DNA from: Limosilactobacillus fermentum
GTDB taxonomy: Bacteria; Bacillota; Bacilli; Lactobacillales; Lactobacillaceae
Reading direction: 5' to 3'
NCBI RefSeq assembly: GCF_013394085.1
Contig: NZ_CP040910.1
Location: forward strand, 524,387 to 588,386
DNA length: 64,000 nucleotides
In this document: positions 1 through 64,000 of the stretch, piece after piece
Layout: each line of letters starts with the position of its first letter
How positions within the stretch are numbered: the first letter of the stretch is position 1
Made by a program: the position numbers and the translations under genes
Notes under the pieces: generated by a model
Databases searched by the model: none
Told to the model about the DNA's origin: nothing
The model's input: the letters and a program-made list of their open reading frames with translations, nothing else

Positions 1-88
1 ATGAATAAAACAAACATCACCGCCAATGTCGTCTATAATAGGTAGCACAGATATCCGAATGAAAATAAATGCGAAGGACGGAATGATA

Positions 89-811
89 ATGAAAATCCTG
101 ATGATTGAAGATAACCGCTCGGTATGTGAAATGATGTCGATGTTTTTTAAAAAGGAGAAGTGGGACGCCACTTTTGCTTACGATGGTGAGGAAGCCGTGG
201 AAAAGTTTGCGGCCGAAGCCGACGACTGGGAAATGGTGCTCCTAGATTTAAACCTCCCGAAAAAAGACGGGATGCAAGTGGCCGCCGACATTCGCCGGAT
301 TTCGCCGACGGTACCGATCATCATCTTGACGGCTCGGGACTCGGAAAGTGATCAAGTGCTGGGGCTCGAAATGGGGGCGGATGACTACGTAACCAAGCCC
401 TTTAGCCCGCTGACCTTAATCGCCCGGATCAAGGCCTTGCGCCGGCGGGTCCAATTGTCGGGAATCGCCAACAAAGCCGAACAAGTGACCTCCGAATTCG
501 ACATTCAAACTAGCCACTTCAAGCTCAACTCCAAGACCCGCGAGGCTTATTTAAACGGCAACTTAATTTCCAACTTAACCCCGAAGGAATTTGACCTGTT
601 AAAGACCCTGGCCTCTAAGCCAAAGCAGGTCTTTACCCGGGAGCAGCTCTTACAGTTGGTTTGGGATTACGAATTTTACGGTGATGAGCGAACCGTCGAC
701 GCCCACATTAAAAAGCTCCGCCAAAAAATTGAAAAGGTGGGGCCAAAGGTGATTCAAACCGTTTGGGGGGTCGGCTACAAATTTGACGACAGCGAGGCGG
801 ATGATAAATAA
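89..811 (+). CDS. OmpR/PhoB-family response regulator
   Basis: DNA-binding response regulator of a two-component system. The receiver domain spans about residues 1-115: the acidic pocket is in the N-terminal MKILMIEDN stretch, the phospho-acceptor is Asp53 (LLDLNLP), Thr lies in the LTARD strand and the conserved Lys in DDYVTKPF. A C-terminal winged helix (about residues 140-238) ends with the family's typical GVGYKF. I chose the ATG at 89 because the receiver fold begins there and GAAGGACGG lies 8-14 bases upstream; an ATG at 83 is also possible, and the longer frame from 26 is not supported. A TATAAT at 34-39 could be its -10. It overlaps the kinase gene by one base (TAATG), so the two are surely co-transcribed. 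The target genes cannot be told from sequence. Confidence 0.93.
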   Translation: MKILMIEDNRSVCEMMSMFFKKEKWDATFAYDGEEAVEKFAAEADDWEMVLLDLNLPKKDGMQVAADIRRISPTVPIIILTARDSESDQVLGLEMGADDYVTKPFSPLTLIARIKALRRRVQLSGIANKAEQVTSEFDIQTSHFKLNSKTREAYLNGNLISNLTPKEFDLLKTLASKPKQVFTREQLLQLVWDYEFYGDERTVDAHIKKLRQKIEKVGPKVIQTVWGVGYKFDDSEADDK

Positions 812-2313
812 TGCGGTTAATGTACCGGCAGATGCTCGGCTTTGTGGCCGTCATCTTGTCATTAATGGCGATCCTCACGGTGTCGTTTATTTCGGTCACG
901 GACCAAACCATTTACCAATCGACGTGGCGACAACTCACTAAGTATTCGGATAGCTTGGTTTGGGATTCGATTCGCTACAACCCCAAGACTAACGACTTTG
1001 CGGGCTTTGAAAACTCGGCACTCTCTAGCAACGCCCGTCTTTTGTCGCGCCAGGATGTGCACTTTGCCATCTATAACGCGGCCAAAAAGGAACTATATGC
1101 TAGCAATGGCTTTACGCCAAAGTTAACCGCTAGTGATTGGAAACACCTCAAAAACGGTGATATCGTCAAGAAAAAGGCTGATTACCCGGCCTTTCGTCGG
1201 GTTAACGTGGAGGGCAAGGAGTCATATAAGACGTCCTCTGAAATGACCTTAATTATTCACCCCTACTTCTACAAGCAAAAGCTAGTGGCGATCGTAACCA
1301 TTGGGACCTTTGTTTCCACGATTCGCCAAAACGTTAAGCAACTGCTGAAGAACTTTGTCTTCGCCTTTTTGCTGGCTTTGCTAGTGGCCCTAGTGATTTC
1401 TTATATGATCGCCCGCTCGTTAACCAAGCGAATTGATAAGCTCAACACCGCGACCCATTTGGTGGCCCAGGGTAATTATCAGGTTCACTTGGATAACAAG
1501 AATAAGGATGAACTGGACGAACTAAGCGCCAACTTTAACCAGATGGTCGGCTCCCTACGTGCGTCACGAGAGGAAATCCGTCGCCAAGAAGAACGGCGTA
1601 AGCAGTTCATGGCCGACGTAGCCCACGAGATGCGCACCCCGTTGACCACGATCAATGGGCTTTTGGAGGGGCTAGCTTACGATGCGATCCCTGAAGAAGA
1701 TAAGATGCACAGCATTCAGTTGATGCAAAATGACACCAAGCGCTTGATCCGGCTAGTGAACGATAACCTAAATTACGAGAAGATCCGGACTAACCAGATC
1801 AGCATGGAACGCAAGGTCTTTGATGCCGCTGCCGTGCTGGAAAATCTAAGGGATCAACTGCGCAAGAAAGCGGCTGCCAACAAGGATGAGCTAAAGCTAG
1901 TAGTGCCCGATAGCATTCCGGTTTATGCCGATTACGATCGCTTTGTCCAAATCATGTTTAACATCATCCAAAACGCGATTCAGTTTACCACCGGCGGCCA
2001 GATTACAATTAGTGCCCAGCGGGTGGCCCAAGGGACCGAGGTTAAGGTGGCAGACACCGGGATTGGGATGACCGAAGAGCAGGTGCAAAACATTTGGGAG
2101 CGTTTCTACAAGGCTGACCGCTCACGAATGAACTCCCAGTACGGGGAGTCTGGCTTGGGGATGGCAATCGTTCGCCAATTAGTGGAATTGCACGGTGGCA
2201 AAATTGACGTTGATTCGACTTACGGGCAGGGGACGACCTTTACCGTCTTCTTCCCGGATCGGGAGTACGCCCCCCACAACGGGAGTAAACACGATCACCA
2301 CGACGATGCATAA
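811..2313 (+). CDS. HAMP-domain sensor histidine kinase
   Basis: Membrane sensor kinase and partner of the upstream regulator. Transmembrane helix 1 is at about residues 8-28, followed by an extracytoplasmic sensor region of about 150 residues and helix 2 at about 180-200. A HAMP linker follows (about 200-255), then the dimerisation/phospho-acceptor helix with His272 in DVAHEMRTPLT. The ATPase domain has an N box (NIIQNAIQF), G1 (DTGIGM) and G2 (GESGLGMAIV). The length of 500 aa is usual for this class. The start codon overlaps the regulator's stop. The extracellular sensor has no domain I recognise, so the stimulus is unknown. A weak hairpin with a T-run follows at about 2340-2368. Confidence 0.93.
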   Translation: MRLMYRQMLGFVAVILSLMAILTVSFISVTDQTIYQSTWRQLTKYSDSLVWDSIRYNPKTNDFAGFENSALSSNARLLSRQDVHFAIYNAAKKELYASNGFTPKLTASDWKHLKNGDIVKKKADYPAFRRVNVEGKESYKTSSEMTLIIHPYFYKQKLVAIVTIGTFVSTIRQNVKQLLKNFVFAFLLALLVALVISYMIARSLTKRIDKLNTATHLVAQGNYQVHLDNKNKDELDELSANFNQMVGSLRASREEIRRQEERRKQFMADVAHEMRTPLTTINGLLEGLAYDAIPEEDKMHSIQLMQNDTKRLIRLVNDNLNYEKIRTNQISMERKVFDAAAVLENLRDQLRKKAAANKDELKLVVPDSIPVYADYDRFVQIMFNIIQNAIQFTTGGQITISAQRVAQGTEVKVADTGIGMTEEQVQNIWERFYKADRSRMNSQYGESGLGMAIVRQLVELHGGKIDVDSTYGQGTTFTVFFPDREYAPHNGSKHDHHDDA

Positions 2314-2340
2314 ACCAGTTTATTAGACTAAATTTACTGA

Positions 2341-2369
2341 AAATGGTAAGTAGACCAATTTTTTTTAAA
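2341..2369 (+). terminator. weak intrinsic terminator after the two-component operon
   Basis: AAAATGGT and ACCAATTTT can pair around a short loop and are followed by eight T residues. The stem is short and carries a bulge, so efficiency is doubtful. Confidence 0.4.
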
Positions 2370-2435
2370 GCGCTGTGGTTAGCGTAAAACCATTTACGGA
2401 CTCTCCTAGACCGGGAACTTGTGTTTTTGAAAAGA

Positions 2436-2464
2436 TTGCGAAACCGGTTACTATGTTATAGAAT
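2436..2464 (+). promoter_or_regulatory. glcU promoter with overlapping cre-like site
   Basis: TTGCGA (2436-2441), a 17-bp spacer and TAGAAT (2459-2464) form a plausible sigma-A promoter. The spacer contains CGAAACCGGTTACT (2439-2452), which matches the CcpA consensus TGWAANCGNTNWCA at 12 of 14 positions. A cre overlapping the promoter core would be expected to repress. CcpA control is an inference. Confidence 0.5.
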
Positions 2465-2515
2465 ATTTAGGTTGAGATTTGAGAATTCTAGATTGTTAGG
2501 AGAGAGAGAATAGAG

Positions 2516-3376
2516 ATGGAATACTTAATCGCACTTATCCCTGCCCTCGGGTGGGGGTTGATGCCGCTGATTACCGGGAAAATGGGTGGCTCCGAAGCCA
2601 ACCAAATTTTCGGGATTGGAGCCGGAGCTTCAATCGTGGGGATCATCGCCTTTTTGATTACCCAACCAACCGTATCGGCGGGCGCCTTTATCTTTTCGAT
2701 GGTCTGTGGGGCCCTGTGGTCAACGGCCCAAATTGGTCAGTTCGTGTCCTTTAAGCGGATGGGGGTTTCCTCTACGATTCCGCTGTCAACCGTGTTCCAA
2801 CTGGTCGGGAACTCCCTGATCGGGGTGATGATCTTTGGTGAATGGAGGGGTGCTAAGGCCCTCCTGATCGGTTTTGGGGCCCTGTTAATCGTGATCATCG
2901 GGGCCTTGATGACTTCGGTTTCTGATAAGAAGGGTGATAGTAAGGTAACCACCAGCAACGTCATCTTCTTATTAGCAACGACGATCGGTTACTGGATTTA
3001 CTCTTCCTTCCCGAAAATTCCATACTTGGCTAACCAAAGCTCAGAGGGGATCTTCTTACCGGAAGTGTTGGGGATCTTGGTCGGGGCAATCCTGTACGAG
3101 CTCTTTACCGGTAACGCCAAGGCCTTTGGACAAAAGGAGCAATACACCAATATCTTAGGTGGGATCTCTTGGGGGATCGCGGCCTTTGCCTACATCTTTG
3201 CCGCCCGGAGTTTAGGGGTTAACGTTGCCTTTATTTTCACGCAGTTGAACGTGGTGATTGCAACCTTTGGTGGGATCTTAGTTCTTCACGAACACAAGTC
3301 TAGCCACGAAATGAAGTTCACCCTGCTGGGAATCTTGCTAATTGTAATCGGTTCTGTTGCTACCATTTTTGCTTAA
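2516..3376 (+). CDS. GlcU-type sugar uptake permease (GRP/DMT superfamily)
   Basis: Integral membrane protein of 286 aa with about ten predicted hydrophobic helices over its whole length. It starts with the family's typical ALGWGLMPLI segment followed by a GSxANQxxG loop. These features fit the glucose/ribose porter family (GlcU, RbsU), non-phosphotransferase proton-coupled sugar uptake. A free-sugar permease suits a heterofermentative lactobacillus, and the cre-like promoter upstream agrees with a carbohydrate role. The substrate (glucose, ribose or other) cannot be fixed from sequence. The start is an ATG with GGAGAGAGA upstream. The downstream flank is occupied by two insertion sequences. 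Confidence 0.85.
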   Translation: MEYLIALIPALGWGLMPLITGKMGGSEANQIFGIGAGASIVGIIAFLITQPTVSAGAFIFSMVCGALWSTAQIGQFVSFKRMGVSSTIPLSTVFQLVGNSLIGVMIFGEWRGAKALLIGFGALLIVIIGALMTSVSDKKGDSKVTTSNVIFLLATTIGYWIYSSFPKIPYLANQSSEGIFLPEVLGILVGAILYELFTGNAKAFGQKEQYTNILGGISWGIAAFAYIFAARSLGVNVAFIFTQLNVVIATFGGILVLHEHKSSHEMKFTLLGILLIVIGSVATIFA

Positions 3377-3414
3377 TTTGAAATCACCAAAAGCCACCGG
3401 CGTTCTGAAGTGAA

Positions 3415-3447
3415 CCCCCGAGATTGGACAATAATCTCGGGGGTTTT
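3415..3447 (+). terminator. terminator-like hairpin built into the left IS end
   Basis: CCCCCGAGAT (3415-3424) pairs perfectly with ATCTCGGGGG (3434-3443); one more T-A pair closes a 7-nt loop, and TTTTATT follows. The hairpin overlaps the inverted repeat and ends only a few bases before the orfA ATG at 3451. It should stop incoming transcription and could also hide the ribosome site when read from outside. Confidence 0.75.
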
Positions 3448-3450
3448 ATT

Positions 3451-3987
3451 ATGGCTAAATTTAATTTAGAGTTACGAATTTCTATTGTGACATAATATTT
3501 AACGGGTATTAGTTCCATTCAATTGGCCAGAAAATACCATATTGCCAACAATGAAACGATTCTCCTATGGGTTCATCGCTTTAATCGTTTTGGCATTGCA
3601 GGATTAAAACCGAGACCTATGAACTTGGAATACTCTAGTGAGTTCAAGATAGAAGTATTAAACTGGAAACAACAGCACCAAGCTTCGCTTTCAGAAACAG
3701 CACTACACTTCAATCTCTCTTCACCAAGTACTATCTGGCAATGGCAAAGAAAGTTTGATTTAAAGGGACTCAGTGGCCTAAATAGAGTGAGAGGAGATCC
3801 AAAGACTATGGCTAAGCATAAGCATAAAAAAGTAACCAAACCCACAACAGCACAAATTCAAGCACGCCACGATAAAGATGAGTTAAAGCAACTCAAGCAA
3901 GAAAATAAGATGTTAAGAATCGAGAATGAATTCCTAAAAAAACTCGATGCCTTAGATCACGAAAAATCAGCTCACGCGAAACCGTGA
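3451..3987 (+). pseudogene. IS150-like orfA (helix-turn-helix) with in-frame stop
   Basis: First transposase reading frame, supplying the DNA-binding part of the frameshift fusion. From the ATG at 3451 the reading is in phase with the rest, but codon 15 is TAA (3493-3495), probably a Glu-to-stop change. Translation could restart at TTG 3523. The remainder has two helix-turn-helix repeats (about residues 25-110 of the full frame) and a Lys/Glu-rich leucine-zipper tail (ELKQLKQENKMLRIENEFLKK). The slippery run AAAAAAA at 3936-3942 lies before the end, as in IS150 elements that make OrfAB by -1 frameshifting. The restart could still give a shortened active product, so loss of function is not certain. 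Confidence 0.7.
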
Positions 3988-4871
3988 CCTTAATTGATGA
4001 TCTGAGGCGAGTCTTCAAAACGTCGATTAGTTTTATCCTCAAAGCCGTTAAGATACTACGTGGCACGTACTATTACACTAATCACAGCCAGGGACGAAAA
4101 TATGATGATGACCAGGTTATCCAAGCCATTGATGAAATTCGCCAAACAGATGCCAAGTATACTCAAAAATACGGTTACCGTCGCATAACGTTAGTTATGC
4201 ATGAACAGGGATTTAAAGTTAATCACAAACGCGTCCTCCGAATTATGAAGGAACAAGGCTGGACAAGTCAGGCCTTTAATAAGCAAACTCGTAAATATAA
4301 CTCATACAAAGGAGTTGTTGGTAGAATCGCCAAAAACAAGTTACACCGGCGATTCAAGACAGATCGACCATATCAAAAACTTGTCGCCGACGTTAGTGAA
4401 TTTCGATACGGTCAGATGAGTCAAAGTGAACGAATCTATTTAGAGCCCATCATGGATTTATTTTCGGGTGAAATTTTGGCATTTAACATTAGTGCACATC
4501 CAACTCTTGAGTTTGCGTTGAAGCCACTAAAAGAAGCATTAGATGGACTACCTGAGCTTCCTTATCGAACAACGGTACACACAGATCAAGGATTTCAGTA
4601 CCAACATAAGCAGTGGCAAAAAACGCTTAAAACTCATCATACCTTTCAGAGTATGTCCCGTAAGGCGACTTGCTTAGATAACGCCGCCATGGAATCATTC
4701 TTTCATCTCATGAAAGCAGAGATGATGGATGAACACTTCGAAAATCCAGAGAGTCTCGCGCAAGCGATGACTGAATGGATTGAGTTTTATAATAACCGTA
4801 GAATCAGGACCAAGCTAAAAGGCAAGTCACCAGTACAATACCGAGAACTTGCCAATCAGTTAGTAGCTTAA
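3984..4871 (+). CDS. IS150-like transposase orfB (DDE integrase core)
   Basis: Catalytic half of the IS3-family transposase, 295 aa. An HTH_21-type N-terminal region (RQTDAKYTQKYGYRRI) precedes an RNase H-fold core with the three acidic residues in VADVSEF, HTDQGFQY and DNAAMESFF. The C-terminal YNNRRIRTKLKGKSPVQYR is typical of the family. It starts with a GTG overlapping the orfA stop (GTGA), but the active protein is normally the OrfAB fusion made by slippage at 3936-3942. The frame is intact. Confidence 0.9.
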   Translation: MTLIDDLRRVFKTSISFILKAVKILRGTYYYTNHSQGRKYDDDQVIQAIDEIRQTDAKYTQKYGYRRITLVMHEQGFKVNHKRVLRIMKEQGWTSQAFNKQTRKYNSYKGVVGRIAKNKLHRRFKTDRPYQKLVADVSEFRYGQMSQSERIYLEPIMDLFSGEILAFNISAHPTLEFALKPLKEALDGLPELPYRTTVHTDQGFQYQHKQWQKTLKTHHTFQSMSRKATCLDNAAMESFFHLMKAEMMDEHFENPESLAQAMTEWIEFYNNRRIRTKLKGKSPVQYRELANQLVA

Positions 4872-4968
4872 TTTAGTTGTCCAAACTTGTGGGTTCACTT
4901 CACGTTCGTAATTCGAAGGGTGGTCCCCTGTCAATAAAATAGACAATTTAAATAGAGACTTTTTTGTC

Positions 4969-5847
4969 CTATGCCACGACTAAATTTTGAATTTGAGTTT
5001 GATACTCATCTTCAAGTTGCTTTGGTGATTTGAATCCACAGTGACTGTGAATTCTAACTGTGTTGTAAAACGTTTCAATGTACTGAAAAACTAGTCGTTT
5101 AGCTTCGGAGTATGAATGGATTTTAAACCGATTTATCCATTCACGCTTAATCAAGGCATGAAACGACTCAATGCAGGCATTATCCCAAGGATAAGCTTTC
5201 TTTGAATAGCTTAATGTCATGTTAGCTGTAACTTGATTGTAAGCTTCAGACGTAAACTGACTACCACGATCACTGTGCATGATTAATGGCTTGCTAATAT
5301 GGCGACTGTGCTTAGCCTTTTCAATAAGTGGGATGACATTCGATACCTCCAAGGTTTCAGATAAGTCCCAACCAATGATCCGTCGGGAGTACAAGTCCAT
5401 AATACTGGTTAAATAAACGAATCCGTCATGAACTGGAATATAAGTGGTGTCAATGCACCAAACGGCGTTTGGTCGCAATGGATTGAACTGCTCGTCTAAA
5501 ATATTTATTAGCTGTTTATCAAACTTAGAATTGCGAGTGGTAGTCGTCCAAGGGGTTAGGTAAACGGCGTGAATGCCAAGTTCACGCATATACTTACCAA
5601 CAGTTCGTTCAGCGATCTTATATCCTTTTGAGCGAAGTTCTTGGGTGATTTTGCCGGCACCGTAAATACAAAGGCTTTTGAGCCAAATTGCTTTAATTTC
5701 ACCTTGAATAAACTTCTTCCGAAGCTTTCGCAGTGATTGGTGATTATGACGCTTTTCTCGTTGATAGTAACCACTTCTTGAGATTCCAACATAATCACAC
5801 ATACCATTGATGGAAGGGTGGGATTCCAAAGCGTGCTGAACGTCCAT
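4969..5847 (-). CDS. IS3-family transposase orfB
   Basis: Catalytic transposase part. The N-terminal HTH_21-like region is about residues 1-90. The integrase core has the DDE triad in CIDTTYIPV, HSDRGSQFTS and DNACIESFHA, with Lys-Arg-Glu following the Glu as is usual. No good ribosome site precedes the ATG at 5847. The -1 frame running on from orfA past the A7 run reads straight into this frame, so it is expected to be made as an OrfAB fusion. The frame is complete and the element may be active. Confidence 0.9.
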   Translation of the reverse strand: MDVQHALESHPSINGMCDYVGISRSGYYQREKRHNHQSLRKLRKKFIQGEIKAIWLKSLCIYGAGKITQELRSKGYKIAERTVGKYMRELGIHAVYLTPWTTTTRNSKFDKQLINILDEQFNPLRPNAVWCIDTTYIPVHDGFVYLTSIMDLYSRRIIGWDLSETLEVSNVIPLIEKAKHSRHISKPLIMHSDRGSQFTSEAYNQVTANMTLSYSKKAYPWDNACIESFHALIKREWINRFKIHSYSEAKRLVFQYIETFYNTVRIHSHCGFKSPKQLEDEYQTQIQNLVVA

Positions 5848-5870
5848 TTCTTGGTATACCTTTTCGGTAG

Positions 5871-6158
5871 TTACTTGCTCAGAATCCCGATTGATTTTTT
5901 TAATACTTCGATCGCTCCTTCAGCGTCACGAAGTTGACGCTTTAGTCGTGCAATCTCCTTGTCCTTATCGCTGGCAAAATTACCAGAGCCACGGCCAAAC
6001 TCCCCAGTCTCAGTAAACAGCTTAATCCATTTATGTAATGTACTAGCCCCAATACCTAGATTCTTACTTATTTCATTCATGGTCATGTGATCCTTGTTAT
6101 CTAAGTAATACTGAACGGCCTGTTCCTTAAATTCCTTGTCATAACTGTGCTTCGTCAT
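5871..6158 (-). CDS. IS3-family transposase orfA
   Basis: Small DNA-binding protein of 95 aa with a HTH_Tnp_1 domain (about residues 1-60: EFKEQAVQYYL, then NEISKNLGIGASTLHKWI) and a coiled-coil tail (DKDKEIARLKRQLRDAE). I take the ATG at 6158 because TTGGAGG lies 8 bases upstream. The run of seven A on the coding strand (5895-5901), near the end of the frame, is the likely -1 slippage point. After slippage the frame continues through INRDSEQVTTEK into orfB. Confidence 0.88.
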   Translation of the reverse strand: MTKHSYDKEFKEQAVQYYLDNKDHMTMNEISKNLGIGASTLHKWIKLFTETGEFGRGSGNFASDKDKEIARLKRQLRDAEGAIEVLKKSIGILSK

Positions 6159-6423
6159 TATTTGATCCTCCAATTTACTTCCTTAATTATACTAAATCAG
6201 AGTCTCTATTTAACTTGTACACTTTTTATTCTAGGCCCAGGGGGTGCCTTTTAAGTTAGTTGTTAACTAATTAAATAAACTGGTTGATTGTTTCAGATTT
6301 GACCCCGGTGATTGTAAGAGAATATGGGTGGTAAAGAGGGCATTGTACTGGTTAACCCAACGCTGTGGGTAAGTCAGGGGAAATAGGCCGAAATTTACAA
6401 ACACTTACTGATATTAAAATTAT

Positions 6424-6452
6424 TTTACCCGCTTTCTTGGGTGGTATACAAT
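6424..6452 (+). promoter_or_regulatory. candidate distal promoter upstream of ahpC
   Basis: TTTACC (6424-6429), 17 bp, TACAAT (6447-6452). The interval 6233-6602 has no gene. It also contains a palindrome, GCAAG-TA-AGGGTCGACCCT-TGC, at about 6458-6478 that would lie in the 5' leader made from this promoter. Confidence 0.4.
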
Positions 6453-6529
6453 AACAGCAAGTAAGGGTCGACCCTTGCTCAACTGTTACGTAACTTTAGG
6501 GATAATTACCCTTGGATTTTAAATTAAGG

Positions 6530-6585
6530 TTTACACTAAGTTAGAATCGTGCTAATCTAGTGGTTGTAGATGATAATCGTTCTAA
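6530..6585 (+). promoter_or_regulatory. ahpC proximal promoter with two PerR-like boxes
   Basis: TTTACA (6530-6535), 17 bp, then an extended -10 TGC-TAATCT (6553-6558). Two 15-bp sequences resemble the PerR box TTATAATNATTATAA: TTAGAATCGTGCTAA at 6541-6555 (10 of 14) and TGATAATCGTTCTAA at 6571-6585 (11 of 14). One covers the promoter core and the other the likely start of transcription. PerR-type peroxide control is inferred from these matches and from the gene downstream. Confidence 0.5.
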
Positions 6586-6602
6586 CCAAGGAGGACATTC
6601 AG

Positions 6603-7166
6603 ATGAACTTTTTAAACCAAGAAATTGACGACTTTAAGGTGCAAGCATACCAAGATGGTGACACCAAGGAAGTTACTAAGGCGGACGTCCTGGGTAAGTG
6701 GAGTATCTTCTTCTTCTACCCGGCCGACTTCTCTTTTGTTTGTCCAACGGAACTAGAAGCATTACAAGATAAGTACGAAGAATTTAAGCAAGCAGACGCC
6801 GAAATTTACTCGGTTTCCGAGGACACGGAATTCGTTCACAAGGCCTGGGCAGAAGCTTCCGAGGAAATCGGTAAGGTAAAGTACCCAATGTTGGCTGACC
6901 CAGCCGGTAAGTTAGCACGCATGTTTGATGTCTTGGACGAAGAAGCAGGCCAAGCTTACCGGGGTGTCTTCATCGTGGATCCTGATGGGAAGATCCAATC
7001 TTACACCATTAACAACATGGGGATTGGTCGTTCGGCAGAGGAAATTTTACGGACGCTTCAAGCGGCCCAATTCGTTCGCGAACACGGTGACCGCGTTTGC
7101 CCAGCTAACTGGAAGCCAGGCGACGATACCATTAAGCCAAGCCTTGACCTAGTCGGCAAACTGTAA
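6603..7166 (+). CDS. ahpC: AhpC/Prx1-type peroxiredoxin
   Basis: Typical 2-Cys peroxiredoxin of 187 aa that reduces hydrogen peroxide, organic peroxides and peroxynitrite in the cytoplasm. The peroxidatic Cys47 lies in FVCPTELEAL after FYPADFSF, and the resolving Cys166 is in CPANWKPGD. The GGLG-type loop region and C-terminal YF-like tail are reduced, which suggests a robust enzyme, though that is only inference. The start is the ATG at 6603, with a perfect AAGGAGG 8 bases upstream; the longer frame from 6570 is not needed. The gene is followed 15 bp later by its probable reductase, so the pair forms a peroxide-scavenging operon. Confidence 0.95.
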   Translation: MNFLNQEIDDFKVQAYQDGDTKEVTKADVLGKWSIFFFYPADFSFVCPTELEALQDKYEEFKQADAEIYSVSEDTEFVHKAWAEASEEIGKVKYPMLADPAGKLARMFDVLDEEAGQAYRGVFIVDPDGKIQSYTINNMGIGRSAEEILRTLQAAQFVREHGDRVCPANWKPGDDTIKPSLDLVGKL

Positions 7167-7181
7167 AGGGCGGTGATCCCG

Positions 7182-8846
7182 ATGGACCAAGAGCACATTT
7201 ACGATTTAATTATCATCGGCGCCGGACCGGCCGGGCTTTCCGCCGGAATTTATGCCGGACGTGCAACGTTAGATACCCTAATTTTAGAAGCGGACACGGT
7301 TGGTGGTCAGGTCACGACCACGTCAATTGTTTATAACTACCCAGCCGCGCCGGCCATTGATGGCACTAAGTTAGCCAACCAGATGCAAAAGCAAGCCGCT
7401 GACTTTGGCGTAACCATTAAACGTGATGGGGTGCAGGAGGTTCAACTGGATGGCGAGATCAAGGTAATCACCACCAAGAGTGGGCACCAATACCAAGCCC
7501 GTAGCGTTGTTGTCGCTACTGGGGCTCACCCACGCAAGGTTGGCTTTAAGGGCGAAGATGAATTTCGGGGCCGTGGGGTAGCTTACTGCTCCACTTGTGA
7601 CGGGGAGCTCTTCTCCGGCCTGCAGGTCTTCGTTGTTGGTGGTGGGTATGCCGCTGCCGAAGAAGCCGACTACCTGACCCGCTACGCTAAGCACGTAACG
7701 GTTCTCGTCCGTGGTGATCACTTCTCTTGTCCACCACTGACGGCTTCACGGGCACTCGATAACCCGAAGGTCTCCGTTGAGTATAACACCGAGATCAAAG
7801 AGGTTTCAGGAGACACCTACTTAACGGCGATGACCTTGGTTAACAATCAGACTGGCCAAGAACAAACCTACCAAGTTGAAGAGGGCGATAAGACCTTTGG
7901 CGTTTTCGTCTATGTTGGAACGGAACCAGAAACGGACCTCTTTAAGGGGCAACTAGACCTCGACAGCCATGGTTACATCCTGGCCGATGAACGGTGCGCC
8001 ACCAACATTGCCGGGGTTTACGCCGCGGGGGATGTTTTGGCTAAGGAATTACGCCAGATCATTACGGCAGCTTCCGATGGTGCGTTGGCGGCTACGAACG
8101 CGGAGGCTTACGTAACGGCGGAAAAGAAGCGCTTGGGCATCCCTGTTCACGTTACCCCAGCTAAGCCAGCGGCCAAGACCGTGGGCCAAACTAGCCAGGT
8201 GGCGGACCAGCCAGCGCCCCAACACACTGGTGATTGGTTCACCCCTGACCTCGTTGAGCAACTAAAGGCAATCTTTGGGCGCTTAACTAAGGACGTGACC
8301 CTCCAGGTGCTGGGGGACGATAGCCCATTAAGCCAGGAGTTAACCTCCTTTGTTGATGAGTTAGCGAAGTTGGATTCCCACCTCCAAGTTGCAACCGCAC
8401 CGGTTCCGGCCGACCTTGACTTGGCACCACAGCTTCGCTTGCTTGTTGATGGTCTAGACACCGGGTTACACTTTGCTGGGGTTCCGACCGGTCACGAAAT
8501 TAATTCCTTGATTTTGGGGATTTACAACGTGGCGGGGCCGGGGCAAGAGATTGCGCCAGAATTGGTGGAACGGATCAAGGCCCTGCCGGCAACCGAAATT
8601 GAGATCGGGGTTTCCTTAACCTGTCACTTCTGCCCGGACGTGGTGGCCGCTTGCCAGCGGATGGCCTCGTTAAACCCACGAGTAACGGCAACCATGATCG
8701 ACCTGCAACACTTCCCGCAGCTTCGTGAGGAACGGCAGATCATGTCCGTTCCCGCCACGATGATTGATGGTGGGCCGGTGATCTTCGGTAGCCAAACCTT
8801 GGAAGAATTGGTCCAGGCGGCTGAACAGGCGACAGTTAAAAGCTAA
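7182..8846 (+). CDS. AhpF-like peroxiredoxin reductase with swapped domain order
   Basis: Flavoprotein of 554 aa that probably passes electrons from NAD(P)H to AhpC. The N-terminal part (about 1-310) is a thioredoxin-reductase module: FAD-binding IIGAGPAGLSAGIYA, redox pair Cys136/Cys139 in YCSTCDGE, pyridine-nucleotide motif GGGYAAAEEA and FAD-closing GVYAAGDV. After an Ala/Pro-rich linker (about 315-350), the C-terminal part (about 350-554) resembles the AhpF N-terminal tandem thioredoxin fold, with Cys481/Cys484 in TCHFCPD. Canonical AhpF has these two modules in the reverse order. The NADPH-type HRR motif of thioredoxin reductases is absent (VLVRGDHF), hinting at NADH use. The start is ATG 7182, or GTG 7173. 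Confidence 0.85.
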   Translation: MDQEHIYDLIIIGAGPAGLSAGIYAGRATLDTLILEADTVGGQVTTTSIVYNYPAAPAIDGTKLANQMQKQAADFGVTIKRDGVQEVQLDGEIKVITTKSGHQYQARSVVVATGAHPRKVGFKGEDEFRGRGVAYCSTCDGELFSGLQVFVVGGGYAAAEEADYLTRYAKHVTVLVRGDHFSCPPLTASRALDNPKVSVEYNTEIKEVSGDTYLTAMTLVNNQTGQEQTYQVEEGDKTFGVFVYVGTEPETDLFKGQLDLDSHGYILADERCATNIAGVYAAGDVLAKELRQIITAASDGALAATNAEAYVTAEKKRLGIPVHVTPAKPAAKTVGQTSQVADQPAPQHTGDWFTPDLVEQLKAIFGRLTKDVTLQVLGDDSPLSQELTSFVDELAKLDSHLQVATAPVPADLDLAPQLRLLVDGLDTGLHFAGVPTGHEINSLILGIYNVAGPGQEIAPELVERIKALPATEIEIGVSLTCHFCPDVVAACQRMASLNPRVTATMIDLQHFPQLREERQIMSVPATMIDGGPVIFGSQTLEELVQAAEQATVKS

Positions 8847-8853
8847 GAAAATC

Positions 8854-8896
8854 AAAAAGTGGATTGGTCTTAACCAAAAGACCGGTCCACTTTTTT
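8854..8896 (+). terminator. intrinsic terminator of the ahpC operon
   Basis: AAAAAGTGGATTGGTCT pairs with AGACCGGTCCACTTTTTT around a short loop; a strong stem with T6. Confidence 0.9.
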
Positions 8897-8983
8897 GGTG
8901 CCAGAGATTGAAAACGGCTCCACAAACGGTTATTATTCTTATTAGTGAAAAGTATGACAAGTAAGAAAGAGGTAATTGAAGAC

Positions 8984-10336
8984 ATGGAAACGTTATCGTT
9001 TGATTCAAGTGCGTTAAAGAAGTTTGTTCACCCAAACGAACTCGGTGAAATGCAGGCGATGGTGACCGCCGCCGACAGCGAGTTGCGCAACGGCACTGGG
9101 GCCGGCGCCGACTTCCGCGACTGGCTGCACCTGCCAACCGACTACGACAAGGACGAGTTCGCCCGGATCAAGGCGGCCGCCAAGAAGATCCAAGCCGATT
9201 CCGAGGTCTTAGTCGTAATCGGGATCGGGGGCTCTTATTTGGGCGCCCGGATGGCGGTGGATTTCTTGCACCACTCCTTTTACCAGGCCCAAACCGCGGC
9301 GGACCGCAAGCAACCGCTGGTCCTCTTTGCCGGCAACAGCCTTTCCTCTTCTTACATCGCCGACCTGATCGACGTGATCGGCGACCGCGACTTCTCGGTT
9401 AACGTGATCTCCAAGTCCGGGACGACGACCGAACCGTCAATTGCCTTCCGGGTCTTCCGCCAACTGCTAGAAGACAAGTACGGGGTCGACGGGGCCAACG
9501 CCCGGATCTACGCCACCACCGACCGTCAGCGCGGCGCCTTAAAGACCGAAGCCGACGCCGAGGGTTGGGAAACCTTCGTGATTCCGGACGGGGTCGGCGG
9601 CCGGTTCTCAGTCCTGACTGCTGTGGGGCTCTTGCCGATTGCCGTTTCCGGCGCCGACATCGACCAACTAATGGCCGGGGCCGCCAAGGCCGAAGCCACC
9701 TACGTCAACCCGGATCTGACCCAAAATGAGGCTTACCAGTACGCCGCTTACCGCAACATTTTGTACCGCAAGGGATACACGACCGAACTGCTGGAAAACT
9801 ACGAACCAAACATGACGATGCTGGCCGAATGGTGGAAGCAACTGGCCGGTGAATCCGAAGGCAAGGACCAAAAGGGGATTTACCCGTCCAGCGCTAACTT
9901 CACCACCGACCTCCACTCCCTGGGTCAATACATCCAAGAGGGACGCCGTAACCTGATGGAAACGGTCGTGAAGCTGGCCGAACCAAACCACAACGTCAAG
10001 GTGCCGAGTGCCAAGAGCGACCTCGACGGCCTCAAGTACCTGGAAGGCAAGGAAATTGATTGGGTCAACACCCAAGCTTACCGGGCCGTGGTCGCTGCTC
10101 ACACCACCGGGGGCGTGCCGGTGATGACCGTCAACATTGCCAAAGAAGACGAGTTTACCCTCGGTTACCTGATTTACTTCTTTGAAGTGGCGATCGCGAT
10201 TTCCGGTTACCTAAACGGGATCAACCCGTTCAACCAACCAGGGGTCGAAGCTTACAAGACCAACATGTTTGGCCTGCTGGGCAAGCCGGGCTTTGAAGAA
10301 ATCGGTGAACAACTCAAGAAAGAAATTAACGACTAA
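8984..10336 (+). CDS. pgi: glucose-6-phosphate isomerase
   Basis: Interconverts glucose-6-phosphate and fructose-6-phosphate in the cytoplasm. The length is 450 aa, the size of Gram-positive Pgi. Signatures: [11 protein letters not shown] (phosphate loop), [27 protein letters not shown] (PGI signature 1) and [14 protein letters not shown] (signature 2). I take the ATG at 8984 (METLSFDSS), preceded by AAAGAGG at 8966-8972; the longer frame from 8945 is unlikely. In a heterofermenter it would mostly link fructose to the pentose phosphate/phosphoketolase route, which is background knowledge. A small membrane-protein frame follows directly. Confidence 0.96.
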
Positions 10337-10342
10337 TTGACA

Positions 10343-10540
10343 ATGAAGGCCCGGTTAAGGAAACTTTACCGCCAGTTGCAGCAACAACTAGCGGTGGGAA
10401 TGGTGACTACGGTGGTGCTAGCAATTTTAAGCATCAGCGGCTCGTGGCCCTTTGTCAGTTACATGACCCTCGCCGCCCTAGTCTACTGCCTGGTTATTCT
10501 AGGCTTGTGGCTATGGGTGGCAATCGAGTTACACAGGTAA
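10343..10540 (+). CDS. small two-helix membrane protein, unknown
   Basis: 65-aa basic N-terminus (MKARLRKLYRQLQQQ) followed by two hydrophobic helices (about residues 18-36 and 40-60). The ATG lies 4 bp after the pgi stop. There is no obvious ribosome site of its own, so expression would depend on coupling to pgi; a TTG at 10337 is the alternative start. I recognise no family. It could be a real small protein or a chance frame; codon usage resembles its neighbours. Confidence 0.5.
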   Translation: MKARLRKLYRQLQQQLAVGMVTTVVLAILSISGSWPFVSYMTLAALVYCLVILGLWLWVAIELHR

Positions 10541-10630
10541 GCGGGTGAGGTGACCTCCTGGTAAACCTAATAACTGAGCGAGGACGGAGGTTGCTACGGA
10601 CTGCAATGAGTCAAGCCCCTTAACTAAATG

Positions 10631-10673
10631 AAAGCCGGCTAATTCGCAATTTGGCGAATTGGCCGGCTTTTTT
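10631..10673. terminator. bidirectional intrinsic terminator
   Basis: AAAGCCGGCTAATTCGC and GCGAATTGGCCGGCTTT form a long stem with A and T runs on both sides. It lies between the converging pgi transcript and the GNAT gene and can serve both. The 90 bp before it (10541-10630) hold no gene that I can see. Confidence 0.9.
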
Positions 10674-10700
10674 CGATTAAGATTACTTACTAACTTGGCC

Positions 10701-11183
10701 TTAAAGCGGCTTAATCATGTTGTACCAAACCTCGTTAGCATGGGTAGAGGTTGCCACCCCGTGGTTTTGGTAGCCATTGCGCTCGTAAAAGGGAATCCGG
10801 TCGACCAGACAGGTTAACGTCAACTGGCGACATCCCAGGTTGGTGGCTACCTTACTAAGGGCGGTCAGTAGCTGGCTACCAATGCCTTGGCTTCGGTTGG
10901 CCGGGGCAACGGCTAGCGATAGCACCATCACTGAGGAGGGGTGGGAAGCTGACTTGACGCCAGGTTCGTACATCCAGTCCTCAATGACGTCGCCAACTAG
11001 GGCCGGTCCACAGATAAAACCGAGGACCGTGTCCCCCACTTTGGCGACCAAAAAGGTTTCGGGAAAGTGATTAATGCGGTCAATGAAGGCCTGGCGACTT
11101 CCCGCCTCTTCGGGGGTAAAGCCGGCCCGTTCAATGGCCACAATTTGCTCGAGATCGGTTAAGCTTGCCTGGGTAATTTGCAT
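10701..11183 (-). CDS. GNAT-family N-acetyltransferase
   Basis: 160-aa acetyl-CoA-dependent acyltransferase. The central strand VMVLSLAVAPANRSQGIGSQLL carries the acetyl-CoA pyrophosphate loop (R/Q-x-x-G-I-G), and the C-terminal PFYERNGYQNHG is the usual GNAT motif B end. The FTPEEAGSR and EDWMYEP segments resemble the arylalkylamine-acetyltransferase-like subgroup. The acceptor substrate is unknown. It starts 17 bp after the protease gene on the same strand, so the two may be co-expressed. Confidence 0.85.
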   Translation of the reverse strand: MQITQASLTDLEQIVAIERAGFTPEEAGSRQAFIDRINHFPETFLVAKVGDTVLGFICGPALVGDVIEDWMYEPGVKSASHPSSVMVLSLAVAPANRSQGIGSQLLTALSKVATNLGCRQLTLTCLVDRIPFYERNGYQNHGVATSTHANEVWYNMIKPL

Positions 11184-11200
11184 GGGGTCCTCCGAGAAAC

Positions 11201-11902
11201 TTAGTTAGTAGAGCTGGTGGAACTTGCACTAGCGCTTTGGCTGTACAGCTTTTGGACGTTTTGGACGTCGGCTGGCTGGATCGAATAGTTCGACCCGGCT
11301 GGTTGCATGACCGAGACCTCGTTGCTGTGGTCCAAGCCAATTACGTGACCGAGCTCGTGTTCCGCCGTGTTGACGATTCGCTGGTAGGAATAGCCGTAGG
11401 TTGGATTAAGTAAGTAGGCCCGGTTTAGGTAAAGCTTACCGGAGACAAAGTAGCCGGTGGCTTCGTCGAGGCTCATTTGGGTTAGCCCCGCGGCTTGGTT
11501 GGAGCTATTATCCATCGTCGAGACGATCACATCGGCCTTTTTCTTATCGGTGGTGATGTTAAAGGTAAAAGCTCCGGTACCGTTCCACTGACTGACGGCG
11601 TCTTCCATGGCGCTCTTGAGGGTGGGGTTTTGAATGGCGATGTACAAGGTGGCACTGGTCTTGACCCAGCGCCCGCCGCCGCCCTCGTTAATGGTGCTCG
11701 TGTGACTCTGGTGTTCCTTTTGGGTGGTGGTCGACGTTTCTTGACCCGTTAGTTCCCGGACGTAGTTCTCCAGGTTTAAGACAACGGTGTCGGTCCGTTC
11801 ATGAAAGGTAGCGTTATTTTGGTAGGCCCAGATCCCGGCCGCAAACAGGGCGAAATAGACCAGGGGCGTGATCAAAAAGCGAAGGAAACGAATGGCACTC
11901 AC
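11201..11902 (-). CDS. secreted/membrane-anchored matrixin-type zinc metalloprotease
   Basis: 233 aa. An N-terminal signal or anchor helix (about residues 9-27: FLITPLVYFALFAAG) is followed by a Thr/Ser-rich spacer. The C-terminal metalloprotease domain (about 85-215) has the zinc motif HELGHVIGLDH, i.e. HExxHxxGxxH, and a downstream Met-turn (SVMQP), as in M10A matrixins. It should act outside the cell. The GTG at 11902 sits inside the strong ribosome site GGGAGGTGA. At proper spacing (8 bases) that site points instead to an ATT at 11893, so the true start may be ATT. A Ser-rich tail ends the protein. Confidence 0.85.
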   Translation of the reverse strand: MSAIRFLRFLITPLVYFALFAAGIWAYQNNATFHERTDTVVLNLENYVRELTGQETSTTTQKEHQSHTSTINEGGGGRWVKTSATLYIAIQNPTLKSAMEDAVSQWNGTGAFTFNITTDKKKADVIVSTMDNSSNQAAGLTQMSLDEATGYFVSGKLYLNRAYLLNPTYGYSYQRIVNTAEHELGHVIGLDHSNEVSVMQPAGSNYSIQPADVQNVQKLYSQSASASSTSSTN

Positions 11903-11934
11903 CTCCCGATGGGTAAAAAAGCAACGCCCCGTCG

Positions 11935-12783
11935 TTAGTGGGGATACTGTTGGTTAAATTCGTAAACTAGTTCGGGTTCCTGACTGAGCCGGTGATTTTT
12001 ATCCAGGCTTGCGATCAGCGCCATTTCTTCGTCGGTTAAGGAGAAGTCATAAATGGCGGCGTTTTGGCTAATTCGGGCTTCGTGAACCGACTTAGGGATA
12101 AAGGAAATTCCGGATTGCAGGTGCCAACGCAAGATTACTTGGGCCACGGAGCGGTCGTGGTGGTCGGCAATTTGCTTAAGAACCGGTTCCTCCATTAATT
12201 GCCCCCGACCTAGTGGTGCCCAGGCCTGGGTAACGATTTGGTGTTCCTGGTTGTACTTAATCATCGGCGTTTCTTGTAGCCAGGGGTGGCGTTCCAGTTG
12301 GTCAACGACAGGCATTTCCCGTGCCTGGGTGGCCAAGTACTGGAGATGGATCATGCTATAGTTTGACACCCCAATTGACTTGGTAAGCCCGGCCTTTTTC
12401 AGGTCTTCAAAGGCCCGCCAAGTGGCAAAGAAGTGTTCGTTAACCGGCCAGTGAACCAGCAATAAGTCAACGTAATCTAATTGAAGGCGGGCTAAGGATT
12501 CCTTGACCGAGGCGATTGCCTGATCGTAGCCCTGGTTTTTCTCCGCGACCTTAGTGGTGATGAAGTAGTTGTCGCGTGGTTGGTTAAGTTCCTTGAGGGC
12601 CTTGCCCAAAGCGGCTTCGTTTTCATACATCTGGGCGGTATCAAAGAGCCGGTAACCGACCTGGTAGGCGTGGGTAACGGCCTTGATCAGTTCTTGATCA
12701 TCGGTAATTTTGTATACCCCAAAACCGTGGGCGGGCATTTGGTTACCATCGGCTAAGGGAATTAAGTTGGTTGAAATGTCCAT
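11935..12783 (-). CDS. aldo/keto reductase
   Basis: NADPH-dependent oxidoreductase of 282 aa with the (beta/alpha)8 fold. The catalytic tetrad is visible: Asp in YRLFDTAQMY, Tyr in the same motif, Lys in FITTKV and His in LLVHWP. The cofactor-binding C-terminal FIPKSVHEARISQN is present. The family resembles AKR5 2,5-diketo-gluconate reductase-like enzymes, but the physiological substrate cannot be assigned. A good ribosome site (GAGGAATCC) precedes the ATG at 12783. The protease gene follows 32 bp downstream on the same strand. Confidence 0.92.
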   Translation of the reverse strand: MDISTNLIPLADGNQMPAHGFGVYKITDDQELIKAVTHAYQVGYRLFDTAQMYENEAALGKALKELNQPRDNYFITTKVAEKNQGYDQAIASVKESLARLQLDYVDLLLVHWPVNEHFFATWRAFEDLKKAGLTKSIGVSNYSMIHLQYLATQAREMPVVDQLERHPWLQETPMIKYNQEHQIVTQAWAPLGRGQLMEEPVLKQIADHHDRSVAQVILRWHLQSGISFIPKSVHEARISQNAAIYDFSLTDEEMALIASLDKNHRLSQEPELVYEFNQQYPH

Positions 12784-12922
12784 AAACGGATTCCTCCTCG
12801 GTGATTTCTTCCATTATAACCAAAAATGGCGGGAAGGGAATTAGTTGTACTTGCCACCGCTAGTTTAAGACGAGTAAAATAATCAAAGAGTTTCCACTAG
12901 CAACGAAAGCGAGGGATTAACC

Positions 12923-13699
12923 ATGCGCAAACCATTTGTGGTCGCGAATTGGAAAATGCACAAGAGCGTTGATGAAGCGTTAGACTTTATCCGGAGCTTG
13001 CAAGGCCGGCTTCCCGATGCCGACTTAGTCGAATGCGGGGTCGCCGCCAATTTCTTAGCCCTGTACCCAATGTTACAAGAGGTCAAGGGCCAACCGCTGG
13101 AAATTATTTCGCAAAACGCCTATGCCGAATACGAGGGGGCCTACACCGGTAAGGTAAGTCCTAAGGCCCTGGCCGACGCCGGAATTAATTATGCCTTGTT
13201 AGGCCACATTGAACGGCGCAAGCTTTTTAATGAAACGGACGATTTGGTTAACCGAAAGGTAATCGCCACCTTGCAGGCCGGGATGACCCCGATTATTTGT
13301 ACCGATGAGACGATGATTCAAAAAGAGTTTAGTGGTAGCGTCCACTACGTCTTTGAACAGTTAATCAACGTCTTGCGGGGCGTTTCCTTCGACCAGGTAA
13401 AAAACATTATCATTTCTTACGAACCGAGCTGGGCGGTCGGGGTTGGTCAACACGCCAACCCGAACCTGGCCGAAGAAGGGTGCCGCTTGATTCGGCAAAC
13501 GATCGCCGACTCGTATTCTTACGAGGTGGCCGATAAGATCCGAATCCTCTACGGTGGGAGCGTTAATCCCGAAAACATTAAGCAAATCATGAACAAACCG
13601 GACATTGATGGGGTCTTAATTGGCCGGGCAAGCCTCGACGCCGATAACTTCTTGTCGATGATCAATACGGTAGTCGAACTTTATAAGGGTGCTAAATAG
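12923..13699 (+). CDS. tpiA: triosephosphate isomerase with altered HSERR motif
   Basis: 258-aa TIM barrel that interconverts dihydroxyacetone phosphate and glyceraldehyde-3-phosphate. Catalytic residues are in place: Asn/Lys in VANWKMH, His95, Glu167 in ISYEPSWAVGVG, and the phosphate loop LYGGSVNPEN. The motif around His95 reads GHIERRKLF, whereas nearly all TIMs have GHSERR: Ser96 is replaced by Ile. Loop 6 (AVGVGQHANP) also departs from the common AIGTGKTA. It may therefore be a divergent second copy rather than the main glycolytic enzyme. It is preceded by GCGAGGGA and is monocistronic. Confidence 0.88.
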   Translation: MRKPFVVANWKMHKSVDEALDFIRSLQGRLPDADLVECGVAANFLALYPMLQEVKGQPLEIISQNAYAEYEGAYTGKVSPKALADAGINYALLGHIERRKLFNETDDLVNRKVIATLQAGMTPIICTDETMIQKEFSGSVHYVFEQLINVLRGVSFDQVKNIIISYEPSWAVGVGQHANPNLAEEGCRLIRQTIADSYSYEVADKIRILYGGSVNPENIKQIMNKPDIDGVLIGRASLDADNFLSMINTVVELYKGAK

Positions 13700-13700
13700 G

Positions 13701-13757
13701 ACAGTAGGGGCGTGGTTATTGGCCACGTTGCCTGTCTAGCATTATTGAATACAGTAA
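13701..13757 (-). repeat. short copy of the box/hairpin intergenic repeat (copy E)
   Basis: Read on the minus strand, a terminator-like hairpin (13793-13757) runs into a 25-bp box (13757-13733). The box has TACTG then TATTCAATAATG in place of the palindromic core TATTCGCGAATA. A short hairpin follows (CGTGG 13711-13715 with CCACG 13723-13727). The order hairpin, box, hairpin matches copies at 22912, 31608, 41858 and 46669. Confidence 0.65.
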
Positions 13758-13793
13758 GGGGCTAAGAGAAAACTGGTTTTTCTCTTAGCCCCT
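13757..13793. terminator. bidirectional hairpin between tpiA and alsD
   Basis: AGGGGCTAAGAGAAAA pairs with TTTTCTCTTAGCCCCT. It sits between converging genes, directly next to the 25-bp box on its left side. The T-run is weak on both strands. Confidence 0.75.
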
Positions 13794-13800
13794 CTGTTAA

Positions 13801-14514
13801 TTAAAACTGTTCGGCCTTTTCAATCACGCTTAGGATGTCGTCTTGGCTAAAGTCGTGGTTCATGAAATCAGCATCATTCGTCGGTAGGTGCAGGTCCAGT
13901 GAATCAAATTGTTGGAAACCTAGGGCACCCGTGGCACCCCCGACGGCGAGCACGTGGCCGCCAAAGGTGTGGTCGTCTGATAAGAAGTGCCAATGGAATC
14001 CACCCACGGCCGCTCCGGCGTACAGGGTCGGCATGAAGTAGCCTAACAAGGTCCCTTCAATGATGTCAGCTTGAAAGACCCGTTGATCATCCGCAGTTTG
14101 GGCGAGGGTTTTATACGGCGGGTTAGACTTGATGACCGCCCGGGTGGTTACGTTTTTAAAGGTCCCCTTAACTTCAACGGAGAAAAAGGTGTTGGCGCTG
14201 TGGCCCTTTAAAATGTGCTTCCCTAGTTGGTCGAGTTCTAGGTCGGCAACGTTTCCCAGTGACTGGTAGTCGGCCCAGTGGATATTACCAAACGGAATCG
14301 TGTCTTGCTTTGGCATTACCCGGACCTCACCGTTGCCGCGGACCTGGTAGACCACGCCGTTTAGGATGATTAACTCACCATCGAGTCCCTCCCCGGTGCC
14401 AATACCGGTATCACCGTGTTCCAATAGCCCACCGCTAGTGAGGGTTCCCTTTAAAAGTCCGGGTACCAGTAGGGCGAGGGTACCGTGTTGGTATAAAACG
14501 TTGGTTTTGACCAT
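13801..14514 (-). CDS. alsD: alpha-acetolactate decarboxylase
   Basis: 237-aa zinc enzyme converting alpha-acetolactate to acetoin, used to drain pyruvate and avoid acidification. Metal ligands are visible in GGFHWHFLSDDHTFGGHV, and the conserved glutamate region is GLDGELIILNG. The ATG at 14514 is preceded by GGAGG at proper spacing, so the longer upstream frame is rejected. No promoter is visible between this start and the terminator of the upstream tRNA gene only 39 bp away. No acetolactate synthase gene lies nearby. Confidence 0.93.
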   Translation of the reverse strand: MVKTNVLYQHGTLALLVPGLLKGTLTSGGLLEHGDTGIGTGEGLDGELIILNGVVYQVRGNGEVRVMPKQDTIPFGNIHWADYQSLGNVADLELDQLGKHILKGHSANTFFSVEVKGTFKNVTTRAVIKSNPPYKTLAQTADDQRVFQADIIEGTLLGYFMPTLYAGAAVGGFHWHFLSDDHTFGGHVLAVGGATGALGFQQFDSLDLHLPTNDADFMNHDFSQDDILSVIEKAEQF

Positions 14515-14552
14515 GATTACTTCCTCCGTAGTGATTCTTGATGATCTGAAAA

Positions 14553-14597
14553 CAAAAATAGGATGAACGACCGTCGTAACGGCGTTCATCCTATTTT
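14553..14597 (-). terminator. terminator of tRNA-Glu, upstream of alsD
   Basis: On the minus strand AAAATAGGATGAACG and CGTTCATCCTATTTTTG form a strong 15-bp stem with a T-run. It starts about a dozen bases after the tRNA end and finishes 39 bp before the alsD start codon. Confidence 0.88.
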
Positions 14598-14607
14598 GCT
14601 TTATAAG

Positions 14608-14680
14608 TCACCCGCACGGGGATCGAACCCGTAACTCCGCCTTGAGAGGGCGACGTCTTAACCGATTTGACCAGCGGGCA
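14608..14680 (-). tRNA. tRNA-Glu (anticodon CTC)
   Basis: Cloverleaf on the minus strand: acceptor TGCCCGC/GCGGGTG (first two pairs are wobbles), D stem GTC/GAC, anticodon stem TCGCC/GGCGG enclosing loop CTCTCAA (anticodon CTC, reads GAG), T stem ACGGG/CCCGT with TTCGATC, discriminator A. CCA is not encoded. The D-arm sequence is typical of tRNA-Glu. A U at position 1 is unusual for Glu, so the identity is slightly uncertain. Confidence 0.8.
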
Positions 14681-14699
14681 ATCAATGTTTGGGGAGTTA

Positions 14700-14728
14700 A
14701 TTAATAAGACCCAAGCATTAGTTTACAA
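14700..14728 (-). promoter_or_regulatory. tRNA-Glu promoter
   Basis: On the minus strand TTGTAA (14728-14723), 17 bp, ATTAAT (14705-14700), about 20 bp upstream of the tRNA. This is the only convincing promoter ahead of alsD as well. Confidence 0.55.
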
Positions 14729-14765
14729 GATTTATGGTCGTTTGTAAAGGGGCATCTTTCCCCCG

Positions 14766-15095
14766 TTACTCATAAGATAGTTCCAGTAGGTAGGCCCCTC
14801 TTTTGGGGAGGTGACTGGTGGTTACCCAGACGTCGTGGTAACCAGGTTTACCCTGAGCGGTCAGTTGGTAGTAGTCATCAAGTAGGGCGCCGTTTTTAGC
14901 GACAAAGTCAGGGGAAAGCCGGTTGACCATTAGGTGGCCTTCCGGAAAGTAGTAAGCGGCGTCGGCAACGGAAACGGAGTCCTTAAACAACAAGGAGACC
15001 GTATTTTGGTACTGAGCAGTAGAAGTCATGACCAGCTCCGGGTGGTGCTGGAGCTTGGTTAAAACGTTGTAAAGTGAATCCGAATTACTAGCCAT
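14766..15095 (-). CDS. conserved-looking hypothetical protein
   Basis: 109-aa soluble protein with no transmembrane segment and no motif I recognise. The ATG at 15095 (MASNSD) follows AGAGAGGA at proper spacing; the longer frame running back through the tRNA-Gln region is not real. The composition is mixed, with an aromatic-rich C-terminal half (DDYYQL, GYHDVWV). The gene lies alone between two tRNA genes. The function is unknown. Confidence 0.65.
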   Translation of the reverse strand: MASNSDSLYNVLTKLQHHPELVMTSTAQYQNTVSLLFKDSVSVADAAYYFPEGHLMVNRLSPDFVAKNGALLDDYYQLTAQGKPGYHDVWVTTSHLPKRGAYLLELSYE

Positions 15096-15171
15096 CAATA
15101 ATCCTCTCTTTCTCTGCAGCTTATTGTAACCCATTTTTAGGGGTGGAAAACAATCATTTTGACGAAAAACC

Positions 15172-15199
15172 TTGACGAGACAACAAAATTTGATATACT
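15172..15199 (+). promoter_or_regulatory. tRNA-Gln promoter
   Basis: TTGACG (15172-15177), 16 bp, TATACT (15194-15199), about 32 bp before the mature tRNA 5' end. Confidence 0.8.
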
Positions 15200-15231
15200 T
15201 AATACCGTTGCTTAACCAAGCAAAACTTTTA

Positions 15232-15306
15232 TTGGGCATTCGCCAAGCTGGTAAGGCACTGGACTCTGAATCCACAATGCGCTGGTTCGAACCCAGCATG
15301 CCCAAT
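15232..15306 (+). tRNA. tRNA-Gln (anticodon CTG)
   Basis: Acceptor TTGGGCA/TGCCCAA pairs perfectly. The D arm is GCC...GGC. The anticodon stem encloses loop CTCTGAA (anticodon CTG, reads CAG), and the T arm is GCTGG-TTCGAAC-CCAGC. The U1-A72 start is characteristic of tRNA-Gln. CCA is not encoded. A strong promoter and a terminator flank it, so it is a single-gene transcript. Confidence 0.88.
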
Positions 15307-15310
15307 CTTT

Positions 15311-15336
15311 ACACGTCCTGCGGGACGTGTTTTTTT
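15311..15336 (+). terminator. tRNA-Gln terminator
   Basis: ACACGTCC-TGCG-GGACGTGT, a perfect 8-bp stem followed by a run of T. Confidence 0.92.
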
Positions 15337-15399
15337 ATGCCCTGAAAACGGGCGCCCACCATCACTTTCGACAAATAAGTAACATTTCTTGCGATTCAG

Positions 15400-15428
15400 T
15401 TACAAATTTATTGCAAAAGTGTTACAAT
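15400..15428 (+). promoter_or_regulatory. promoter of the Ser/Thr-rich lipoprotein gene
   Basis: TTACAA (15400-15405), 17 bp, TACAAT (15423-15428). The leader before the ATG at 15475 is about 40 nt. Confidence 0.65.
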
Positions 15429-15474
15429 GAATTTGTAAACAAATAGGAAATTTAATAAACCGTGATGGGGGGTA

Positions 15475-16125
15475 ATGACTATGATGATTAAGAGCAAGGT
15501 TCTTACTAGCACAGTGATGTTGATGGCTGTTTTAGGATTAGCGGGGTGCGCCAACGCCAACACGAGTGCGCCCTCATCATCAAGTTCCAAGGCATCGAGT
15601 GCCAAGGTGGTTAAGGATAGTGGAAGCAAGAAGGCCACTGGTGAAAAGGCAAGTATGTCGAGTAGTCAAAATAGTTCAGCGGTTAGCCAAGCAACTAGTT
15701 CCAAGGTATCGAGTACCGCAAGTAGCACCACTAACGTTAGCCAAGCGGCTAGCACCTCAAGCACACCGGCTTCTTCAACTAGTCGTCAGGTAGCTAGTGC
15801 GACAGCCACTAAACAGGCAACGCCAACGACACCGGCAGCTGCAAGCGTTGCGTCCGCTTCTAGTAGCCAAGCTAGTTCTAGTAGCGTGGTAACTAGCCCG
15901 GCAACGGACACGTCAGTTTTACAAAAGTTCTTCGCCGCTAGCGGGGTTAGCCAAGCGAATGGTGATATTTACTTAGTAACCCCCAAGGCGGACGGTAGCT
16001 ATCAAGTTGAGATCCGTAACAACGGTGGTGACCCGCAAGTTGCCAGCTTGGTAGGGATGTACCAATACAACCCAACCACTAACCAAGTACAAAAGATGAA
16101 TATCGTAACGGGGCAATATGAGTAA
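15475..16125 (+). CDS. Ser/Thr-rich surface lipoprotein
   Basis: 216 aa. A lipoprotein signal peptide (hydrophobic LTSTVMLMAVLGLAGC) has a lipobox LAGC with Cys at about residue 25. About 115 residues are nearly all Ser, Ala, Thr, Lys and Val, forming an extended low-complexity stalk. The compact C-terminal domain of about 75 residues (from about 145; ...FFAASGVSQANGDIYLVTPKADG...) has no family I can name with confidence. It is likely a cell-surface protein held to the membrane by the lipid-modified Cys and spaced through the wall by the stalk. ATG codons at 15475, 15481 and 15484 are all possible starts. Confidence 0.85.
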   Translation: MTMMIKSKVLTSTVMLMAVLGLAGCANANTSAPSSSSSKASSAKVVKDSGSKKATGEKASMSSSQNSSAVSQATSSKVSSTASSTTNVSQAASTSSTPASSTSRQVASATATKQATPTTPAAASVASASSSQASSSSVVTSPATDTSVLQKFFAASGVSQANGDIYLVTPKADGSYQVEIRNNGGDPQVASLVGMYQYNPTTNQVQKMNIVTGQYE

Positions 16126-16148
16126 TTAAGTTAGTTTAGTAACGCAAG

Positions 16149-16187
16149 AGACTTGGAGAACGTTGGTGTTCTCCAGGTCTTTTTTTG
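16149..16187 (+). terminator. intrinsic terminator after the lipoprotein gene
   Basis: AGACTTGGAGAAC pairs with GTTCTCCAGGTCT and is followed by T7. Confidence 0.92.
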
Positions 16188-16198
16188 GGTTAAATTAG

Positions 16199-16226
16199 TT
16201 GACGCAAGGGAGAATCTGAGTAAAAC
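16199..16226 (+). promoter_or_regulatory. promoter of the marR-ABC operon
   Basis: TTGACG (16199-16204), 16 bp, TAAAAC (16221-16226). The -10 is weak. The palindromic operator begins 5 bp downstream of it. Confidence 0.5.
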
Positions 16227-16230
16227 TAAC

Positions 16231-16252
16231 AATCATTAGAAGTCTAATGATT
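16231..16252. promoter_or_regulatory. perfect palindromic operator, likely for the MarR protein
   Basis: AATCATTAGA, two bases, then TCTAATGATT: a perfect 10+10 inverted repeat around the expected transcription start. A third half site TCTAACGATT follows at 16258-16267. The size and place are typical of MarR-family autoregulation. Confidence 0.75.
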
Positions 16253-16283
16253 ATAAGTCTAACGATTTTGAGGAGGGGGACTA

Positions 16284-16745
16284 GTGGTAAGTGATGAGGA
16301 GATCTTTCAAAGCTATCACGACTTATTTATGCAAATTCGTGACGTGGTGATTAAACATAAGAAGGCGGCGGGCTTTCATGGGTCGGCACGGATCCTTGAG
16401 TCGCTTAATAAACAAGCGGACTTGTCACAACGCCAATTAGCGGATGAAGCAAGCATCAAACCCGGTTCGTTAACGGTAGCAATTGAAAAATTGGAGCGCC
16501 AGGGTTTGGTCACCAGAAAGCGTGATCCCCACGACAAGCGGATTATCCGGGTGGCGATTACGCAAGCGGGGCGAGAGCAATGGGCTAAGGTTCAGGCGGA
16601 CCGGGAGCGGTTTGGTCAACAGTTACTAAGTCCGCTTACGCCATCGGAACGTGAACAAACTTATCAAATTGCAATCAAGCTTCGCCAAGCATTAATTGAC
16701 CACTATGGTGAGACCAACGCACGAAAGGAGTTTTTCGATGATTAG
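16284..16745 (+). CDS. MarR-family transcriptional regulator
   Basis: 153-aa winged-helix dimer. The DNA-binding region is about residues 40-105: LSQRQLADEASIKPGSLTVAIEKLERQGLVTRKRDPHDKR, split here as a recognition helix and a wing with the conserved D-x-R. Dimer helices are at both ends. The start is a GTG with GAGGAGG upstream. It overlaps the first ABC gene, whose ATG lies within its last codons, so the regulator and exporter form one operon. It probably represses that operon through the palindrome at 16231-16252 and releases it on binding a toxic compound. Confidence 0.9.
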   Translation: MVSDEEIFQSYHDLFMQIRDVVIKHKKAAGFHGSARILESLNKQADLSQRQLADEASIKPGSLTVAIEKLERQGLVTRKRDPHDKRIIRVAITQAGREQWAKVQADRERFGQQLLSPLTPSEREQTYQIAIKLRQALIDHYGETNARKEFFDD

Positions 16746-18489
16746 AATCGCACGGCGCAACCTAGAGAAATTGCCGGCCCTCTTGGCGGTCATCTTCTTA
16801 TTGGTTCAGGTGGCGGCCGATCTGTACCTGCCGACCATCACCTCGGACTTAATTGATAAGGGGGTGATTAACCATGATATGGCCTACATTTGGCAACAAG
16901 GTGGCATAATGCTCTTGGTGGCCGCCCTCGGGTTGCTAGCCTCGGCTTGTAACGTTTACTTCGCCTCCACCCAGGGAATGAAGGTGGGGCAAAAGTTACG
17001 CCGGCAAATTTATCACAAGGTGTTAACCTTTTCGAGCAAGGAGATGTCTGACTTTGGTGATTCGTCTTTAATCACTAGGTCGACTAACGACATCGTCCAG
17101 GTTCAAAACGTGATGGTTCAGTTTTTACGGATGATGCTTCAATCACCGATCATGTTGGTGGCAGCCATCATCCTGGCTTACCACCGCGAGCCGCGCTTAA
17201 CGGGAGTTTTTGCCATCTCCTTGCCGGTCCTTGCCATCGTGGTAATTGGGGTGATGTACTTTGCCGTTCCGCTCTTTAAGAGTATTCAAAAGAAGACCGA
17301 CCGGATTAACCTGGTCTTTCGGGAAGGCTTGACCGGGGTGCGAGTAATTCGGGCCTTTAACCAGGACCAGCGGGAACAAGACCGTTTCGAAGGGGCCAAC
17401 GCCGATTACACCAACACCGGGATTAAGGCCTTCACCCTGGTTTCGTTACTCTTCCCAATCATGACTCTAATCCTTTCCCTAACTAACATTGGGATTATCT
17501 GGGTGGGAGCCAAGTTGATTGCTAACATGAGCATGCAAGTAGGGAACCTGATCGCCTTTATGACCTACTCGACCCAGATCCTGATGTCCTTTATGATGCT
17601 GTCCATGCTGTTTGTCTTTATTCCACGGGCCTCAGCTTCAGCTGCCCGTTTAAATGAAGTTTTAGATCGGCGCCCTAGCGTTAGTGACCCCACACCGGAT
17701 GAACAACTGAGTGTGGTTAAGGACGCACCAGCCAGCCTAACTTTTGATCACGTTAACTTCCGTTATGAAGGAGCCGAGGAACTGGCCTTGACCGACCTGA
17801 ACTTTAAGGTTCAAGCCGGACAAACCCTAGCCATTATCGGGGGGACCGGTTCGGGTAAGTCCTCGTTGGTTAACTTAATTCCTCACCTTTTCAACGTTGA
17901 AAGCGGACAGATTGAGGTCAACGGTCAACCGATCGACCGCTTGAGTCAACATGATTTACACCAAGAAATCTCGATCACCCAGCAAAAGGCGGTCCTCTTT
18001 ACCGGGACCGTTCGTTCCAACCTGCAGTTTGGTTATGAAACAGCGACCGAAGACGATATGTGGCGGGCACTAGAGATTGCCCAAGCTGCCGACTTCGTTA
18101 GAGAAGAGGGGGGCTTAGATACCATCGTCGAACAGGACGGGAGTAACTTCTCCGGGGGACAACGCCAACGGCTGGCAATTGCCCGGACAATTATTAAAAC
18201 GGCTTCCGTATACATCTTTGACGACTCCTTTTCCGCACTAGACTTCAAGACCGACGCCAAGTTACGCCAAGCCTTGCGCAGAGACCCGCAAATTCAGCGC
18301 GCCGTATCAGTAATTGTGGCCCAACGAATTTCAACGGTGGCCGACGCCGACCTTATTTTAGTGGTTGATGACGGTAAGGTGGTCGGCCAAGGGAGTCACG
18401 AAGAACTCAAGGCCACTAATAAGACCTACCAAGAAATTCTGCACTCGCAGATTCAAGAGGGGGATGAAGAACGTGCACAACGGAAATAG
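16738..18489 (+). CDS. heterodimeric ABC exporter subunit with degenerate ATPase site
   Basis: 583-aa half transporter: six membrane helices (about 15-310) fused to an ATPase domain (about 335-575). Walker A is GGTGSGKSS, signature FSGGQRQRLAIARTI, Walker B IFDDSFSALD. The residue after the Walker B Asp is Asp where active sites have Glu, the mark of the non-catalytic half in LmrCD/BmrCD-type multidrug exporters. The switch His is also replaced by Gln (VAQRIST). The start is ATG 16738 with GAAAGGAG upstream, overlapping marR by 8 bp. The partner gene starts 17 bp before its end. Confidence 0.93.
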   Translation: MIRIARRNLEKLPALLAVIFLLVQVAADLYLPTITSDLIDKGVINHDMAYIWQQGGIMLLVAALGLLASACNVYFASTQGMKVGQKLRRQIYHKVLTFSSKEMSDFGDSSLITRSTNDIVQVQNVMVQFLRMMLQSPIMLVAAIILAYHREPRLTGVFAISLPVLAIVVIGVMYFAVPLFKSIQKKTDRINLVFREGLTGVRVIRAFNQDQREQDRFEGANADYTNTGIKAFTLVSLLFPIMTLILSLTNIGIIWVGAKLIANMSMQVGNLIAFMTYSTQILMSFMMLSMLFVFIPRASASAARLNEVLDRRPSVSDPTPDEQLSVVKDAPASLTFDHVNFRYEGAEELALTDLNFKVQAGQTLAIIGGTGSGKSSLVNLIPHLFNVESGQIEVNGQPIDRLSQHDLHQEISITQQKAVLFTGTVRSNLQFGYETATEDDMWRALEIAQAADFVREEGGLDTIVEQDGSNFSGGQRQRLAIARTIIKTASVYIFDDSFSALDFKTDAKLRQALRRDPQIQRAVSVIVAQRISTVADADLILVVDDGKVVGQGSHEELKATNKTYQEILHSQIQEGDEERAQRK

Positions 18490-20305
18490 ACACCAAAAAG
18501 ACGGCGCCAAGGTACAACACTTTTGGAAGACGACGGGCCGTTTGCTCACTTATTTGAAGCCTTGGAAGTGGGGCGTGATTATTTCGATCCTGGTTGCGAT
18601 TGCGTCGGTGGTCTTTCAAGTGATGGCCCCCAAGGTGTTAGGGGAGGCCACAACGGTTATCTATAATGGCGTCTTGAAGGGGGCGTCTGAAATGAAGCTG
18701 GGGATGCACCTAAGCAAGTACCCGATTGACTTCACTAAGATTGGCCAAATTGTGATCGCTGTTTTAGTGATGTACGCATTGTCGGGCTTATTTTCCTTCG
18801 TCCAACAAGTGATGATGACCCGGATTTCGCAACGGGTGGTTTACCAACTACGGCAGGATTTTAAGTCTAAGATGTCCCGGTTACCAGTCTCTTTTTACGA
18901 CACCCATCCCAACGGGGACATCATGAGCCGGATGGTTAACGATATGGATAACATCTCCGGTACCCTCCAAAACGGGATGATTCAAATCATTACTTCCGCC
19001 CTGACCTTCGTGGGGGTATTGGCCCTCATGATTTCGATCTCGTGGAAGTTAACCTTAGTCGCCCTAATTACCGTTCCATTATCATTAGTGATTATTGGCT
19101 TTGTGGCACCAACGGCTCAGCGCCTCTTTGTCCGGCAGCAGGCGGTATTAGGTAAGATTAACGCGCAGGTGGAAGAAACTTACGCTGGCCACACAATCGT
19201 CCGGACCTTTAACCGGGAAGCGGACCAAGAAGCGCAGTTTGAAGAAAAAAACACCGCCTACTACCAAGCCGCTTGGAAGGCCCAGTTCTTCTCCATTTTG
19301 ATGTACCCAGCGATGGCCTTTGTCCGGAACCTGGGTTACTTGATGGTTGCGGTGGTCGGGGCGTTGCAAGTGGTGAACGGCCAGATTACCCTGGGGAACG
19401 TCCAGGCCTTCTTGCAATACACCAATCAGTTCTCGCAGCCAATCACCCAGATTGCTAGCCTGGCCTCGACCATTCAGCAGACGATCGCCTCAGCGGAACG
19501 GATTTTTGAGGTGCTAGACCAAGACGAAATGGACACTGACTTGGCTGATCAAACCGTCTTGCCGGGGCCACAGCCCAAAGTTGAGTTTAAAGACGTTAAC
19601 TTTAGCTACGATGACCAGCCGTTAATTCAAGACTTCAATCTCAAGGCCGAGCAGAATCACATGGTGGCGATTGTGGGGCCAACCGGGGCCGGAAAGACGA
19701 CGATTATTAACCTCTTGGAGCGCTTTTACGACGTCAAGGGAGGCCACATCTATTTGGATGGGCGCGATACCCGTTCCTTTACGCGGCCGGAATTGCGCAA
19801 GAAGATTGCCATAGTGCTACAAGATACCTGGCTGTTTACGGGGACGATTTACGACAACATCAAGTACGGTCGTGAAGATGCCACTGAAGAAGAGGTCTAC
19901 GCGGTTGCCAAACAGGCCCACGCCGATACCTTCATCCGTCAATTACCCAATGGTTACCAAACCGTATTGGACGAATCGGCCTCCAATATTTCTCAAGGGC
20001 AACGCCAACTGCTGACGATTGCCCGGGCCTTCTTGGCCGACCCGGAGGTCTTAATCTTGGATGAGGCGACCTCGTCAGTCGACACCCGGACCGAAGAGGC
20101 GATTCAAGACGCCATGAATGACATCCAAAAGGGGCGGACCAGCTTTGTGGTGGCCCACCGCTTGTCAACGATCCGCAGCGCCGAGCAAATCATCGTGATG
20201 AACCACGGTCAAATTATTGAAACCGGGGACCACGATAGCTTAATGGCAAAGGGCGGTTTTTACGCCGACCTGTACAACAGTCAGTTTGCCGGCAATCAGA
20301 TTTAA
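18473..20305 (+). CDS. heterodimeric ABC exporter subunit with canonical ATPase site
   Basis: About 610-aa partner half transporter. After a basic cytosolic N-terminus there are six membrane helices (about 30-330) and an ATPase domain: Walker A GPTGAGKTT, signature ISQGQRQLLTIARAF (Gln replaces the second Gly), Walker B LILDEATSSVD with catalytic Glu, switch His in VAHRLST. Together with the upstream subunit it makes a multidrug/lipid exporter of the LmrCD type. The start is GTG 18473, placed 9 bases after AGAGGGGG; ATG 18464 is in frame but too close to that site. The two subunits overlap by 17 bp, so translation is coupled. Confidence 0.93.
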   Translation: MHNGNRHQKDGAKVQHFWKTTGRLLTYLKPWKWGVIISILVAIASVVFQVMAPKVLGEATTVIYNGVLKGASEMKLGMHLSKYPIDFTKIGQIVIAVLVMYALSGLFSFVQQVMMTRISQRVVYQLRQDFKSKMSRLPVSFYDTHPNGDIMSRMVNDMDNISGTLQNGMIQIITSALTFVGVLALMISISWKLTLVALITVPLSLVIIGFVAPTAQRLFVRQQAVLGKINAQVEETYAGHTIVRTFNREADQEAQFEEKNTAYYQAAWKAQFFSILMYPAMAFVRNLGYLMVAVVGALQVVNGQITLGNVQAFLQYTNQFSQPITQIASLASTIQQTIASAERIFEVLDQDEMDTDLADQTVLPGPQPKVEFKDVNFSYDDQPLIQDFNLKAEQNHMVAIVGPTGAGKTTIINLLERFYDVKGGHIYLDGRDTRSFTRPELRKKIAIVLQDTWLFTGTIYDNIKYGREDATEEEVYAVAKQAHADTFIRQLPNGYQTVLDESASNISQGQRQLLTIARAFLADPEVLILDEATSSVDTRTEEAIQDAMNDIQKGRTSFVVAHRLSTIRSAEQIIVMNHGQIIETGDHDSLMAKGGFYADLYNSQFAGNQI

Positions 20306-20318
20306 GGTTCGATTTAAA

Positions 20319-20366
20319 ACACCCCCGTTTGGAAGCCAAAATGGGCTTTTGTACGGGGGTGTCTTT
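20319..20366 (+). terminator. intrinsic terminator of the ABC operon
   Basis: ACACCCCCGT pairs with ACGGGGGTGT with an inner stem (AAGCC/GGCTT), followed by CTTT. The T-run is short. Confidence 0.75.
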
Positions 20367-20399
20367 GGTATAATGGGTGAAAAGTAAGGGGGAAGTTGA

Positions 20400-21419
20400 T
20401 TGCAAACCTATCAAACAACGCAAGCGCAGTTACGGGCAATGGTCGACGACGGGGTGGTCCCCGGCATGTCTTATTGCCTCTTTGAACGCGACTGGCAGGT
20501 CGAAGCCGTTCGGGGGCTAGCGCAAATTGAACCGACTCCGGAACGGTTACGCCCTGGGATGCTTTATGACTTGGCTTCCCTAACCAAGGTGGTGGCAACG
20601 GTACCGGTGATCGCCATCCTCTTACAAAGCGGGCGCCTGTCTCTGGATGACCCGGTTAGTAGGTACTTACCGGAGTTTTCAAACGACCAGGTTAAAATCT
20701 ACCATTTGCTGACCCATTCGTCGGCAATTGGTGGCTACATTAAAAATCGTGATGACCTTGATGCTAAGCAGTTAACAACCGCCCTGTTAACGAACCAGAC
20801 TAGTGGGGTTAACCGGGACCGCTTGATTCGCTACGCCGACGTTAACTTCATCTACTTAGGCTGGATTGCCGAGCGCATCTTGGGGCAACCAATCCACGTG
20901 TTGGCGAGGGAGTTGGTCTTTGCCCCCTTACAGATGACGCAAATCACCGACCAGCCGGTAGCCACCCAAACGGTGCCGACGAGCATTGACCAGCGGCGGG
21001 GGCTCTTGCGCGGTCAAGTGCACGACCCCAAGGGAGCGGTGTTAGGGAGCCACTGCGGGTCGGCCGGCTTTTTTGCCCCCCTCACTGACTTGATTACCTT
21101 TAGCCGGGCCCTGGTGGGGACTAACCTGGCCGGCCTGTTGACCGAACAAACCATGGCGCAGCTCTTTAGCGATCAAACCAGAATGGTCAGCCCCCACCTC
21201 CGTGGCTTGGGCTGGAAGCTGGTCCCAAACCCAGCCACCCACCGTTTTTTGATTAGCCACACTGGCTACACCGGAACCCTCTTAGTCTTAGACCGTGATC
21301 ACGACCGGGGGCTAATTATGCTGACTAACCGGGTGCACCCGCGGGGGCAAAACAACCGCTACTTAGACCGCCGCGATCAAATCATTGCTACATACCTTCG
21401 TGAAATGGGAGAAAATTAA
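20400..21419 (+). CDS. serine hydrolase of the beta-lactamase (class C)/PBP4* family
   Basis: 339 aa, no signal peptide, so cytoplasmic unless exported otherwise. Penicillin-recognising motifs: the SxxK nucleophile motif in ASLTKVVA (about residue 60), YADVN in place of YxN (about 150), and HTG in ISHTGYTG (about 285). Such proteins act as esterases, peptidases or wall-modifying enzymes, and true beta-lactam hydrolysis is uncommon. The start is a TTG with AAGGGGGAAG upstream. Its stop overlaps the start of the cardiolipin synthase gene (TAATG), suggesting a shared envelope role. Confidence 0.85.
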   Translation: MQTYQTTQAQLRAMVDDGVVPGMSYCLFERDWQVEAVRGLAQIEPTPERLRPGMLYDLASLTKVVATVPVIAILLQSGRLSLDDPVSRYLPEFSNDQVKIYHLLTHSSAIGGYIKNRDDLDAKQLTTALLTNQTSGVNRDRLIRYADVNFIYLGWIAERILGQPIHVLARELVFAPLQMTQITDQPVATQTVPTSIDQRRGLLRGQVHDPKGAVLGSHCGSAGFFAPLTDLITFSRALVGTNLAGLLTEQTMAQLFSDQTRMVSPHLRGLGWKLVPNPATHRFLISHTGYTGTLLVLDRDHDRGLIMLTNRVHPRGQNNRYLDRRDQIIATYLREMGEN

Positions 21420-22906
21420 TGATAACTTGGGATACCATTCGCTATGTAATTGAAACTATCTGGTTAATTAACCTAGCCCTGGCCTTTTGGACGGTCTTTC
21501 GGGAGCGCCGGGACATCGCTTCAACCTGGGCCTGGCTGTTGGTCTTATCCTTTTTACCGGTGGTGGGCTTTGTCGCCTACCTCTTCGTGGGCCGCAAACT
21601 GTCGCACGACCAGATCTTCACCATCCAAGACGAACAACGGCGCATTCTAGAACAGTACAAGCAACAACAACAGCGCCTACTGGAGGCCCAAAAGCTCCTG
21701 CCTAAAGAAGAGCAATCGCGTAGGGATCAGATGATGGCCAACCTCTTGTTAAACACCGACAACGCCCTGCTAACCTTTGGCAACCAGGTACATTTATTTA
21801 CGGACGGGCACGCTAAGTTCGATCAGCTCATCAAAGACATTGATCAGGCCAAGCGGCACATCCACGTTGAATACTACACCTTTGCGGCCGATCAATTAGG
21901 TCATCGGGTCTTGGCGGCCCTTGAACGGGCAGCCGAGCGTGGGGTGGAAGTCCGGGTTCTTTATGACTTGTCGGGGTCGCGCGGGACCACTTACCGCTTC
22001 TTTAGTCACCTTGAAGAACTTGGTGGCCAAGCTCAGGCCTTCATTTCTAGCGCTAAGGCTCGTTTCAACACCCCCCGCTTGAATTACCACTTGCACCGTA
22101 AGTTGGTCATCATTGACGGTGACCTGGGCTACATTGGGGGCTTTAACATTGGTGATCAGTACCTGGGCGAGTCGCCAAAGTTTGGTTACTGGCGGGATAG
22201 CCACCTCCGGGTCGAGGGGACGGCCGTATTGATGATGCAAGCCCGCTTCATCATGGATTGGAACACGACTTGCCGGCGGACCAAAAAGGAGCGGATGGAC
22301 CTGGCGGGTGATTACGTTAACGTTCGAACCACCCGGCTAAAGAATCCGGATCGGTCAATGGTTCCGATGCAGATTGTTTCGTCCGGCCCCGATAACGATA
22401 ACCGGGCGATTCGTCGCGGTTACCAAGGGATCATTTCCTCGGCCCGTCACTACGTCTACATTCAAACCCCGTACCTAATTCCCGATGACGCAATTTTAGA
22501 GTCATTAGTGGTGGCGGCTAAATCCGGGATCGACGTTCGGATCATGATCCCGCCGATGCCGGATCACCCCTTTGTCTACCGGGCGACGGAGTACTTTGCC
22601 CACTACCTGGTTTCCAACGGGGTGAAGGTTTACAAGTACGATAAGGGCTTTTTGCACGCCAAGACCATGGTTTCCGGTGGTCACCTGGCGTCGGTCGGGT
22701 CGGCTAACCTGGATTACCGTTCCTTCCGGCTTAACTTTGAGGTTAACGCCTTTACTTACAACGAGCAGTTGGCTGGTGAATTGAAAGCGGCCTTTGAAAA
22801 CGATCTAAAAGACTGCACCCAACTGAACGAGGAGTACTTCGACCAGCAATCAGCTTGGCGGAAGTTCAAACAGGACTTCTGCCGCTTGCTCGCCCCAATT
22901 TTGTAA
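21419..22906 (+). CDS. cls: cardiolipin synthase (phospholipase D family)
   Basis: 495-aa membrane enzyme that joins two phosphatidylglycerols into cardiolipin. Two N-terminal membrane helices (about 8-28 and 38-58) precede two phospholipase D domains. The first HKD motif is complete (HRKLVIIDGDLGYIGGFN). The second reads HAKTMVSGGHLASVGSANLD: His413 and Lys415 are present, but the Asp normally seven residues after the His is Gly420. A coiled, Gln-rich stretch (about 75-105) follows the helices. It overlaps the upstream hydrolase gene by one base. Confidence 0.9.
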   Translation: MITWDTIRYVIETIWLINLALAFWTVFRERRDIASTWAWLLVLSFLPVVGFVAYLFVGRKLSHDQIFTIQDEQRRILEQYKQQQQRLLEAQKLLPKEEQSRRDQMMANLLLNTDNALLTFGNQVHLFTDGHAKFDQLIKDIDQAKRHIHVEYYTFAADQLGHRVLAALERAAERGVEVRVLYDLSGSRGTTYRFFSHLEELGGQAQAFISSAKARFNTPRLNYHLHRKLVIIDGDLGYIGGFNIGDQYLGESPKFGYWRDSHLRVEGTAVLMMQARFIMDWNTTCRRTKKERMDLAGDYVNVRTTRLKNPDRSMVPMQIVSSGPDNDNRAIRRGYQGIISSARHYVYIQTPYLIPDDAILESLVVAAKSGIDVRIMIPPMPDHPFVYRATEYFAHYLVSNGVKVYKYDKGFLHAKTMVSGGHLASVGSANLDYRSFRLNFEVNAFTYNEQLAGELKAAFENDLKDCTQLNEEYFDQQSAWRKFKQDFCRLLAPIL

Positions 22907-22911
22907 TAATA

Positions 22912-22947
22912 AAGGCCAGGAGAACATCATGTTTCTCCTGGCCTTTT
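22912..22947 (+). terminator. terminator of cls; first module of repeat copy A
   Basis: AAGGCCAGGAGAA and TTTCTCCTGGCCTTTT pair strongly. It is followed with no gap by the 25-bp repeat box. Confidence 0.88.
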
Positions 22948-22970
22948 GTTGTATTCGCAAATGTTAGACA
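22946..22970 (+). repeat. 25-bp intergenic box (copy A)
   Basis: TTGTTG, then TATTCGCAAATG, then TTAGACA. The middle is a degraded form of the palindrome TATTCGCGAATA. The same box follows a terminator-like hairpin at 46703-46727 (+), 31608-31632 (-) and 13733-13757 (-), and in shortened form at 41918-41930 (-). Confidence 0.8.
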
Positions 22971-22976
22971 GATAAC

Positions 22977-23085
22977 GTGCTCCCAACCACGGGCCTAGTA
23001 GCTAAGTACGGGTGAAGAACGGTGCGTGCCGCACCAACCTTCCCCCTAGCTTAGCTATACGACCCGAATCAGAGGTTGGTCGCAC
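22977..23085 (+). repeat. long palindromic intergenic repeat (copy A1)
   Basis: 109 bp that fold end to end: GTGCTCCCAACC with GGTTGGTCGCAC, ACGGGCCTAGTAGCTAAG with CTTAGCTATACGACCCG, and GGTGAAGAACGGTGCG with CGCACCAACCTTCCCC around a 3-nt loop. There is no open frame or ribosome site. 41 of 45 bases of its left arm match the reverse complement of the copy at 63331-63442. Confidence 0.85.
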
Positions 23086-23095
23086 TTCCAATAAC

Positions 23096-23206
23096 GTGCT
23101 CCCCAACCGCAGGCCTAGTGGCTAAGTCTGACCGGAGAACGATGCGTACCGCATCAACCCCCGTTCTATCCTTAGCCCACGGCCTGCTTGATAGGTTGGA
23201 TCGCAC
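23096..23206 (+). repeat. long palindromic intergenic repeat (copy A2)
   Basis: 111 bp directly repeating copy A1 after a 10-bp gap; both begin with ATAACGTGCT. Arms: GTGCTCCCCAACC with GGTTGGATCGCAC; GCAGGCCTAGTGGCTAAG with CTTAGCCCACGGCCTGC; GAGAACGATGCG with CGCATCAACCCCCGTTC. Where it differs from A1 (GCAGGCC for ACGGGCC; GATGCG for GGTGCG) the opposite arm has changed to match. It ends 7 bp from the stop codon of the converging gene. Confidence 0.85.
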
Positions 23207-23212
23207 TCACTT

Positions 23213-23518
23213 TTAACTATTTTTGATTTTGGTTTTGAGGTGGTCCATTTCCATCACCACGATCGTTTCTAACAGGGTGATGATGCAAACTGCCAGAAAG
23301 GACCAGTTACCTGGGGCAACGAACATGAAGATGATTAACAACCACGATCCCCAACTCCAGCGGTTGTCGATCCGGACAATCCGGCGAATTCGGCCCTCTA
23401 ATTCGGCGGGGGCCTCATCGTTGGCCAGTAGTCCACGTAAGTACAGTTGGAGGCGGACTTCAAAGAATGACTCGACGATAAAGGCGATCACCATGAGGGT
23501 GGAGAGTGAATTTAACAT
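23213..23518 (-). CDS. small membrane protein downstream of murT-gatD
   Basis: 101 aa with an N-terminal hydrophobic helix (about 1-20), a charged middle (LEGRIRRIVRIDNRW) and two further hydrophobic segments (about 55-92). No named family is recognised. It starts 11 bp after the gatD stop on the same strand with GGGGGTGG upstream, so it is probably the last gene of the murT-gatD operon. A membrane-anchoring or unrelated role cannot be decided. Confidence 0.7.
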   Translation of the reverse strand: MLNSLSTLMVIAFIVESFFEVRLQLYLRGLLANDEAPAELEGRIRRIVRIDNRWSWGSWLLIIFMFVAPGNWSFLAVCIITLLETIVVMEMDHLKTKIKNS

Positions 23519-23529
23519 TGCGCCACCCC

Positions 23530-24261
23530 CTAAAAGGTTGGTTGGACGATTAGCCCCTCTTGGGGTGTCAGATCGGCGTCGGGATACTTAATCGAAAGGG
23601 CTTCAAGTAACATTTGCTTAGCTAGCTCACCGTTGCGGGTGAGGATTGGCCCGTGGAAATAGGAGCAGTAGGTGTGTAAGTAAATGGCCCCTTCCGTGCC
23701 GTCCTCGCCGTTATTCCCGTGGCCCGCTAAGACGTGCCCCAAGGGGCGCTCATTTTCACCCAGGAAGGTCCGGCCGTTGTGGTTTTCAAAGCCGTGGAAC
23801 TTAGCACCGGTGTCTTCATTTTGAATCTCGACGTCGCCAATGAAGCGGGACTGGTTTTGCTGGGCGGACCGGTGCTCACTTTGGGTTAAGGTGTAGTGGT
23901 CCAAAACCCCGATGCCGGGGATCTTTTCCCCGTCGGCCCCCACGTAGTACTTACCCAGTAATTGGTAGCCCCCGCAGATGGCGAGCATTGGTTTGCCGTC
24001 CTCAATAAACTTTTTGATCCCGTCCTTTTTGGTTTGGATGTCTTTTGAGACCACCATTTGTTCGTAGTCCTGACCCCCACCGAAAAAAGCAATATCAAAC
24101 TGATCTGGATCAAAGTCGTCTTCAATTGAGACCACGTCGACTTGGATATCGGTATCCATTTGCTTAGCGTAGTACTTAAGGGCGATGATGTTACCAATGT
24201 CGCCATAGGTGTTTAATAGGTCGCCGTACAAGTGGGCGAGGTGTAAGTGGTACTTAGCCAT
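23530..24261 (-). CDS. gatD: lipid II isoglutaminyl synthase, glutaminase subunit GatD
   Basis: 243-aa class I glutamine amidotransferase of the CobB/CobQ-like type. The nucleophile Cys lies in MLAICGGYQLLG (about residue 94), and the catalytic His is in the C-terminal YFHGPILTRN region. It releases ammonia from glutamine for its partner MurT, which amidates the alpha-carboxyl of D-Glu in lipid II. This modification is needed for efficient peptidoglycan cross-linking and lowers lysozyme sensitivity (family knowledge). Its ATG overlaps the murT stop by one base, and the two subunits form a complex. Confidence 0.94.
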   Translation of the reverse strand: MAKYHLHLAHLYGDLLNTYGDIGNIIALKYYAKQMDTDIQVDVVSIEDDFDPDQFDIAFFGGGQDYEQMVVSKDIQTKKDGIKKFIEDGKPMLAICGGYQLLGKYYVGADGEKIPGIGVLDHYTLTQSEHRSAQQNQSRFIGDVEIQNEDTGAKFHGFENHNGRTFLGENERPLGHVLAGHGNNGEDGTEGAIYLHTYCSYFHGPILTRNGELAKQMLLEALSIKYPDADLTPQEGLIVQPTF

Positions 24262-25598
24262 TAATCCATCCCTCCTTGAATGTATTTCTTGTCGGCTAGT
24301 AGTTTGCGTAGTTGCAAGACCGCCGTGTAGGTAGCTAAGAGGTATACGTGCTTAGTAGGCATTTGCGGGATCTTTTCAATTACTTGGTTGAGGTCCGGTA
24401 AGTGATCGATCTTGTCAATTCCAGCCATTTCCATCCGGGTGGTAATGTCTTTGTAGCGCTCCCCACCGGTCATGAAGTAGGGGATATCGTGGTCGTGGAG
24501 GCGTTCAAAGTCGCCGTCCCAGATCCAGGAGGTGTCGATCCCGTCGGCGTAGTTGGCGTTTAACAAGAAGCCAAACGAGAAGGGCTCCGGATCGGTCAAA
24601 ATCATGTCCAGGACCTGGTTTAAGCCCACCGGATTCTTGACCAAAATTAAGGTAACTTCCTTGCCGTCGACGTTGATTACTTCTTGACGGCCAAAAACCC
24701 GTTCGTCGGCGCTGAAGGCGTGTTGGATTTGGGCCGGGCTAACCCCTAGGAAACGACCTAAGGAATAGGCCGCTAAGGCGTTATAAATGTTGTACAGCCC
24801 GCCGATTTCAATCTGATAGGGGATCCCATCGATTTCAAAAGAAGAGGAGGTCGGGGTTAATTCACCAAGTTTAGTGACCTGGTAAGTCAGTTCCGGACGT
24901 TTAAAGCCACAGTGGGGGCAGAAGTAGTCGCCTAGGTTGGCGTAGGTCCGTAAGTGGTAGTGCAAGATGTGGTGGCACTTAGGGCACAAGAGTCCATCGG
25001 TATTAGCCGGCGCCTTGAAATCCGCGTGGGATTCGTGGTTGAAACCGTAATAGATCACGGGGTTTGGCAGCTCCTTAGTGTTGAAGATCTGCTCGTCACC
25101 GTTAGCGATGATGGTGGCCTTAGGGGCTAACTTAACCCCGGCTAAGATCTTATCGTAGGTCGTGTAGATTTCGCCGTAGCGGTCCATTTGGTCCCGGAAC
25201 AAGTTGGTAAAGACAAAGGCGATCGGGGTAATGAACTTAGTGACCTTGACGACGTTTGCTTCATCAACTTCTAAGACCGCCAAGCCCTTTTGCTTGGGCC
25301 GGGGCGCCGTGATGAAGGTGGTGACGATTCCTTGTTCCATGTTTGAACCGGTGGGGTTGGTTAAAACGGAATCGTACTTTTCCCGTAGCACCCGGACGGA
25401 GAGGGCGGTGGTCAAGGTTTTCCCGTTGGTCCCGGTGAGGATCACCAGGTCGTATTTCTTACTGAAGGCTTGTAAGATGTTGGGATCGAGCTTGGTGACA
25501 ATCTTGCCTGGTAATGAGGAGCCCCCGTGGGTAAAGGTGTGGAGGAACCAGTAACTAGACCGACCGGCAAATTCGGCCAGCGAACTTCTTAAAGACAT
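24261..25598 (-). CDS. murT: lipid II isoglutaminyl synthase, Mur-ligase subunit MurT
   Basis: 445-aa ATP-dependent ligase. The P-loop is TGTNGKTLTTA (about residues 54-64), and the Mur ligase central domain includes EVDEANV and FTNLFRDQMDRYGE. A zinc ribbon is inserted in it (CPKCHHILHY ... DYFCPHCGF, about 203-230), diagnostic of MurT. The C-terminal DUF1727 domain contains LVKNPVGLNQVL. It activates the D-Glu carboxyl for amidation with ammonia from GatD. It is the first gene of the minus-strand operon; about 260 bp separate it from the divergent tdk gene. Confidence 0.95.
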   Translation of the reverse strand: MSLRSSLAEFAGRSSYWFLHTFTHGGSSLPGKIVTKLDPNILQAFSKKYDLVILTGTNGKTLTTALSVRVLREKYDSVLTNPTGSNMEQGIVTTFITAPRPKQKGLAVLEVDEANVVKVTKFITPIAFVFTNLFRDQMDRYGEIYTTYDKILAGVKLAPKATIIANGDEQIFNTKELPNPVIYYGFNHESHADFKAPANTDGLLCPKCHHILHYHLRTYANLGDYFCPHCGFKRPELTYQVTKLGELTPTSSSFEIDGIPYQIEIGGLYNIYNALAAYSLGRFLGVSPAQIQHAFSADERVFGRQEVINVDGKEVTLILVKNPVGLNQVLDMILTDPEPFSFGFLLNANYADGIDTSWIWDGDFERLHDHDIPYFMTGGERYKDITTRMEMAGIDKIDHLPDLNQVIEKIPQMPTKHVYLLATYTAVLQLRKLLADKKYIQGGMD

Positions 25599-25815
25599 AA
25601 TTCATATCCTTCCGCTTGCGTGTATTGATTACCGATTAATTTTAATCGTTCCGGGCCCAAAAGGAAAGTAACCTCCCTCACCAAGTCATGCTAGCGGCGC
25701 GGGCGAAAATTATTTTTCAATGAGGAAAGAGCTAAGCAAGCCGCTTTCATCACGATTAGACCGGCAATAAGCATGGTTAACTCAAGAAAACATTGGCTAA
25801 CTGGGGGGAGAAGAG

Positions 25816-25844
25816 TTTAAAACGGGCCCAAGATCCGCTATAAT
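25816..25844 (+). promoter_or_regulatory. tdk promoter
   Basis: TTTAAA (25816-25821), 17 bp, TATAAT (25839-25844). The interval 25599-25876 otherwise shows no gene. Confidence 0.65.
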
Positions 25845-25876
25845 TAAGGCACTATGCGAAGAAATGGGTGAGACAG

Positions 25877-26467
25877 GTGGCGCAGTTGTTCTTTAAGTAC
25901 GGCGCAATGAATTCTGGTAAGTCAATTGACATTCTAAAGGTGGCCCACAATTATGAGGAGCAGGGCAAGCCGGTTGAATTGTTGACGAGCGGAATTGATG
26001 ACCGGGCCGGCACCGGGGTGATCGCCAGCCGGATTGGTTTGAAACGGCGGGTCACGCCGATCATGGAGGACACCGACGTTTTTGAACTGATCAAACAAAT
26101 CGATCACCGGATTTACTGTGTTTTGATTGACGAGGCCCAGTTCTTGAGTAAGGCCCACGTACTGCAACTATGCCACGTGGTTGACGACCTCAAGATCCCG
26201 GTGATGGCCTTTGGGCTCAAAAACGACTTTAAAAACGAGTTGTTTGAGGGATCCGAGGCCCTGTTGATCTACGCCGATAAGATTGAAGAGATGAAGACGA
26301 TCTGCTGGTTTTGCCCCCGCAAGGCAACCATGAACCTGCGGATTAGCGATGGGCACCCGGTTTACCAAGGCGCCCAGGTTCAAATCGGCGGCAACGAGTC
26401 CTACTACCCGGTTTGCCGGGAACACTATTTTCACCCAGATTTGCCAAGTGAACAGGAGAATGAGTAA
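25877..26467 (+). CDS. tdk: thymidine kinase
   Basis: 196-aa type II thymidine kinase that phosphorylates thymidine with ATP for salvage. The P-loop is [10 protein letters not shown] (about residue 8 on), Walker B-like VLIDEAQFL, the lasso region includes [11 protein letters not shown], and a zinc site is formed by CWFC and CREH near the C-terminus. I prefer GTG 25877 ([12 protein letters not shown]), the family's usual N-terminus; GTG 25868 is also in frame. It overlaps prfA by one base and starts the tdk-prfA-prmC-sua5-glyA-upp cluster. Confidence 0.95.
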
Positions 26468-27555
26468 TGGAAATGGAAGAAATTTTCGATAAGTTACAAG
26501 CCGTGGCCGACCGCTACGATGAACTTAACGAGTTGATCTCGGATCCCGAAGTAATCGCCGACTCCCAACGGTTCATGAAGCTCTCAAAGGAAGAAGGGAG
26601 CCTACGCGAAACCGTTGAAAAATACAACGAGTACAAGGAAGTCACCCAAACGATTAAGGATGACACCGAGATGTTGCGCGAAGAAAGCGACCCCGACCTG
26701 GTGGAAATGACCAAAGAGGAGCTTAACGAAGCCAAGGAACGCCAAGCCCAGCTCCAAGATGAACTGGAAGTCTTGTTAATTCCAAAGGACCCGAATGATG
26801 ATAAAAACATCATTATGGAAATTCGGGGGGCCGCTGGTGGGGACGAAGCCTCCCTGTTTGCCGCCGATCTGTATAACATGTACGTTCGCTACGCCGAAAA
26901 GCAGGGGTGGAACGTTGAAGTGGTTGACCGCAACGAAACCGAAGTCGGCGGGTTCAAGGAAATCGCCCTGATAATTACCGGTGACCAGGTTTACTCCAAG
27001 CTGAAGTTTGAAAACGGGGCGCATCGGGTACAACGGATTCCGGCGACCGAATCGGCGGGCCGGGTGCACACGTCGACGGCGACCGTGGGGGTAATGCCGG
27101 AAGCCGAAGACGTTGACGTGGACCTGGATCCAAAGGACATCCGGGTCGACGTTTACCGCTCTTCTGGGGCTGGTGGTCAGCACATTAACAAGACCTCCTC
27201 GGCCGTACGGATGACCCACTTGCCAACGGGGATCGTGGTGGCAATGCAAGACGAGCGTTCCCAACAGCAAAACCGGGCCAAGGCAATGCAGATTTTAAAG
27301 GCCCGGGTTTACGATTACTACCAACAACAAGAACAGTCTGAATACGATGCCCAACGTAAAAACGCGATTGGGACCGGGGACCGTTCGGAACGAATCCGGA
27401 CGTACAACTACCCGCAAAACCGGGTTACCGACCACCGGATTGGCCTGACCCTAAACAAGCTCGATAAGATCATGGCTGGTGACCTAGAAGAAATCATCGA
27501 ATCGCTAATCATTGCCGATCAGGCCCAAAAGCTGGAGCAATTACGCAATGAGTAA
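26467..27555 (+). CDS. prfA: peptide chain release factor 1
   Basis: 362-aa class I release factor that recognises UAA and UAG in the ribosomal A site. The GGQ loop is in [16 protein letters not shown] (about 230-245), the codon-recognition PxT-type motif is in the central domain ([17 protein letters not shown]), and a long N-terminal helical domain is about 1-100. The Gln of GGQ is the substrate of the PrmC methylase encoded next. The two genes overlap by 8 bp. Confidence 0.97.
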
Positions 27556-28399
27556 TAATTGGACCTACTTTCAAGCCCAGCGATGGGCTTCTTCTTTTTT
27601 AGGGGACCATGGTAAGGATCCATCAGCGGCGCAGTTTATTTTGGAAATGCTCCACGACTGGTCGATGACCGACCTGTTGGCCAATAATCGTCAACCGATG
27701 CCCGTAGAAGAAGCCACCCGCTACCAACGGGCGATCACCCGGGTTGCCAGTAGCGAACCGGCCCAGTACGTGGTAGGCAAGGCGCCCTTTTTTGGGCGGA
27801 AGTTTGTGGTTAACCGGGACGTCTTGATTCCGGAAACCGAAACCGAGGAGTTGGTTGAATGGGTCCTGGATTCGATGCCGGCGGATAAGGAACTCAAGGT
27901 GTTGGACCTCGGAACCGGGAGCGGGGTAATTGGTATTACCCTGGCCTTGGAGCGCCCTAAGTGGCAAGTTACCCTGAGTGACATTTCGGCGGCCGCCTTG
28001 AAGATCGCCCTGACTAACCAACGCTTGCACGGGACCAACTTAAACCAAGTCGAAAGCGACCTCTTCGCGCGGCTAGGGGACCAGCGTTTCGACCTGATCG
28101 TTACCAACCCCCCGTACGTCGCGCTAAGTGAAATTGACGAGATGGATCCGGAGGTTTTGGAGTACGAACCGCCGCTGGCCCTGTTTGCTAGTGAGAACGG
28201 CTTAGCCTTTTACCGCCGTTTGTTTGCGGCCGCCGGTGAGCACTTAACGCCCCGGGGGGTCCTGTTTGGTGAAACTGGTCACCGACAAGAAGAACGAATT
28301 CAGCAGCTATTAAAGGAACTGGCACCGAGCGCTAAAATTGAGACCCGTCACGACATTGCGGGGCGAATGCGGATGATTAAGGTGACAGACTTTGATTAG
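27548..28399 (+). CDS. prmC: release factor glutamine methyltransferase
   Basis: 283-aa SAM-dependent enzyme that methylates the GGQ glutamine of RF1 and RF2. An N-terminal helical domain (about 1-85) precedes a Rossmann domain with the SAM loop [15 protein letters not shown] and the substrate-binding NPPY in [10 protein letters not shown]. The [11 protein letters not shown] segment is typical. The ATG at 27548 overlaps the end of prfA, and the start fits the family length. The pairing with prfA is conserved in many bacteria. Confidence 0.96.
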
Positions 28400-28417
28400 A
28401 TAAGAAGGGGAAAGATA

Positions 28418-29449
28418 ATGGTGAAAACAGTCATTTTTCAACCAGCGGAAGTAAAGCAAGCGGCCAAGTTGATCCAAGCAGGTCAACTGGTGGCCTTTCC
28501 AACCGAGACGGTGTACGGCTTGGGGGCCGATGCTACTAACGAGGAAGCCGTCAAGCAAGTCTACCTAGCCAAGGGACGACCGAGTGATAACCCGTTGATT
28601 GTTCACGTTTCCTCGTTAGCGATGGTTGAGCACTTTGCCGCAGAAATTCCGGCAAAGGCTAAGCAATTAATGGACCGCTTTTGGCCCGGTTCCTTAACGA
28701 TTATTTTACGGGTCAAACCCGGCACCCTTTCTAAAACGGTCACTGGTGGTTTGGATACGGTTGCCTTTCGCTTCCCCGATTGCCAGCCCACCCTCGATTT
28801 GATTAGCCAGGTGGGGGTACCGATCGTGGGCCCGTCCGCTAACACCTCGGGGAAACCGAGTCCCACCACGGCTAACCACGTCTACCACGATCTAAACAAC
28901 AAGATCGCCGGGATTATCGATAACGGTCCGACCCGGGTGGGGGTTGAATCGACCGTTTTGGATATGTCAACGAGCCAACCGGTGATCTTACGGCCTGGAG
29001 CCGTCACCAAGCAAGACATTGAAGGGGTGATCGGCTCAATTGACATCAACCATCACCAAGTCAAACAAGATGAGGTTCCCAAGGCGCCGGGAATGAAGTA
29101 CAAGCATTACGCTCCCAACGCCCAGGTCTACATCGTCGATCCCGCTGATGATTGGGGAGAAGTAGCGGCGGTGATCGCCCAGTCGAAGGAGCAGGTGGGC
29201 TTAATGGCTACCGACCAAGTGCTTCACGCCCACGTTTGGTCGGTTCAGGCCGATCAATTCTCCCTGGGGACGGGAGTGCAAGAGGCCAGCGCCCATTTGT
29301 TTGAGGGGCTCCGGGACTTTGATAATCAAGAAGAGATCCACCAAATCTTTTGCCAAGGGTTTGAACCGACCGGACTGGGAGCGGCTTACATGAACCGTTT
29401 GAATAAGTCGGCGGGTGGGGCCCACTTCCGGGATTTGCTCAATAAATAA
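28418..29449 (+). CDS. L-threonylcarbamoyladenylate synthase (Sua5 type)
   Basis: 343 aa. The N-terminal YrdC/TsaC domain (about 10-200) makes threonylcarbamoyl-AMP from threonine, bicarbonate and ATP for the t6A37 modification of ANN-decoding tRNAs. It has FPTETVYGLGADA, KGRPSDNPLIVHV, GPSANTSGKPSPT and the VESTVLD motif. A linker (PGMKYKHYAP) leads to the C-terminal Sua5 domain (about 225-343). The two-domain length distinguishes it from the short TsaC. It begins 18 bp after prmC with AAGGGG upstream. Confidence 0.95.
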   Translation: MVKTVIFQPAEVKQAAKLIQAGQLVAFPTETVYGLGADATNEEAVKQVYLAKGRPSDNPLIVHVSSLAMVEHFAAEIPAKAKQLMDRFWPGSLTIILRVKPGTLSKTVTGGLDTVAFRFPDCQPTLDLISQVGVPIVGPSANTSGKPSPTTANHVYHDLNNKIAGIIDNGPTRVGVESTVLDMSTSQPVILRPGAVTKQDIEGVIGSIDINHHQVKQDEVPKAPGMKYKHYAPNAQVYIVDPADDWGEVAAVIAQSKEQVGLMATDQVLHAHVWSVQADQFSLGTGVQEASAHLFEGLRDFDNQEEIHQIFCQGFEPTGLGAAYMNRLNKSAGGAHFRDLLNK

Positions 29450-29510
29450 CGCATGTAAGCCGGACCATCCCAAAATGGTTCGGCTTTTACGTACGTTTAT
29501 AAAATTAACC

Positions 29511-29539
29511 TTTCAATTTAAACGTAATTACCGTACAAT
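29511..29539 (+). promoter_or_regulatory. glyA promoter
   Basis: TTTCAA (29511-29516), 17 bp, TACAAT (29534-29539). It lies after an imperfect hairpin (GCCGGACCATCC ... ATGGTTCGGC, about 29459-29484) at the end of the preceding gene. Confidence 0.6.
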
Positions 29540-29572
29540 ATGGGTACGCAAGTGAAAGGAGCAATTAAGCTA

Positions 29573-30808
29573 ATGGAATATGCAGGTAAGGACGCCCAAC
29601 TTTGGGCCGCAATCGGACGCGAAGAACAACGCCAAGAGGGCACGATTGAACTGATCGCCTCAGAAAACATTGTTTCAAAAGAAGTTGCCGCCGCACAGGG
29701 GTCTGTCTTAACCAACAAGTACGCTGAGGGGTACCCTGGCAAGCGCTACTACGGCGGTTGCCAATTTATTGACCAGGTGGAGCAACTCGCCATTGATCAC
29801 GCTAAGGAACTCTTTGGCGCTGCCTACGCTAACGTTCAACCCCACTCCGGTTCCCAAGCTAACATGGCGGTCTACCAAGCATTATTAAAGCCTGGCGACA
29901 CCATCTTGGGGATGGGGATGGACGCCGGGGGCCACTTAACCCACGGTTCCAAGGTTAATTTCTCCGGGAAGCTTTACCACACCTACGGTTACGAACTCAG
30001 TCCCGAAACCGAGGAACTGGATTACGACGCCATCCTAGCTCAGGCTAAGGAAATCCAACCCCAGTTGATCGTGGCGGGGGCGTCTGCTTACAGCCAAATC
30101 ATCGACTGGGACAAGTTCCGCCAAATCGCCGATGAAGTGGGTGCTTACTTGATGGTCGACATGGCCCACATTGCCGGCCTGGTGGCTACGGGTTACCACC
30201 CGAACCCGGTTCCGGTTGCCGACGTTGTGACGACGACCACCCACAAGACTTTGCGTGGACCACGGGGCGGGATGATCCTATCCAAGTCTGAAGAACTAGG
30301 TAAGAAGTTTAACTCGGCCGTCTTCCCGGGTACGCAAGGGGGACCGCTGGAACACGTGATTGCCGGGAAGGCCCAGGCCTTTTACGAGGACTTACAACCA
30401 GCCTTTAAGGATTACATTGGCCAAGTGGTGAAAAACGCCGCGGCTATGGCGGAAGTGTTCAACGAATCCGAAACGATCCGGGTGGTCACTGGTGGGACGG
30501 CCAACCACTTGTTGGTCCTTGACCTAACGAAGACCGGCTTAACCGGTAAGGACGCCCAGGCCCTGCTCGATTCCGTGATGATCACCACTAACAAGGAAGC
30601 AATTCCAAACGACCAACGCAGCCCGTTTGTTACTTCCGGTCTGCGGGTCGGGACGCCAGCTATCACCTCGCGTGGCTTTAAAGAAGACGACGCCAAGCAG
30701 GTGGCCAGCCTGATTATCAAGGCGTTAGACAACGCTGACGACCAAACCATTTTGGCTGAAGTGAAAGAAGCCGTTCACGCCCTCACCCAGGCGCACCCGG
30801 TTGACTAA
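29573..30808 (+). CDS. glyA: serine hydroxymethyltransferase
   Basis: 411-aa PLP enzyme converting serine and tetrahydrofolate to glycine and 5,10-methylene-THF, the main one-carbon source. The PLP Lys lies in [15 protein letters not shown] (about residue 225). The N-terminal [10 protein letters not shown] and [14 protein letters not shown] motifs and the [14 protein letters not shown] strand are present. The start is ATG 29573 with GAAAGGAG upstream rather than the longer frame. It has its own promoter as well as possible read-through from sua5. Confidence 0.97.
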
Positions 30809-30833
30809 CTGAAGAAAACCAATTAGTAAAACC

Positions 30834-30876
30834 AGTCCCCTAATCAATCAGTTGGCATTGAATTAGGGGACTTTTT
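30834..30876 (+). terminator. glyA terminator
   Basis: AGTCCCCTAAT pairs with ATTAGGGGACT and is followed by T5. Confidence 0.92.
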
Positions 30877-30889
30877 GCGGGCCGGACCA

Positions 30890-30918
30890 TTGATGGACGG
30901 CGCCCCGACTGGTACAAT
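30890..30918 (+). promoter_or_regulatory. upp promoter
   Basis: TTGATG (30890-30895), 17 bp, TACAAT (30913-30918), 29 bp before the upp ATG. Confidence 0.75.
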
Positions 30919-30947
30919 AGCAAAGAAACTAAAAGGAGTGTTTTGTC

Positions 30948-31583
30948 ATGGGTAAATTTGAGGTGCTGGATCACCCGCTAATTCAACATAAGTTAACGAT
31001 GATTCGCGACAAGCGGGTCGGAACGAAGGTCTTCCGGGAAACGGTCAAGGAAATTTCAACCTTGATGGCCTACGAAGTTTCCCGTAACATGCCCCTAAAG
31101 GACGTTGAAGTGGAAACGCCAATTGCCAAAACCACTCAAAAGGAATTGGCTGGGAAAAAGGTAGCCATCATTCCGATCTTACGGGCCGGCCTGGGGATGG
31201 TCGATGGGATGACCGAATTGATCCCAGCAGCCAAAATTGGCTTTATTGGGATGTACCGGGATGAAGAAACCTTGAAGCCGCACGAATACTTCGTGAAGTT
31301 GCCAAACGACATTACGGAACGGCAACTCTTCATCGTTGACCCGATGCTTGCGACCGGTGGGTCAGCCGTAATGGCCATCGAAGCCCTAAAGAAGCGGGGC
31401 TGCCAAGAAAAGAACATGAAGTTTGCCTGCTTAGTAGCGGCGCCAGAAGGGGTTAAGGCGGTTCAAGAGGCCTTCCCGGATGTTGATATCTACACGGCTG
31501 GGCTGGACGAACGCTTAAACGAAGATGGTTACATTGTGCCTGGCCTCGGGGACGCGGGGGACCGCCTCTTCGGGACCAAGTAG
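30948..31583 (+). CDS. upp: uracil phosphoribosyltransferase
   Basis: 211-aa salvage enzyme making UMP from uracil and PRPP. The PRPP-binding motif is in [15 protein letters not shown] (about 129-143), and the uracil-binding end [13 protein letters not shown] is complete. [13 protein letters not shown] is the typical flexible loop. AAAGGAG precedes the ATG. The uracil permease 2.2 kb downstream serves the same pathway but has its own PyrR-type control. Confidence 0.97.
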
Positions 31584-31607
31584 GTTTGCGACTGTTTCCG
31601 TAATTTG

Positions 31608-31632
31608 TGTCTAATATTCGTGAATACAGCAA
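31608..31632 (-). repeat. 25-bp intergenic box (copy C)
   Basis: On the minus strand TTGCTG, TATTCACGAATA, TTAGACA: the palindromic core is intact except for one base. It directly abuts the hairpin at 31632-31670, which precedes it in this orientation. The long palindrome seen in other copies is missing or decayed here. Confidence 0.75.
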
Positions 31633-31670
31633 GAGGCGAGGGGGGAACCATGTTTTCTCCTCGCCTCTTT
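31632..31670. terminator. hairpin downstream of upp (repeat module)
   Basis: AGAGGCGAGG and CCTCGCCTCT pair around GGGGAACCATGTTTT; only TTT follows on the plus strand. It can act as the upp terminator. Confidence 0.75.
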
Positions 31671-31777
31671 AGTTTGTCTAAAGTTCAAAATAAGCTAAAG
31701 CTTTTCATAATTCAGTCATTATTGCCGGGGCCCGCGCTACAATAGGGGACGTGATTTTAAGCAAAGGATCTGAGATT

Positions 31778-32896
31778 ATGTGGAAAACTGGGTGGTGGAA
31801 GGCGAAGTATAAACTCGTCATCGCCCTAATTGTACTCGGGGTGGGAGCGATGATCTTCACAACCCATAACCAGCGCTTGTATAAGGCCCCGTTGGCCCAG
31901 GTGGTGGCCGTTGAAAACGGGAAGGCGCAAAAGGAAACTGACGAGTTCCAAAATGTCGACTACCAGGTTAACCAAACGTTGACCGTCAAAATGTTGAACG
32001 GGAAATACACCGGTAAGGAGTTTAAGGTGAACAATACCTACACCAAGTCGGGGGCCCTGGACCAACGTTATTACCCGAGAAATCAAATCTTTTTGAGCCA
32101 GTTGACAAAGCGAAATGGCCACCTGACGGCTAACGTGGCCGGTTACAAGCGTGACGTGGTCTTAGTATTTTTGGGCTGGCTAGTGATCTTCTTGCTGGTC
32201 TTAATGATGGGGTGGGCCGGCAGTCTGGCGATGTTAAGTGTTTGCCTCAACGCCGTCTTGTTCTACTTCGTCATTCAAATTGACCTGAAGATGCAGGCGA
32301 ATCACGCCTTTTTGACCTTTTCCATTTTAGCCCTGCTCTTTGCGGTCCTCTCGCTCTTGTTGGTGCTTGGACCGACTAAAAAAATGGTGGCGACCTTTTT
32401 AGCGACCGTTTTGGGGACTTCGGTGGCAATGTTGGTGTCGGTGCTGGTGATGAATTTAACTCACCACCAGGGAATCTATTACGAATCGATGCAATACGTT
32501 ACCCAGGTCCCGCGGCCCCTCTTTTTGGCTGAGACCTTACTGGGGTCTTTAGGGGCGGTAATGGATGAGGCGAGTGACATCGTAGCGACCCTACACGAGT
32601 TACACGAGATTGACCCGACGATCAGTCGCCGGCAACTCTTCTTGTCTGGGCGCAACATCGGCAAGTCAATCATGGGTCCCCTCGTGAACGTCTTGTTCAT
32701 GATTTTTATGGCCGATACCTTTACTTCGGCCCTTCTCTACATTAAAAACGGGAATAATTGGGGCTACACCTTTTCAATGAACATGAGCTTGGGGACCGTT
32801 CAAAGTTTGGTATCCGGGATCGGAATCGTCCTAGCAATTCCGTTAGTATCGGCCTTTGCCGCGCTCTTGTACGGGAGAAAGGGGGAAGCAGCATGA
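31778..32896 (+). CDS. YibE/F family membrane protein (long subunit)
   Basis: 372 aa. One N-terminal membrane helix (about 12-30) is followed by an extracytoplasmic beta-rich region of about 95 residues (KVNNTYTKSGALDQRYY) and about six further helices. GPTKK, the SLGAVMDEASDIVATLHEL segment and GRNIGKSIMGPLVN are typical of the YibE/F family. The function is not established. The start is the ATG at 31778, with AAAGGAT upstream. The next gene overlaps by 4 bp (ATGA) and is a shorter relative, so they probably work as a pair. Confidence 0.85.
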   Translation: MWKTGWWKAKYKLVIALIVLGVGAMIFTTHNQRLYKAPLAQVVAVENGKAQKETDEFQNVDYQVNQTLTVKMLNGKYTGKEFKVNNTYTKSGALDQRYYPRNQIFLSQLTKRNGHLTANVAGYKRDVVLVFLGWLVIFLLVLMMGWAGSLAMLSVCLNAVLFYFVIQIDLKMQANHAFLTFSILALLFAVLSLLLVLGPTKKMVATFLATVLGTSVAMLVSVLVMNLTHHQGIYYESMQYVTQVPRPLFLAETLLGSLGAVMDEASDIVATLHELHEIDPTISRRQLFLSGRNIGKSIMGPLVNVLFMIFMADTFTSALLYIKNGNNWGYTFSMNMSLGTVQSLVSGIGIVLAIPLVSAFAALLYGRKGEAA

Positions 32897-33666
32897 GTTC
32901 AATTACCGCTCTGGGGCTGGTTTTGATGCTATTGATGATTGCCGTGGGGGGCCGGCAAGGCTGGTCCGCCTTTTTATCGTTGCTCTTAAACTTTGGTTTC
33001 CTCTTCTTTGCCATCATCCTGATCGCCTTTCACGTCCCGCCAATGATGGTAACCCTAATGACCGGGGTGATCATCTTAGCAATCACGATCTTTATGAGCG
33101 AAGACGATTTACGCACCACCGTGACCGCCTTTTGGGCCTCATTGGTGGTCCTCTTGGTTTTGGTGGTCTTAATCTACTTGGTTGAGCACTGGGCGATGGC
33201 CCAAGGGTTCGGCCTGGAAGACAGCGACGACTTGGAGGGGATGTCAACGGCAATTGGAATCTCCTATTTAAAGGTGATCATCACCACGGCGACCCTGTCA
33301 ACGCTAGGGGCGATTGCCGAAGCGGCGATGGCGATTGCCGCCGGGCTAACCGAGATCTTAGGGGAGCACCCCGACCTGTCTGATAACCGCCTCATGCAAA
33401 GCGGGATGGAGATTGGTAAGCAGATTATCGGGACAACCTTGAACACGCTGTTCTTCGGTTTCTTTGGTGGTTTGTTGGCCCTCTTCATCTGGTTTGCCGG
33501 GCTTAACTACTCCTTTGGGACGATCGTTAACGATAAGATCTTTGTCAGCGAGATCATCGCCGTTTTGATTTCCTTTATCGCCGTGATCGTGACCGTCCCG
33601 GCCTCGACGATGATCATGATTTGGCAAAAGCACCGGGGGATTGACAAGGACGAGGTCGTCAAGTAG
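32893..33666 (+). CDS. YibE/F family membrane protein (short subunit)
   Basis: 257 aa with about seven membrane helices and no large outside domain. Shared family features include GAIAEAAMAIAAGLTEI (matching the GAVMDEASDI region of its partner) and SGMEIGKQIIGTTLNTLFF. The ATG overlaps the partner's stop, so translation is coupled. Paralogous pairs of this kind are common in lactobacilli. Substrate or role is unknown, and an export function is only a guess. Confidence 0.83.
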   Translation: MSSITALGLVLMLLMIAVGGRQGWSAFLSLLLNFGFLFFAIILIAFHVPPMMVTLMTGVIILAITIFMSEDDLRTTVTAFWASLVVLLVLVVLIYLVEHWAMAQGFGLEDSDDLEGMSTAIGISYLKVIITTATLSTLGAIAEAAMAIAAGLTEILGEHPDLSDNRLMQSGMEIGKQIIGTTLNTLFFGFFGGLLALFIWFAGLNYSFGTIVNDKIFVSEIIAVLISFIAVIVTVPASTMIMIWQKHRGIDKDEVVK

Positions 33667-33687
33667 AATAGGAATAATTTAGTGAGT

Positions 33688-33784
33688 CCTTTAATGGAAT
33701 CCCGTGAGGTTCTAAAGGGTCGGTCAAATCGCGAATAATTCGTGCCGTGCGCCTTTGGAACAGTGGATGTCCAAAGGCGTTTTT
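33688..33784 (+). promoter_or_regulatory. PyrR-type attenuator ahead of the uracil permease gene
   Basis: The leader contains a PyrR-binding-loop look-alike: CCTTTA (33688) and TAAAGG (to 33718) enclose ATCCCGTGAGG, close to the known TCCAGAGAGG core. A terminator follows: GCCTTTGGA (33751-33759), TCCAAAGGC (33770-33778), then GTTTTTG. By analogy with Bacillus pyrP, UMP-bound PyrR would favour termination. No pyrR gene is in the window. Confidence 0.8.
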
Positions 33785-33799
33785 GTATGGAGGAAGAAA

Positions 33800-35068
33800 A
33801 TGGAAGAGAAAAGACGGGACGTCGTCTTAGACGTTGATGAACGCCCTGGCACTGGGCAGTGGATTGGACTGTCCTTACAACACATGTTTTCCATGTTTGG
33901 GTCAACCGTGTTGGTCCCCATTCTGGTGGGGTTAAACCCGGGAATTGCCCTGTTTAGTTCCGGGGTCGGTACCCTGATGTACCTGTTAATTACTCGCCAC
34001 AAGATCCCGGCGTACATGGGATCGAGTTTTTCCTTTATCGTGCCGATGATGGCGCTGATGAAGTCGACGGGCTACCCAGGGATTGCTCAGGGGACGATCG
34101 CCGTTGGGTGCGTCTACCTGATCGTGTCGTTGATCGTTTCCCGCTTCGGTTCGGCGTGGATTGATCGTATCTTGCCTCCAATTGTGGTGGGACCAATTGT
34201 AATGGTAATTGGGTTGTCCTTAGCCGCCACCGCCGCCAAGGACGCCACCATGAACGGGAGCACTTACGACATTAAGTACTTTATCGTGGCGATGTTAACC
34301 CTGTTGATCACGATCATTTTTAACATGTTTTTCAAGGGCTTCTTAGGCTTAATCCCGATCCTCTTGGGGATTGTTGGTGGTTACATCATTGCCTGCCTGT
34401 TTGGAATCGTGAAGTTCAGTGGCGTAATGTCCGCCCACTGGTTTAGTCTGCCTGCCTTTCAAATTCCGTTTTTTAACTATCACCCGCAGTTTTATTGGGG
34501 CGCCATTTTATCAATGGCCCCGATTGCCTTTGTGACGATGACTGAGCACATGGGCCACATTATGGTCTTAAATGAACTGACCGACCGGAACTACTTTAAG
34601 GATCCGGGGTTAAACCACACCCTGGCAGGGGACGGGACGGCTTCGATCATCGCCGGGTTTGTCGGGGGGCCTCCGGTAACCTCTTACGGTGAAAACATTG
34701 GGGTCTTGGCAATTACCCGGGTTCACTCGGTATACGTCTTAGCCGGGGCGGCGTCCTTTGCCATCCTCTTCTCCTTTGTGGGGAAGCTATCGGCCCTGAT
34801 TGAATCAATCCCTTCCCCGGTGATCGGGGGGATCTCCTTCCTCTTGTTTGGGGTGATCGCCTCCTCTGGGCTCCGGGTGATGATTGAAGACCAAACCGAC
34901 TTTAACGAAAAGCGTAACCTGATGATCTCTTCGGTGATTTTGGTGATTGGGATCGGGAACGCGTACCTGCAACTGGGCCAATACGAATTCTCTGGTTTGG
35001 CGGTGGCCGCCGTCTTGGGGATCGTTTTGAACCTAGTTCTCCCACAAAAAGCGGCTAGCGAACGCTAA
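33800..35068 (+). CDS. uracil permease (NCS2 family)
   Basis: 422-aa proton-coupled uracil importer of the UraA/PyrP type with about 14 membrane segments. Visible NCS2 features: the N-terminal SLQHMFSMFGSTVLVP, the GSSFSFI half-helix and the signature NIGVLAITRVHS with the preceding GGPPVTSYGE. ATG 33800 has GGAGGAAG upstream; the longer frame runs through the attenuator hairpin and is rejected. Control by the PyrR leader fits a role in pyrimidine salvage with upp. Confidence 0.94.
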   Translation: MEEKRRDVVLDVDERPGTGQWIGLSLQHMFSMFGSTVLVPILVGLNPGIALFSSGVGTLMYLLITRHKIPAYMGSSFSFIVPMMALMKSTGYPGIAQGTIAVGCVYLIVSLIVSRFGSAWIDRILPPIVVGPIVMVIGLSLAATAAKDATMNGSTYDIKYFIVAMLTLLITIIFNMFFKGFLGLIPILLGIVGGYIIACLFGIVKFSGVMSAHWFSLPAFQIPFFNYHPQFYWGAILSMAPIAFVTMTEHMGHIMVLNELTDRNYFKDPGLNHTLAGDGTASIIAGFVGGPPVTSYGENIGVLAITRVHSVYVLAGAASFAILFSFVGKLSALIESIPSPVIGGISFLLFGVIASSGLRVMIEDQTDFNEKRNLMISSVILVIGIGNAYLQLGQYEFSGLAVAAVLGIVLNLVLPQKAASER

Positions 35069-35084
35069 ACTGAGTAACAATTCA

Positions 35085-35126
35085 CAAAAAAGATTGGAGC
35101 TGCACAAGCGGGGCCAATCTTTTTTT
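35085..35126 (+). terminator. uracil permease terminator
   Basis: AAAAAAGATTGG pairs with CCAATCTTTTTTT. The following 35127-35269 holds no gene. Confidence 0.9.
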
Positions 35127-35269
35127 CGTTAACGACAATTAAAGCCGTTATGATACGGATTTAGGGTCTTTCAACATGTCAAACTAATAAAAATTTAATC
35201 AAAGGGAATTGGAAAGCAAAAGCCGCTTAATAATTGAGATGGTGCCGGTTTCAAAAGTTTGAAATTGCT

Positions 35270-35298
35270 TTGAATTCTAAATTAAAGAATGCTATATT
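35270..35298 (+). promoter_or_regulatory. ATP synthase operon promoter
   Basis: TTGAAT (35270-35275), 17 bp, TATATT (35293-35298) with an extended -10 TGC. This leaves a leader of about 90 nt before atpB. Confidence 0.78.
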
Positions 35299-35393
35299 AG
35301 TCTTTGTATATTGGGTTTAGTGGTGATTTTGTTCGCCCATCAGCTCATTAATACAAACCAGATTATGTTATAAAGAAAAGAGGTGGAATATAG

Positions 35394-36345
<952 letters not shown>

Positions 36346-36390
36346 TTAATCGTTTAACCAAAAAATTCATTACAAGGGAGGTGTCAATAG

Positions 36391-36897
36391 ATGTTTATCA
36401 TTGCGGAATCAAACCAACTGTATCTTGGTGACATGCTCTTCTACCTGGTCTCATTTCTGATCATGGCCGCCCTCGTTTGGCACTTCGCTTGGAAGCCAGT
36501 GACCCAAATGATGCAAAAGCGGGCTGACAAGATTGCAAATGATATCGATAGTGCCGCACAGTCGCGTGAAGAAGCCCAAAAGCTGGCTGCTAAGCGTCAA
36601 GAAGAATTAAAGGGTTCCCGCCAAGAAGCTGCCACGATTGTTGACAACGCAAAGCAGGCTGGTGAAAGCCAACGTGCGGAAATCATCGCCACGGCTCAAC
36701 AAGACGCCCAAAACCTGAAGAATCAGGCCCAAAAGGACGCTGAACAAGCCCGGCAAGACGCCCTTCGTGGTGCCAAGAAAGATATCGCAAACCTGTCTAT
36801 TGAGATTGCTTCCAAGCTCATCCACAAGCAATTGAATGCGGATGACCAACAAGCTCTCATTGACACTTACATTGAAGGGTTGGTAAAGCATGAGTAG
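36391..36897 (+). CDS. atpF: F1Fo ATP synthase subunit b
   Basis: 168-aa peripheral-stalk subunit: one N-terminal membrane helix (about 10-30), then a long Ala/Gln/Glu/Lys-rich coiled coil (about 40-150) that dimerises and reaches to subunit delta. It is preceded by GGGAGGTG and overlaps atpH by 8 bp. Confidence 0.96.
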
Positions 36898-37435
36898 ACT
36901 TGACCAAAAGACGGTTGCAAACCGCTACGCCCGGGCCATCTTTGAGTTAGCCCAGGAAGATGGTCAACTCGATCAAACTTATCAAGAGCTTGTCAGTGTC
37001 CGCCAGGTTTTCTTAGACAACCCAAGTCTCGCCCCACTATTAGCCGGGGTGGACCTTGGCATTAAGGAAAAGCAGGCCCTAGTCGACCAGGTTAAAGAAG
37101 GGGCAAGCAAGTACGTTGCCAACCTCTTGCAAATGGCCTTTGACTACCGCCGCATGAGCGACATGGTTGCAATCGTCGATGAGTTTGAACGGCGGTATGA
37201 TGAAAAGCACAAGCGTGTTCATGCCGAAGTTGTGACCGCGGTGCAACTTGATGAAACAAGAAGGAATCAACTGAGGGACAATTTGGCGGCTCGCCTCGGC
37301 GCCCAAGAAATCGTCTTAAATGAAAAGGTTGATCCAACGATCTTAGGGGGCGTGGTGGTAAAAACCGCTAACCAAACCCTCGATGGGTCCATCAAGACCA
37401 AAATCGAACAGATACGGCGTTTAATTGTTAAGTAA
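36890..37435 (+). CDS. atpH: F1Fo ATP synthase subunit delta
   Basis: 181-aa subunit linking the b stalk to the top of F1. The N-terminal six-helix domain starts [15 protein letters not shown], and the C-terminal [17 protein letters not shown] is the family signature. It overlaps atpF at the start and is followed by atpA after 27 bp. Confidence 0.96.
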
Positions 37436-37447
37436 CAGTGAACTTGA

Positions 37448-39001
<1,554 letters not shown>

Positions 39002-39032
39002 CAGTGACCAGTAGAAAGGACGGTGAGATTTA

Positions 39033-41412
<2,380 letters not shown>

Positions 41413-41423
41413 GGGGGTCTTAA

Positions 41424-41846
41424 ATGGCTGAGAATACTTTTCAAGTCACCATCTCCACTCCTGACGGAATCGTCTACGACGGGAACGCAACCATGTTGGT
41501 AATGACCACGACGGGCGGCCAGCTCGGTCTGATGGCCAACCACCAACCGTTAATCGCCTCGTTAGCCATCGACGCGCTGTTGATTAAGCACCAAGATAGC
41601 GACAAGGAAGACGAACGGGTTGCCGTTAACGGGGGCTTTATCGAGTTCCACGGTAACGTAGCAACGATTGCGGCCTCAAGTGCCGAATTACCTGAAGACA
41701 TTGACGTTGCCCGGGCCCAAAGTGCTAAGGAACGCTCCGAAGCATTAATTAAAAAGGCACGGGAAGCTAAGGATGCTGACGCCCTCGATCGAGCGGAAGT
41801 TCACTTGCGGCGGGACATTAACCGGCTGCACCTTAGCGGGAAGTAG
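41424..41846 (+). CDS. atpC: F1Fo ATP synthase subunit epsilon
   Basis: 140-aa regulatory and rotor-foot subunit: an N-terminal ten-strand barrel (TPDGIVYDGNATML, GQLGLMANHQPLI) and a C-terminal two-helix arm (about 90-140). It is the last gene of the operon. The following intergenic region holds a repeat copy and a strong hairpin terminator. Confidence 0.96.
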   Translation: MAENTFQVTISTPDGIVYDGNATMLVMTTTGGQLGLMANHQPLIASLAIDALLIKHQDSDKEDERVAVNGGFIEFHGNVATIAASSAELPEDIDVARAQSAKERSEALIKKAREAKDADALDRAEVHLRRDINRLHLSGK

Positions 41847-41857
41847 TCTATCGGGGA

Positions 41858-41930
41858 GTGGGAACCAACTTTTATGACTGCTTACACAAGCGCTCATTAG
41901 TTGGTTACCGCGTTATCTGTCTAACAGCAA
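41858..41930 (-). repeat. intergenic repeat with core-deleted box (copy F)
   Basis: Read on the minus strand after the hairpin at 41976-41936: the box is TTGCTG joined directly to TTAGACA (41930-41918), i.e. exactly the 12-bp palindromic core is missing. Then GATAAC follows, as in copy A1, and a hairpin with outer arms GCGGTAACCAAC (41911-41900) and GTTGGTTCCCAC (41869-41858). The inner part of the long palindrome is replaced by a short unrelated loop. Confidence 0.7.
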
Positions 41931-41935
41931 CAATT

Positions 41936-41976
41936 AAAAAGACCGGGAGAAAGTAAAATTTCTTCCCGGTCTTTTT
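41936..41976. terminator. ATP synthase operon terminator
   Basis: AAAAAGACCGGGA pairs with TCCCGGTCTTTTT. It can work in both directions and also forms the first module of repeat copy F. Confidence 0.9.
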
Positions 41977-42081
41977 AGTTTCCCCACCTTTTATGACCGC
42001 TAAAAATTTAGTTAAGCTTATTTTTTGGTTTCGGTTCCGGTGGTGAGCTATGGTATGATAGCCATTGTATGAGGTGATTGA

Positions 42082-42303
42082 ATGGCGGAGTTAAAAACTT
42101 TTATTACGCTAATTGTCCAAATTGGCTTTATTTTGATTGCCTTTCGAGCGATTAAAAGCATCGAAGTCGAGCGCTTCTTTCGCCAACCACCGGCGGGCTT
42201 ACCCCTGCTGATCGTTTTAGTGGCGATTGCGATCGGGTACGCGTGCGCGAGTTTCTTTACTAATTTTTTCACGACCCTATCAACTATTTTGGGGTCACTG
42301 TAA
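42082..42303 (+). CDS. DUF1146 family membrane protein
   Basis: 73 aa with two membrane helices (about 7-25 and 42-65) around a short basic loop that contains ERFFRQPP. Proteins of this DUF1146 (YwzB-like) type are usually encoded beside the ATP synthase operon and murA in Bacilli, as here. The function is unknown. A -10-like TATGAT with TGG extension lies at 42054-42059. GAGGTGA precedes the start. Confidence 0.8.
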   Translation: MAELKTFITLIVQIGFILIAFRAIKSIEVERFFRQPPAGLPLLIVLVAIAIGYACASFFTNFFTTLSTILGSL

Positions 42304-42312
42304 GGGGGATTG

Positions 42313-43536
42313 ATGGTGCGGATCAGAGTTGAAAATGGGGGGCGACTAAGCGGGACGGTAACCCTGGCGGGCGATCCAGAAGCGGTGGTCGCCGGTCAAG
42401 CGGCGGCCCTACTGTCGTCACGGGGGAAGGTTATCTTAGACCAGGTCCCCTTAGCAAACGAGCGGGTAACGTTAGGGACCCGCTTTTTAAAGCAGATTGG
42501 TGCGCAGGTGGAAACCGCAGGTACCAGTCTGAAGATTGATGCCACCCATAGTTTAACGGATCAACCGTTGGATAATTCACTAGCGGAGTTCGCCGGTCCC
42601 CTGATGCTTCGGCAGGGTAAGGTGATCCTCACCCCCGATTTCAATCCCCGCCTAATTGATGCCCTGAAGATTTTGGGAGCAACGGTAGAAGGCCAAACGG
42701 ACCAGATAATCGTTAAGGCCACCAACCTGCGGGGAACCACGATTACCTTGCAAGAGCCTGATCCACAGGTGATGATCACCCTGATGTTGACGGCAATTGT
42801 GGCTAGCGACATTACCGTGATCAAAAATGCTCCCCATTCACCGGCGGTAGTCGCCCTGGCGGACTTGCTGAACCGAATGGGGGCCCGGGTTCACAGGGCT
42901 GGGGAGCGAATTGTCCGGATCCAAGGGGTCACCCTCTTGCACGGAGGAGACGTTTTGATTCCTCGTAACCAGCAGACGGCAGCCCGTTGGCTAACCTTAG
43001 CGGCGTTAACGGCCGGCGACCTCTTAGTGGATGGGGCCTCGCCGACCTTTATGACCTCGTTATTAAACCACCTGGAGCAAGCCGGGAATACGATTGTCAA
43101 ACAAGCAACCGGGGTCCGGATCATCGGGACCCACTACCCGTTGCCAACCGCGTTGTCGATGGATGACTTCTTGGCGCCCTCTTTAATTGATCAGATCCTA
43201 ATGCTCGGCCTGGTTACTTTCATGAACGGGCGGCGGTCCTTAGCCGGAACCAACTTGGATGACTTAAGCCCAGCCCTGACCGTTTTGGAACGGCTGGGGG
43301 TGACCCCCCAAGTGGAAGCGGGGTGCCTGAAGCTCTCGGGGCAACCAACCGATTCGATTAAGGGGCCAGTGACCCCGTTGGCTTTACCGGCCGCCTTAAT
43401 GTGGCTATTAGCGAGCCTGCGCGGGGCGGCTAGCATCGAAGTTGAGGTGACCGACCAAGTAGCCCGGGTAATCGCTCCTTACTTAGCCGCCGTGGCTAAG
43501 CAGGGAATTCAAGTTGAAATTAGTGCCCCCCTCTAA
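42313..43536 (+). CDS. MurA-fold paralogue lacking the catalytic residues
   Basis: 407-aa protein with the two-domain EPSP-synthase/MurA fold. Repeated segments such as LLDQ-type strands, FLKQIGAQVE, LKILGATVE and LNRMGARVHR line up with MurA. The usual catalytic features are missing. The N-terminal Lys-Asn of SGAKNA is replaced (TLAGDPEAV). The loop PGGCxIGxRP with the enolpyruvyl Cys is shortened to TPDFNPRLID, and the Asp/Arg motifs near FPTDMQ and ENRF are lost. It sits where lactobacilli normally carry murA, between a DUF1146 gene and mreB. It may be a pseudoenzyme. The start is ATG 42313 behind AAGGGGG. Confidence 0.75.
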   Translation: MVRIRVENGGRLSGTVTLAGDPEAVVAGQAAALLSSRGKVILDQVPLANERVTLGTRFLKQIGAQVETAGTSLKIDATHSLTDQPLDNSLAEFAGPLMLRQGKVILTPDFNPRLIDALKILGATVEGQTDQIIVKATNLRGTTITLQEPDPQVMITLMLTAIVASDITVIKNAPHSPAVVALADLLNRMGARVHRAGERIVRIQGVTLLHGGDVLIPRNQQTAARWLTLAALTAGDLLVDGASPTFMTSLLNHLEQAGNTIVKQATGVRIIGTHYPLPTALSMDDFLAPSLIDQILMLGLVTFMNGRRSLAGTNLDDLSPALTVLERLGVTPQVEAGCLKLSGQPTDSIKGPVTPLALPAALMWLLASLRGAASIEVEVTDQVARVIAPYLAAVAKQGIQVEISAPL

Positions 43537-43568
43537 GGGACTTCGCCGATTCTCGGGGTAGTTTGTGG

Positions 43569-43574
43569 TATAAT
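43569..43574 (+). promoter_or_regulatory. extended -10 promoter of mreB
   Basis: TGG-TATAAT at 43566-43574; no good -35, consistent with an extended -10 element. It is 37 bp before the mreB ATG. Confidence 0.55.
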
Positions 43575-43610
43575 AACGAACGATAGTTTTAAAACCGGAA
43601 GGAGAAAAAC

Positions 43611-44627
43611 ATGGCTAAAGACATCGGAATTGATCTCGGAACAGCCAATGTTCTAATTTACGTCCAGGGTAAGGGCGTTGTTTTAAATGAACCATCAGTG
43701 GTGGCCGTTGATACCAACAACGGTAAGATCCTGGCGGTTGGTTCGGAAGCATACCGGATGGTGGGGCGGACCCCAAGTAACATCCGGGCGGTGCGGCCCC
43801 TCAAGGATGGGGTGATCTCTGACTTCGATATTACCCAGGAAATGCTTTCCTACTTTATCGGTAAGCTAAGCGTGAAGGGGTTCATGTCCAAGCCCAACAT
43901 CATGATTTGCGCACCAACTAACATCACCGAGATTGAACGCAAGGCTATTATTCAAGCGGCTGAACAGTCCGGTGGCGGTAAGGTCTACCTCGAATACGAG
44001 CCCAAGGTGGCTGCCATCGGAGCAGGCCTGGATATCTTTAAGCCAAGTGGAAACATGGTAATTGACATGGGTGGTGGAACGAGCGATATTGCCATCCTTT
44101 CCTTAGGTGACATCGTTTCTTCCCAGTCGGTTCGGATGGCCGGGGATAAGATGAACACCGATATTACCGAATACATCAAGGCTAAGCACGGCTTGGTGAT
44201 TGGGGAACACTCGGCAGAACAAATCAAGATCAAGTTAGGGACGGCCTTGAAAGTAGTCGAACCGAAAACGATGGACGTACGGGGCCGCGACGTTGCGACC
44301 GGGATGCCACGGCAAATTCAGATTAACGAAAACGAAATTGAAGAAGCCCTGCATGATACCCTGGACCAAATCGTGCACGCTGCCATCGCCGTTCTTGAAA
44401 CGGTGCCGCCGGAACTGGCCAGCGATATTATCGACCGCGGTGTTATGTTAACCGGGGGGACGGCCCTCTTACACGGGATTGACCAGCTCTTCTCCGAGAA
44501 GTTGAAGGTACCCGTAGTCGTTTCCCAAGACCCATTAGATAACGTTGCCAAGGGGGCCGGGGAATTGCTGGAACGGATGCAAGCCAACCCGGCTAACAAC
44601 GGCAAACGGAAGCGTAAGCGCAAGTAA
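43611..44627 (+). CDS. mreB: MreB/Mbl-type actin-like cell-shape protein
   Basis: 338-aa bacterial actin that organises the elongation machinery on the inner membrane face. Phosphate 1 loop DIGIDLGTANVLIYV, connecting motif EYEPKVAAIGAG, phosphate 2 VIDMGGGTSDIAIL, adenosine motif VMLTGGTALLHG. A basic tail (KRKRKRK) may help membrane or nucleic acid contact. The genes that follow (yidD, DUF2969, rodA) and Ddl fit a rod-growth cluster. I cannot tell MreB from its paralogue Mbl by eye. Confidence 0.93.
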   Translation: MAKDIGIDLGTANVLIYVQGKGVVLNEPSVVAVDTNNGKILAVGSEAYRMVGRTPSNIRAVRPLKDGVISDFDITQEMLSYFIGKLSVKGFMSKPNIMICAPTNITEIERKAIIQAAEQSGGGKVYLEYEPKVAAIGAGLDIFKPSGNMVIDMGGGTSDIAILSLGDIVSSQSVRMAGDKMNTDITEYIKAKHGLVIGEHSAEQIKIKLGTALKVVEPKTMDVRGRDVATGMPRQIQINENEIEEALHDTLDQIVHAAIAVLETVPPELASDIIDRGVMLTGGTALLHGIDQLFSEKLKVPVVVSQDPLDNVAKGAGELLERMQANPANNGKRKRKRK

Positions 44628-44870
44628 ATGACCAGGCTAGTAAAAGCTCTGGTGATCGCCTACCAGCGGTTTTTCTCGGCTCGCCGACCGTACCGGGTGT
44701 GTCGCTTTGAACCAACTTGTTCGGAGTACATGCTTCAAGCGATTGACCGGTATCACAGCCGGGGGATTTTAATGGGGCTGGCCCGCATTTTACGGTGCCA
44801 GCCTTTTGCACGCGGGGGATACGATCCGCTTCCCGACCATTTTACTCTGAAGAGAAACCAACCAAAGTAA
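44628..44870 (+). CDS. yidD: membrane protein insertion efficiency factor YidD
   Basis: 80-aa peripheral membrane protein helping YidC-dependent insertion. It has the three conserved Cys of the family ([18 protein letters not shown] and [14 protein letters not shown]) and an amphipathic basic N-terminus. Its ATG directly follows the mreB stop, so translation is coupled. The usual neighbours (yidC/rnpA) are not here. Confidence 0.94.
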
Positions 44871-44879
44871 AGGTGAAAC

Positions 44880-45104
44880 ATGTCAAAAAGAGAAAAAGCA
44901 ATTGAAGTAAGCGTCCAAGATAGCGAACGGAATAACCAAGCCATACAGCAGGTCTTTATTGGCAAGCGGCTGATTGGGGAAGTCGTTCCTGATGATGGAC
45001 GGTTTAAGGCGGTAATGTTAAAGGACGAGACGTCATTTCGGGTGCGCTCCCAAGAGGAGGGCCTAGAAACGATCTTGCAACAATACCACCTCCACCAACA
45101 CTAA
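44880..45104 (+). CDS. DUF2969 family protein
   Basis: 74-aa small soluble protein (MSKREKAIEVSVQD ... QVFIGKRLIGEV ... HLHQH). I recognise it as DUF2969, found in lactobacilli and relatives next to shape genes. The function is unknown. It lies between yidD and rodA in the same operon, with AAAGGTG upstream. Confidence 0.78.
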   Translation: MSKREKAIEVSVQDSERNNQAIQQVFIGKRLIGEVVPDDGRFKAVMLKDETSFRVRSQEEGLETILQQYHLHQH

Positions 45105-45158
45105 CCATTCCCTAATTTCCCGGGAAATAACGGGATGGTGACAAAGGAGAATTGATGA

Positions 45159-46361
45159 ATGCAACGTGCGAAGACGGACAACACGGAGGTTGAATCCCGG
45201 ATTGACTGGGGGATCATTTTCTGTGTCCTTCTATTGGCCCTAATTGGGCTGGCGTCGATTTACGTGGCTGCTTCCCACGATAGCTCTGGGAGTGGCGTTG
45301 TCAGGCAGGTGGTGACCCAGTTAGCCTGGTACCTCGTCGGGACCGTAATGGTCATCGTGATCATGCAGTTTGATTCGGAACAGCTGTGGAAGCTGGCGCC
45401 GATTGCTTACTGGGCGGGGATCTTCTTGATGTTTGCAATTTTGATCTTTTATAGTCGGTCGTACTACGTTAGTACCGGGGCCAAAAGCTGGTTTGCCGTG
45501 GGCCCCTTTACCTTTCAGCCTTCCGAAATTATGAAGCCGGCCTACATCTTGATGATGGGGCGGGTAATTACCACCCATAACAGCCAGTACCCGGTCCACA
45601 AGGTCGATTCCGACTGGCAGTTAATTGGTAAAATGTTTATGTGGCTCCTGCCAATTTTCATTTCCCTCAAGTTTCAAAATGACTTTGGGACCTCGCTAGT
45701 GTTCTTTGCCATTTTCGTGGGGATGATTCTGGTTTCCGGGGTGACCTGGCGGATCCTAGTCCCGGCCTTTTCAATCTTGGCCGTGGTCGGGGGGAGTGCC
45801 CTGGCGATGGTGACCTCGACGGCCGGCCGGGCAATCTTAGAAAAGGTCGGTTTTCAATCCTACCAGTTCAGCCGGGTGGATACTTGGCTGCACCCAGACC
45901 AAGATACGAGTAACCAGGGTTACCAACTGTGGCAAAGTATCAAGGCCGTCGGTTCCGGTGGTGTAACTGGGACCGGGTTCAATAACTCGAAGGTCTACGT
46001 TCCAGTTCGTGAATCGGATATGATCTTTTCGGTGATCGGGGAAAACTTCGGCTTTGTCGGGGGGATCTTGTTGATTCTACTCTACTTACTGTTGATTTAC
46101 CTGATGATTCGGGTTACCTTTGACACCAAAAATGAATTTTACGCCTACATTTCAACCGGGGTCATCATGATGATCCTCTTCCACGTCTTTGAAAACATTG
46201 GGATGAACATCGGGCTCTTGCCACTGACCGGGATCCCGCTGCCGTTCATCTCCGCGGGGGGATCTTCGTTAGTGGGGAACCTGATTGGGATCGGGATGAT
46301 TATGTCGATGCGGTATCACCACCGGTCTTACATGTTCAGTAATAACCAAAACTTCCACTAG
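45159..46361 (+). CDS. rodA: SEDS-family peptidoglycan polymerase RodA
   Basis: 400-aa ten-helix glycosyltransferase that polymerises lipid II during elongation with a class B PBP. SEDS features: the conserved Trp/Asp region KVGFQSYQFSRVDTWLHPDQD, GSGGVTGTGF, SDMIFSVIGENFGFVGG and the last-helix IGLLPLTGIPLPFISAGGSS, split in the protein over about 230-375. It follows mreB, which fits RodA rather than FtsW. An inverted repeat (TTCCCGGGAA-like) lies just upstream at about 45115-45127. Confidence 0.93.
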   Translation: MQRAKTDNTEVESRIDWGIIFCVLLLALIGLASIYVAASHDSSGSGVVRQVVTQLAWYLVGTVMVIVIMQFDSEQLWKLAPIAYWAGIFLMFAILIFYSRSYYVSTGAKSWFAVGPFTFQPSEIMKPAYILMMGRVITTHNSQYPVHKVDSDWQLIGKMFMWLLPIFISLKFQNDFGTSLVFFAIFVGMILVSGVTWRILVPAFSILAVVGGSALAMVTSTAGRAILEKVGFQSYQFSRVDTWLHPDQDTSNQGYQLWQSIKAVGSGGVTGTGFNNSKVYVPVRESDMIFSVIGENFGFVGGILLILLYLLLIYLMIRVTFDTKNEFYAYISTGVIMMILFHVFENIGMNIGLLPLTGIPLPFISAGGSSLVGNLIGIGMIMSMRYHHRSYMFSNNQNFH

Positions 46362-46372
46362 GGAGTGATCAG

Positions 46373-46660
46373 ATGCGTGAATTAGCGAATCCTTGGCACC
46401 AAGAGTACCAAGGGAGGGTGGTGGTCCTGTCACTAACGACAGAAGCCCAGCGAATCCTCGGGCCCGTTGAGTACTGGGATTTGCCGGAGGTGGGCGCTAA
46501 AGTGGTGTCCAACCAGCCGTTGATCGTGGTGATGGCTAAGTGGCGCTACACCGATCTAACCTTACCAGTGAACGGAACGGTGGTGGCCCGCAATCCCCGG
46601 GCCGTTGGTTGGGCTGAGCGCGGGGCTACCGACTGGATTTTAAGAATTGAATGTAACTAA
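46373..46660 (+). CDS. GcvH-like protein without the lipoyl-lysine
   Basis: 95-aa relative of glycine cleavage H protein. LTTEAQRILGPVEYWDLPEVG and the C-terminal TDWILRIE align clearly with GcvH, as does TDLTLPVNGTVV after the modification site. At the position of the lipoylated Lys (ESVKA) it has Trp57, with a Lys one residue earlier (Lys56). The glycine cleavage enzymes are not in the window. It starts 11 bp after rodA. It could be a repurposed lipoyl-fold protein, or a lipoylation substrate with a shifted Lys. Confidence 0.7.
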   Translation: MRELANPWHQEYQGRVVVLSLTTEAQRILGPVEYWDLPEVGAKVVSNQPLIVVMAKWRYTDLTLPVNGTVVARNPRAVGWAERGATDWILRIECN

Positions 46661-46668
46661 CGCACATG

Positions 46669-46702
46669 GAGGCCGGGAAAAAACTCCGTTTTCCCCGGCC
46701 TC
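46669..46702 (+). terminator. terminator after rodA operon; first module of repeat copy B
   Basis: GAGGCCGGGAAAA and TTTTCCCCGGCCTC pair; only TT follows before the repeat box. Confidence 0.75.
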
Positions 46703-46727
46703 TTGCTGTATTCGCGAGTATTAGACA
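46703..46727 (+). repeat. 25-bp intergenic box (copy B)
   Basis: TTGCTG, TATTCGCGAGTA, TTAGACA, with one base off the perfect palindrome in the core. It abuts the terminator hairpin and is followed 6 bp later by the long palindrome. Confidence 0.8.
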
Positions 46728-46733
46728 TCAAAT

Positions 46734-46841
46734 GTGGCAAATAACCGCAGGCCCAGAGTCTAAGCAGGACGAAGAACGGTGTGGTTCGCACCAACCGTTC
46801 GCCCGCTCTTACATGCTACCTGCAACGGAGGTTATTTCCAC
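46734..46841 (+). repeat. long palindromic intergenic repeat (copy B)
   Basis: 108 bp folding end to end: GTGG-AAATAACC with GGTTATTTCCAC, GCAGG with CCTGC, and GACGAAGAACGGTGTGG with the CGCACCAACCGTTCGCCC arm. The apical part (GAAGAACGGTG / CACCAACC) matches copies A1 and D, while the basal stem has a different sequence that still pairs. It ends 26 bp before a start codon. Confidence 0.82.
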
Positions 46842-46867
46842 CCACTTTTTAAAGGGGGAGCAAGTCG

Positions 46868-47845
46868 ATGAAAGAAACAGACCTGGCACCGAAGTTAGAA
46901 ATGATCAAAGCGCTCCACCGCCAAGCAAAAGAAGGGAAGACCTTTAAGGACCTGGCGCCCCGTTTGGCATCATTTCAACGGGGCTTACAAAGGCACCGGC
47001 GGACGACAGTTAGTCTCCCGGCCATTACGGAAACGGGACAGGCGATTTTAGAGCAACTGGTGAGCAACCTCAAAAATGACCAGCTAACCGAACTTAGCGA
47101 CACCCAACTGGAGTTGCTCTTGACGCAGTTAGCTAACGAGGACCCAGCCGTTCGTTTTGGTGAGGCGACCTTACTCTTTAACGGGGCCTTAGCCAATGAC
47201 CTGTTGACCAAGGATCAACTTCGGCACGCAATGAACACGCTAAAAAAGTGGGAGATCCTGTTTGACCACATCGAGGAGCCAATCAATAAGGGCGCTGTGC
47301 GCCGGGTGAGCGCGGTGACTGGCCTTGCCTCGCTGCTATATGCCGACCGGGCTGGCTATTTCTTCGTGACCAAAGCAGACCTGAGTGATTTAATTGACCG
47401 GGTGGCGCTAGGCATGTTATGGGAGCATGATAACCGGGGGTACGTTAACCGGTTAGGCTGGATCCAGCTCTTTGGTGAGTACACCGTCTTGGTGGGAGAA
47501 CTATGCCGGCGCAGGGAACTGGTGCGCGGCGAAAAGGTCTTCTTAATGGCGACCTATTTAGTGGCCTACCGCCAACTTAAGGCCCCACTGATCATGGGCG
47601 AAGCTGATGAGGGTGCCGATTTTTTAATTGAAATGATGAATCAACACCCCGTCTACCGCCGCTACTTCATGGTCTTTTTACGTGACTGGCAACGAGACCT
47701 GCAACAAGAACGGCCCCAAAGCGAACAGGGCTGGCACCAGGTCTTTAACTACCGCCGGTTAATGCAGGCCCTGTTGATGAGCGCTGACCTGCCGGAGATT
47801 ATTGCCCGCCAAATTACAAATCAGTCAAATCAAGACGAGCAATGA
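46868..47845 (+). CDS. putative DUF2785-like protein
   Basis: 325-aa soluble, mostly helical protein with no signal peptide or catalytic motif that I can name. It has heat-repeat-like helices, and REPLACED-type conserved spots such as DNRGYVNRLGWIQLFGEYTVLVGEL resemble DUF2785 proteins, but that assignment is tentative. The ATG is preceded by AAAGGGGGAG. Repeat copy B ends 10 bp before that ribosome site. A weak TATACT before ddl lies after it. Confidence 0.6.
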   Translation: MKETDLAPKLEMIKALHRQAKEGKTFKDLAPRLASFQRGLQRHRRTTVSLPAITETGQAILEQLVSNLKNDQLTELSDTQLELLLTQLANEDPAVRFGEATLLFNGALANDLLTKDQLRHAMNTLKKWEILFDHIEEPINKGAVRRVSAVTGLASLLYADRAGYFFVTKADLSDLIDRVALGMLWEHDNRGYVNRLGWIQLFGEYTVLVGELCRRRELVRGEKVFLMATYLVAYRQLKAPLIMGEADEGADFLIEMMNQHPVYRRYFMVFLRDWQRDLQQERPQSEQGWHQVFNYRRLMQALLMSADLPEIIARQITNQSNQDEQ

Positions 47846-47914
47846 AAACTGATTTATGTTATACTTGAGCTTCTAGGAAGCGTACGAAAATTAAATAATA
47901 GATAGGAGCACATC

Positions 47915-49048
47915 ATGACAGAAAAGAAATTACACGTTGCCCTCCTGTTCGGTGGAAACTCATCAGAACACGATGTTTCCAAGCGGTCCGCCCACAATAT
48001 TTACGATGGAATGGACAAGGACAAGTACGATGTGTCAATCTTCATGTTCACTAAGGATGGCATCTTGCTCGACAACGAAGCCTCCCAGCGGATTTTTGAT
48101 GGCGAACCAGAAGATCAAGTGGTTCAAGAGGCCTACCAAAAGATGGATCTCGATGCCCCATTAGCCCCGATTGCCGCCTTAAGCACGGTTAAAGAAATCG
48201 ACTTCTTCTACCCGGTGATTCACGGTAACCTGGGTGAAGACGGGACCGTCCAAGGCCTGTTCCGTCTCCTCAAGAAGCCGTACATTGGCTCAGGGATCGC
48301 GTCTTCGGCTATGTCCTTTGATAAGGACCTCACCAAGCGGATCCTGAACCAAGCCGGGATTCGGAACACGAAGTACCTGTTGGTCACCCCGCAAAACAAG
48401 GATCAATACTCCTGGTCGCGGATCAAAGAAGAGCTAGGGGACCTGGTCTTCGTTAAGCCGGCCAAGCAAGGGTCTTCCGTTGGGATTCACAAGGTTGATA
48501 CCGAAGAGGAATACGAGACGGCCATGAAGGATGCCTTCACTTACGACTACAAGGTTCTGGTTGAAGCTGGGATTAAGAACCCGCGGGAAATCGAAATCTC
48601 GATTCTGGGGAACGAAAATCCGATTGCCTCTAAGTTAGGGGGGATTCGGGTACCAGAGGGTGACGAATTCTACGACTACGAAAACAAGTTTGTCGACGCT
48701 TCCGGGGTGGTCTTTGACCTGCCGGTAATCGTTGACGACGACTTAGCCAAGGAAATCACCGACATGGCCCTGAAGGCCTACGAAGCATTAGGGATGAAGG
48801 GGATGGCCCGGATCGACTTCTTGGTAGACGAAGACGGCGTCCCGTACCTGGGCGAACCAAACACGCTGCCAGGCTTCACCAATATCTCCTTGTATCCACA
48901 AATGTGGAATATTTCGGGGATTAGTTACTCCGAATTGATTGATCGTCTGATTCAACTCGGGATTGAAGAATTTGAACACGAAGGCCAGCTCCGGTACGAC
49001 TTCAAGGCCCTGGGGGTCGAAAAGGTCGGCGAAAAGCGTTATAACTAG
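47915..49048 (+). CDS. ddl: D-alanine--D-alanine/D-lactate ligase
   Basis: 377-aa ATP-grasp ligase making the terminal dipeptide (or depsipeptide) of peptidoglycan precursors. Motifs: LFGGNSSEHDVSKRSA, HGNLGEDGTVQGLF, FVKPAKQGSSVGI, ARIDFLVDEDG and GEPNTLPGFTNISLYP. The residue that sets acceptor choice is Phe259 (YENKF), where D-Ala-D-Ala ligases have Tyr. By the Leuconostoc/Lactobacillus precedent this predicts D-Ala-D-Lac synthesis and intrinsic vancomycin resistance. GATAGGAG precedes the ATG. Confidence 0.95.
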   Translation: MTEKKLHVALLFGGNSSEHDVSKRSAHNIYDGMDKDKYDVSIFMFTKDGILLDNEASQRIFDGEPEDQVVQEAYQKMDLDAPLAPIAALSTVKEIDFFYPVIHGNLGEDGTVQGLFRLLKKPYIGSGIASSAMSFDKDLTKRILNQAGIRNTKYLLVTPQNKDQYSWSRIKEELGDLVFVKPAKQGSSVGIHKVDTEEEYETAMKDAFTYDYKVLVEAGIKNPREIEISILGNENPIASKLGGIRVPEGDEFYDYENKFVDASGVVFDLPVIVDDDLAKEITDMALKAYEALGMKGMARIDFLVDEDGVPYLGEPNTLPGFTNISLYPQMWNISGISYSELIDRLIQLGIEEFEHEGQLRYDFKALGVEKVGEKRYN

Positions 49049-49056
49049 TTTTGCCC

Positions 49057-49087
49057 AAGAAGTGGTCCTGTACTGCTTCTTTTTTTG
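49057..49087 (+). terminator. ddl terminator
   Basis: AAGAAG and CTTCTT close a hairpin (with inner AGTGG/TACTG pairing) and T7 follows. Confidence 0.8.
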
Positions 49088-49466
49088 ACTTTTCGAAAAT
49101 CTGATGATAAATTAAGTTAAGCGAGTTACTAAGCTAACTTTATAAAAGCCATCAATCCTGTGATTTCACCTTGCAGTTATAAATGATTTCAAGTAAAATC
49201 CAAAGAGTACATTTGGTTTTCAGCTCAATTATTGGATGATATATATAAATAATGTGAACTTATCACAAATCATTATTGATAAGATTATGCTTTTATTCAA
49301 TAAAAGATGGTTTTTGCGCCCTATGATGGTATAAAGTAAGTCAGTAACGTAATAGCCGAATTTATGATATGATAAAACTAAATAAAAAAGTTATTATCTA
49401 GTTAGTTCAATCAGAAAAGAGTTGAGCAATCAAACAACCATACGATACAGAAAAGAAGTGATTATA
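49088..49466 (+). other. AT-rich intergenic region ahead of the Rgg-like regulator
   Basis: About 380 bp, markedly richer in A and T than its neighbours. It contains one short frame with no clear ribosome site (49236-49334, 32 aa, MIYINNVNLSQIIIDK...). TATATATAAAT at 49240 and TATGATATGATAAAA near 49364-49378 could serve as -10 elements. No RNA gene or known binding site is recognised. Confidence 0.5.
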
Positions 49467-50312
49467 ATGCGATTAAAGGGAGAAGTTTTAAAACAGGTAC
49501 GCCGTAAGCGGGGATTGTCCCAAACGGCGTTGGCCGAGGGAATTTGTACCCAAGCGACCATTTCCTTAATGGAAAAGCAAAACCGGATTCCAAAGATGAA
49601 TATTTTAACGTCTTTGTGTGCCCGCTTGGACATTCCGGTGGACCGGATCATCGAAAACGATGACGTTTCAATGACGGTCTTCTTTGATCAAATCAGTTTG
49701 ATGTTAGTCAACCATGACTTTGAAGGAGCCCGCAAGAAGCTGAACCGGGTGAAGGTCAAGAAGCTACAAAATGATTTTGACAAGCAACACTACTACTACC
49801 TCTTGGGGATGCTCCAAGTGGCGAGTGACCAAGTGGATGATGCCATCTTTAACTTTGAGCTGATTTTGACGCAATTCTCCACCACCAGTGCCAACATCTA
49901 CTTGGCCATGACCACGATTGGGATGGCCTTGGCATACGAGAAGCGCGGTGACACCGAAAAGGCGCTCCAGTTTGTCGGGCGGGCAATCCACCTGATCGAT
50001 GACAAGCAGCTTAACGGTGGTAAGCGGCAATGGATCATCTTGTACCACGAGATTTCCGGCCTGTACTATCGTTTAGGCCGGTACCGGCGGGCAATTTCAA
50101 TGGCTGGACGGGGAATTAAGATCTGCCGGGAAGAGCAAACACTCTTCTTATTGGGTGGTCTTTACATGACCCGTGGCCAGGCGCAAGCTAAGTTAGGCCA
50201 GGGCGACGTGGCCCAGGAAAGCTTAACCGTCGCCCTTTCAATCTACAAGATCATGGAAGACGACACCGCACAAGAGACGCTCTCACAAGAATTGAGTCAA
50301 TTAGTTGAATAA
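49467..50312 (+). CDS. Rgg/PlcR-like HTH-TPR regulator
   Basis: 281 aa. The N-terminal Xre-type helix-turn-helix (about 5-60) has LSQTALAEGICTQATISLMEKQ. The C-terminal part, about 75-280, is made of tetratricopeptide-like helices (FDKQHYYYLLGMLQVA, YLAMTTIGMALAYEKRGDTEKAL, YHEISGLYYRLGRYRRAISMA). The architecture is that of RRNPP-type peptide-responsive regulators. A cognate peptide gene is not evident; a weak 32-aa frame lies upstream. ATG 49467 has AGAAGTG upstream, and the longer frame is not supported. Confidence 0.85.
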   Translation: MRLKGEVLKQVRRKRGLSQTALAEGICTQATISLMEKQNRIPKMNILTSLCARLDIPVDRIIENDDVSMTVFFDQISLMLVNHDFEGARKKLNRVKVKKLQNDFDKQHYYYLLGMLQVASDQVDDAIFNFELILTQFSTTSANIYLAMTTIGMALAYEKRGDTEKALQFVGRAIHLIDDKQLNGGKRQWIILYHEISGLYYRLGRYRRAISMAGRGIKICREEQTLFLLGGLYMTRGQAQAKLGQGDVAQESLTVALSIYKIMEDDTAQETLSQELSQLVE

Positions 50313-50316
50313 CCAA

Positions 50317-50359
50317 AACAACGCCCCCGCTTACCAATCTGGTAGGCGGGGGCGTTGTT
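50317..50359. terminator. bidirectional terminator between the regulator and uspA
   Basis: AACAACGCCCCCGC-TTACCA pairs with TGGTA-GGCGGGGGCGTTGTT; a very strong stem serving converging genes. Confidence 0.92.
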
Positions 50360-50367
50360 ATTAGTTA

Positions 50368-50847
50368 CTAGTGCTTTTTAAAGGAAGTCGGTTGGTTGTC
50401 GAGGTCGGTCCGGACTACGAGGACGTCACAGATGGCCATCCGGGTAACGTATTCGGTAACTGAACCGATTAAGATCCTTTCTACGGCGTTTAAACCAGTA
50501 GCCCCAATCATGATCAGGTCAGCGTGCATCTTTTCTGGCACTTCCCGGGAGATTAGGGTCTTCGGGGCACCGTATTCAATCGTGTAAGACACGTTGGTCA
50601 AACCTTGCTTCTTGGCGTAGTCAACGTATTGATCCAAGGTTTGCTTGGCGGTCTTAGTTACTTGTTCTACCATTGACGAGTCGAAACTAGAAACGTTTTG
50701 GAAGGCACGGGTGTCAACGACGTGCAGGAGCTGCAATTCGGTATCTGCACCGTTCCGTAGTGCAACGGCAACGGCCTTCTTAAAGGCTAGTTCGGCTTCC
50801 TTGGAACCATCGACGGGCACCAGGATGTGTTGGTATTGTTGAGTCAT
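50368..50847 (-). CDS. universal stress protein UspA family
   Basis: 159-aa nucleotide-binding stress protein. VPVDGSKEAELAFKKA at the N-terminus and the ATP-binding C-terminal motif GATGLNAVERILIGSVTEYV (G-2x-G-9x-G-S/T) are complete, so it should bind ATP. Such proteins form dimers in the cytoplasm and are induced by stress or starvation; the exact role here is unknown. GGGGGTAG lies upstream of the ATG. Confidence 0.93.
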   Translation of the reverse strand: MTQQYQHILVPVDGSKEAELAFKKAVAVALRNGADTELQLLHVVDTRAFQNVSSFDSSMVEQVTKTAKQTLDQYVDYAKKQGLTNVSYTIEYGAPKTLISREVPEKMHADLIMIGATGLNAVERILIGSVTEYVTRMAICDVLVVRTDLDNQPTSFKKH

Positions 50848-50925
50848 AATCGGCTACCCCCTTGTTTATTATCTATCCCTATTCTACACCTTTGAAAGGG
50901 TTTACGCAAAGTAAGTCTACAAAAG

Positions 50926-51210
50926 CTAGGGGATTAAGGTCCGGACCACCGTTAAAGTCATTGCTAATTCAAGCAAACAAGCGACGGCAATTGCGCTCAA
51001 GGTAATCACCACCGAGCAGGTCAGGGCCAAGATTTCAATGATTACGGCCACTATGATTAACGCTACCCCCCAAAAGAGGTAGAGGCCGGGCATTGGGACC
51101 GCCCCCTTTAAGTGGAGGTTAAAGAGCGGGCGGTGGCGGTGGGTTAGTAGGTAGCCCCCCTCAATTAGCAGGATTAGGTTGAAACAGGCGGTGAGCAGTT
51201 GGATCAGCAT
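50926..51210 (-). CDS. small membrane protein, unknown
   Basis: 94 aa with three hydrophobic helices (about 3-20, 42-62, 65-88). The ATG at 51210 is preceded by GGAGGAATTACC; the longer frame passes through the 6S RNA gene and is rejected. It lies between uspA and the 6S RNA terminator, just 16 bp after that terminator, so it may receive read-through or use an unseen promoter. No family is recognised. Confidence 0.7.
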   Translation of the reverse strand: MLIQLLTACFNLILLIEGGYLLTHRHRPLFNLHLKGAVPMPGLYLFWGVALIIVAVIIEILALTCSVVITLSAIAVACLLELAMTLTVVRTLIP

Positions 51211-51225
51211 GGTAATTCCTCCTAA

Positions 51226-51252
51226 TAAAAAAGCCAGGCCGGCTAGCCTGGT
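51226..51252 (-). terminator. terminator downstream of the 6S RNA gene
   Basis: On the minus strand AACCAGGC-TAGCC-GGCCTGGCT forms a hairpin followed by T6. Confidence 0.85.
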
Positions 51253-51264
51253 TAAAAGGTATGT

Positions 51265-51453
51265 ATCAAGCTCCGTTCGTGCCGTTAATTGTCCGACAGT
51301 GTTGACCTGTGTGTAAGACAGGTGGGACATGGCAGTTTAGCATTCGGCTACCAAGAGAAAAGGCATGTCGTAAACTAAACGAAGCACTCGTCCCAAAGTA
51401 ATAAGACTGTAAGGCAAACCTGCTAGATAGACAAGGCGTACACAACAGAGCTT
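51265..51453 (-). ncRNA. ssrS: 6S RNA
   Basis: About 190-nt non-coding gene that would bind and restrain sigma-A RNA polymerase. The ends close into a stem: AAGCTCTGTT at the 5' end (51453-51444) pairs with AACGGAGCTT at the 3' end (51277-51268), extended by GTG/CAC. The interior has short stems flanking a large bubble (for example CACCTGTCTTACACACAGGT at about 51301-51322). It has its own promoter and terminator, no open frame, and lies beside rarA, a conserved location for 6S RNA in Firmicutes. The identity rests on structure and context, not on a search. Confidence 0.75.
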
Positions 51454-51458
51454 CTATA

Positions 51459-51490
51459 AGTATATTAGCACATGCTTGGCCAATCTTCAA
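51459..51490 (-). promoter_or_regulatory. 6S RNA promoter
   Basis: On the minus strand TATACT (51464-51459) sits 6 bp before the inferred 5' end. TTGAAG (about 51490-51485) or TTGGCC may be the -35; TGCTAATAT just upstream gives an alternative extended -10 with 17-bp spacing from TTGAAG. Confidence 0.6.
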
Positions 51491-51491
51491 A

Positions 51492-52784
51492 TTAGCGCTG
51501 GGGAGGTTGCTGACCGCGCTGGGCCGCCAAAAGTTGGCGGTATTGCTTGGCAAAGGCGCGTTCGAAAGTCCCGTTTTGCTTGGGCTGGTAGTACTGATCG
51601 TTTTTAATCCGGTCGGGGAGGTACTGCTGGGCGACCCAGTCCTCGGGGTAGTCGTGCGGGTAGCGGTAGGTGACCCCGCGCCCCAGCTTTTGGGCCCCTT
51701 GGTAGTGGGCATCCTTTAGGTGATCAGGCACGGCGCCGCTATTGCCCTGGTTGACGCGGGCAAGCGCCGCGTCAATGGCGGCAATGGCCGAATTGGACTT
51801 GGGGGAGAGGCAGAGTTCAATGACCGCGTTGGCTAACGGAATCCGCGCCTCGGGGAAGCCGATCCGCTCCGCAGCTTGGACCGCCGTGACCGCCCGTTCG
51901 ACGGCCGGCGGGTTGGCCAGCCCGATGTCTTCGTAAGCGATCACCACTAGCCGCCGGGCGATGCTAACCAGGTCTCCGGCCGCAATTAACTGGGCGAGGT
52001 AGTGGAGGGCGGCGTCGGTATCGGAGCCGCGGATCGACTTTTGAAAGGCCGAAATGACGTCGTAGTGGCCGTCGCCGTCCTTGTCGGCGACCAGCGACCG
52101 CTTTTGCACCGATTCTTCGATCACGGAAAGGGTGAGGTAAATTTGACCATCGCTCGCCGGTGCGGTGGAGCGGGCCGCGAGCTCTAACCCATTCAAGGCG
52201 CTGCGCAAATCACCGTTGGTGGCGGTGATTAACTGGGTGCGGGCGTCGTCATCAAGGACGAGGGGTAATTTTCCCAGTCCCCGTTGCGGGTCCTTTAGCG
52301 CTCGGTCGATGGCCAGGCCAACCTCAGCTGCGGTCAGGGGTTTTACTTCAAAGATCTGGGCCCGGCTCCGGATGGCCGGGTTAATGGCAATGTAGGGGTT
52401 TTCGGTCGTTGCCCCGATTAAGACGATCCGGCCGCTCTCCAAGTGGGGTAAGAGGAAGTCTTGCTTAGCCTTATCGAGGCGGTGGATTTCGTCGAGCAAT
52501 AAGATAACGGTACCGGACATCTTGGCCTCTTCGGCCACCACTTGCAGGTCCTTTTTGCTATCGGTGGCGGCGTTTAAGGTCCGAAAGGCGTACTTAGTCG
52601 AACCGGCAATGGCGCTGGCGATGCTGGTCTTCCCGGTGCCCGGCGGCCCATATAGGATCATCGAAGAGAGCATCCGGGCCTCAACCATCCGCCAGATGAT
52701 CTTGCCAGGGCCAATTAAGTGTTGCTGGCCGACCACTTCGTCCAAGGTGCGGGGCCGCATGCGAAAGGCAAGGGGTTCCATCAT
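51492..52784 (-). CDS. rarA: replication-associated recombination ATPase RarA (MgsA)
   Basis: 430-aa AAA+ clamp-loader-like ATPase acting at stalled replication forks. Walker A is GPPGTGKTSIA (about 46-56), Walker B LLLDEIHRLD, sensor 1 IGATTENP, followed by the RarA-type C-terminal tetramerisation domain (HYDVISAFQKSIRGSD, DAHYQGAQKLGRG). Its ATG overlaps the stop of the upstream yueI-like gene (ATGA), so translation is coupled. The tail is rich in Gln. Confidence 0.95.
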   Translation of the reverse strand: MMEPLAFRMRPRTLDEVVGQQHLIGPGKIIWRMVEARMLSSMILYGPPGTGKTSIASAIAGSTKYAFRTLNAATDSKKDLQVVAEEAKMSGTVILLLDEIHRLDKAKQDFLLPHLESGRIVLIGATTENPYIAINPAIRSRAQIFEVKPLTAAEVGLAIDRALKDPQRGLGKLPLVLDDDARTQLITATNGDLRSALNGLELAARSTAPASDGQIYLTLSVIEESVQKRSLVADKDGDGHYDVISAFQKSIRGSDTDAALHYLAQLIAAGDLVSIARRLVVIAYEDIGLANPPAVERAVTAVQAAERIGFPEARIPLANAVIELCLSPKSNSAIAAIDAALARVNQGNSGAVPDHLKDAHYQGAQKLGRGVTYRYPHDYPEDWVAQQYLPDRIKNDQYYQPKQNGTFERAFAKQYRQLLAAQRGQQPPQR

Positions 52785-53254
52785 TCCTGCCCCCCCTTTT
52801 TAAAGAGGCGTTGCCACCAGGATAATTGGGGCGCCGGCTGGTCTTGAGCGGCGGCTGGAACCGGGTAGCGCTTGGCCACGTCAATTGGTGACTGGTAGAC
52901 GGCGTCATCAGCGGCCATCACTAAAGCCAAGCGGTCCGGGTCGGTCTTAAACTGGGGGTCGGTTTTTAAGGTGAAGTTGCCGCCGGCCTGGGCAATTACT
53001 TGGACGTAGGGGTGGGTCAATTGATCGGGGAGGTTACCGTTGATGAAGACCTGGGTGACCACCCCCTTTTTTAGTTCGGTTTCGACGGCGGTTGTCCAGG
53101 AGCGCTCCTTAATCTGGGCGTTGCTGATGGTTAAACAAACCCGTTCCCGAAAGGTACCTAAGTAGCGCCGTTGCTCATCGGGGTTAATCTTGGGCGTGCC
53201 GTAAACCCCGTTTTGCAGGCGCTGTTCTAAGCTGCTTTTTTCTTGGTTATCCAT
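52781..53254 (-). CDS. YueI-like (DUF1694) protein
   Basis: 157-aa soluble protein. EQRLQNGVYGTPKINPDEQRRYLGTFRERV and LTISNAQI are typical of the YueI/DUF1694 family of Bacilli, whose function is unknown. An Ala/Pro/Gln stretch (VPAAAQDQPAP) links to a basic amphipathic C-terminus (WWQRLFKKGG) that could touch the membrane. I take ATG 53254 (MDNQEKSS), with AAGGAGGACT upstream. It is co-translated with rarA. Confidence 0.82.
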   Translation of the reverse strand: MDNQEKSSLEQRLQNGVYGTPKINPDEQRRYLGTFRERVCLTISNAQIKERSWTTAVETELKKGVVTQVFINGNLPDQLTHPYVQVIAQAGGNFTLKTDPQFKTDPDRLALVMAADDAVYQSPIDVAKRYPVPAAAQDQPAPQLSWWQRLFKKGGQE

Positions 53255-53294
53255 GCCAGTCCTCCTTTTCGTGTTCCCATTGTAGCACACCACG

Positions 53295-53319
53295 AAAAAA
53301 GACCCGCCGAAGCGAGCCT
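53295..53319 (-). terminator. terminator of the VOC-protein gene
   Basis: On the minus strand AGGCTCGC-TTCG-GCGGGTCT with wobble pairs and a T6 tail. Confidence 0.8.
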
Positions 53320-53343
53320 GAATTAAGAATATAGGAGGTATGA

Positions 53344-53754
53344 TTAGCCCTTAACGATTTGGCAGAATTCAATCGTTTCGGCGTTGGGGCCTTCAATGTT
53401 GAAGAACTTGATCCCGTGATCCCAGAAGTCGAGGTGTTGGACTTCTGTTTCCTTCATCGTGAAGCCAGTGGCCTTGGCGGCCTTGTAAGCGGCGTCGGCG
53501 TCGGAGGTGTTTAAAGACAGGTGGTTGATCGCCCCGGTCTTCTTAACGGCGCCGTCACCAGTCCAGATTTCAAGGGTCAAGTGGGCGTAGGACATGAAGA
53601 CCACTTGGTTGCCCTTATCGTCAGTGTCAAAGTTCCCGGTCATCTTGAAACCCAACTTTTCCCAGAAGGCGACCGTCTTGTCGAGGTCGTCGGTTGGGAT
53701 GCCAACGTGTTGAAGATCGTCAAAGTAACCCGCTAAGCTCTTGTTAAATGCCAT
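53344..53754 (-). CDS. VOC-family (glyoxalase/bleomycin resistance-like) protein
   Basis: 136-aa vicinal-oxygen-chelate fold with two beta-alpha-beta-beta-beta modules. LQHVGIPTDDLDKTVAFWEKLGFKM is the usual opening, with His as metal ligand; INHLSLNTSD supplies a second His and AETIEFCQ the final Glu. Candidate metal ligands of a glyoxalase I-like enzyme are therefore present, but members of this family have many roles and the substrate is unknown. It starts 37 bp after the membrane-protein gene on the same strand. Confidence 0.88.
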   Translation of the reverse strand: MAFNKSLAGYFDDLQHVGIPTDDLDKTVAFWEKLGFKMTGNFDTDDKGNQVVFMSYAHLTLEIWTGDGAVKKTGAINHLSLNTSDADAAYKAAKATGFTMKETEVQHLDFWDHGIKFFNIEGPNAETIEFCQIVKG

Positions 53755-53790
53755 GATAATTCCTCGCTTTCAAAATCAAACAACAAACAA

Positions 53791-54537
53791 CTAGTTCCCA
53801 AGGTCCAAGGCTTGGTGCTTTAACTTCGGGAAGATCAACTTATCGGCCAAGCCCGTGATCCCACCTTGGAAGAGGAGGGCAAAGATCGTCCCCAACCCGA
53901 AGTTGGCCAGGCCCATTGCTGGGATGGCGGCCAAAGCCATGATCGTTGGCGGAATGTATGAAGCCCACATAGCCAAGGTGGCGTTGCCCTTGAAGTAGCG
54001 GAAGCGCAGGATCTGGAACAGGTCATCGGCCGGGTGCAAGACCAGGTTGACCCGCTGGTAGATCGAGATCGCCACCCCGATGAAGGTCACCCCTAAGAAA
54101 TTGATCAAGACGTAGAGGATGATCATCAGCAGGGAGTGGGCGTCGGGCATGATCCGGTTGAAGATGTTGGAGAACCACTGGATGAAAATTGAGAACGGCA
54201 GCATGAACAAGAAGTTCCCGAAAATCCGGTGCCAGTCCCACTTGTGCATTAAGATGGCGTTTAGAACGGAAGTCAGCATCCCCAGGATCATGAAGGCCCA
54301 AAAGAGCGCCATCGAATTTCCTTTACCTAGGACGGCGTAACCGAGGTTATTTTCGGCGGCGGTCCAGTAGGCGGATCCTAAAAATTGCGGGTGGATGTGG
54401 GAACTGGTGACCAAGGTTAAGACGTTCCCCATCGAGTTAACGACGATTGAAAGGGCGAAGTAAGCCAGGGAGGCGGACATTGAAATGGTCCGGCCTTGTA
54501 CCGGCTTGCTAGTCGCACTAGCAGCATTTGATTCCAT
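53791..54537 (-). CDS. multi-pass membrane protein, YczE/YitT-like
   Basis: 248 aa with about six hydrophobic helices. The first is SLAYFALSIVVNSMGNVL, followed by GLGxxxxxG-like segments and an N-terminal Ser/Ala-rich cytosolic lead. It resembles the YczE/YyaS group of membrane proteins; the transport role, if any, is unknown. ATG 54537 has AAGGAG upstream and the longer frame is not needed. The VOC gene follows it. Confidence 0.72.
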   Translation of the reverse strand: MESNAASATSKPVQGRTISMSASLAYFALSIVVNSMGNVLTLVTSSHIHPQFLGSAYWTAAENNLGYAVLGKGNSMALFWAFMILGMLTSVLNAILMHKWDWHRIFGNFLFMLPFSIFIQWFSNIFNRIMPDAHSLLMIILYVLINFLGVTFIGVAISIYQRVNLVLHPADDLFQILRFRYFKGNATLAMWASYIPPTIMALAAIPAMGLANFGLGTIFALLFQGGITGLADKLIFPKLKHQALDLGN

Positions 54538-54734
54538 AATCTTATTCTCCTTCTCGTTGGTGAAATTATTCACTTACGGTTACTAAATTTACGACTGGTT
54601 CGGTTCTATGTCAAGCGGTTGACAGAAAAAAGTTGCCGACCAGGGAAAGTTAGTTAAATCAACGCAACGCCCCGCTATATAATTAGCGGCGATTGGCCAT
54701 GCAATCGCCTTCACAAATGGTGTGAAAAAGAGCA

Positions 54735-54766
54735 CAAAAAAGGCCCGTTCTACAAGGAAAACGGGC
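54735..54766 (-). terminator. yitT-type gene terminator
   Basis: On the minus strand GCCCGTTTTCC and GAACGGGC pair, followed by CTTTTTTG. The stretch 54538-54734 upstream of the 53791-54537 gene holds its presumed promoter but nothing clear. Confidence 0.85.
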
Positions 54767-54772
54767 GTAAAC

Positions 54773-55618
54773 TTAGAATGTGAAGTGGCGGTAGTTGCCG
54801 ACCTCGACGTCGACGCGCGCCACCACGATAAAGGAGGACGGATCGGCGGTGAGGGCGAGTTGGCGGATGTGGCGGAACTGCCCGCGTGGGGTCACGATTT
54901 GAACGACGGTGGTTGGTTGGTTGGTGTAAACCCCGGTCCCCTTAATCATCGTTGCCCCGTGGGTAAAGTCTTTGAGCTGGTCGGCGATGGCTTGCGGGTT
55001 CTTCGTGTAGATCGAAACGATGACGTCTAGCTGCGAGGAGAAGAAGTGGTCCATCGTGTAGTTGGTAATCAACATCCCAATCAGGGAGTAGACGATCCGG
55101 CTGGGGCCAAAGACCAGGGCGGTGATCAAGAGGATGACCCCGTTGATGATGTTGGCAATCGAACCAACGTTACGGTGGAACTTCTTTTGCAAGTAAGTGG
55201 TGACGATGTCAATCCCCCCGGTGGTAAAGCCGCGGTTGAAGCACAGGCCGACTCCGGCCCCAATCAAGATCCCACCGACAATCGTGTTGGTTAGGGGATC
55301 GGTAACCAGTTGGTAGGAGGGGATGATCTGCAAGAAGATGATGTTAAACAGGACCGCGAGCCCCGAAAAGGTGATGTAGTGGGTCCCAAACACCCGCCAG
55401 GCAAAGATGAAGAGCGGGATGTTAAAGATCGCCACCAGAAGCGAGAGGGAGACGTTGATCCCCGCCAACTTTAAGAGGGCTTGGACCAACTGGGAAGCCC
55501 CGGTTAAGCCACTGGAATAGGAATTGGCGTGAACCAAGAACATGTTCACCCCGACGGCCGACAGGAGCCCGAAAACCAGGGCGATTGAGACACGAATAAG
55601 GTTGCGACGGACGGTCAT
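54773..55618 (-). CDS. YitT family membrane protein (DUF2179 domain)
   Basis: 281 aa. Five to six membrane helices (about 10-165) start VSIALVFGLLSAVGVNMFLVHAN, with the family's GLTGASQLVQ and GFTTGGIDIVT motifs. A cytosolic C-terminal DUF2179 domain (about 190-281; GATMIKGTGVYTNQPTTVVQIVTPRG) follows. The DUF2179 fold resembles signal-binding ACT-like domains; the transported substrate is unknown. GGAGGAT is the ribosome site. Confidence 0.92.
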   Translation of the reverse strand: MTVRRNLIRVSIALVFGLLSAVGVNMFLVHANSYSSGLTGASQLVQALLKLAGINVSLSLLVAIFNIPLFIFAWRVFGTHYITFSGLAVLFNIIFLQIIPSYQLVTDPLTNTIVGGILIGAGVGLCFNRGFTTGGIDIVTTYLQKKFHRNVGSIANIINGVILLITALVFGPSRIVYSLIGMLITNYTMDHFFSSQLDVIVSIYTKNPQAIADQLKDFTHGATMIKGTGVYTNQPTTVVQIVTPRGQFRHIRQLALTADPSSFIVVARVDVEVGNYRHFTF

Positions 55619-55684
55619 GAAAATCCTCCTTAGGTTTAGTTATTGCTTCTATTATCACGTCTGAGATTGACTTTGGCTAGGGGG

Positions 55685-55879
55685 AATCGGGAAAAGGTAT
55701 TCGATAAAGATGATACTTTTAGGATCATCATTGGAAAGAGCCATAGTGAACGATATGTTTCTAGTATTCAAAGTGATGAAGGTGAAATTCTTTTCCCTCG
55801 TGGGACTCGATTCAAAGTTGTAAAATACTACCAAGATGAGAATGGTAAAAACATAATCGATGTGGAAGAAGTTGAATGA
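55685..55879 (+). pseudogene. C-terminal fragment of phage MuF-linked ADP-ribosyltransferase
   Basis: About 64 codons: a strand-rich end piece with SSIQSDEGEILFPRGTRFKV. This looks like the ExE catalytic loop (EGE) and following strand of arginine-type ADP-ribosyltransferases attached to phage minor head proteins. The fold's N-terminal Arg strand and STS motif, and the rest of the head protein, are missing. The open frame continues upstream only into non-phage sequence by the yitT start. It overlaps the next small frame by 20 bp, as phage genes often do. Confidence 0.6.
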
Positions 55880-56072
55880 TGAAGAGATGCGACGATTGAG
55901 AGCTTTGGATCGACCAACTACTGAACAGTTACGAGAGTGGTTGAAGGATGTCCCAAAGTCAAAATTAACTCCTGAAGAACTAAAAAGACGGGAAGCTTAT
56001 AAAAAAGCCGCCCACAAAAGGTTTAGGGAGATCGAGAAACGTCGCCAAGAGAGGTCAAACAATGGGAAGTAA
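55860..56072 (+). CDS. small basic phage-type protein, unknown
   Basis: 70 aa, highly charged and helical (MRRLRALDRPTTEQLREWL ... RRQERSNNGK). The start is uncertain: ATG 55860, TTG 55872 or ATG 55887. It overlaps the fragment before and the yjcQ-type gene after (stop TAA at 56070-56072 lies inside the next frame), a packing typical of phage genomes. No family is recognised. Confidence 0.55.
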   Translation: MWKKLNDEEMRRLRALDRPTTEQLREWLKDVPKSKLTPEELKRREAYKKAAHKRFREIEKRRQERSNNGK

Positions 56073-56285
56073 CGATTTCTTCACGGTAGCCTATAAAATT
56101 CTAAGTTACCTCAAGTACTGTTATGAACATGGTGAACAACCTGATCCAGGTGTGATTAATGAGCGAACGCTGCTGATTTCCAAAGCCCAGTACGTTGAGA
56201 CATTGCGAATGTTGAGCGATCACAACTACATTGAAGGAGTTACCTTCACCCACACGAAGGAGGGAGTCTTGTATTCGTTCCAGGA

Positions 56286-57645
56286 GAGAGTGTCAAGAAT
56301 GTTGTGTAAAAAAGGAAACTTCGCCCGCATGAATTGGCGATTCTAAAACATCGAATCAAGCGTGTCGTGACAGTCCTTGAATCCCCGATGTGCTCGATTC
56401 TCAAATTTATCGTTGTACTCCATCACTTGCGTCATGATAAAGCGATCGAGGGCTCCTTCGTTTGGGAACTGCTCTTTACGTCGGACCATCTTCTTCAGGC
56501 TCTTATTGAACGACTCAATTAGGTTCGTCGAGTAGATGGTCTGACGGATCGCAGTTGGAAAACTGAAGAACGTGAATAGCTCCTCCATTTGGACTAGATT
56601 CTTGATTCGACGCTTATAACTGGACTCCCACTTAGCACTGAAAGCCGCCAATCGTTCTTGGGCGGCTTGTAGGTTCTCTGCTTGCCGAATAGCCTTAAAG
56701 TCGGTGATAATCTCCCTGCGATCGTTTTTGCGAACGTACCCTAAAAGGTTGCGCTCTGCGTGGACCCAGCACCGTTGAAACTTCGCCTGCGGGTAGTTAG
56801 CCTCAATCGCAGATTGAAGTCCAACTAAACCGTCGGCGATGAACAACTGAATATCTTTAATCCCCCGTGCGCGTAATCCCTGGAGTAGTTCAGACCAAGC
56901 GGCTCCGTTCTCGGTCGGTGCGATACTGTAGTCAAGAACTTCCTTACCGCCGTCACTTCGAATTCCGATCGCTACGTTAACGGCTTCTCGTTCAACGGTA
57001 CCACGGCGTAACGGAATGTAAGTAGCATCGAGGAACACACAGACGTACTGTGAGTACTTGAATTTGCGCTCGTGGAACTCTTCAACCAGGTGTTCCGTCC
57101 GCTTAGTGATGTTTGAAACCGTGGTTGGTGAGTAGTAGTGGCCGTACATTCTCTCAACCATATCAGCGATTTCACGAGTTGTGACGCCCTTGGAGTACAT
57201 CTTGATGACCATTTCCTCCAGTCCATCAGTCCGACGCACGTAAGGAGGGAAGAGGGCGTTTTGAAACTTGTTTAACCGGTCCCGTGGGATCGTCAGATTA
57301 ATTTCACCGTACTCAGTGTCGATCGTGCGGGTGTACGTCCCGTTCCGGTAGTTCACGTCGTCTTTTGATCGGTCGATCCGAGTATGTGGTTCGTAGCCTA
57401 GCACCGCAGTCAGTTCATTTTGAAGGAACTGATTAGCGGCCACTTCAATTTGACGACGTAAGACTTCATTCAGGGTAATATCTTTGTCTGAAGATAGCGC
57501 TGCGATAATATCTTTGTTAAACTGGTTCATGGGGAAAGCCTCCGTATTCTGATTGGTTTTTAGCGATTTCAATCATACGGGGAAGGCTTTCCCTTTTTCA
57601 ATACCCTCAAGGTATCAATTTACACAAAATATTTTACACTCCCTT
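56286..57645 (-). mobile_element. IS256-family insertion sequence
   Basis: About 1.36 kb bounded by imperfect inverted repeats of about 24 bp (GAGAGTGTCAAG... at the left; the right end, inverted, has GGGAGTGTAAAA...). It is flanked by the 8-bp direct repeat TTCCAGGA (56278-56285, 57646-57653), the duplication size usual for IS256. It carries one intact transposase gene. The right inverted repeat starts about 2 bp inside the duplication edge, so the exact terminus is slightly uncertain. Confidence 0.9.
56343..57530 (-). CDS. IS256-family (mutator-type) transposase
   Basis: 395-aa DDE transposase. The N-terminal region includes NYRNGTYTRTI and EINLTIPRDR. Acidic catalytic residues lie in CVFLDATYI, LFIADGLVGL and the C-terminal TNLIESFNKSLKK, with the C/H box (FQRCWVHAERNLL) typical of the mutator family. 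The ATG at 57530 (MNQFNKDI) follows GGGGAAAG-like sequence; the longer frame is not needed. The frame is complete, so the element may be active. Confidence 0.93.
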   Translation of the reverse strand: MNQFNKDIIAALSSDKDITLNEVLRRQIEVAANQFLQNELTAVLGYEPHTRIDRSKDDVNYRNGTYTRTIDTEYGEINLTIPRDRLNKFQNALFPPYVRRTDGLEEMVIKMYSKGVTTREIADMVERMYGHYYSPTTVSNITKRTEHLVEEFHERKFKYSQYVCVFLDATYIPLRRGTVEREAVNVAIGIRSDGGKEVLDYSIAPTENGAAWSELLQGLRARGIKDIQLFIADGLVGLQSAIEANYPQAKFQRCWVHAERNLLGYVRKNDRREIITDFKAIRQAENLQAAQERLAAFSAKWESSYKRRIKNLVQMEELFTFFSFPTAIRQTIYSTNLIESFNKSLKKMVRRKEQFPNEGALDRFIMTQVMEYNDKFENRAHRGFKDCHDTLDSMF

Positions 57646-57750
57646 TTCCAGGACGCAAGAATCACTATCGAAGGCTTGGAATACCTGGCCGAGAACTCAA
57701 TGATGCAGAAAGCTTTTAGAATCTTTAAGTCGTTTAAAGAATGGCTATAA

Positions 57751-57777
57751 ACGGTTACCAGATGGTAGCCGTTTTTT
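57751..57777 (+). terminator. intrinsic terminator in the prophage remnant
   Basis: ACGGTTACC-AGAT-GGTAGCCGT followed by T7, directly after the broken yjcQ gene. Confidence 0.92.
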
Positions 57778-57862
57778 TATGTCCGTTTCCGTGCAGTTGT
57801 GGACGTTAAATAAAACCCGAGACAGGCTCCCAAGCCGTTAAATGCGAGTAGGAGGTTTCAAC

Positions 57863-57931
57863 ATGCCACAAGATGTTAACGAGCAACCAAAGAACGTTGC
57901 GGAAAATATCGATGTCGAATCACAGGAATAA
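57863..57931 (+). pseudogene. 22-aa frame, probable start of a truncated phage scaffold gene
   Basis: ATG with a strong GTAGGAGG site, encoding MPQDVNEQPKNVAENIDVES-QE, acidic and Glu/Asn/Val-rich like the N-terminus of phage scaffolding (DUF4355-type) proteins. In the same frame after the stop, VPKKDAPNVLPKQK continues before the rpsD terminator. It appears to be a decapitated gene left by the deletion that ended the prophage. Confidence 0.45.
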
Positions 57932-57968
57932 GTACCGAAGAAGGACGCTCCTAATGTTTTACCAAAAC

Positions 57969-58002
57969 AAAAAGCCGGCCCCGTAACGGAGTCGGCTTTT
58001 TT
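57969..58002. terminator. rpsD terminator
   Basis: AAAAAGCCGGC and GTCGGCTTTTTT pair around CCCGTAACGGA; usable in both directions. Confidence 0.9.
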
Positions 58003-58017
58003 AACAAGTAACCGAGA

Positions 58018-58623
58018 TTACTTGTTGTAGAATTCAACGATCAGGGCTTCGTCGATGTCGGCGTTCATGTCTTCACGTTGCGGAAGACGGGTCAGCTTAC
58101 CTTCGAGCTTGTCAGCGTCGAATTCAACGTAAGCCGGGCGAGCAACAACGGCTTCAACAGCACCCTTGATAACGTCCAGGTTCTTGGACTTTTCACGAAC
58201 GGCGATGACTTGACCAACCTTAACTTCGTAGGAAGGAATGTCAACGCGCTTGCCGTCAACAGTGATGTGACCGTGGTTAACCAGTTGGCGTGCTTGACGA
58301 CGCGTGGTAGCTAAACCAAGACGGTAAACCATGTTGTCCAGACGACGTTCAAGCAGAACCATGAAGTTAGTACCGTGAGTACCTTCCTTGATCTTGCCGG
58401 CGCGAACGAACAGGTTAGAGAATTGCCGTTCGGTCATCCCGTACATGAAACGAAGCTTTTGCTTTTCGCGAAGTTGGGTCCCGTATTCGGAAAGCTTACC
58501 GCGACGGTCGTTCCCGTGGTCACCAGGAGCGTACGGACGACGAGCAAGTTCCTTACCAGTACCAGAAAGTGAAACGCCCAGGCGCCGGGAAAGACGCCAG
58601 CTTGGGCCAGTGTAACGTGACAT
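58018..58623 (-). CDS. rpsD: 30S ribosomal protein S4
   Basis: 201-aa primary 16S rRNA-binding protein of the small subunit, also an mRNA-binding autoregulator in Firmicutes. It lacks the N-terminal Cys zinc motif. [24 protein letters not shown] opens it and the S4 RNA-binding domain has [27 protein letters not shown] (about 90-150). ATG 58623 follows GGAGG spaced 9 bases away; the longer frame runs into the leader. It is monocistronic with a structured leader. Confidence 0.97.
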
Positions 58624-58793
58624 AATTGAATTCCTCCAAATAATTTGTATTGGAGTAAAATAATCCGATGGTGAAGCTGACATTCGTGCAGGCCAATTGG
58701 ATCGTTCACCCTCGCAGCTGGGTTACTAGAAACACCAACTTGGCATTGGTCTGTTGACGAGCTTGCCTCTTCATTGCTGCATTATTTTACACG
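58624..58793 (-). promoter_or_regulatory. rpsD 5' leader with a sequestered ribosome site
   Basis: About 170-nt untranslated leader. Just before the gene, on the minus strand, CTCCAA (58655-58650) can pair with TTGGAG (58639-58634), which includes most of the Shine-Dalgarno GGAGG, around a 10-nt loop. Upstream there are further stems (GCCAAGTTGGTG and GTCAGCTTCACC regions). This fits a leader for S4 autoregulation, which is inferred. Confidence 0.5.
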
Positions 58794-58799
58794 TCCACT

Positions 58800-58829
58800 A
58801 TCATACAACGCTTAAATCGACCGGGTCAA
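58800..58829 (-). promoter_or_regulatory. rpsD promoter
   Basis: On the minus strand TTGACC (58829-58824), 18 bp, TATGAT (58805-58800). This places the start about 170 nt upstream of the gene. Confidence 0.7.
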
Positions 58830-58952
58830 GCAATTCTTTGAAGGAAAACGGTTAGAAATCCGGGAGTTCAATTGCTTGTCTGGGGATAAGTAGGGTAAGA
58901 TTATGTTATAATCAAAAGTTAATTAAGACTTAAAAGTATAGGTGGGATTCGG

Positions 58953-60662
58953 ATGTTACAAGTGTTAATTGGGATCATTGCGATTGCCGTGATCGTTGTC
59001 ATCATTTTTTACGTGTGCCAACGACGGGCGATGCGGGTCATTACAGACTTACGGGCCCGGCTGGTGGCCCTGGAAGAAGCCCGGTTAGCACGCCGGTTGG
59101 ATGACGCCAGCCTCGCTGACTTAATGGGGGAATCGTTGAAGGTGTTCACCGCCTTGCAAGATGACTACTTAAAAAAGGTGGCCCCGGCCGTTGACGACGC
59201 TAACGAACAATTAGAAGAGGTTAGCAAGAACCTAAACGGGCTCAACGTCTTCACCGTGACGGGACAGTTGAACCAGGTTCGGGAGTTAGTCGAAGAGGCC
59301 GAACGGCAGCAAAAGCGGGTCGTTGACCGGCTCCAAAAGGCGGACCAAAAAGAAGAAGAGCAAAAAAAGGCGACCGCCACGATGGGCGAGCAACTAGGCG
59401 ACTTCCAAAAGAAACTGGATGACACCGCCTACCAGTACGGGGATGCCATTCGGCCCTTGCGTTCCCAGTTAGCCGATCTGCAAGAGCAGTTTACCCGCTT
59501 TAACGAGATCGCCGCCAAGGGTGATCACGAAGCGGCGGCCGAAATTTTAACCGACTTAAAGGAAAAAGAGGCCCACTTTACCAAGCTGGCTGAGGAGATT
59601 CCAGAACTTTATAAGCCACTATTTACCACCTTCCCGGACCAAATTAGCGAGCTGCGTGAGGGCTACCGCAAGCTAGTGGCTAACCACTACCGCTTCCCGG
59701 TCAATAATTTGGATGACCAAATTGAAGGCTTAGAGGCGCAACGGCAGACCGCCCTGGATCACATTGCCGCCCTTTCGCTAGCCCCGGTCCGGGTGGCCAA
59801 CAAGAGTTTGGAAGAAAAAATCGATCACCTATACGATGTGATGCAGAACGAAATGGATGCCCGGCCCCAGGTTGAAAAATTGGTCGGGGTGGTTGGCGAT
59901 CACCTAGATCACGCTCGCCAGCAAAACCGGGAGTTGATGGCCGAATTAGACCGACTGTCCGAAAGCTACACCCTTAATCACGACGAGGTTGCCCACACCC
60001 GCGAGCTAGAAGAACAACTTAAGCAGATCCAAAAGGAATACGAAAAGGATCAGGTAGCCGTTAACGCCCAAGCGGCCGTCGCCAGTCAAGTCCTAGAACG
60101 CTTCATGGAAGACGAAAAGGTCTTAACGGCGATCGAAACCCAGCAAAAGGAAATCAATGATGGGGTGGCCTACCTCAGCGAAGACGAGCAGCGGGCCCGC
60201 AAGGCCTTGCAACGCTTCGTTACCACGGTCCGGGCAACCAAGCGCCACGTTGAGACCCTCAACTTGCCGGGGCTGCCGCAAGATTACCTGGACTTTTTCT
60301 TCCTGGTCTCCGATGAAATTAGCCACTTGGCCAAGGACATGAACCAGCAACGGATCGACATGGAGGCCATCACTAAGGAACTCTTAAAGGTTCAAGGCGA
60401 CGTTAGCGAATTAATCGACCGAACCAACAAGGTGCGTGACTCGGCGGAACTGACCGCCCGCTTAATGCAATACGGGCTCCGCTTTGTCGATGACAACCAA
60501 GAGATTGACGCCGCCATTACCGAGGCGCAAAAACTCTACGACTGCTACGAATACGAGCAGAGTTTGGAAACGATCGGGGCGGCCCTCGAGAAGGCAGAAC
60601 CGGGTTCCTTCAAGCGTTTGGAAGACAACTACTACGATGAATTAGATGAAGAAGAGTCATAG
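58953..60662 (+). CDS. ezrA: septation ring formation regulator EzrA
   Basis: 569-aa membrane protein that limits FtsZ ring formation and links it to wall enzymes. One N-terminal helix (about 2-24) anchors it outside-in; the rest is nearly all coiled-coil, with spectrin-like repeats (QLNQVRELVEEAERQQKRV, LEEQLKQIQKEYEKDQ). The family's QNR-type patch is present near the C-terminus (DLSEL...RLMQYGLRFVDDN). It precedes nifS-thiI, the usual order in lactobacilli. A -10 TATAAT lies at 58907-58912. Confidence 0.93.
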   Translation: MLQVLIGIIAIAVIVVIIFYVCQRRAMRVITDLRARLVALEEARLARRLDDASLADLMGESLKVFTALQDDYLKKVAPAVDDANEQLEEVSKNLNGLNVFTVTGQLNQVRELVEEAERQQKRVVDRLQKADQKEEEQKKATATMGEQLGDFQKKLDDTAYQYGDAIRPLRSQLADLQEQFTRFNEIAAKGDHEAAAEILTDLKEKEAHFTKLAEEIPELYKPLFTTFPDQISELREGYRKLVANHYRFPVNNLDDQIEGLEAQRQTALDHIAALSLAPVRVANKSLEEKIDHLYDVMQNEMDARPQVEKLVGVVGDHLDHARQQNRELMAELDRLSESYTLNHDEVAHTRELEEQLKQIQKEYEKDQVAVNAQAAVASQVLERFMEDEKVLTAIETQQKEINDGVAYLSEDEQRARKALQRFVTTVRATKRHVETLNLPGLPQDYLDFFFLVSDEISHLAKDMNQQRIDMEAITKELLKVQGDVSELIDRTNKVRDSAELTARLMQYGLRFVDDNQEIDAAITEAQKLYDCYEYEQSLETIGAALEKAEPGSFKRLEDNYYDELDEEES

Positions 60663-60667
60663 ATAAC

Positions 60668-60699
60668 AAAAGGGGTGCGACGCTGGTCGCGCCCCTTTT
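60668..60699 (+). terminator. ezrA terminator
   Basis: AAAAGGGGTGCGAC pairs with GTCGCGCCCCTTTT around GCTG. Confidence 0.85.
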
Positions 60700-60842
60700 G
60701 CTATCCAAGCCCCTAGTGATCTGTTATAATTGATCGGTATTTGGAGTCGAACAGGCCATTGGTGACGCACGCAATCACTTTATCCACACTAATGGCATAT
60801 CTTGCGTTGGTATCCAGCGCGTGTGAAAAGAGGGAACACACA

Positions 60843-61991
60843 ATGATTTATTTTGATAATAGTGCCACCGCACAGGCACGCCCAGAGGTCCTTGCGACCT
60901 ACAAACAGGTTTCCGAGAAGATTTGGGGGAATCCCAGTTCTTTACACAAGCTCGGCGAAACGGCTTGGAACCTGCTAGAACAAACCCGGACCCAGATCGC
61001 CAATACCTTTGGCGTTCAACCCGGTGAAATCCTGTTTACTTCCGGCGGCTCGGAGGGGGACAACTGGGTCATTAAGGGAACGGCGCTTGCAAAGCAAAAG
61101 TTTGGCAAGCACATCATCACCTCATCGGTGGAACACGCCGCCGTTCGTAACGCGATGCAAAGCCTTGAAAAGTTGGGCTTTGAAGTCACCTACCTGCCGG
61201 TTGACAAGGAGGGACGGGTGAACCCCGCAGACGTGAAGGCCGCCCTGCGTAAGGATACGATCTTAGTTTCGATCATGGCCGTCAACAATGAGGTCGGCAC
61301 CATCCAACCAATTAAAGAAATCGGTGCAATCTTAAAGGACTACCCGACCGTCCACTTCATGGTCGACGCCGTTCAGGCCATTGGTAAGGGTTTAGACGAC
61401 CTGGTCTTTTCCGAACGGGTCGACTTTGCCACCTTCTCTGGTCACAAGTTCCACGCCCCCCGCGGAACTGGCTTTATTTACAAGCGGGCCGGCCGTAAGT
61501 TAGCCCCACTGATCGATGGCGGTGGGCAAGAACGCGGATTGCGCGGGGGAACCGAAAACACCCCGGGTAACGCCGCCATGGCCCGGGCAATTCGTTTAAT
61601 GAAGGAACAAGAAACCACGGATGTCGCTAACGAACAGGCGGTCCGCAAGGCCATTTACGATCACATCAGCCAGTTTGACCACGTGGAAGTCTTCTCCGGC
61701 TTAGGCGCCGGCTTTGCCCCTCACGTGTTGACCTTTGCCATCGTCGGGGTGCGGGGCGAAACGATCGTCCACGCCTTTGAAGAACACGACATTTACATTT
61801 CAACCACCAGCGCATGCTCATCAAAGAAGCACTCGGAGGCCTCTACTTTGGCCGCTATGAAGGTGCCGGATAACGTTGCCACCTCGGCCGTGCGGGTTAG
61901 TTTGGGGGACCAAAACACCCTCGCCGATGCCGAAGAATTTAACCGGGTTTTTGATCAGCTTTACGCCGGGTTTAAAAAGATTATTGATTAA
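60843..61991 (+). CDS. cysteine desulfurase (NifS/IscS-like)
   Basis: 382-aa PLP enzyme that removes sulfur from cysteine for tRNA thiolation. PLP Lys in FSGHKFHAPRGTGF (about residue 203), persulfide Cys in TTSACSSKKHSEAS (about 325), and the N-terminal IYFDNSATAQARPEVL. It lies 12 bp before thiI, so it is the sulfur donor for 4-thiouridine (NifZ-like role) rather than for Fe-S clusters. ATG 60843 is chosen over the longer frame. TATAAT at 60725-60730 may be its -10; about 110 nt of leader then precede the gene. Confidence 0.93.
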   Translation: MIYFDNSATAQARPEVLATYKQVSEKIWGNPSSLHKLGETAWNLLEQTRTQIANTFGVQPGEILFTSGGSEGDNWVIKGTALAKQKFGKHIITSSVEHAAVRNAMQSLEKLGFEVTYLPVDKEGRVNPADVKAALRKDTILVSIMAVNNEVGTIQPIKEIGAILKDYPTVHFMVDAVQAIGKGLDDLVFSERVDFATFSGHKFHAPRGTGFIYKRAGRKLAPLIDGGGQERGLRGGTENTPGNAAMARAIRLMKEQETTDVANEQAVRKAIYDHISQFDHVEVFSGLGAGFAPHVLTFAIVGVRGETIVHAFEEHDIYISTTSACSSKKHSEASTLAAMKVPDNVATSAVRVSLGDQNTLADAEEFNRVFDQLYAGFKKIID

Positions 61992-62003
61992 GGAGAACCG
62001 TTC

Positions 62004-63224
62004 ATGAAGTACGATGAAATTATGGTCCGCTACGGTGAATTGTCCACCAAGGGCCACAACAAGAAGTCATTCATTGACCGCTTGGGTTCCAACGTTAGAA
62101 AGGCGCTCCACCAATACGACCAGGTCAAGATTCACCCGAACCAGGACCGGTTGCACGTGGAGTTAAATGGGACCGACGCCGAACCAGTCATGGAGCGGCT
62201 CAAGCAGGTCTTTGGGATCCAAAACTTTTCCCCATCCTTGCGGGTGGAAAAGGACTTTGATTCCGTGGTCGAAGCGGCCGTAGCGATATTTAAGGAACAG
62301 GTCCAGGGGCCGACCACCTTCAAGGTGGAAACCAAGCGGGCCGACCACAAATTCCCGATGGGGACCTTTGAAATGAATAAGCAACTGGGGGGCGCCCTTT
62401 TGAAGGCATTCCCAACCGACTTATCCGTGGACGTTCACCACCCGGACATCACGCTGCGGGTCGAAATCCGCTTAAACGGGATTTACCTGACCAGCGCCAA
62501 AATTTTAGGGGCCGGTGGTCTGCCGGTCGGCACCGCCGGGAAGGGAATGATGATGCTGTCGGGGGGGATCGACTCCCCGGTGGCCGCCTACCTAGCGCTG
62601 AAGCGGGGCGTTTCCTTAGAAATGGTCCACTTCTACTCCCCGCCGTACACCTCCGAACAAGCCCTGGCCAAGGCCAAGGAATTGACCGGGAAGTTGGCTA
62701 AGTACTCCGGCTCGATCAAGTTCATTCAGGTGCCGTTTACCGAGATCCAAGAAACGGTCAAGGAAAAGGTACCGGAGGGCTACTTGATGACCGTGCAACG
62801 CCGCTTGATGTTGCGCTTGGCCTGTGCCCTAGCCCAAAAGCGGGCGGGCTTAGCTGTCTTTAATGGTGAGTCCCTGGGGCAAGTGGCTTCCCAGACGATG
62901 GAATCAATGTTGGCGATCGAAGACGTTACCACGATGCCAGTGCTGCGTCCGGTGCTGTCCTACGACAAAAACGAGATCATCAAGATCGCCGAAGACATCG
63001 ACACCTACGACCTGTCGATCTTGCCTTACGAAGACTGCTGCACCGTCTTCACGCCGCCTTCGCCAAAGACCAAGCCAAACCTGAAGCGGGCCCGCTCATA
63101 CGAGGCGCGCCTAGACGTGGAAGGCTTGATGCAACGGGCCTTGGACGGAATTGAGATCACCGAAATTCACGCCGGCGACGAATTCTTGAACCAAAACCAA
63201 GACGTCTTCGCGGAATTACTATAA
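62004..63224 (+). CDS. thiI: tRNA 4-thiouridine synthetase ThiI
   Basis: 406-aa enzyme that adenylates and thiolates U8 of tRNA. A ferredoxin-like and THUMP RNA-binding region (about 1-165; [18 protein letters not shown]) precedes the PP-loop ATPase with [17 protein letters not shown] (about 185). The C-terminal rhodanese domain of E. coli ThiI is absent, as in other Gram-positives, so the persulfide must come directly from the adjacent cysteine desulfurase. GGAGAA precedes the ATG. Confidence 0.95.
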
Positions 63225-63233
63225 TTGTTAGTC

Positions 63234-63277
63234 AAGGGGCTAGGGAACCAGTTACGGTTTCCTGGCTTCTTTTTTTG
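63234..63277 (+). terminator. nifS-thiI terminator
   Basis: AGGGGCTAGGGAA with TTTCCTGGCTTCT (several G-T pairs), followed by T7. Confidence 0.8.
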
Positions 63278-63295
63278 TTGCTTGCTACCTTTGGG

Positions 63296-63479
63296 GACAG
63301 GACAAATCTACAAATTTACGCAAACTGGAAGTGCGATCCAACCTTCTCGACGGGCCGTATGGCTAAGCTAGGGCAAATGGTTGTCGCCCTCGGCGCCGTT
63401 CTTCGCCCGTACTTAGATACTAGGCCCGTGGTTGGGTCGCACTCCTTTTTATTGCACAAATCCAAATATTTGTCCTGTC
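63296..63479 (-). repeat. long palindromic intergenic repeat with extra outer arms (copy D)
   Basis: The 112-bp core (63331-63442) reads on the minus strand almost as copy A1: GTGCG then CCCAACCACGGGCCTAGTA are shared, and 41 of 45 bases match over the left arm. Outside it, GACAGGACAAAT (63296 on) recurs inverted at 63479, with TTTACGCAA / TTTGTGCAA further in. This gives a 184-bp nested palindrome. The 25-bp box is missing. It lies between the thiI terminator and the next promoter. Confidence 0.82.
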
Positions 63480-63564
63480 TCACTTTCGGCTTTGCGCTAC
63501 TCAGTTTTCCCAATTGACCATTGAAACTAACCTAATTTCGACTTTCTTTTACACCAAGGTGGAG

Positions 63565-63590
63565 TATAATCGCTAATGTAATCGGTTACA
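63565..63590 (+). promoter_or_regulatory. gntP-type gene promoter with a perfect cre site
   Basis: TATAAT (63565-63570) with a poor -35. TGTAATCGGTTACA (63577-63590) fits every position of the CcpA consensus TGWAANCGNTNWCA and lies just after the start of transcription, where it should block elongation or initiation when glucose is present. Confidence 0.75.
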
Positions 63591-63612
63591 CAGAACCTAA
63601 AGGAGGTTGACG

Positions 63613-64000
63613 ATGGTTATTTCGTGGTGGGGAGCGCTGATTGGCTTGGCGCTCGCAATCTACTTAATTTTAAAGAAGCTCAATCCGGTTTATTCCCTGA
63701 TGCTTGGGGCGATTATTGGGGCCTTGCTCGGTGGGGCCAGCCTGACTGGTACCATTGACATCCTGGTCAAGGGGGAGCAAAGCGTCATGGGGACGGTGCT
63801 ACGGGTGCTAGCCGCCGGAATGCTAGCCGGGGTAATGATGGAATCCGGGGCTGCCGAAACCTTGGCCCGCACGATCGTGGATAAGCTGGGCGATCGAATG
63901 GCGATTTTGTCACTGGCCCTAGCGACGATGGTCATTACCGCCGTGGGGGTCTTCATTCCGGTGGCCGTTTTGATCGTGGCGCCAATTGCCCTGGAAGTGG
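63613..64000 (+). CDS. GntP-family permease (partial, runs off the window)
   Basis: First 129 codons of a membrane permease. The N-terminus has closely spaced hydrophobic helices (WGALIGLALAIYLILKKL, YSLMLGAIIGALLGG, AAGMLAGVMMESGAAE, AVGVFIPVAVLIVAPIALEV), as in GntP-type gluconate/organic acid importers. AAGGAGG precedes the ATG. The carbon-catabolite site upstream agrees with uptake of a sugar acid such as gluconate, or of glycerate. The substrate cannot be fixed from this part. Confidence 0.8.
   Translation, partial: MVISWWGALIGLALAIYLILKKLNPVYSLMLGAIIGALLGGASLTGTIDILVKGEQSVMGTVLRVLAAGMLAGVMMESGAAETLARTIVDKLGDRMAILSLALATMVITAVGVFIPVAVLIVAPIALEV

Follow-up and report, generated by a model that had tools for sequence, protein, structure and literature searches.

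Tandem hairpin repeats behind a Limosilactobacillus fermentum gene as members of a palindromic element family of Lactobacillales often found at stop codons

The EFAR palindromic repeats of Enterococci, ascribed to De Gregorio et al. in 2009, reportedly adjoin stop codons. In E. coli, some REPs are found no more than 15 nt from a stop codon, where they are reported to stall ribosomes (PMC12306157). REPs are 20-40 bp long, carry a GTAG or CGTC tag, and occur with a RAYT or without a known enzyme (PMC3733652). RUP, BOX and other MITE-like repeats of the Firmicutes (PMC3049150, PMC2267715) are short, non-coding and dispersed, and some of them can fold. The L17 downstream element (Weinberg et al. 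2010, PMC2864571) is a structured Lactobacillales motif that occurs in potential 3' UTRs, is tied to the ribosomal protein L17 gene and has an Rfam accession.

The repeats considered here lie in a stretch of 64,000 nucleotides of Limosilactobacillus fermentum (contig NZ_CP040910.1, positions 524,387 to 588,386), hereafter the window. A sequence-only reading of the window had pointed to two tandem direct repeats, each folding end to end. These repeats are real, with covariance-model limits of 22972-23087 and 23091-23208 and hence a unit spacing of 119, and both fold end to end as described (z -6.1 to -6.8, both strands), with none of 200 dinucleotide shuffles folding as well. The features of the window that bear on the element are as follows.

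13700..13753, plus strand: short hairpin and linker after the stop of ORF 12923-13699, full hairpin absent; probable element remnant
21419-22906: phospholipase-D-like gene, convergent with the repeats
22911..22946, no strand assigned: intrinsic-terminator-like hairpin with A-run and T-run, 3' of both converging genes (14-bp inverted repeat)
22950..22971, minus strand: conserved linker CTGTCTAACATTTGCGAATACA, the interval from hairpin to terminator
22972..23087, sense strand minus: element copy 1, distal in the tandem pair (covariance model, folding)
23091..23208, minus strand: element copy 2; ORF 23213-23518 ends 4 nt before its sense start (covariance model, ORF call)
23213..23518, minus strand: host ORF of 101 aa, whose stop abuts the repeats
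31607..31628, plus strand: linker 3' of ORF 30948-31583, with a terminator-like hairpin next to it; the element is absent
46730..46844, minus strand: diverged, weaker element copy; sense start abuts no ORF-call stop (covariance model, folding)
63329..63447, plus strand: element copy inside a second palindromic repeat; sense start abuts no stop (covariance model)

The related copies that had been proposed at 46734-46841 and, inverted, at 63331-63442 were both found by the same covariance model, but they are unequal in strength. The inverted copy, with limits 63329-63447, scores 111 bits and folds well (z -5.6 and -7.3), whereas the copy at 46730-46844 (62 bits) is more diverged and has a weaker fold, with z -2.7 on the plus strand, where 3 of 200 shuffles are as good, and z -3.9 on the minus strand. 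The copy at 63329-63447 is nested in the second palindromic repeat, ACAGGACAAAT...ATTTGTCCTGT (window 63280-63500), one or both arms of which flank 6 element copies in the genome. The window also holds an IS256-family element (56271-57646); many lactobacilli have plasmid-borne copies that match it at 98-99% identity.

The description of the tandem repeats as standing behind a terminator had the strand reversed. The tandem copies fold better on the minus strand, and their sense start is 4 nt past the stop of the minus-strand ORF 23213-23518, which has no Pfam match and sits behind MurT-like and GATase-like genes; the terminator-like repeat follows the phospholipase-D-like gene that converges on the repeats. 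The scan that picked out the inverted repeat at 22911-22946 had a count of 1, which is not above shuffles (mean 1.2). The tandem pair is the only one of the three places in the window that is stop-adjacent, as neither the copy at 46730 nor that at 63329 is.

The genome that contains the window has 1,887,974 bases, and its long aligned stretches match Limosilactobacillus fermentum DR9 at about 98-100% identity. A DNA search of this genome gave 58 matches to the element, and a covariance model built from 32 copies gave at least 150. The sequence-only reading had expected further genomic copies, and the total is at least 157 (a few partial) in 128 places, a tally obtained by rescanning the fetched stretches, adding 14 lower-scoring rows by hand and removing overlaps; it is a minimum, since full scanning was confined to the stretches around copies. 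The places comprise 104 singles, 19 doubles and 5 triples, with neighboring copies co-oriented in 29/29 pairs and spaced by 118-124 nt in 28 of them. The GCAC-ended subfamily is more densely represented around the contig end and start (1600000-1887974, 0-300000), where GC skew flips sign, than mid-contig.

The element is about 110-127 bp long, typically about 115, non-coding and dispersed, and the entire element is an inverted repeat. Its sense strand folds end to end into a GUGC/GCAC foot, a GA/GA internal loop and a long interrupted stem. In the first 32 copies, 14/29 pairs showed changes on both sides. When 146 distinct copies were aligned so as to fit the covariance model's own structure, this rose to 21/29 pairs, and 93.4% of cells pair compared with 84.1% in shuffles; none of 500 shuffles reached any of the covariation measures. 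Compensating changes, which had been noted between the tandem copies, are far above chance, with 493 cells changed on both sides against 152 in column shuffles and 0/500 as high. They extend across species: in an alignment of 13 L. fermentum and 27 other-species copies made without structure fitting, 34/43 pairs changed on both sides and 93.8% of cells pair, as against 36-43% in slid controls, a control that somewhat favors the 40-copy structure, itself a prediction from this alignment. The structure is thus maintained by compensating changes, and selection on it, in either of the forms that had been suggested (structured RNA or mobile palindromic repeat), is supported by the copy number and by covariation both within the genome and across species.

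The strand that carries this structure is the opposite of the one first read, and it folds more stably in 142/156 copies. It contains two near-invariant G-U or U-G pairs (149/155 and 153/155) with a U-U between them (150/155). Elsewhere, one-sided changes on the sense strand give G-U more often than A-C, both in pairs with a GC majority (179 vs 85) and in those with an AU majority (102 vs 19); taken pair by pair, G-U outnumbers A-C in 20 and is outnumbered in 13. An earlier count made on the antisense strand with fewer pairs, 156 G-T vs 138 A-C, was near balance and had been taken as an absence of strand preference, a result reversed by the better alignment and pair set. The G-U excess and the near-invariant pairs support selection on the sense strand, as RNA or as single-stranded DNA. 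This support falls short of proof, since the copies are related and mutation may be strand-biased.

The sense start of the element is frequently tied to a stop codon. An ORF-call stop lies within 15 nt of it at 69/128 L. fermentum places, compared with 1/128 at the opposite end, and when only open runs of at least 120 codons are considered, 66 stops lie between -2 and +11, the majority at 1-8 nt. In the GenBank-annotated strain DR9, for which the annotation table used is incomplete, an annotated stop is found at -13 to +12 in 14/32 places and on the other side in 0/32. The sense strand of the element is therefore often the sense strand of the upstream gene, and an element that begins at the gene's stop would directly follow the coding sequence in the mRNA. 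The first reading had overlooked this tie to stop codons along with the sense strand and the reach of the family past the genus. Stop adjacency is not universal, and no stop was found within 12 nt on the sense side at 7/8 places in genome G087, 4/8 in G097, 6/10 in G117 and 4/8 in G143.

A second hairpin often follows the element. Terminator-like hairpins were found within 110 nt downstream at 80/126 places, compared with 29/128 in shuffles and with 40/126 outward on the host side, and they start most often 25-27 nt past the element. A conserved linker often precedes this downstream hairpin; when as many as 3 mismatches are allowed it has 44 occurrences, with 0 in the reversed control. At 16 linker sites without a listed copy, 9 have a full or degenerate hairpin and 7 have none detectable, which indicates that the element is not kept everywhere.

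At the Rfam 15 gathering cut-off, the window yields only tRNA and 6S, the 6 genus loci none and the 20 wider loci only tRNAs; the initial statement that the repeats belong to no named family thus holds for Rfam in the window and in these 26 other loci. Rfam matches on 22900-23260 are weak and far below the cut-offs. A literature search covering titles and abstract openings, with subscription journals mostly outside its scope, gave no description of the element family.

The family is widespread in the genus: R1 matches were found in at least 24/37 genomes and R2 matches in at least 22/34, the window's own genome included. Other-species copies that were examined have a stop within 30 nt upstream in 29/46 cases. 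When the genus models were applied to the family and order, with the best 12-24 candidates per genome considered, at least 6/151 genomes (R1) and at least 3/295 (R2) were carriers. Distant matches have mainly the ends in common. A pattern of the form GAGTGCGA N90-120 GAGCACGTT detects 19/395 Lactobacillales genomes in 15/80 genera, with 1 match in total in the reversed control; the match in one of the 19, G316, is a poor hairpin and resembles coding DNA. Across Lactobacillales, hairpins with equal termini have other stems. A slightly looser pattern, with elements kept if they passed a hairpin criterion, gave 78 distinct wider-family elements. As 101/300 interior-shuffled controls satisfy this criterion ("foot pairs and energy below -30"), it discriminates poorly, and z-scores from 15 single-base shuffles each were used instead: z is below -3 in 77 of the 78, and the sense strand folds better in 72.

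A stricter pattern with TA in front was found in 116 stretches among 84,980 species genomes. For the 80 stretches with titles, 78 are from Lactobacillales (Lactobacillaceae, Facklamia) and 2 are from outside the order and are probably chance matches, and about 3 of the remaining 36 (L388, L394, L396) also look like chance. The first G of the element completes an in-frame TAG, after an open run of at least 100 codons, in 61/122 elements (42/86 and 19/36, misfits included), a value that is not a rate for the whole family because the pattern itself demands TA; the background for other TAGs by the same in-frame measure is 195/11157 in the first 80 loci. The sense strand folds better in 117 of these 122 pattern-selected elements, a set that overlaps the 78-element set. 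Without the TA demand, 32/65 wider-family places are stop-adjacent compared with 2/65 at the other end; the 32 include some wrong-frame calls at distance -1 (e.g. L240), and the counts from runs of 100-120 codons are safer. Host stops of 120-codon runs in the wider family are TAG in 20/29 cases, compared with 29/108 for others (p 5e-5), and no TAG excess was found among L. fermentum host stops (19/66 vs 135/476). The exact pattern fitted to L. fermentum had no match in the species genomes, a set that may leave out records near the window's own, and phage records had no match to the element. The family reaches beyond Limosilactobacillus. Latilactobacillus and other genera have plasmids on which the element accompanies asnB, in one record at 1 nt from its stop. 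Some copies in other genera (L240-L256, L271-L274) are followed by a loose tail motif, of the type GGCTANGTAAYANTG, that resembles the L. fermentum linker, and arrays in G370 (L211, L217, L268-L270) mix several hairpin types with identical ends.

The positions occupied by the element turn over between species. One gene is present in 24/24 genomes of the genus to which G143 belongs, and its 3' end was compared in 22. All 22 orthologues have a similar C-terminus (MDLF, MNLF or LDLF), and at the orthologous stop the element is present in 4/22, overlapping the stop or 2 nt after it, and absent in 18/22. Folding energies for the 130 nt after the orthologous stop are -68 to -77 kcal/mol in the 4 filled sites and -9 to -30 in the 18 empty ones. 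Two filled sites have an identical left flank, and large parts of their stems differ yet still pair. For 31 host proteins from other species (three pairs of which are the same gene in two species), relatives were sought next to known L. fermentum copies, and none (0/31) has the element in sense position at the L. fermentum relative. In genome G024, a group of copies is near-identical over the hairpin with differing flanks, which implies precise element ends; two sites are common to G024 and G034, as judged by eye. No target duplication was recognized by eye in the G024 copies, and the empty orthologous sites are too diverged downstream to show one.

Within L. fermentum, 24 loci were compared between two strains. 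The hairpin is present in both at 23, and 4 of these 23 differ by about one tandem unit; at the 24th, DR9 retains only the first bases of the element, with about 200 nt deleted. No fresh single-copy insertion was seen among the 24 loci. Single copies therefore appear mostly stable, while tandem number varies and hairpins are lost by deletion. The DR9 record designated "plasmid unnamed1" (CP033372.1, 760 kb) is evidently part of the chromosome, given that it contains fusA, RNA polymerase and operons for ribosomal proteins.

The best reading of the window's element is as one member of an order-wide palindromic family that has spread over evolutionary time. We consider it probable that this is a mobile hairpin element, REP-like but distinct, which inserts at stop codons in sense orientation and thereafter serves as a 3'-UTR hairpin. 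The main rival, which we regard as doubtful, is an RNA element that serves its host from the 3' UTR, selected for exonuclease protection, as a protein-binding site or for termination control, with its spread a side effect of 3'-UTR recombination. The position between stop and terminator, with a terminator-like hairpin 3' of 52/69 stop-adjacent places, would suit such a role, as would the biased orientation relative to genes, the near-invariant G-U, U-U and U-G pairs with the G-U excess on the sense strand, and the retention of 23/24 loci between strains. However, positions differ between species, copies have decayed and been deleted, copies distant from stops keep the same structure and strand bias, and the G024 copies have precise ends within unlike flanks, all of which count against this rival. 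It is less likely again, and on the whole improbable, that the element is a mobile intrinsic terminator whose hairpin and U-run end transcription directly after the stop. In 84 Lactobacillales copies, the sense strand has 4-6 T after the hairpin in 23, and a further terminator-like hairpin lies downstream of only 14/40 TAG-fused copies (32/200 in shuffles), which would agree with termination by the element itself; the T-run is just 3 in the other 61, however, which is the minimum that the pattern demands, and in L. fermentum it is broken (GTTAT) and most stop-adjacent copies have a separate downstream terminator-like hairpin. The stem, with its internal loop and a foot of 4 bp, also departs from that of a typical terminator.

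That the elements form a REP/BIME family which depends for its movement on a REP-associated Y1 transposase is very unlikely. High-copy palindromes near stops recall such a family and Y1_Tnp (PF01797) has 15 matches in the window's genome, but 9 genomes with at least 10 element copies each (most of them drafts) have no PF01797 match at E 0.001. The elements are moreover 110-127 bp long, about 115 rather than 20-40 bp, and their ends, GAGTGCGA...GAGCACGTT or genus variants, show no GTAG or CGTC tag by eye. No mobilizing enzyme was found. The Y1 transposase was rejected as the mobilizer, as it does not track the element and has no match in these 9 carriers. Reverse transcriptase was rejected likewise: none was found in the window's genome or G024, it is present in 4/12 carriers, and its presence does not track the element. 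The genus genome G036 has 23 reverse-transcriptase matches, mostly in frames of about 470 aa, which probably represent a group II intron burst. Recombination sites of the integron attC type behind single genes have a still smaller chance of being correct. The attC sites are structured single-strand hairpins found behind stop codons and conserved in shape, not sequence, and the element resembles them in these respects and in length; against this, the conserved ends GAGTGCGA and GAGCACGTT do not appear to match attC core sites, and arrays contain hairpins without genes. The least credible alternative, to which we attach almost no weight, is that arm-to-arm correction by template switching in a non-functional palindrome produces compensating changes without selection. 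The both-side changes are indeed mostly from one Watson-Crick pair to another, but such correction would erase the strand-specific G-U, U-U and U-G pairs and the G-U excess, and the orientation bias relative to genes also argues against it.

Under the preferred reading of a mobile hairpin, a trans-acting enzyme would recognize the folded strand and copy the element to new sites, with a preference for gene 3' ends. Insertion at a stop codon may be tolerated because the reading frame would still end there, with the first base of the element often completing a TAG. The inserted copy would be co-transcribed and could form a hairpin in the 3' UTR that meets the leading edge of a terminating ribosome, where it might slow 3'-to-5' decay or tune termination, as reported for the REP hairpins of E. 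coli. Since E. coli REPs within 15 nt of the stop are reported to stall ribosomes (PMC12306157), an effect on termination or decay is plausible. A more specific form of this reading, advanced only tentatively, is that these mobile hairpins are non-autonomous and make up a class not described before, which either was present in the ancestor of Lactobacillales or has spread through the order. Such a hairpin would target stops in a single orientation, use its first base to rebuild the stop, install a structured 3' UTR and be moved by neither a Y1 transposase nor a resident reverse transcriptase.

At about half of the L. fermentum places, the element sets what follows the host stop, and dozens of genes may thus owe their present 3' UTRs to the repeat, perhaps independently in many food and gut bacteria. 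How the repeat finds stops, and whether post-stop hairpins control termination and mRNA decay outside Proteobacteria, become testable, and the motif GAGTGCGA...GAGCACGTT provides a definition for annotating Lactobacillales genomes.

The known systems each share part of this picture. Like RUP, BOX and other MITE-like repeats, some of which fold, the element is short, non-coding, dispersed and foldable, a comparison made by description. Fusion to stop codons and sense orientation are not known in those Firmicutes repeats. Like the L17 downstream element, it is a structured 3'-UTR feature of Lactobacillales, but that motif is in Rfam and the element has no Rfam match. The most important comparison is with EFAR of Enterococci, likened here by description. 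To the REP/BIME repeats of E. coli and other Proteobacteria it is similar in being a dispersed palindrome of 3' regions, and it shares with REPs the presence of a fraction of copies within 15 nt of a stop (69/128 places); it differs from them in its length of about 115 bp, its ends, its biased orientation, its head-to-tail tandems and its lack of a Y1 link. The element would work like a REP, and is distinct from it by length, ends and enzyme.
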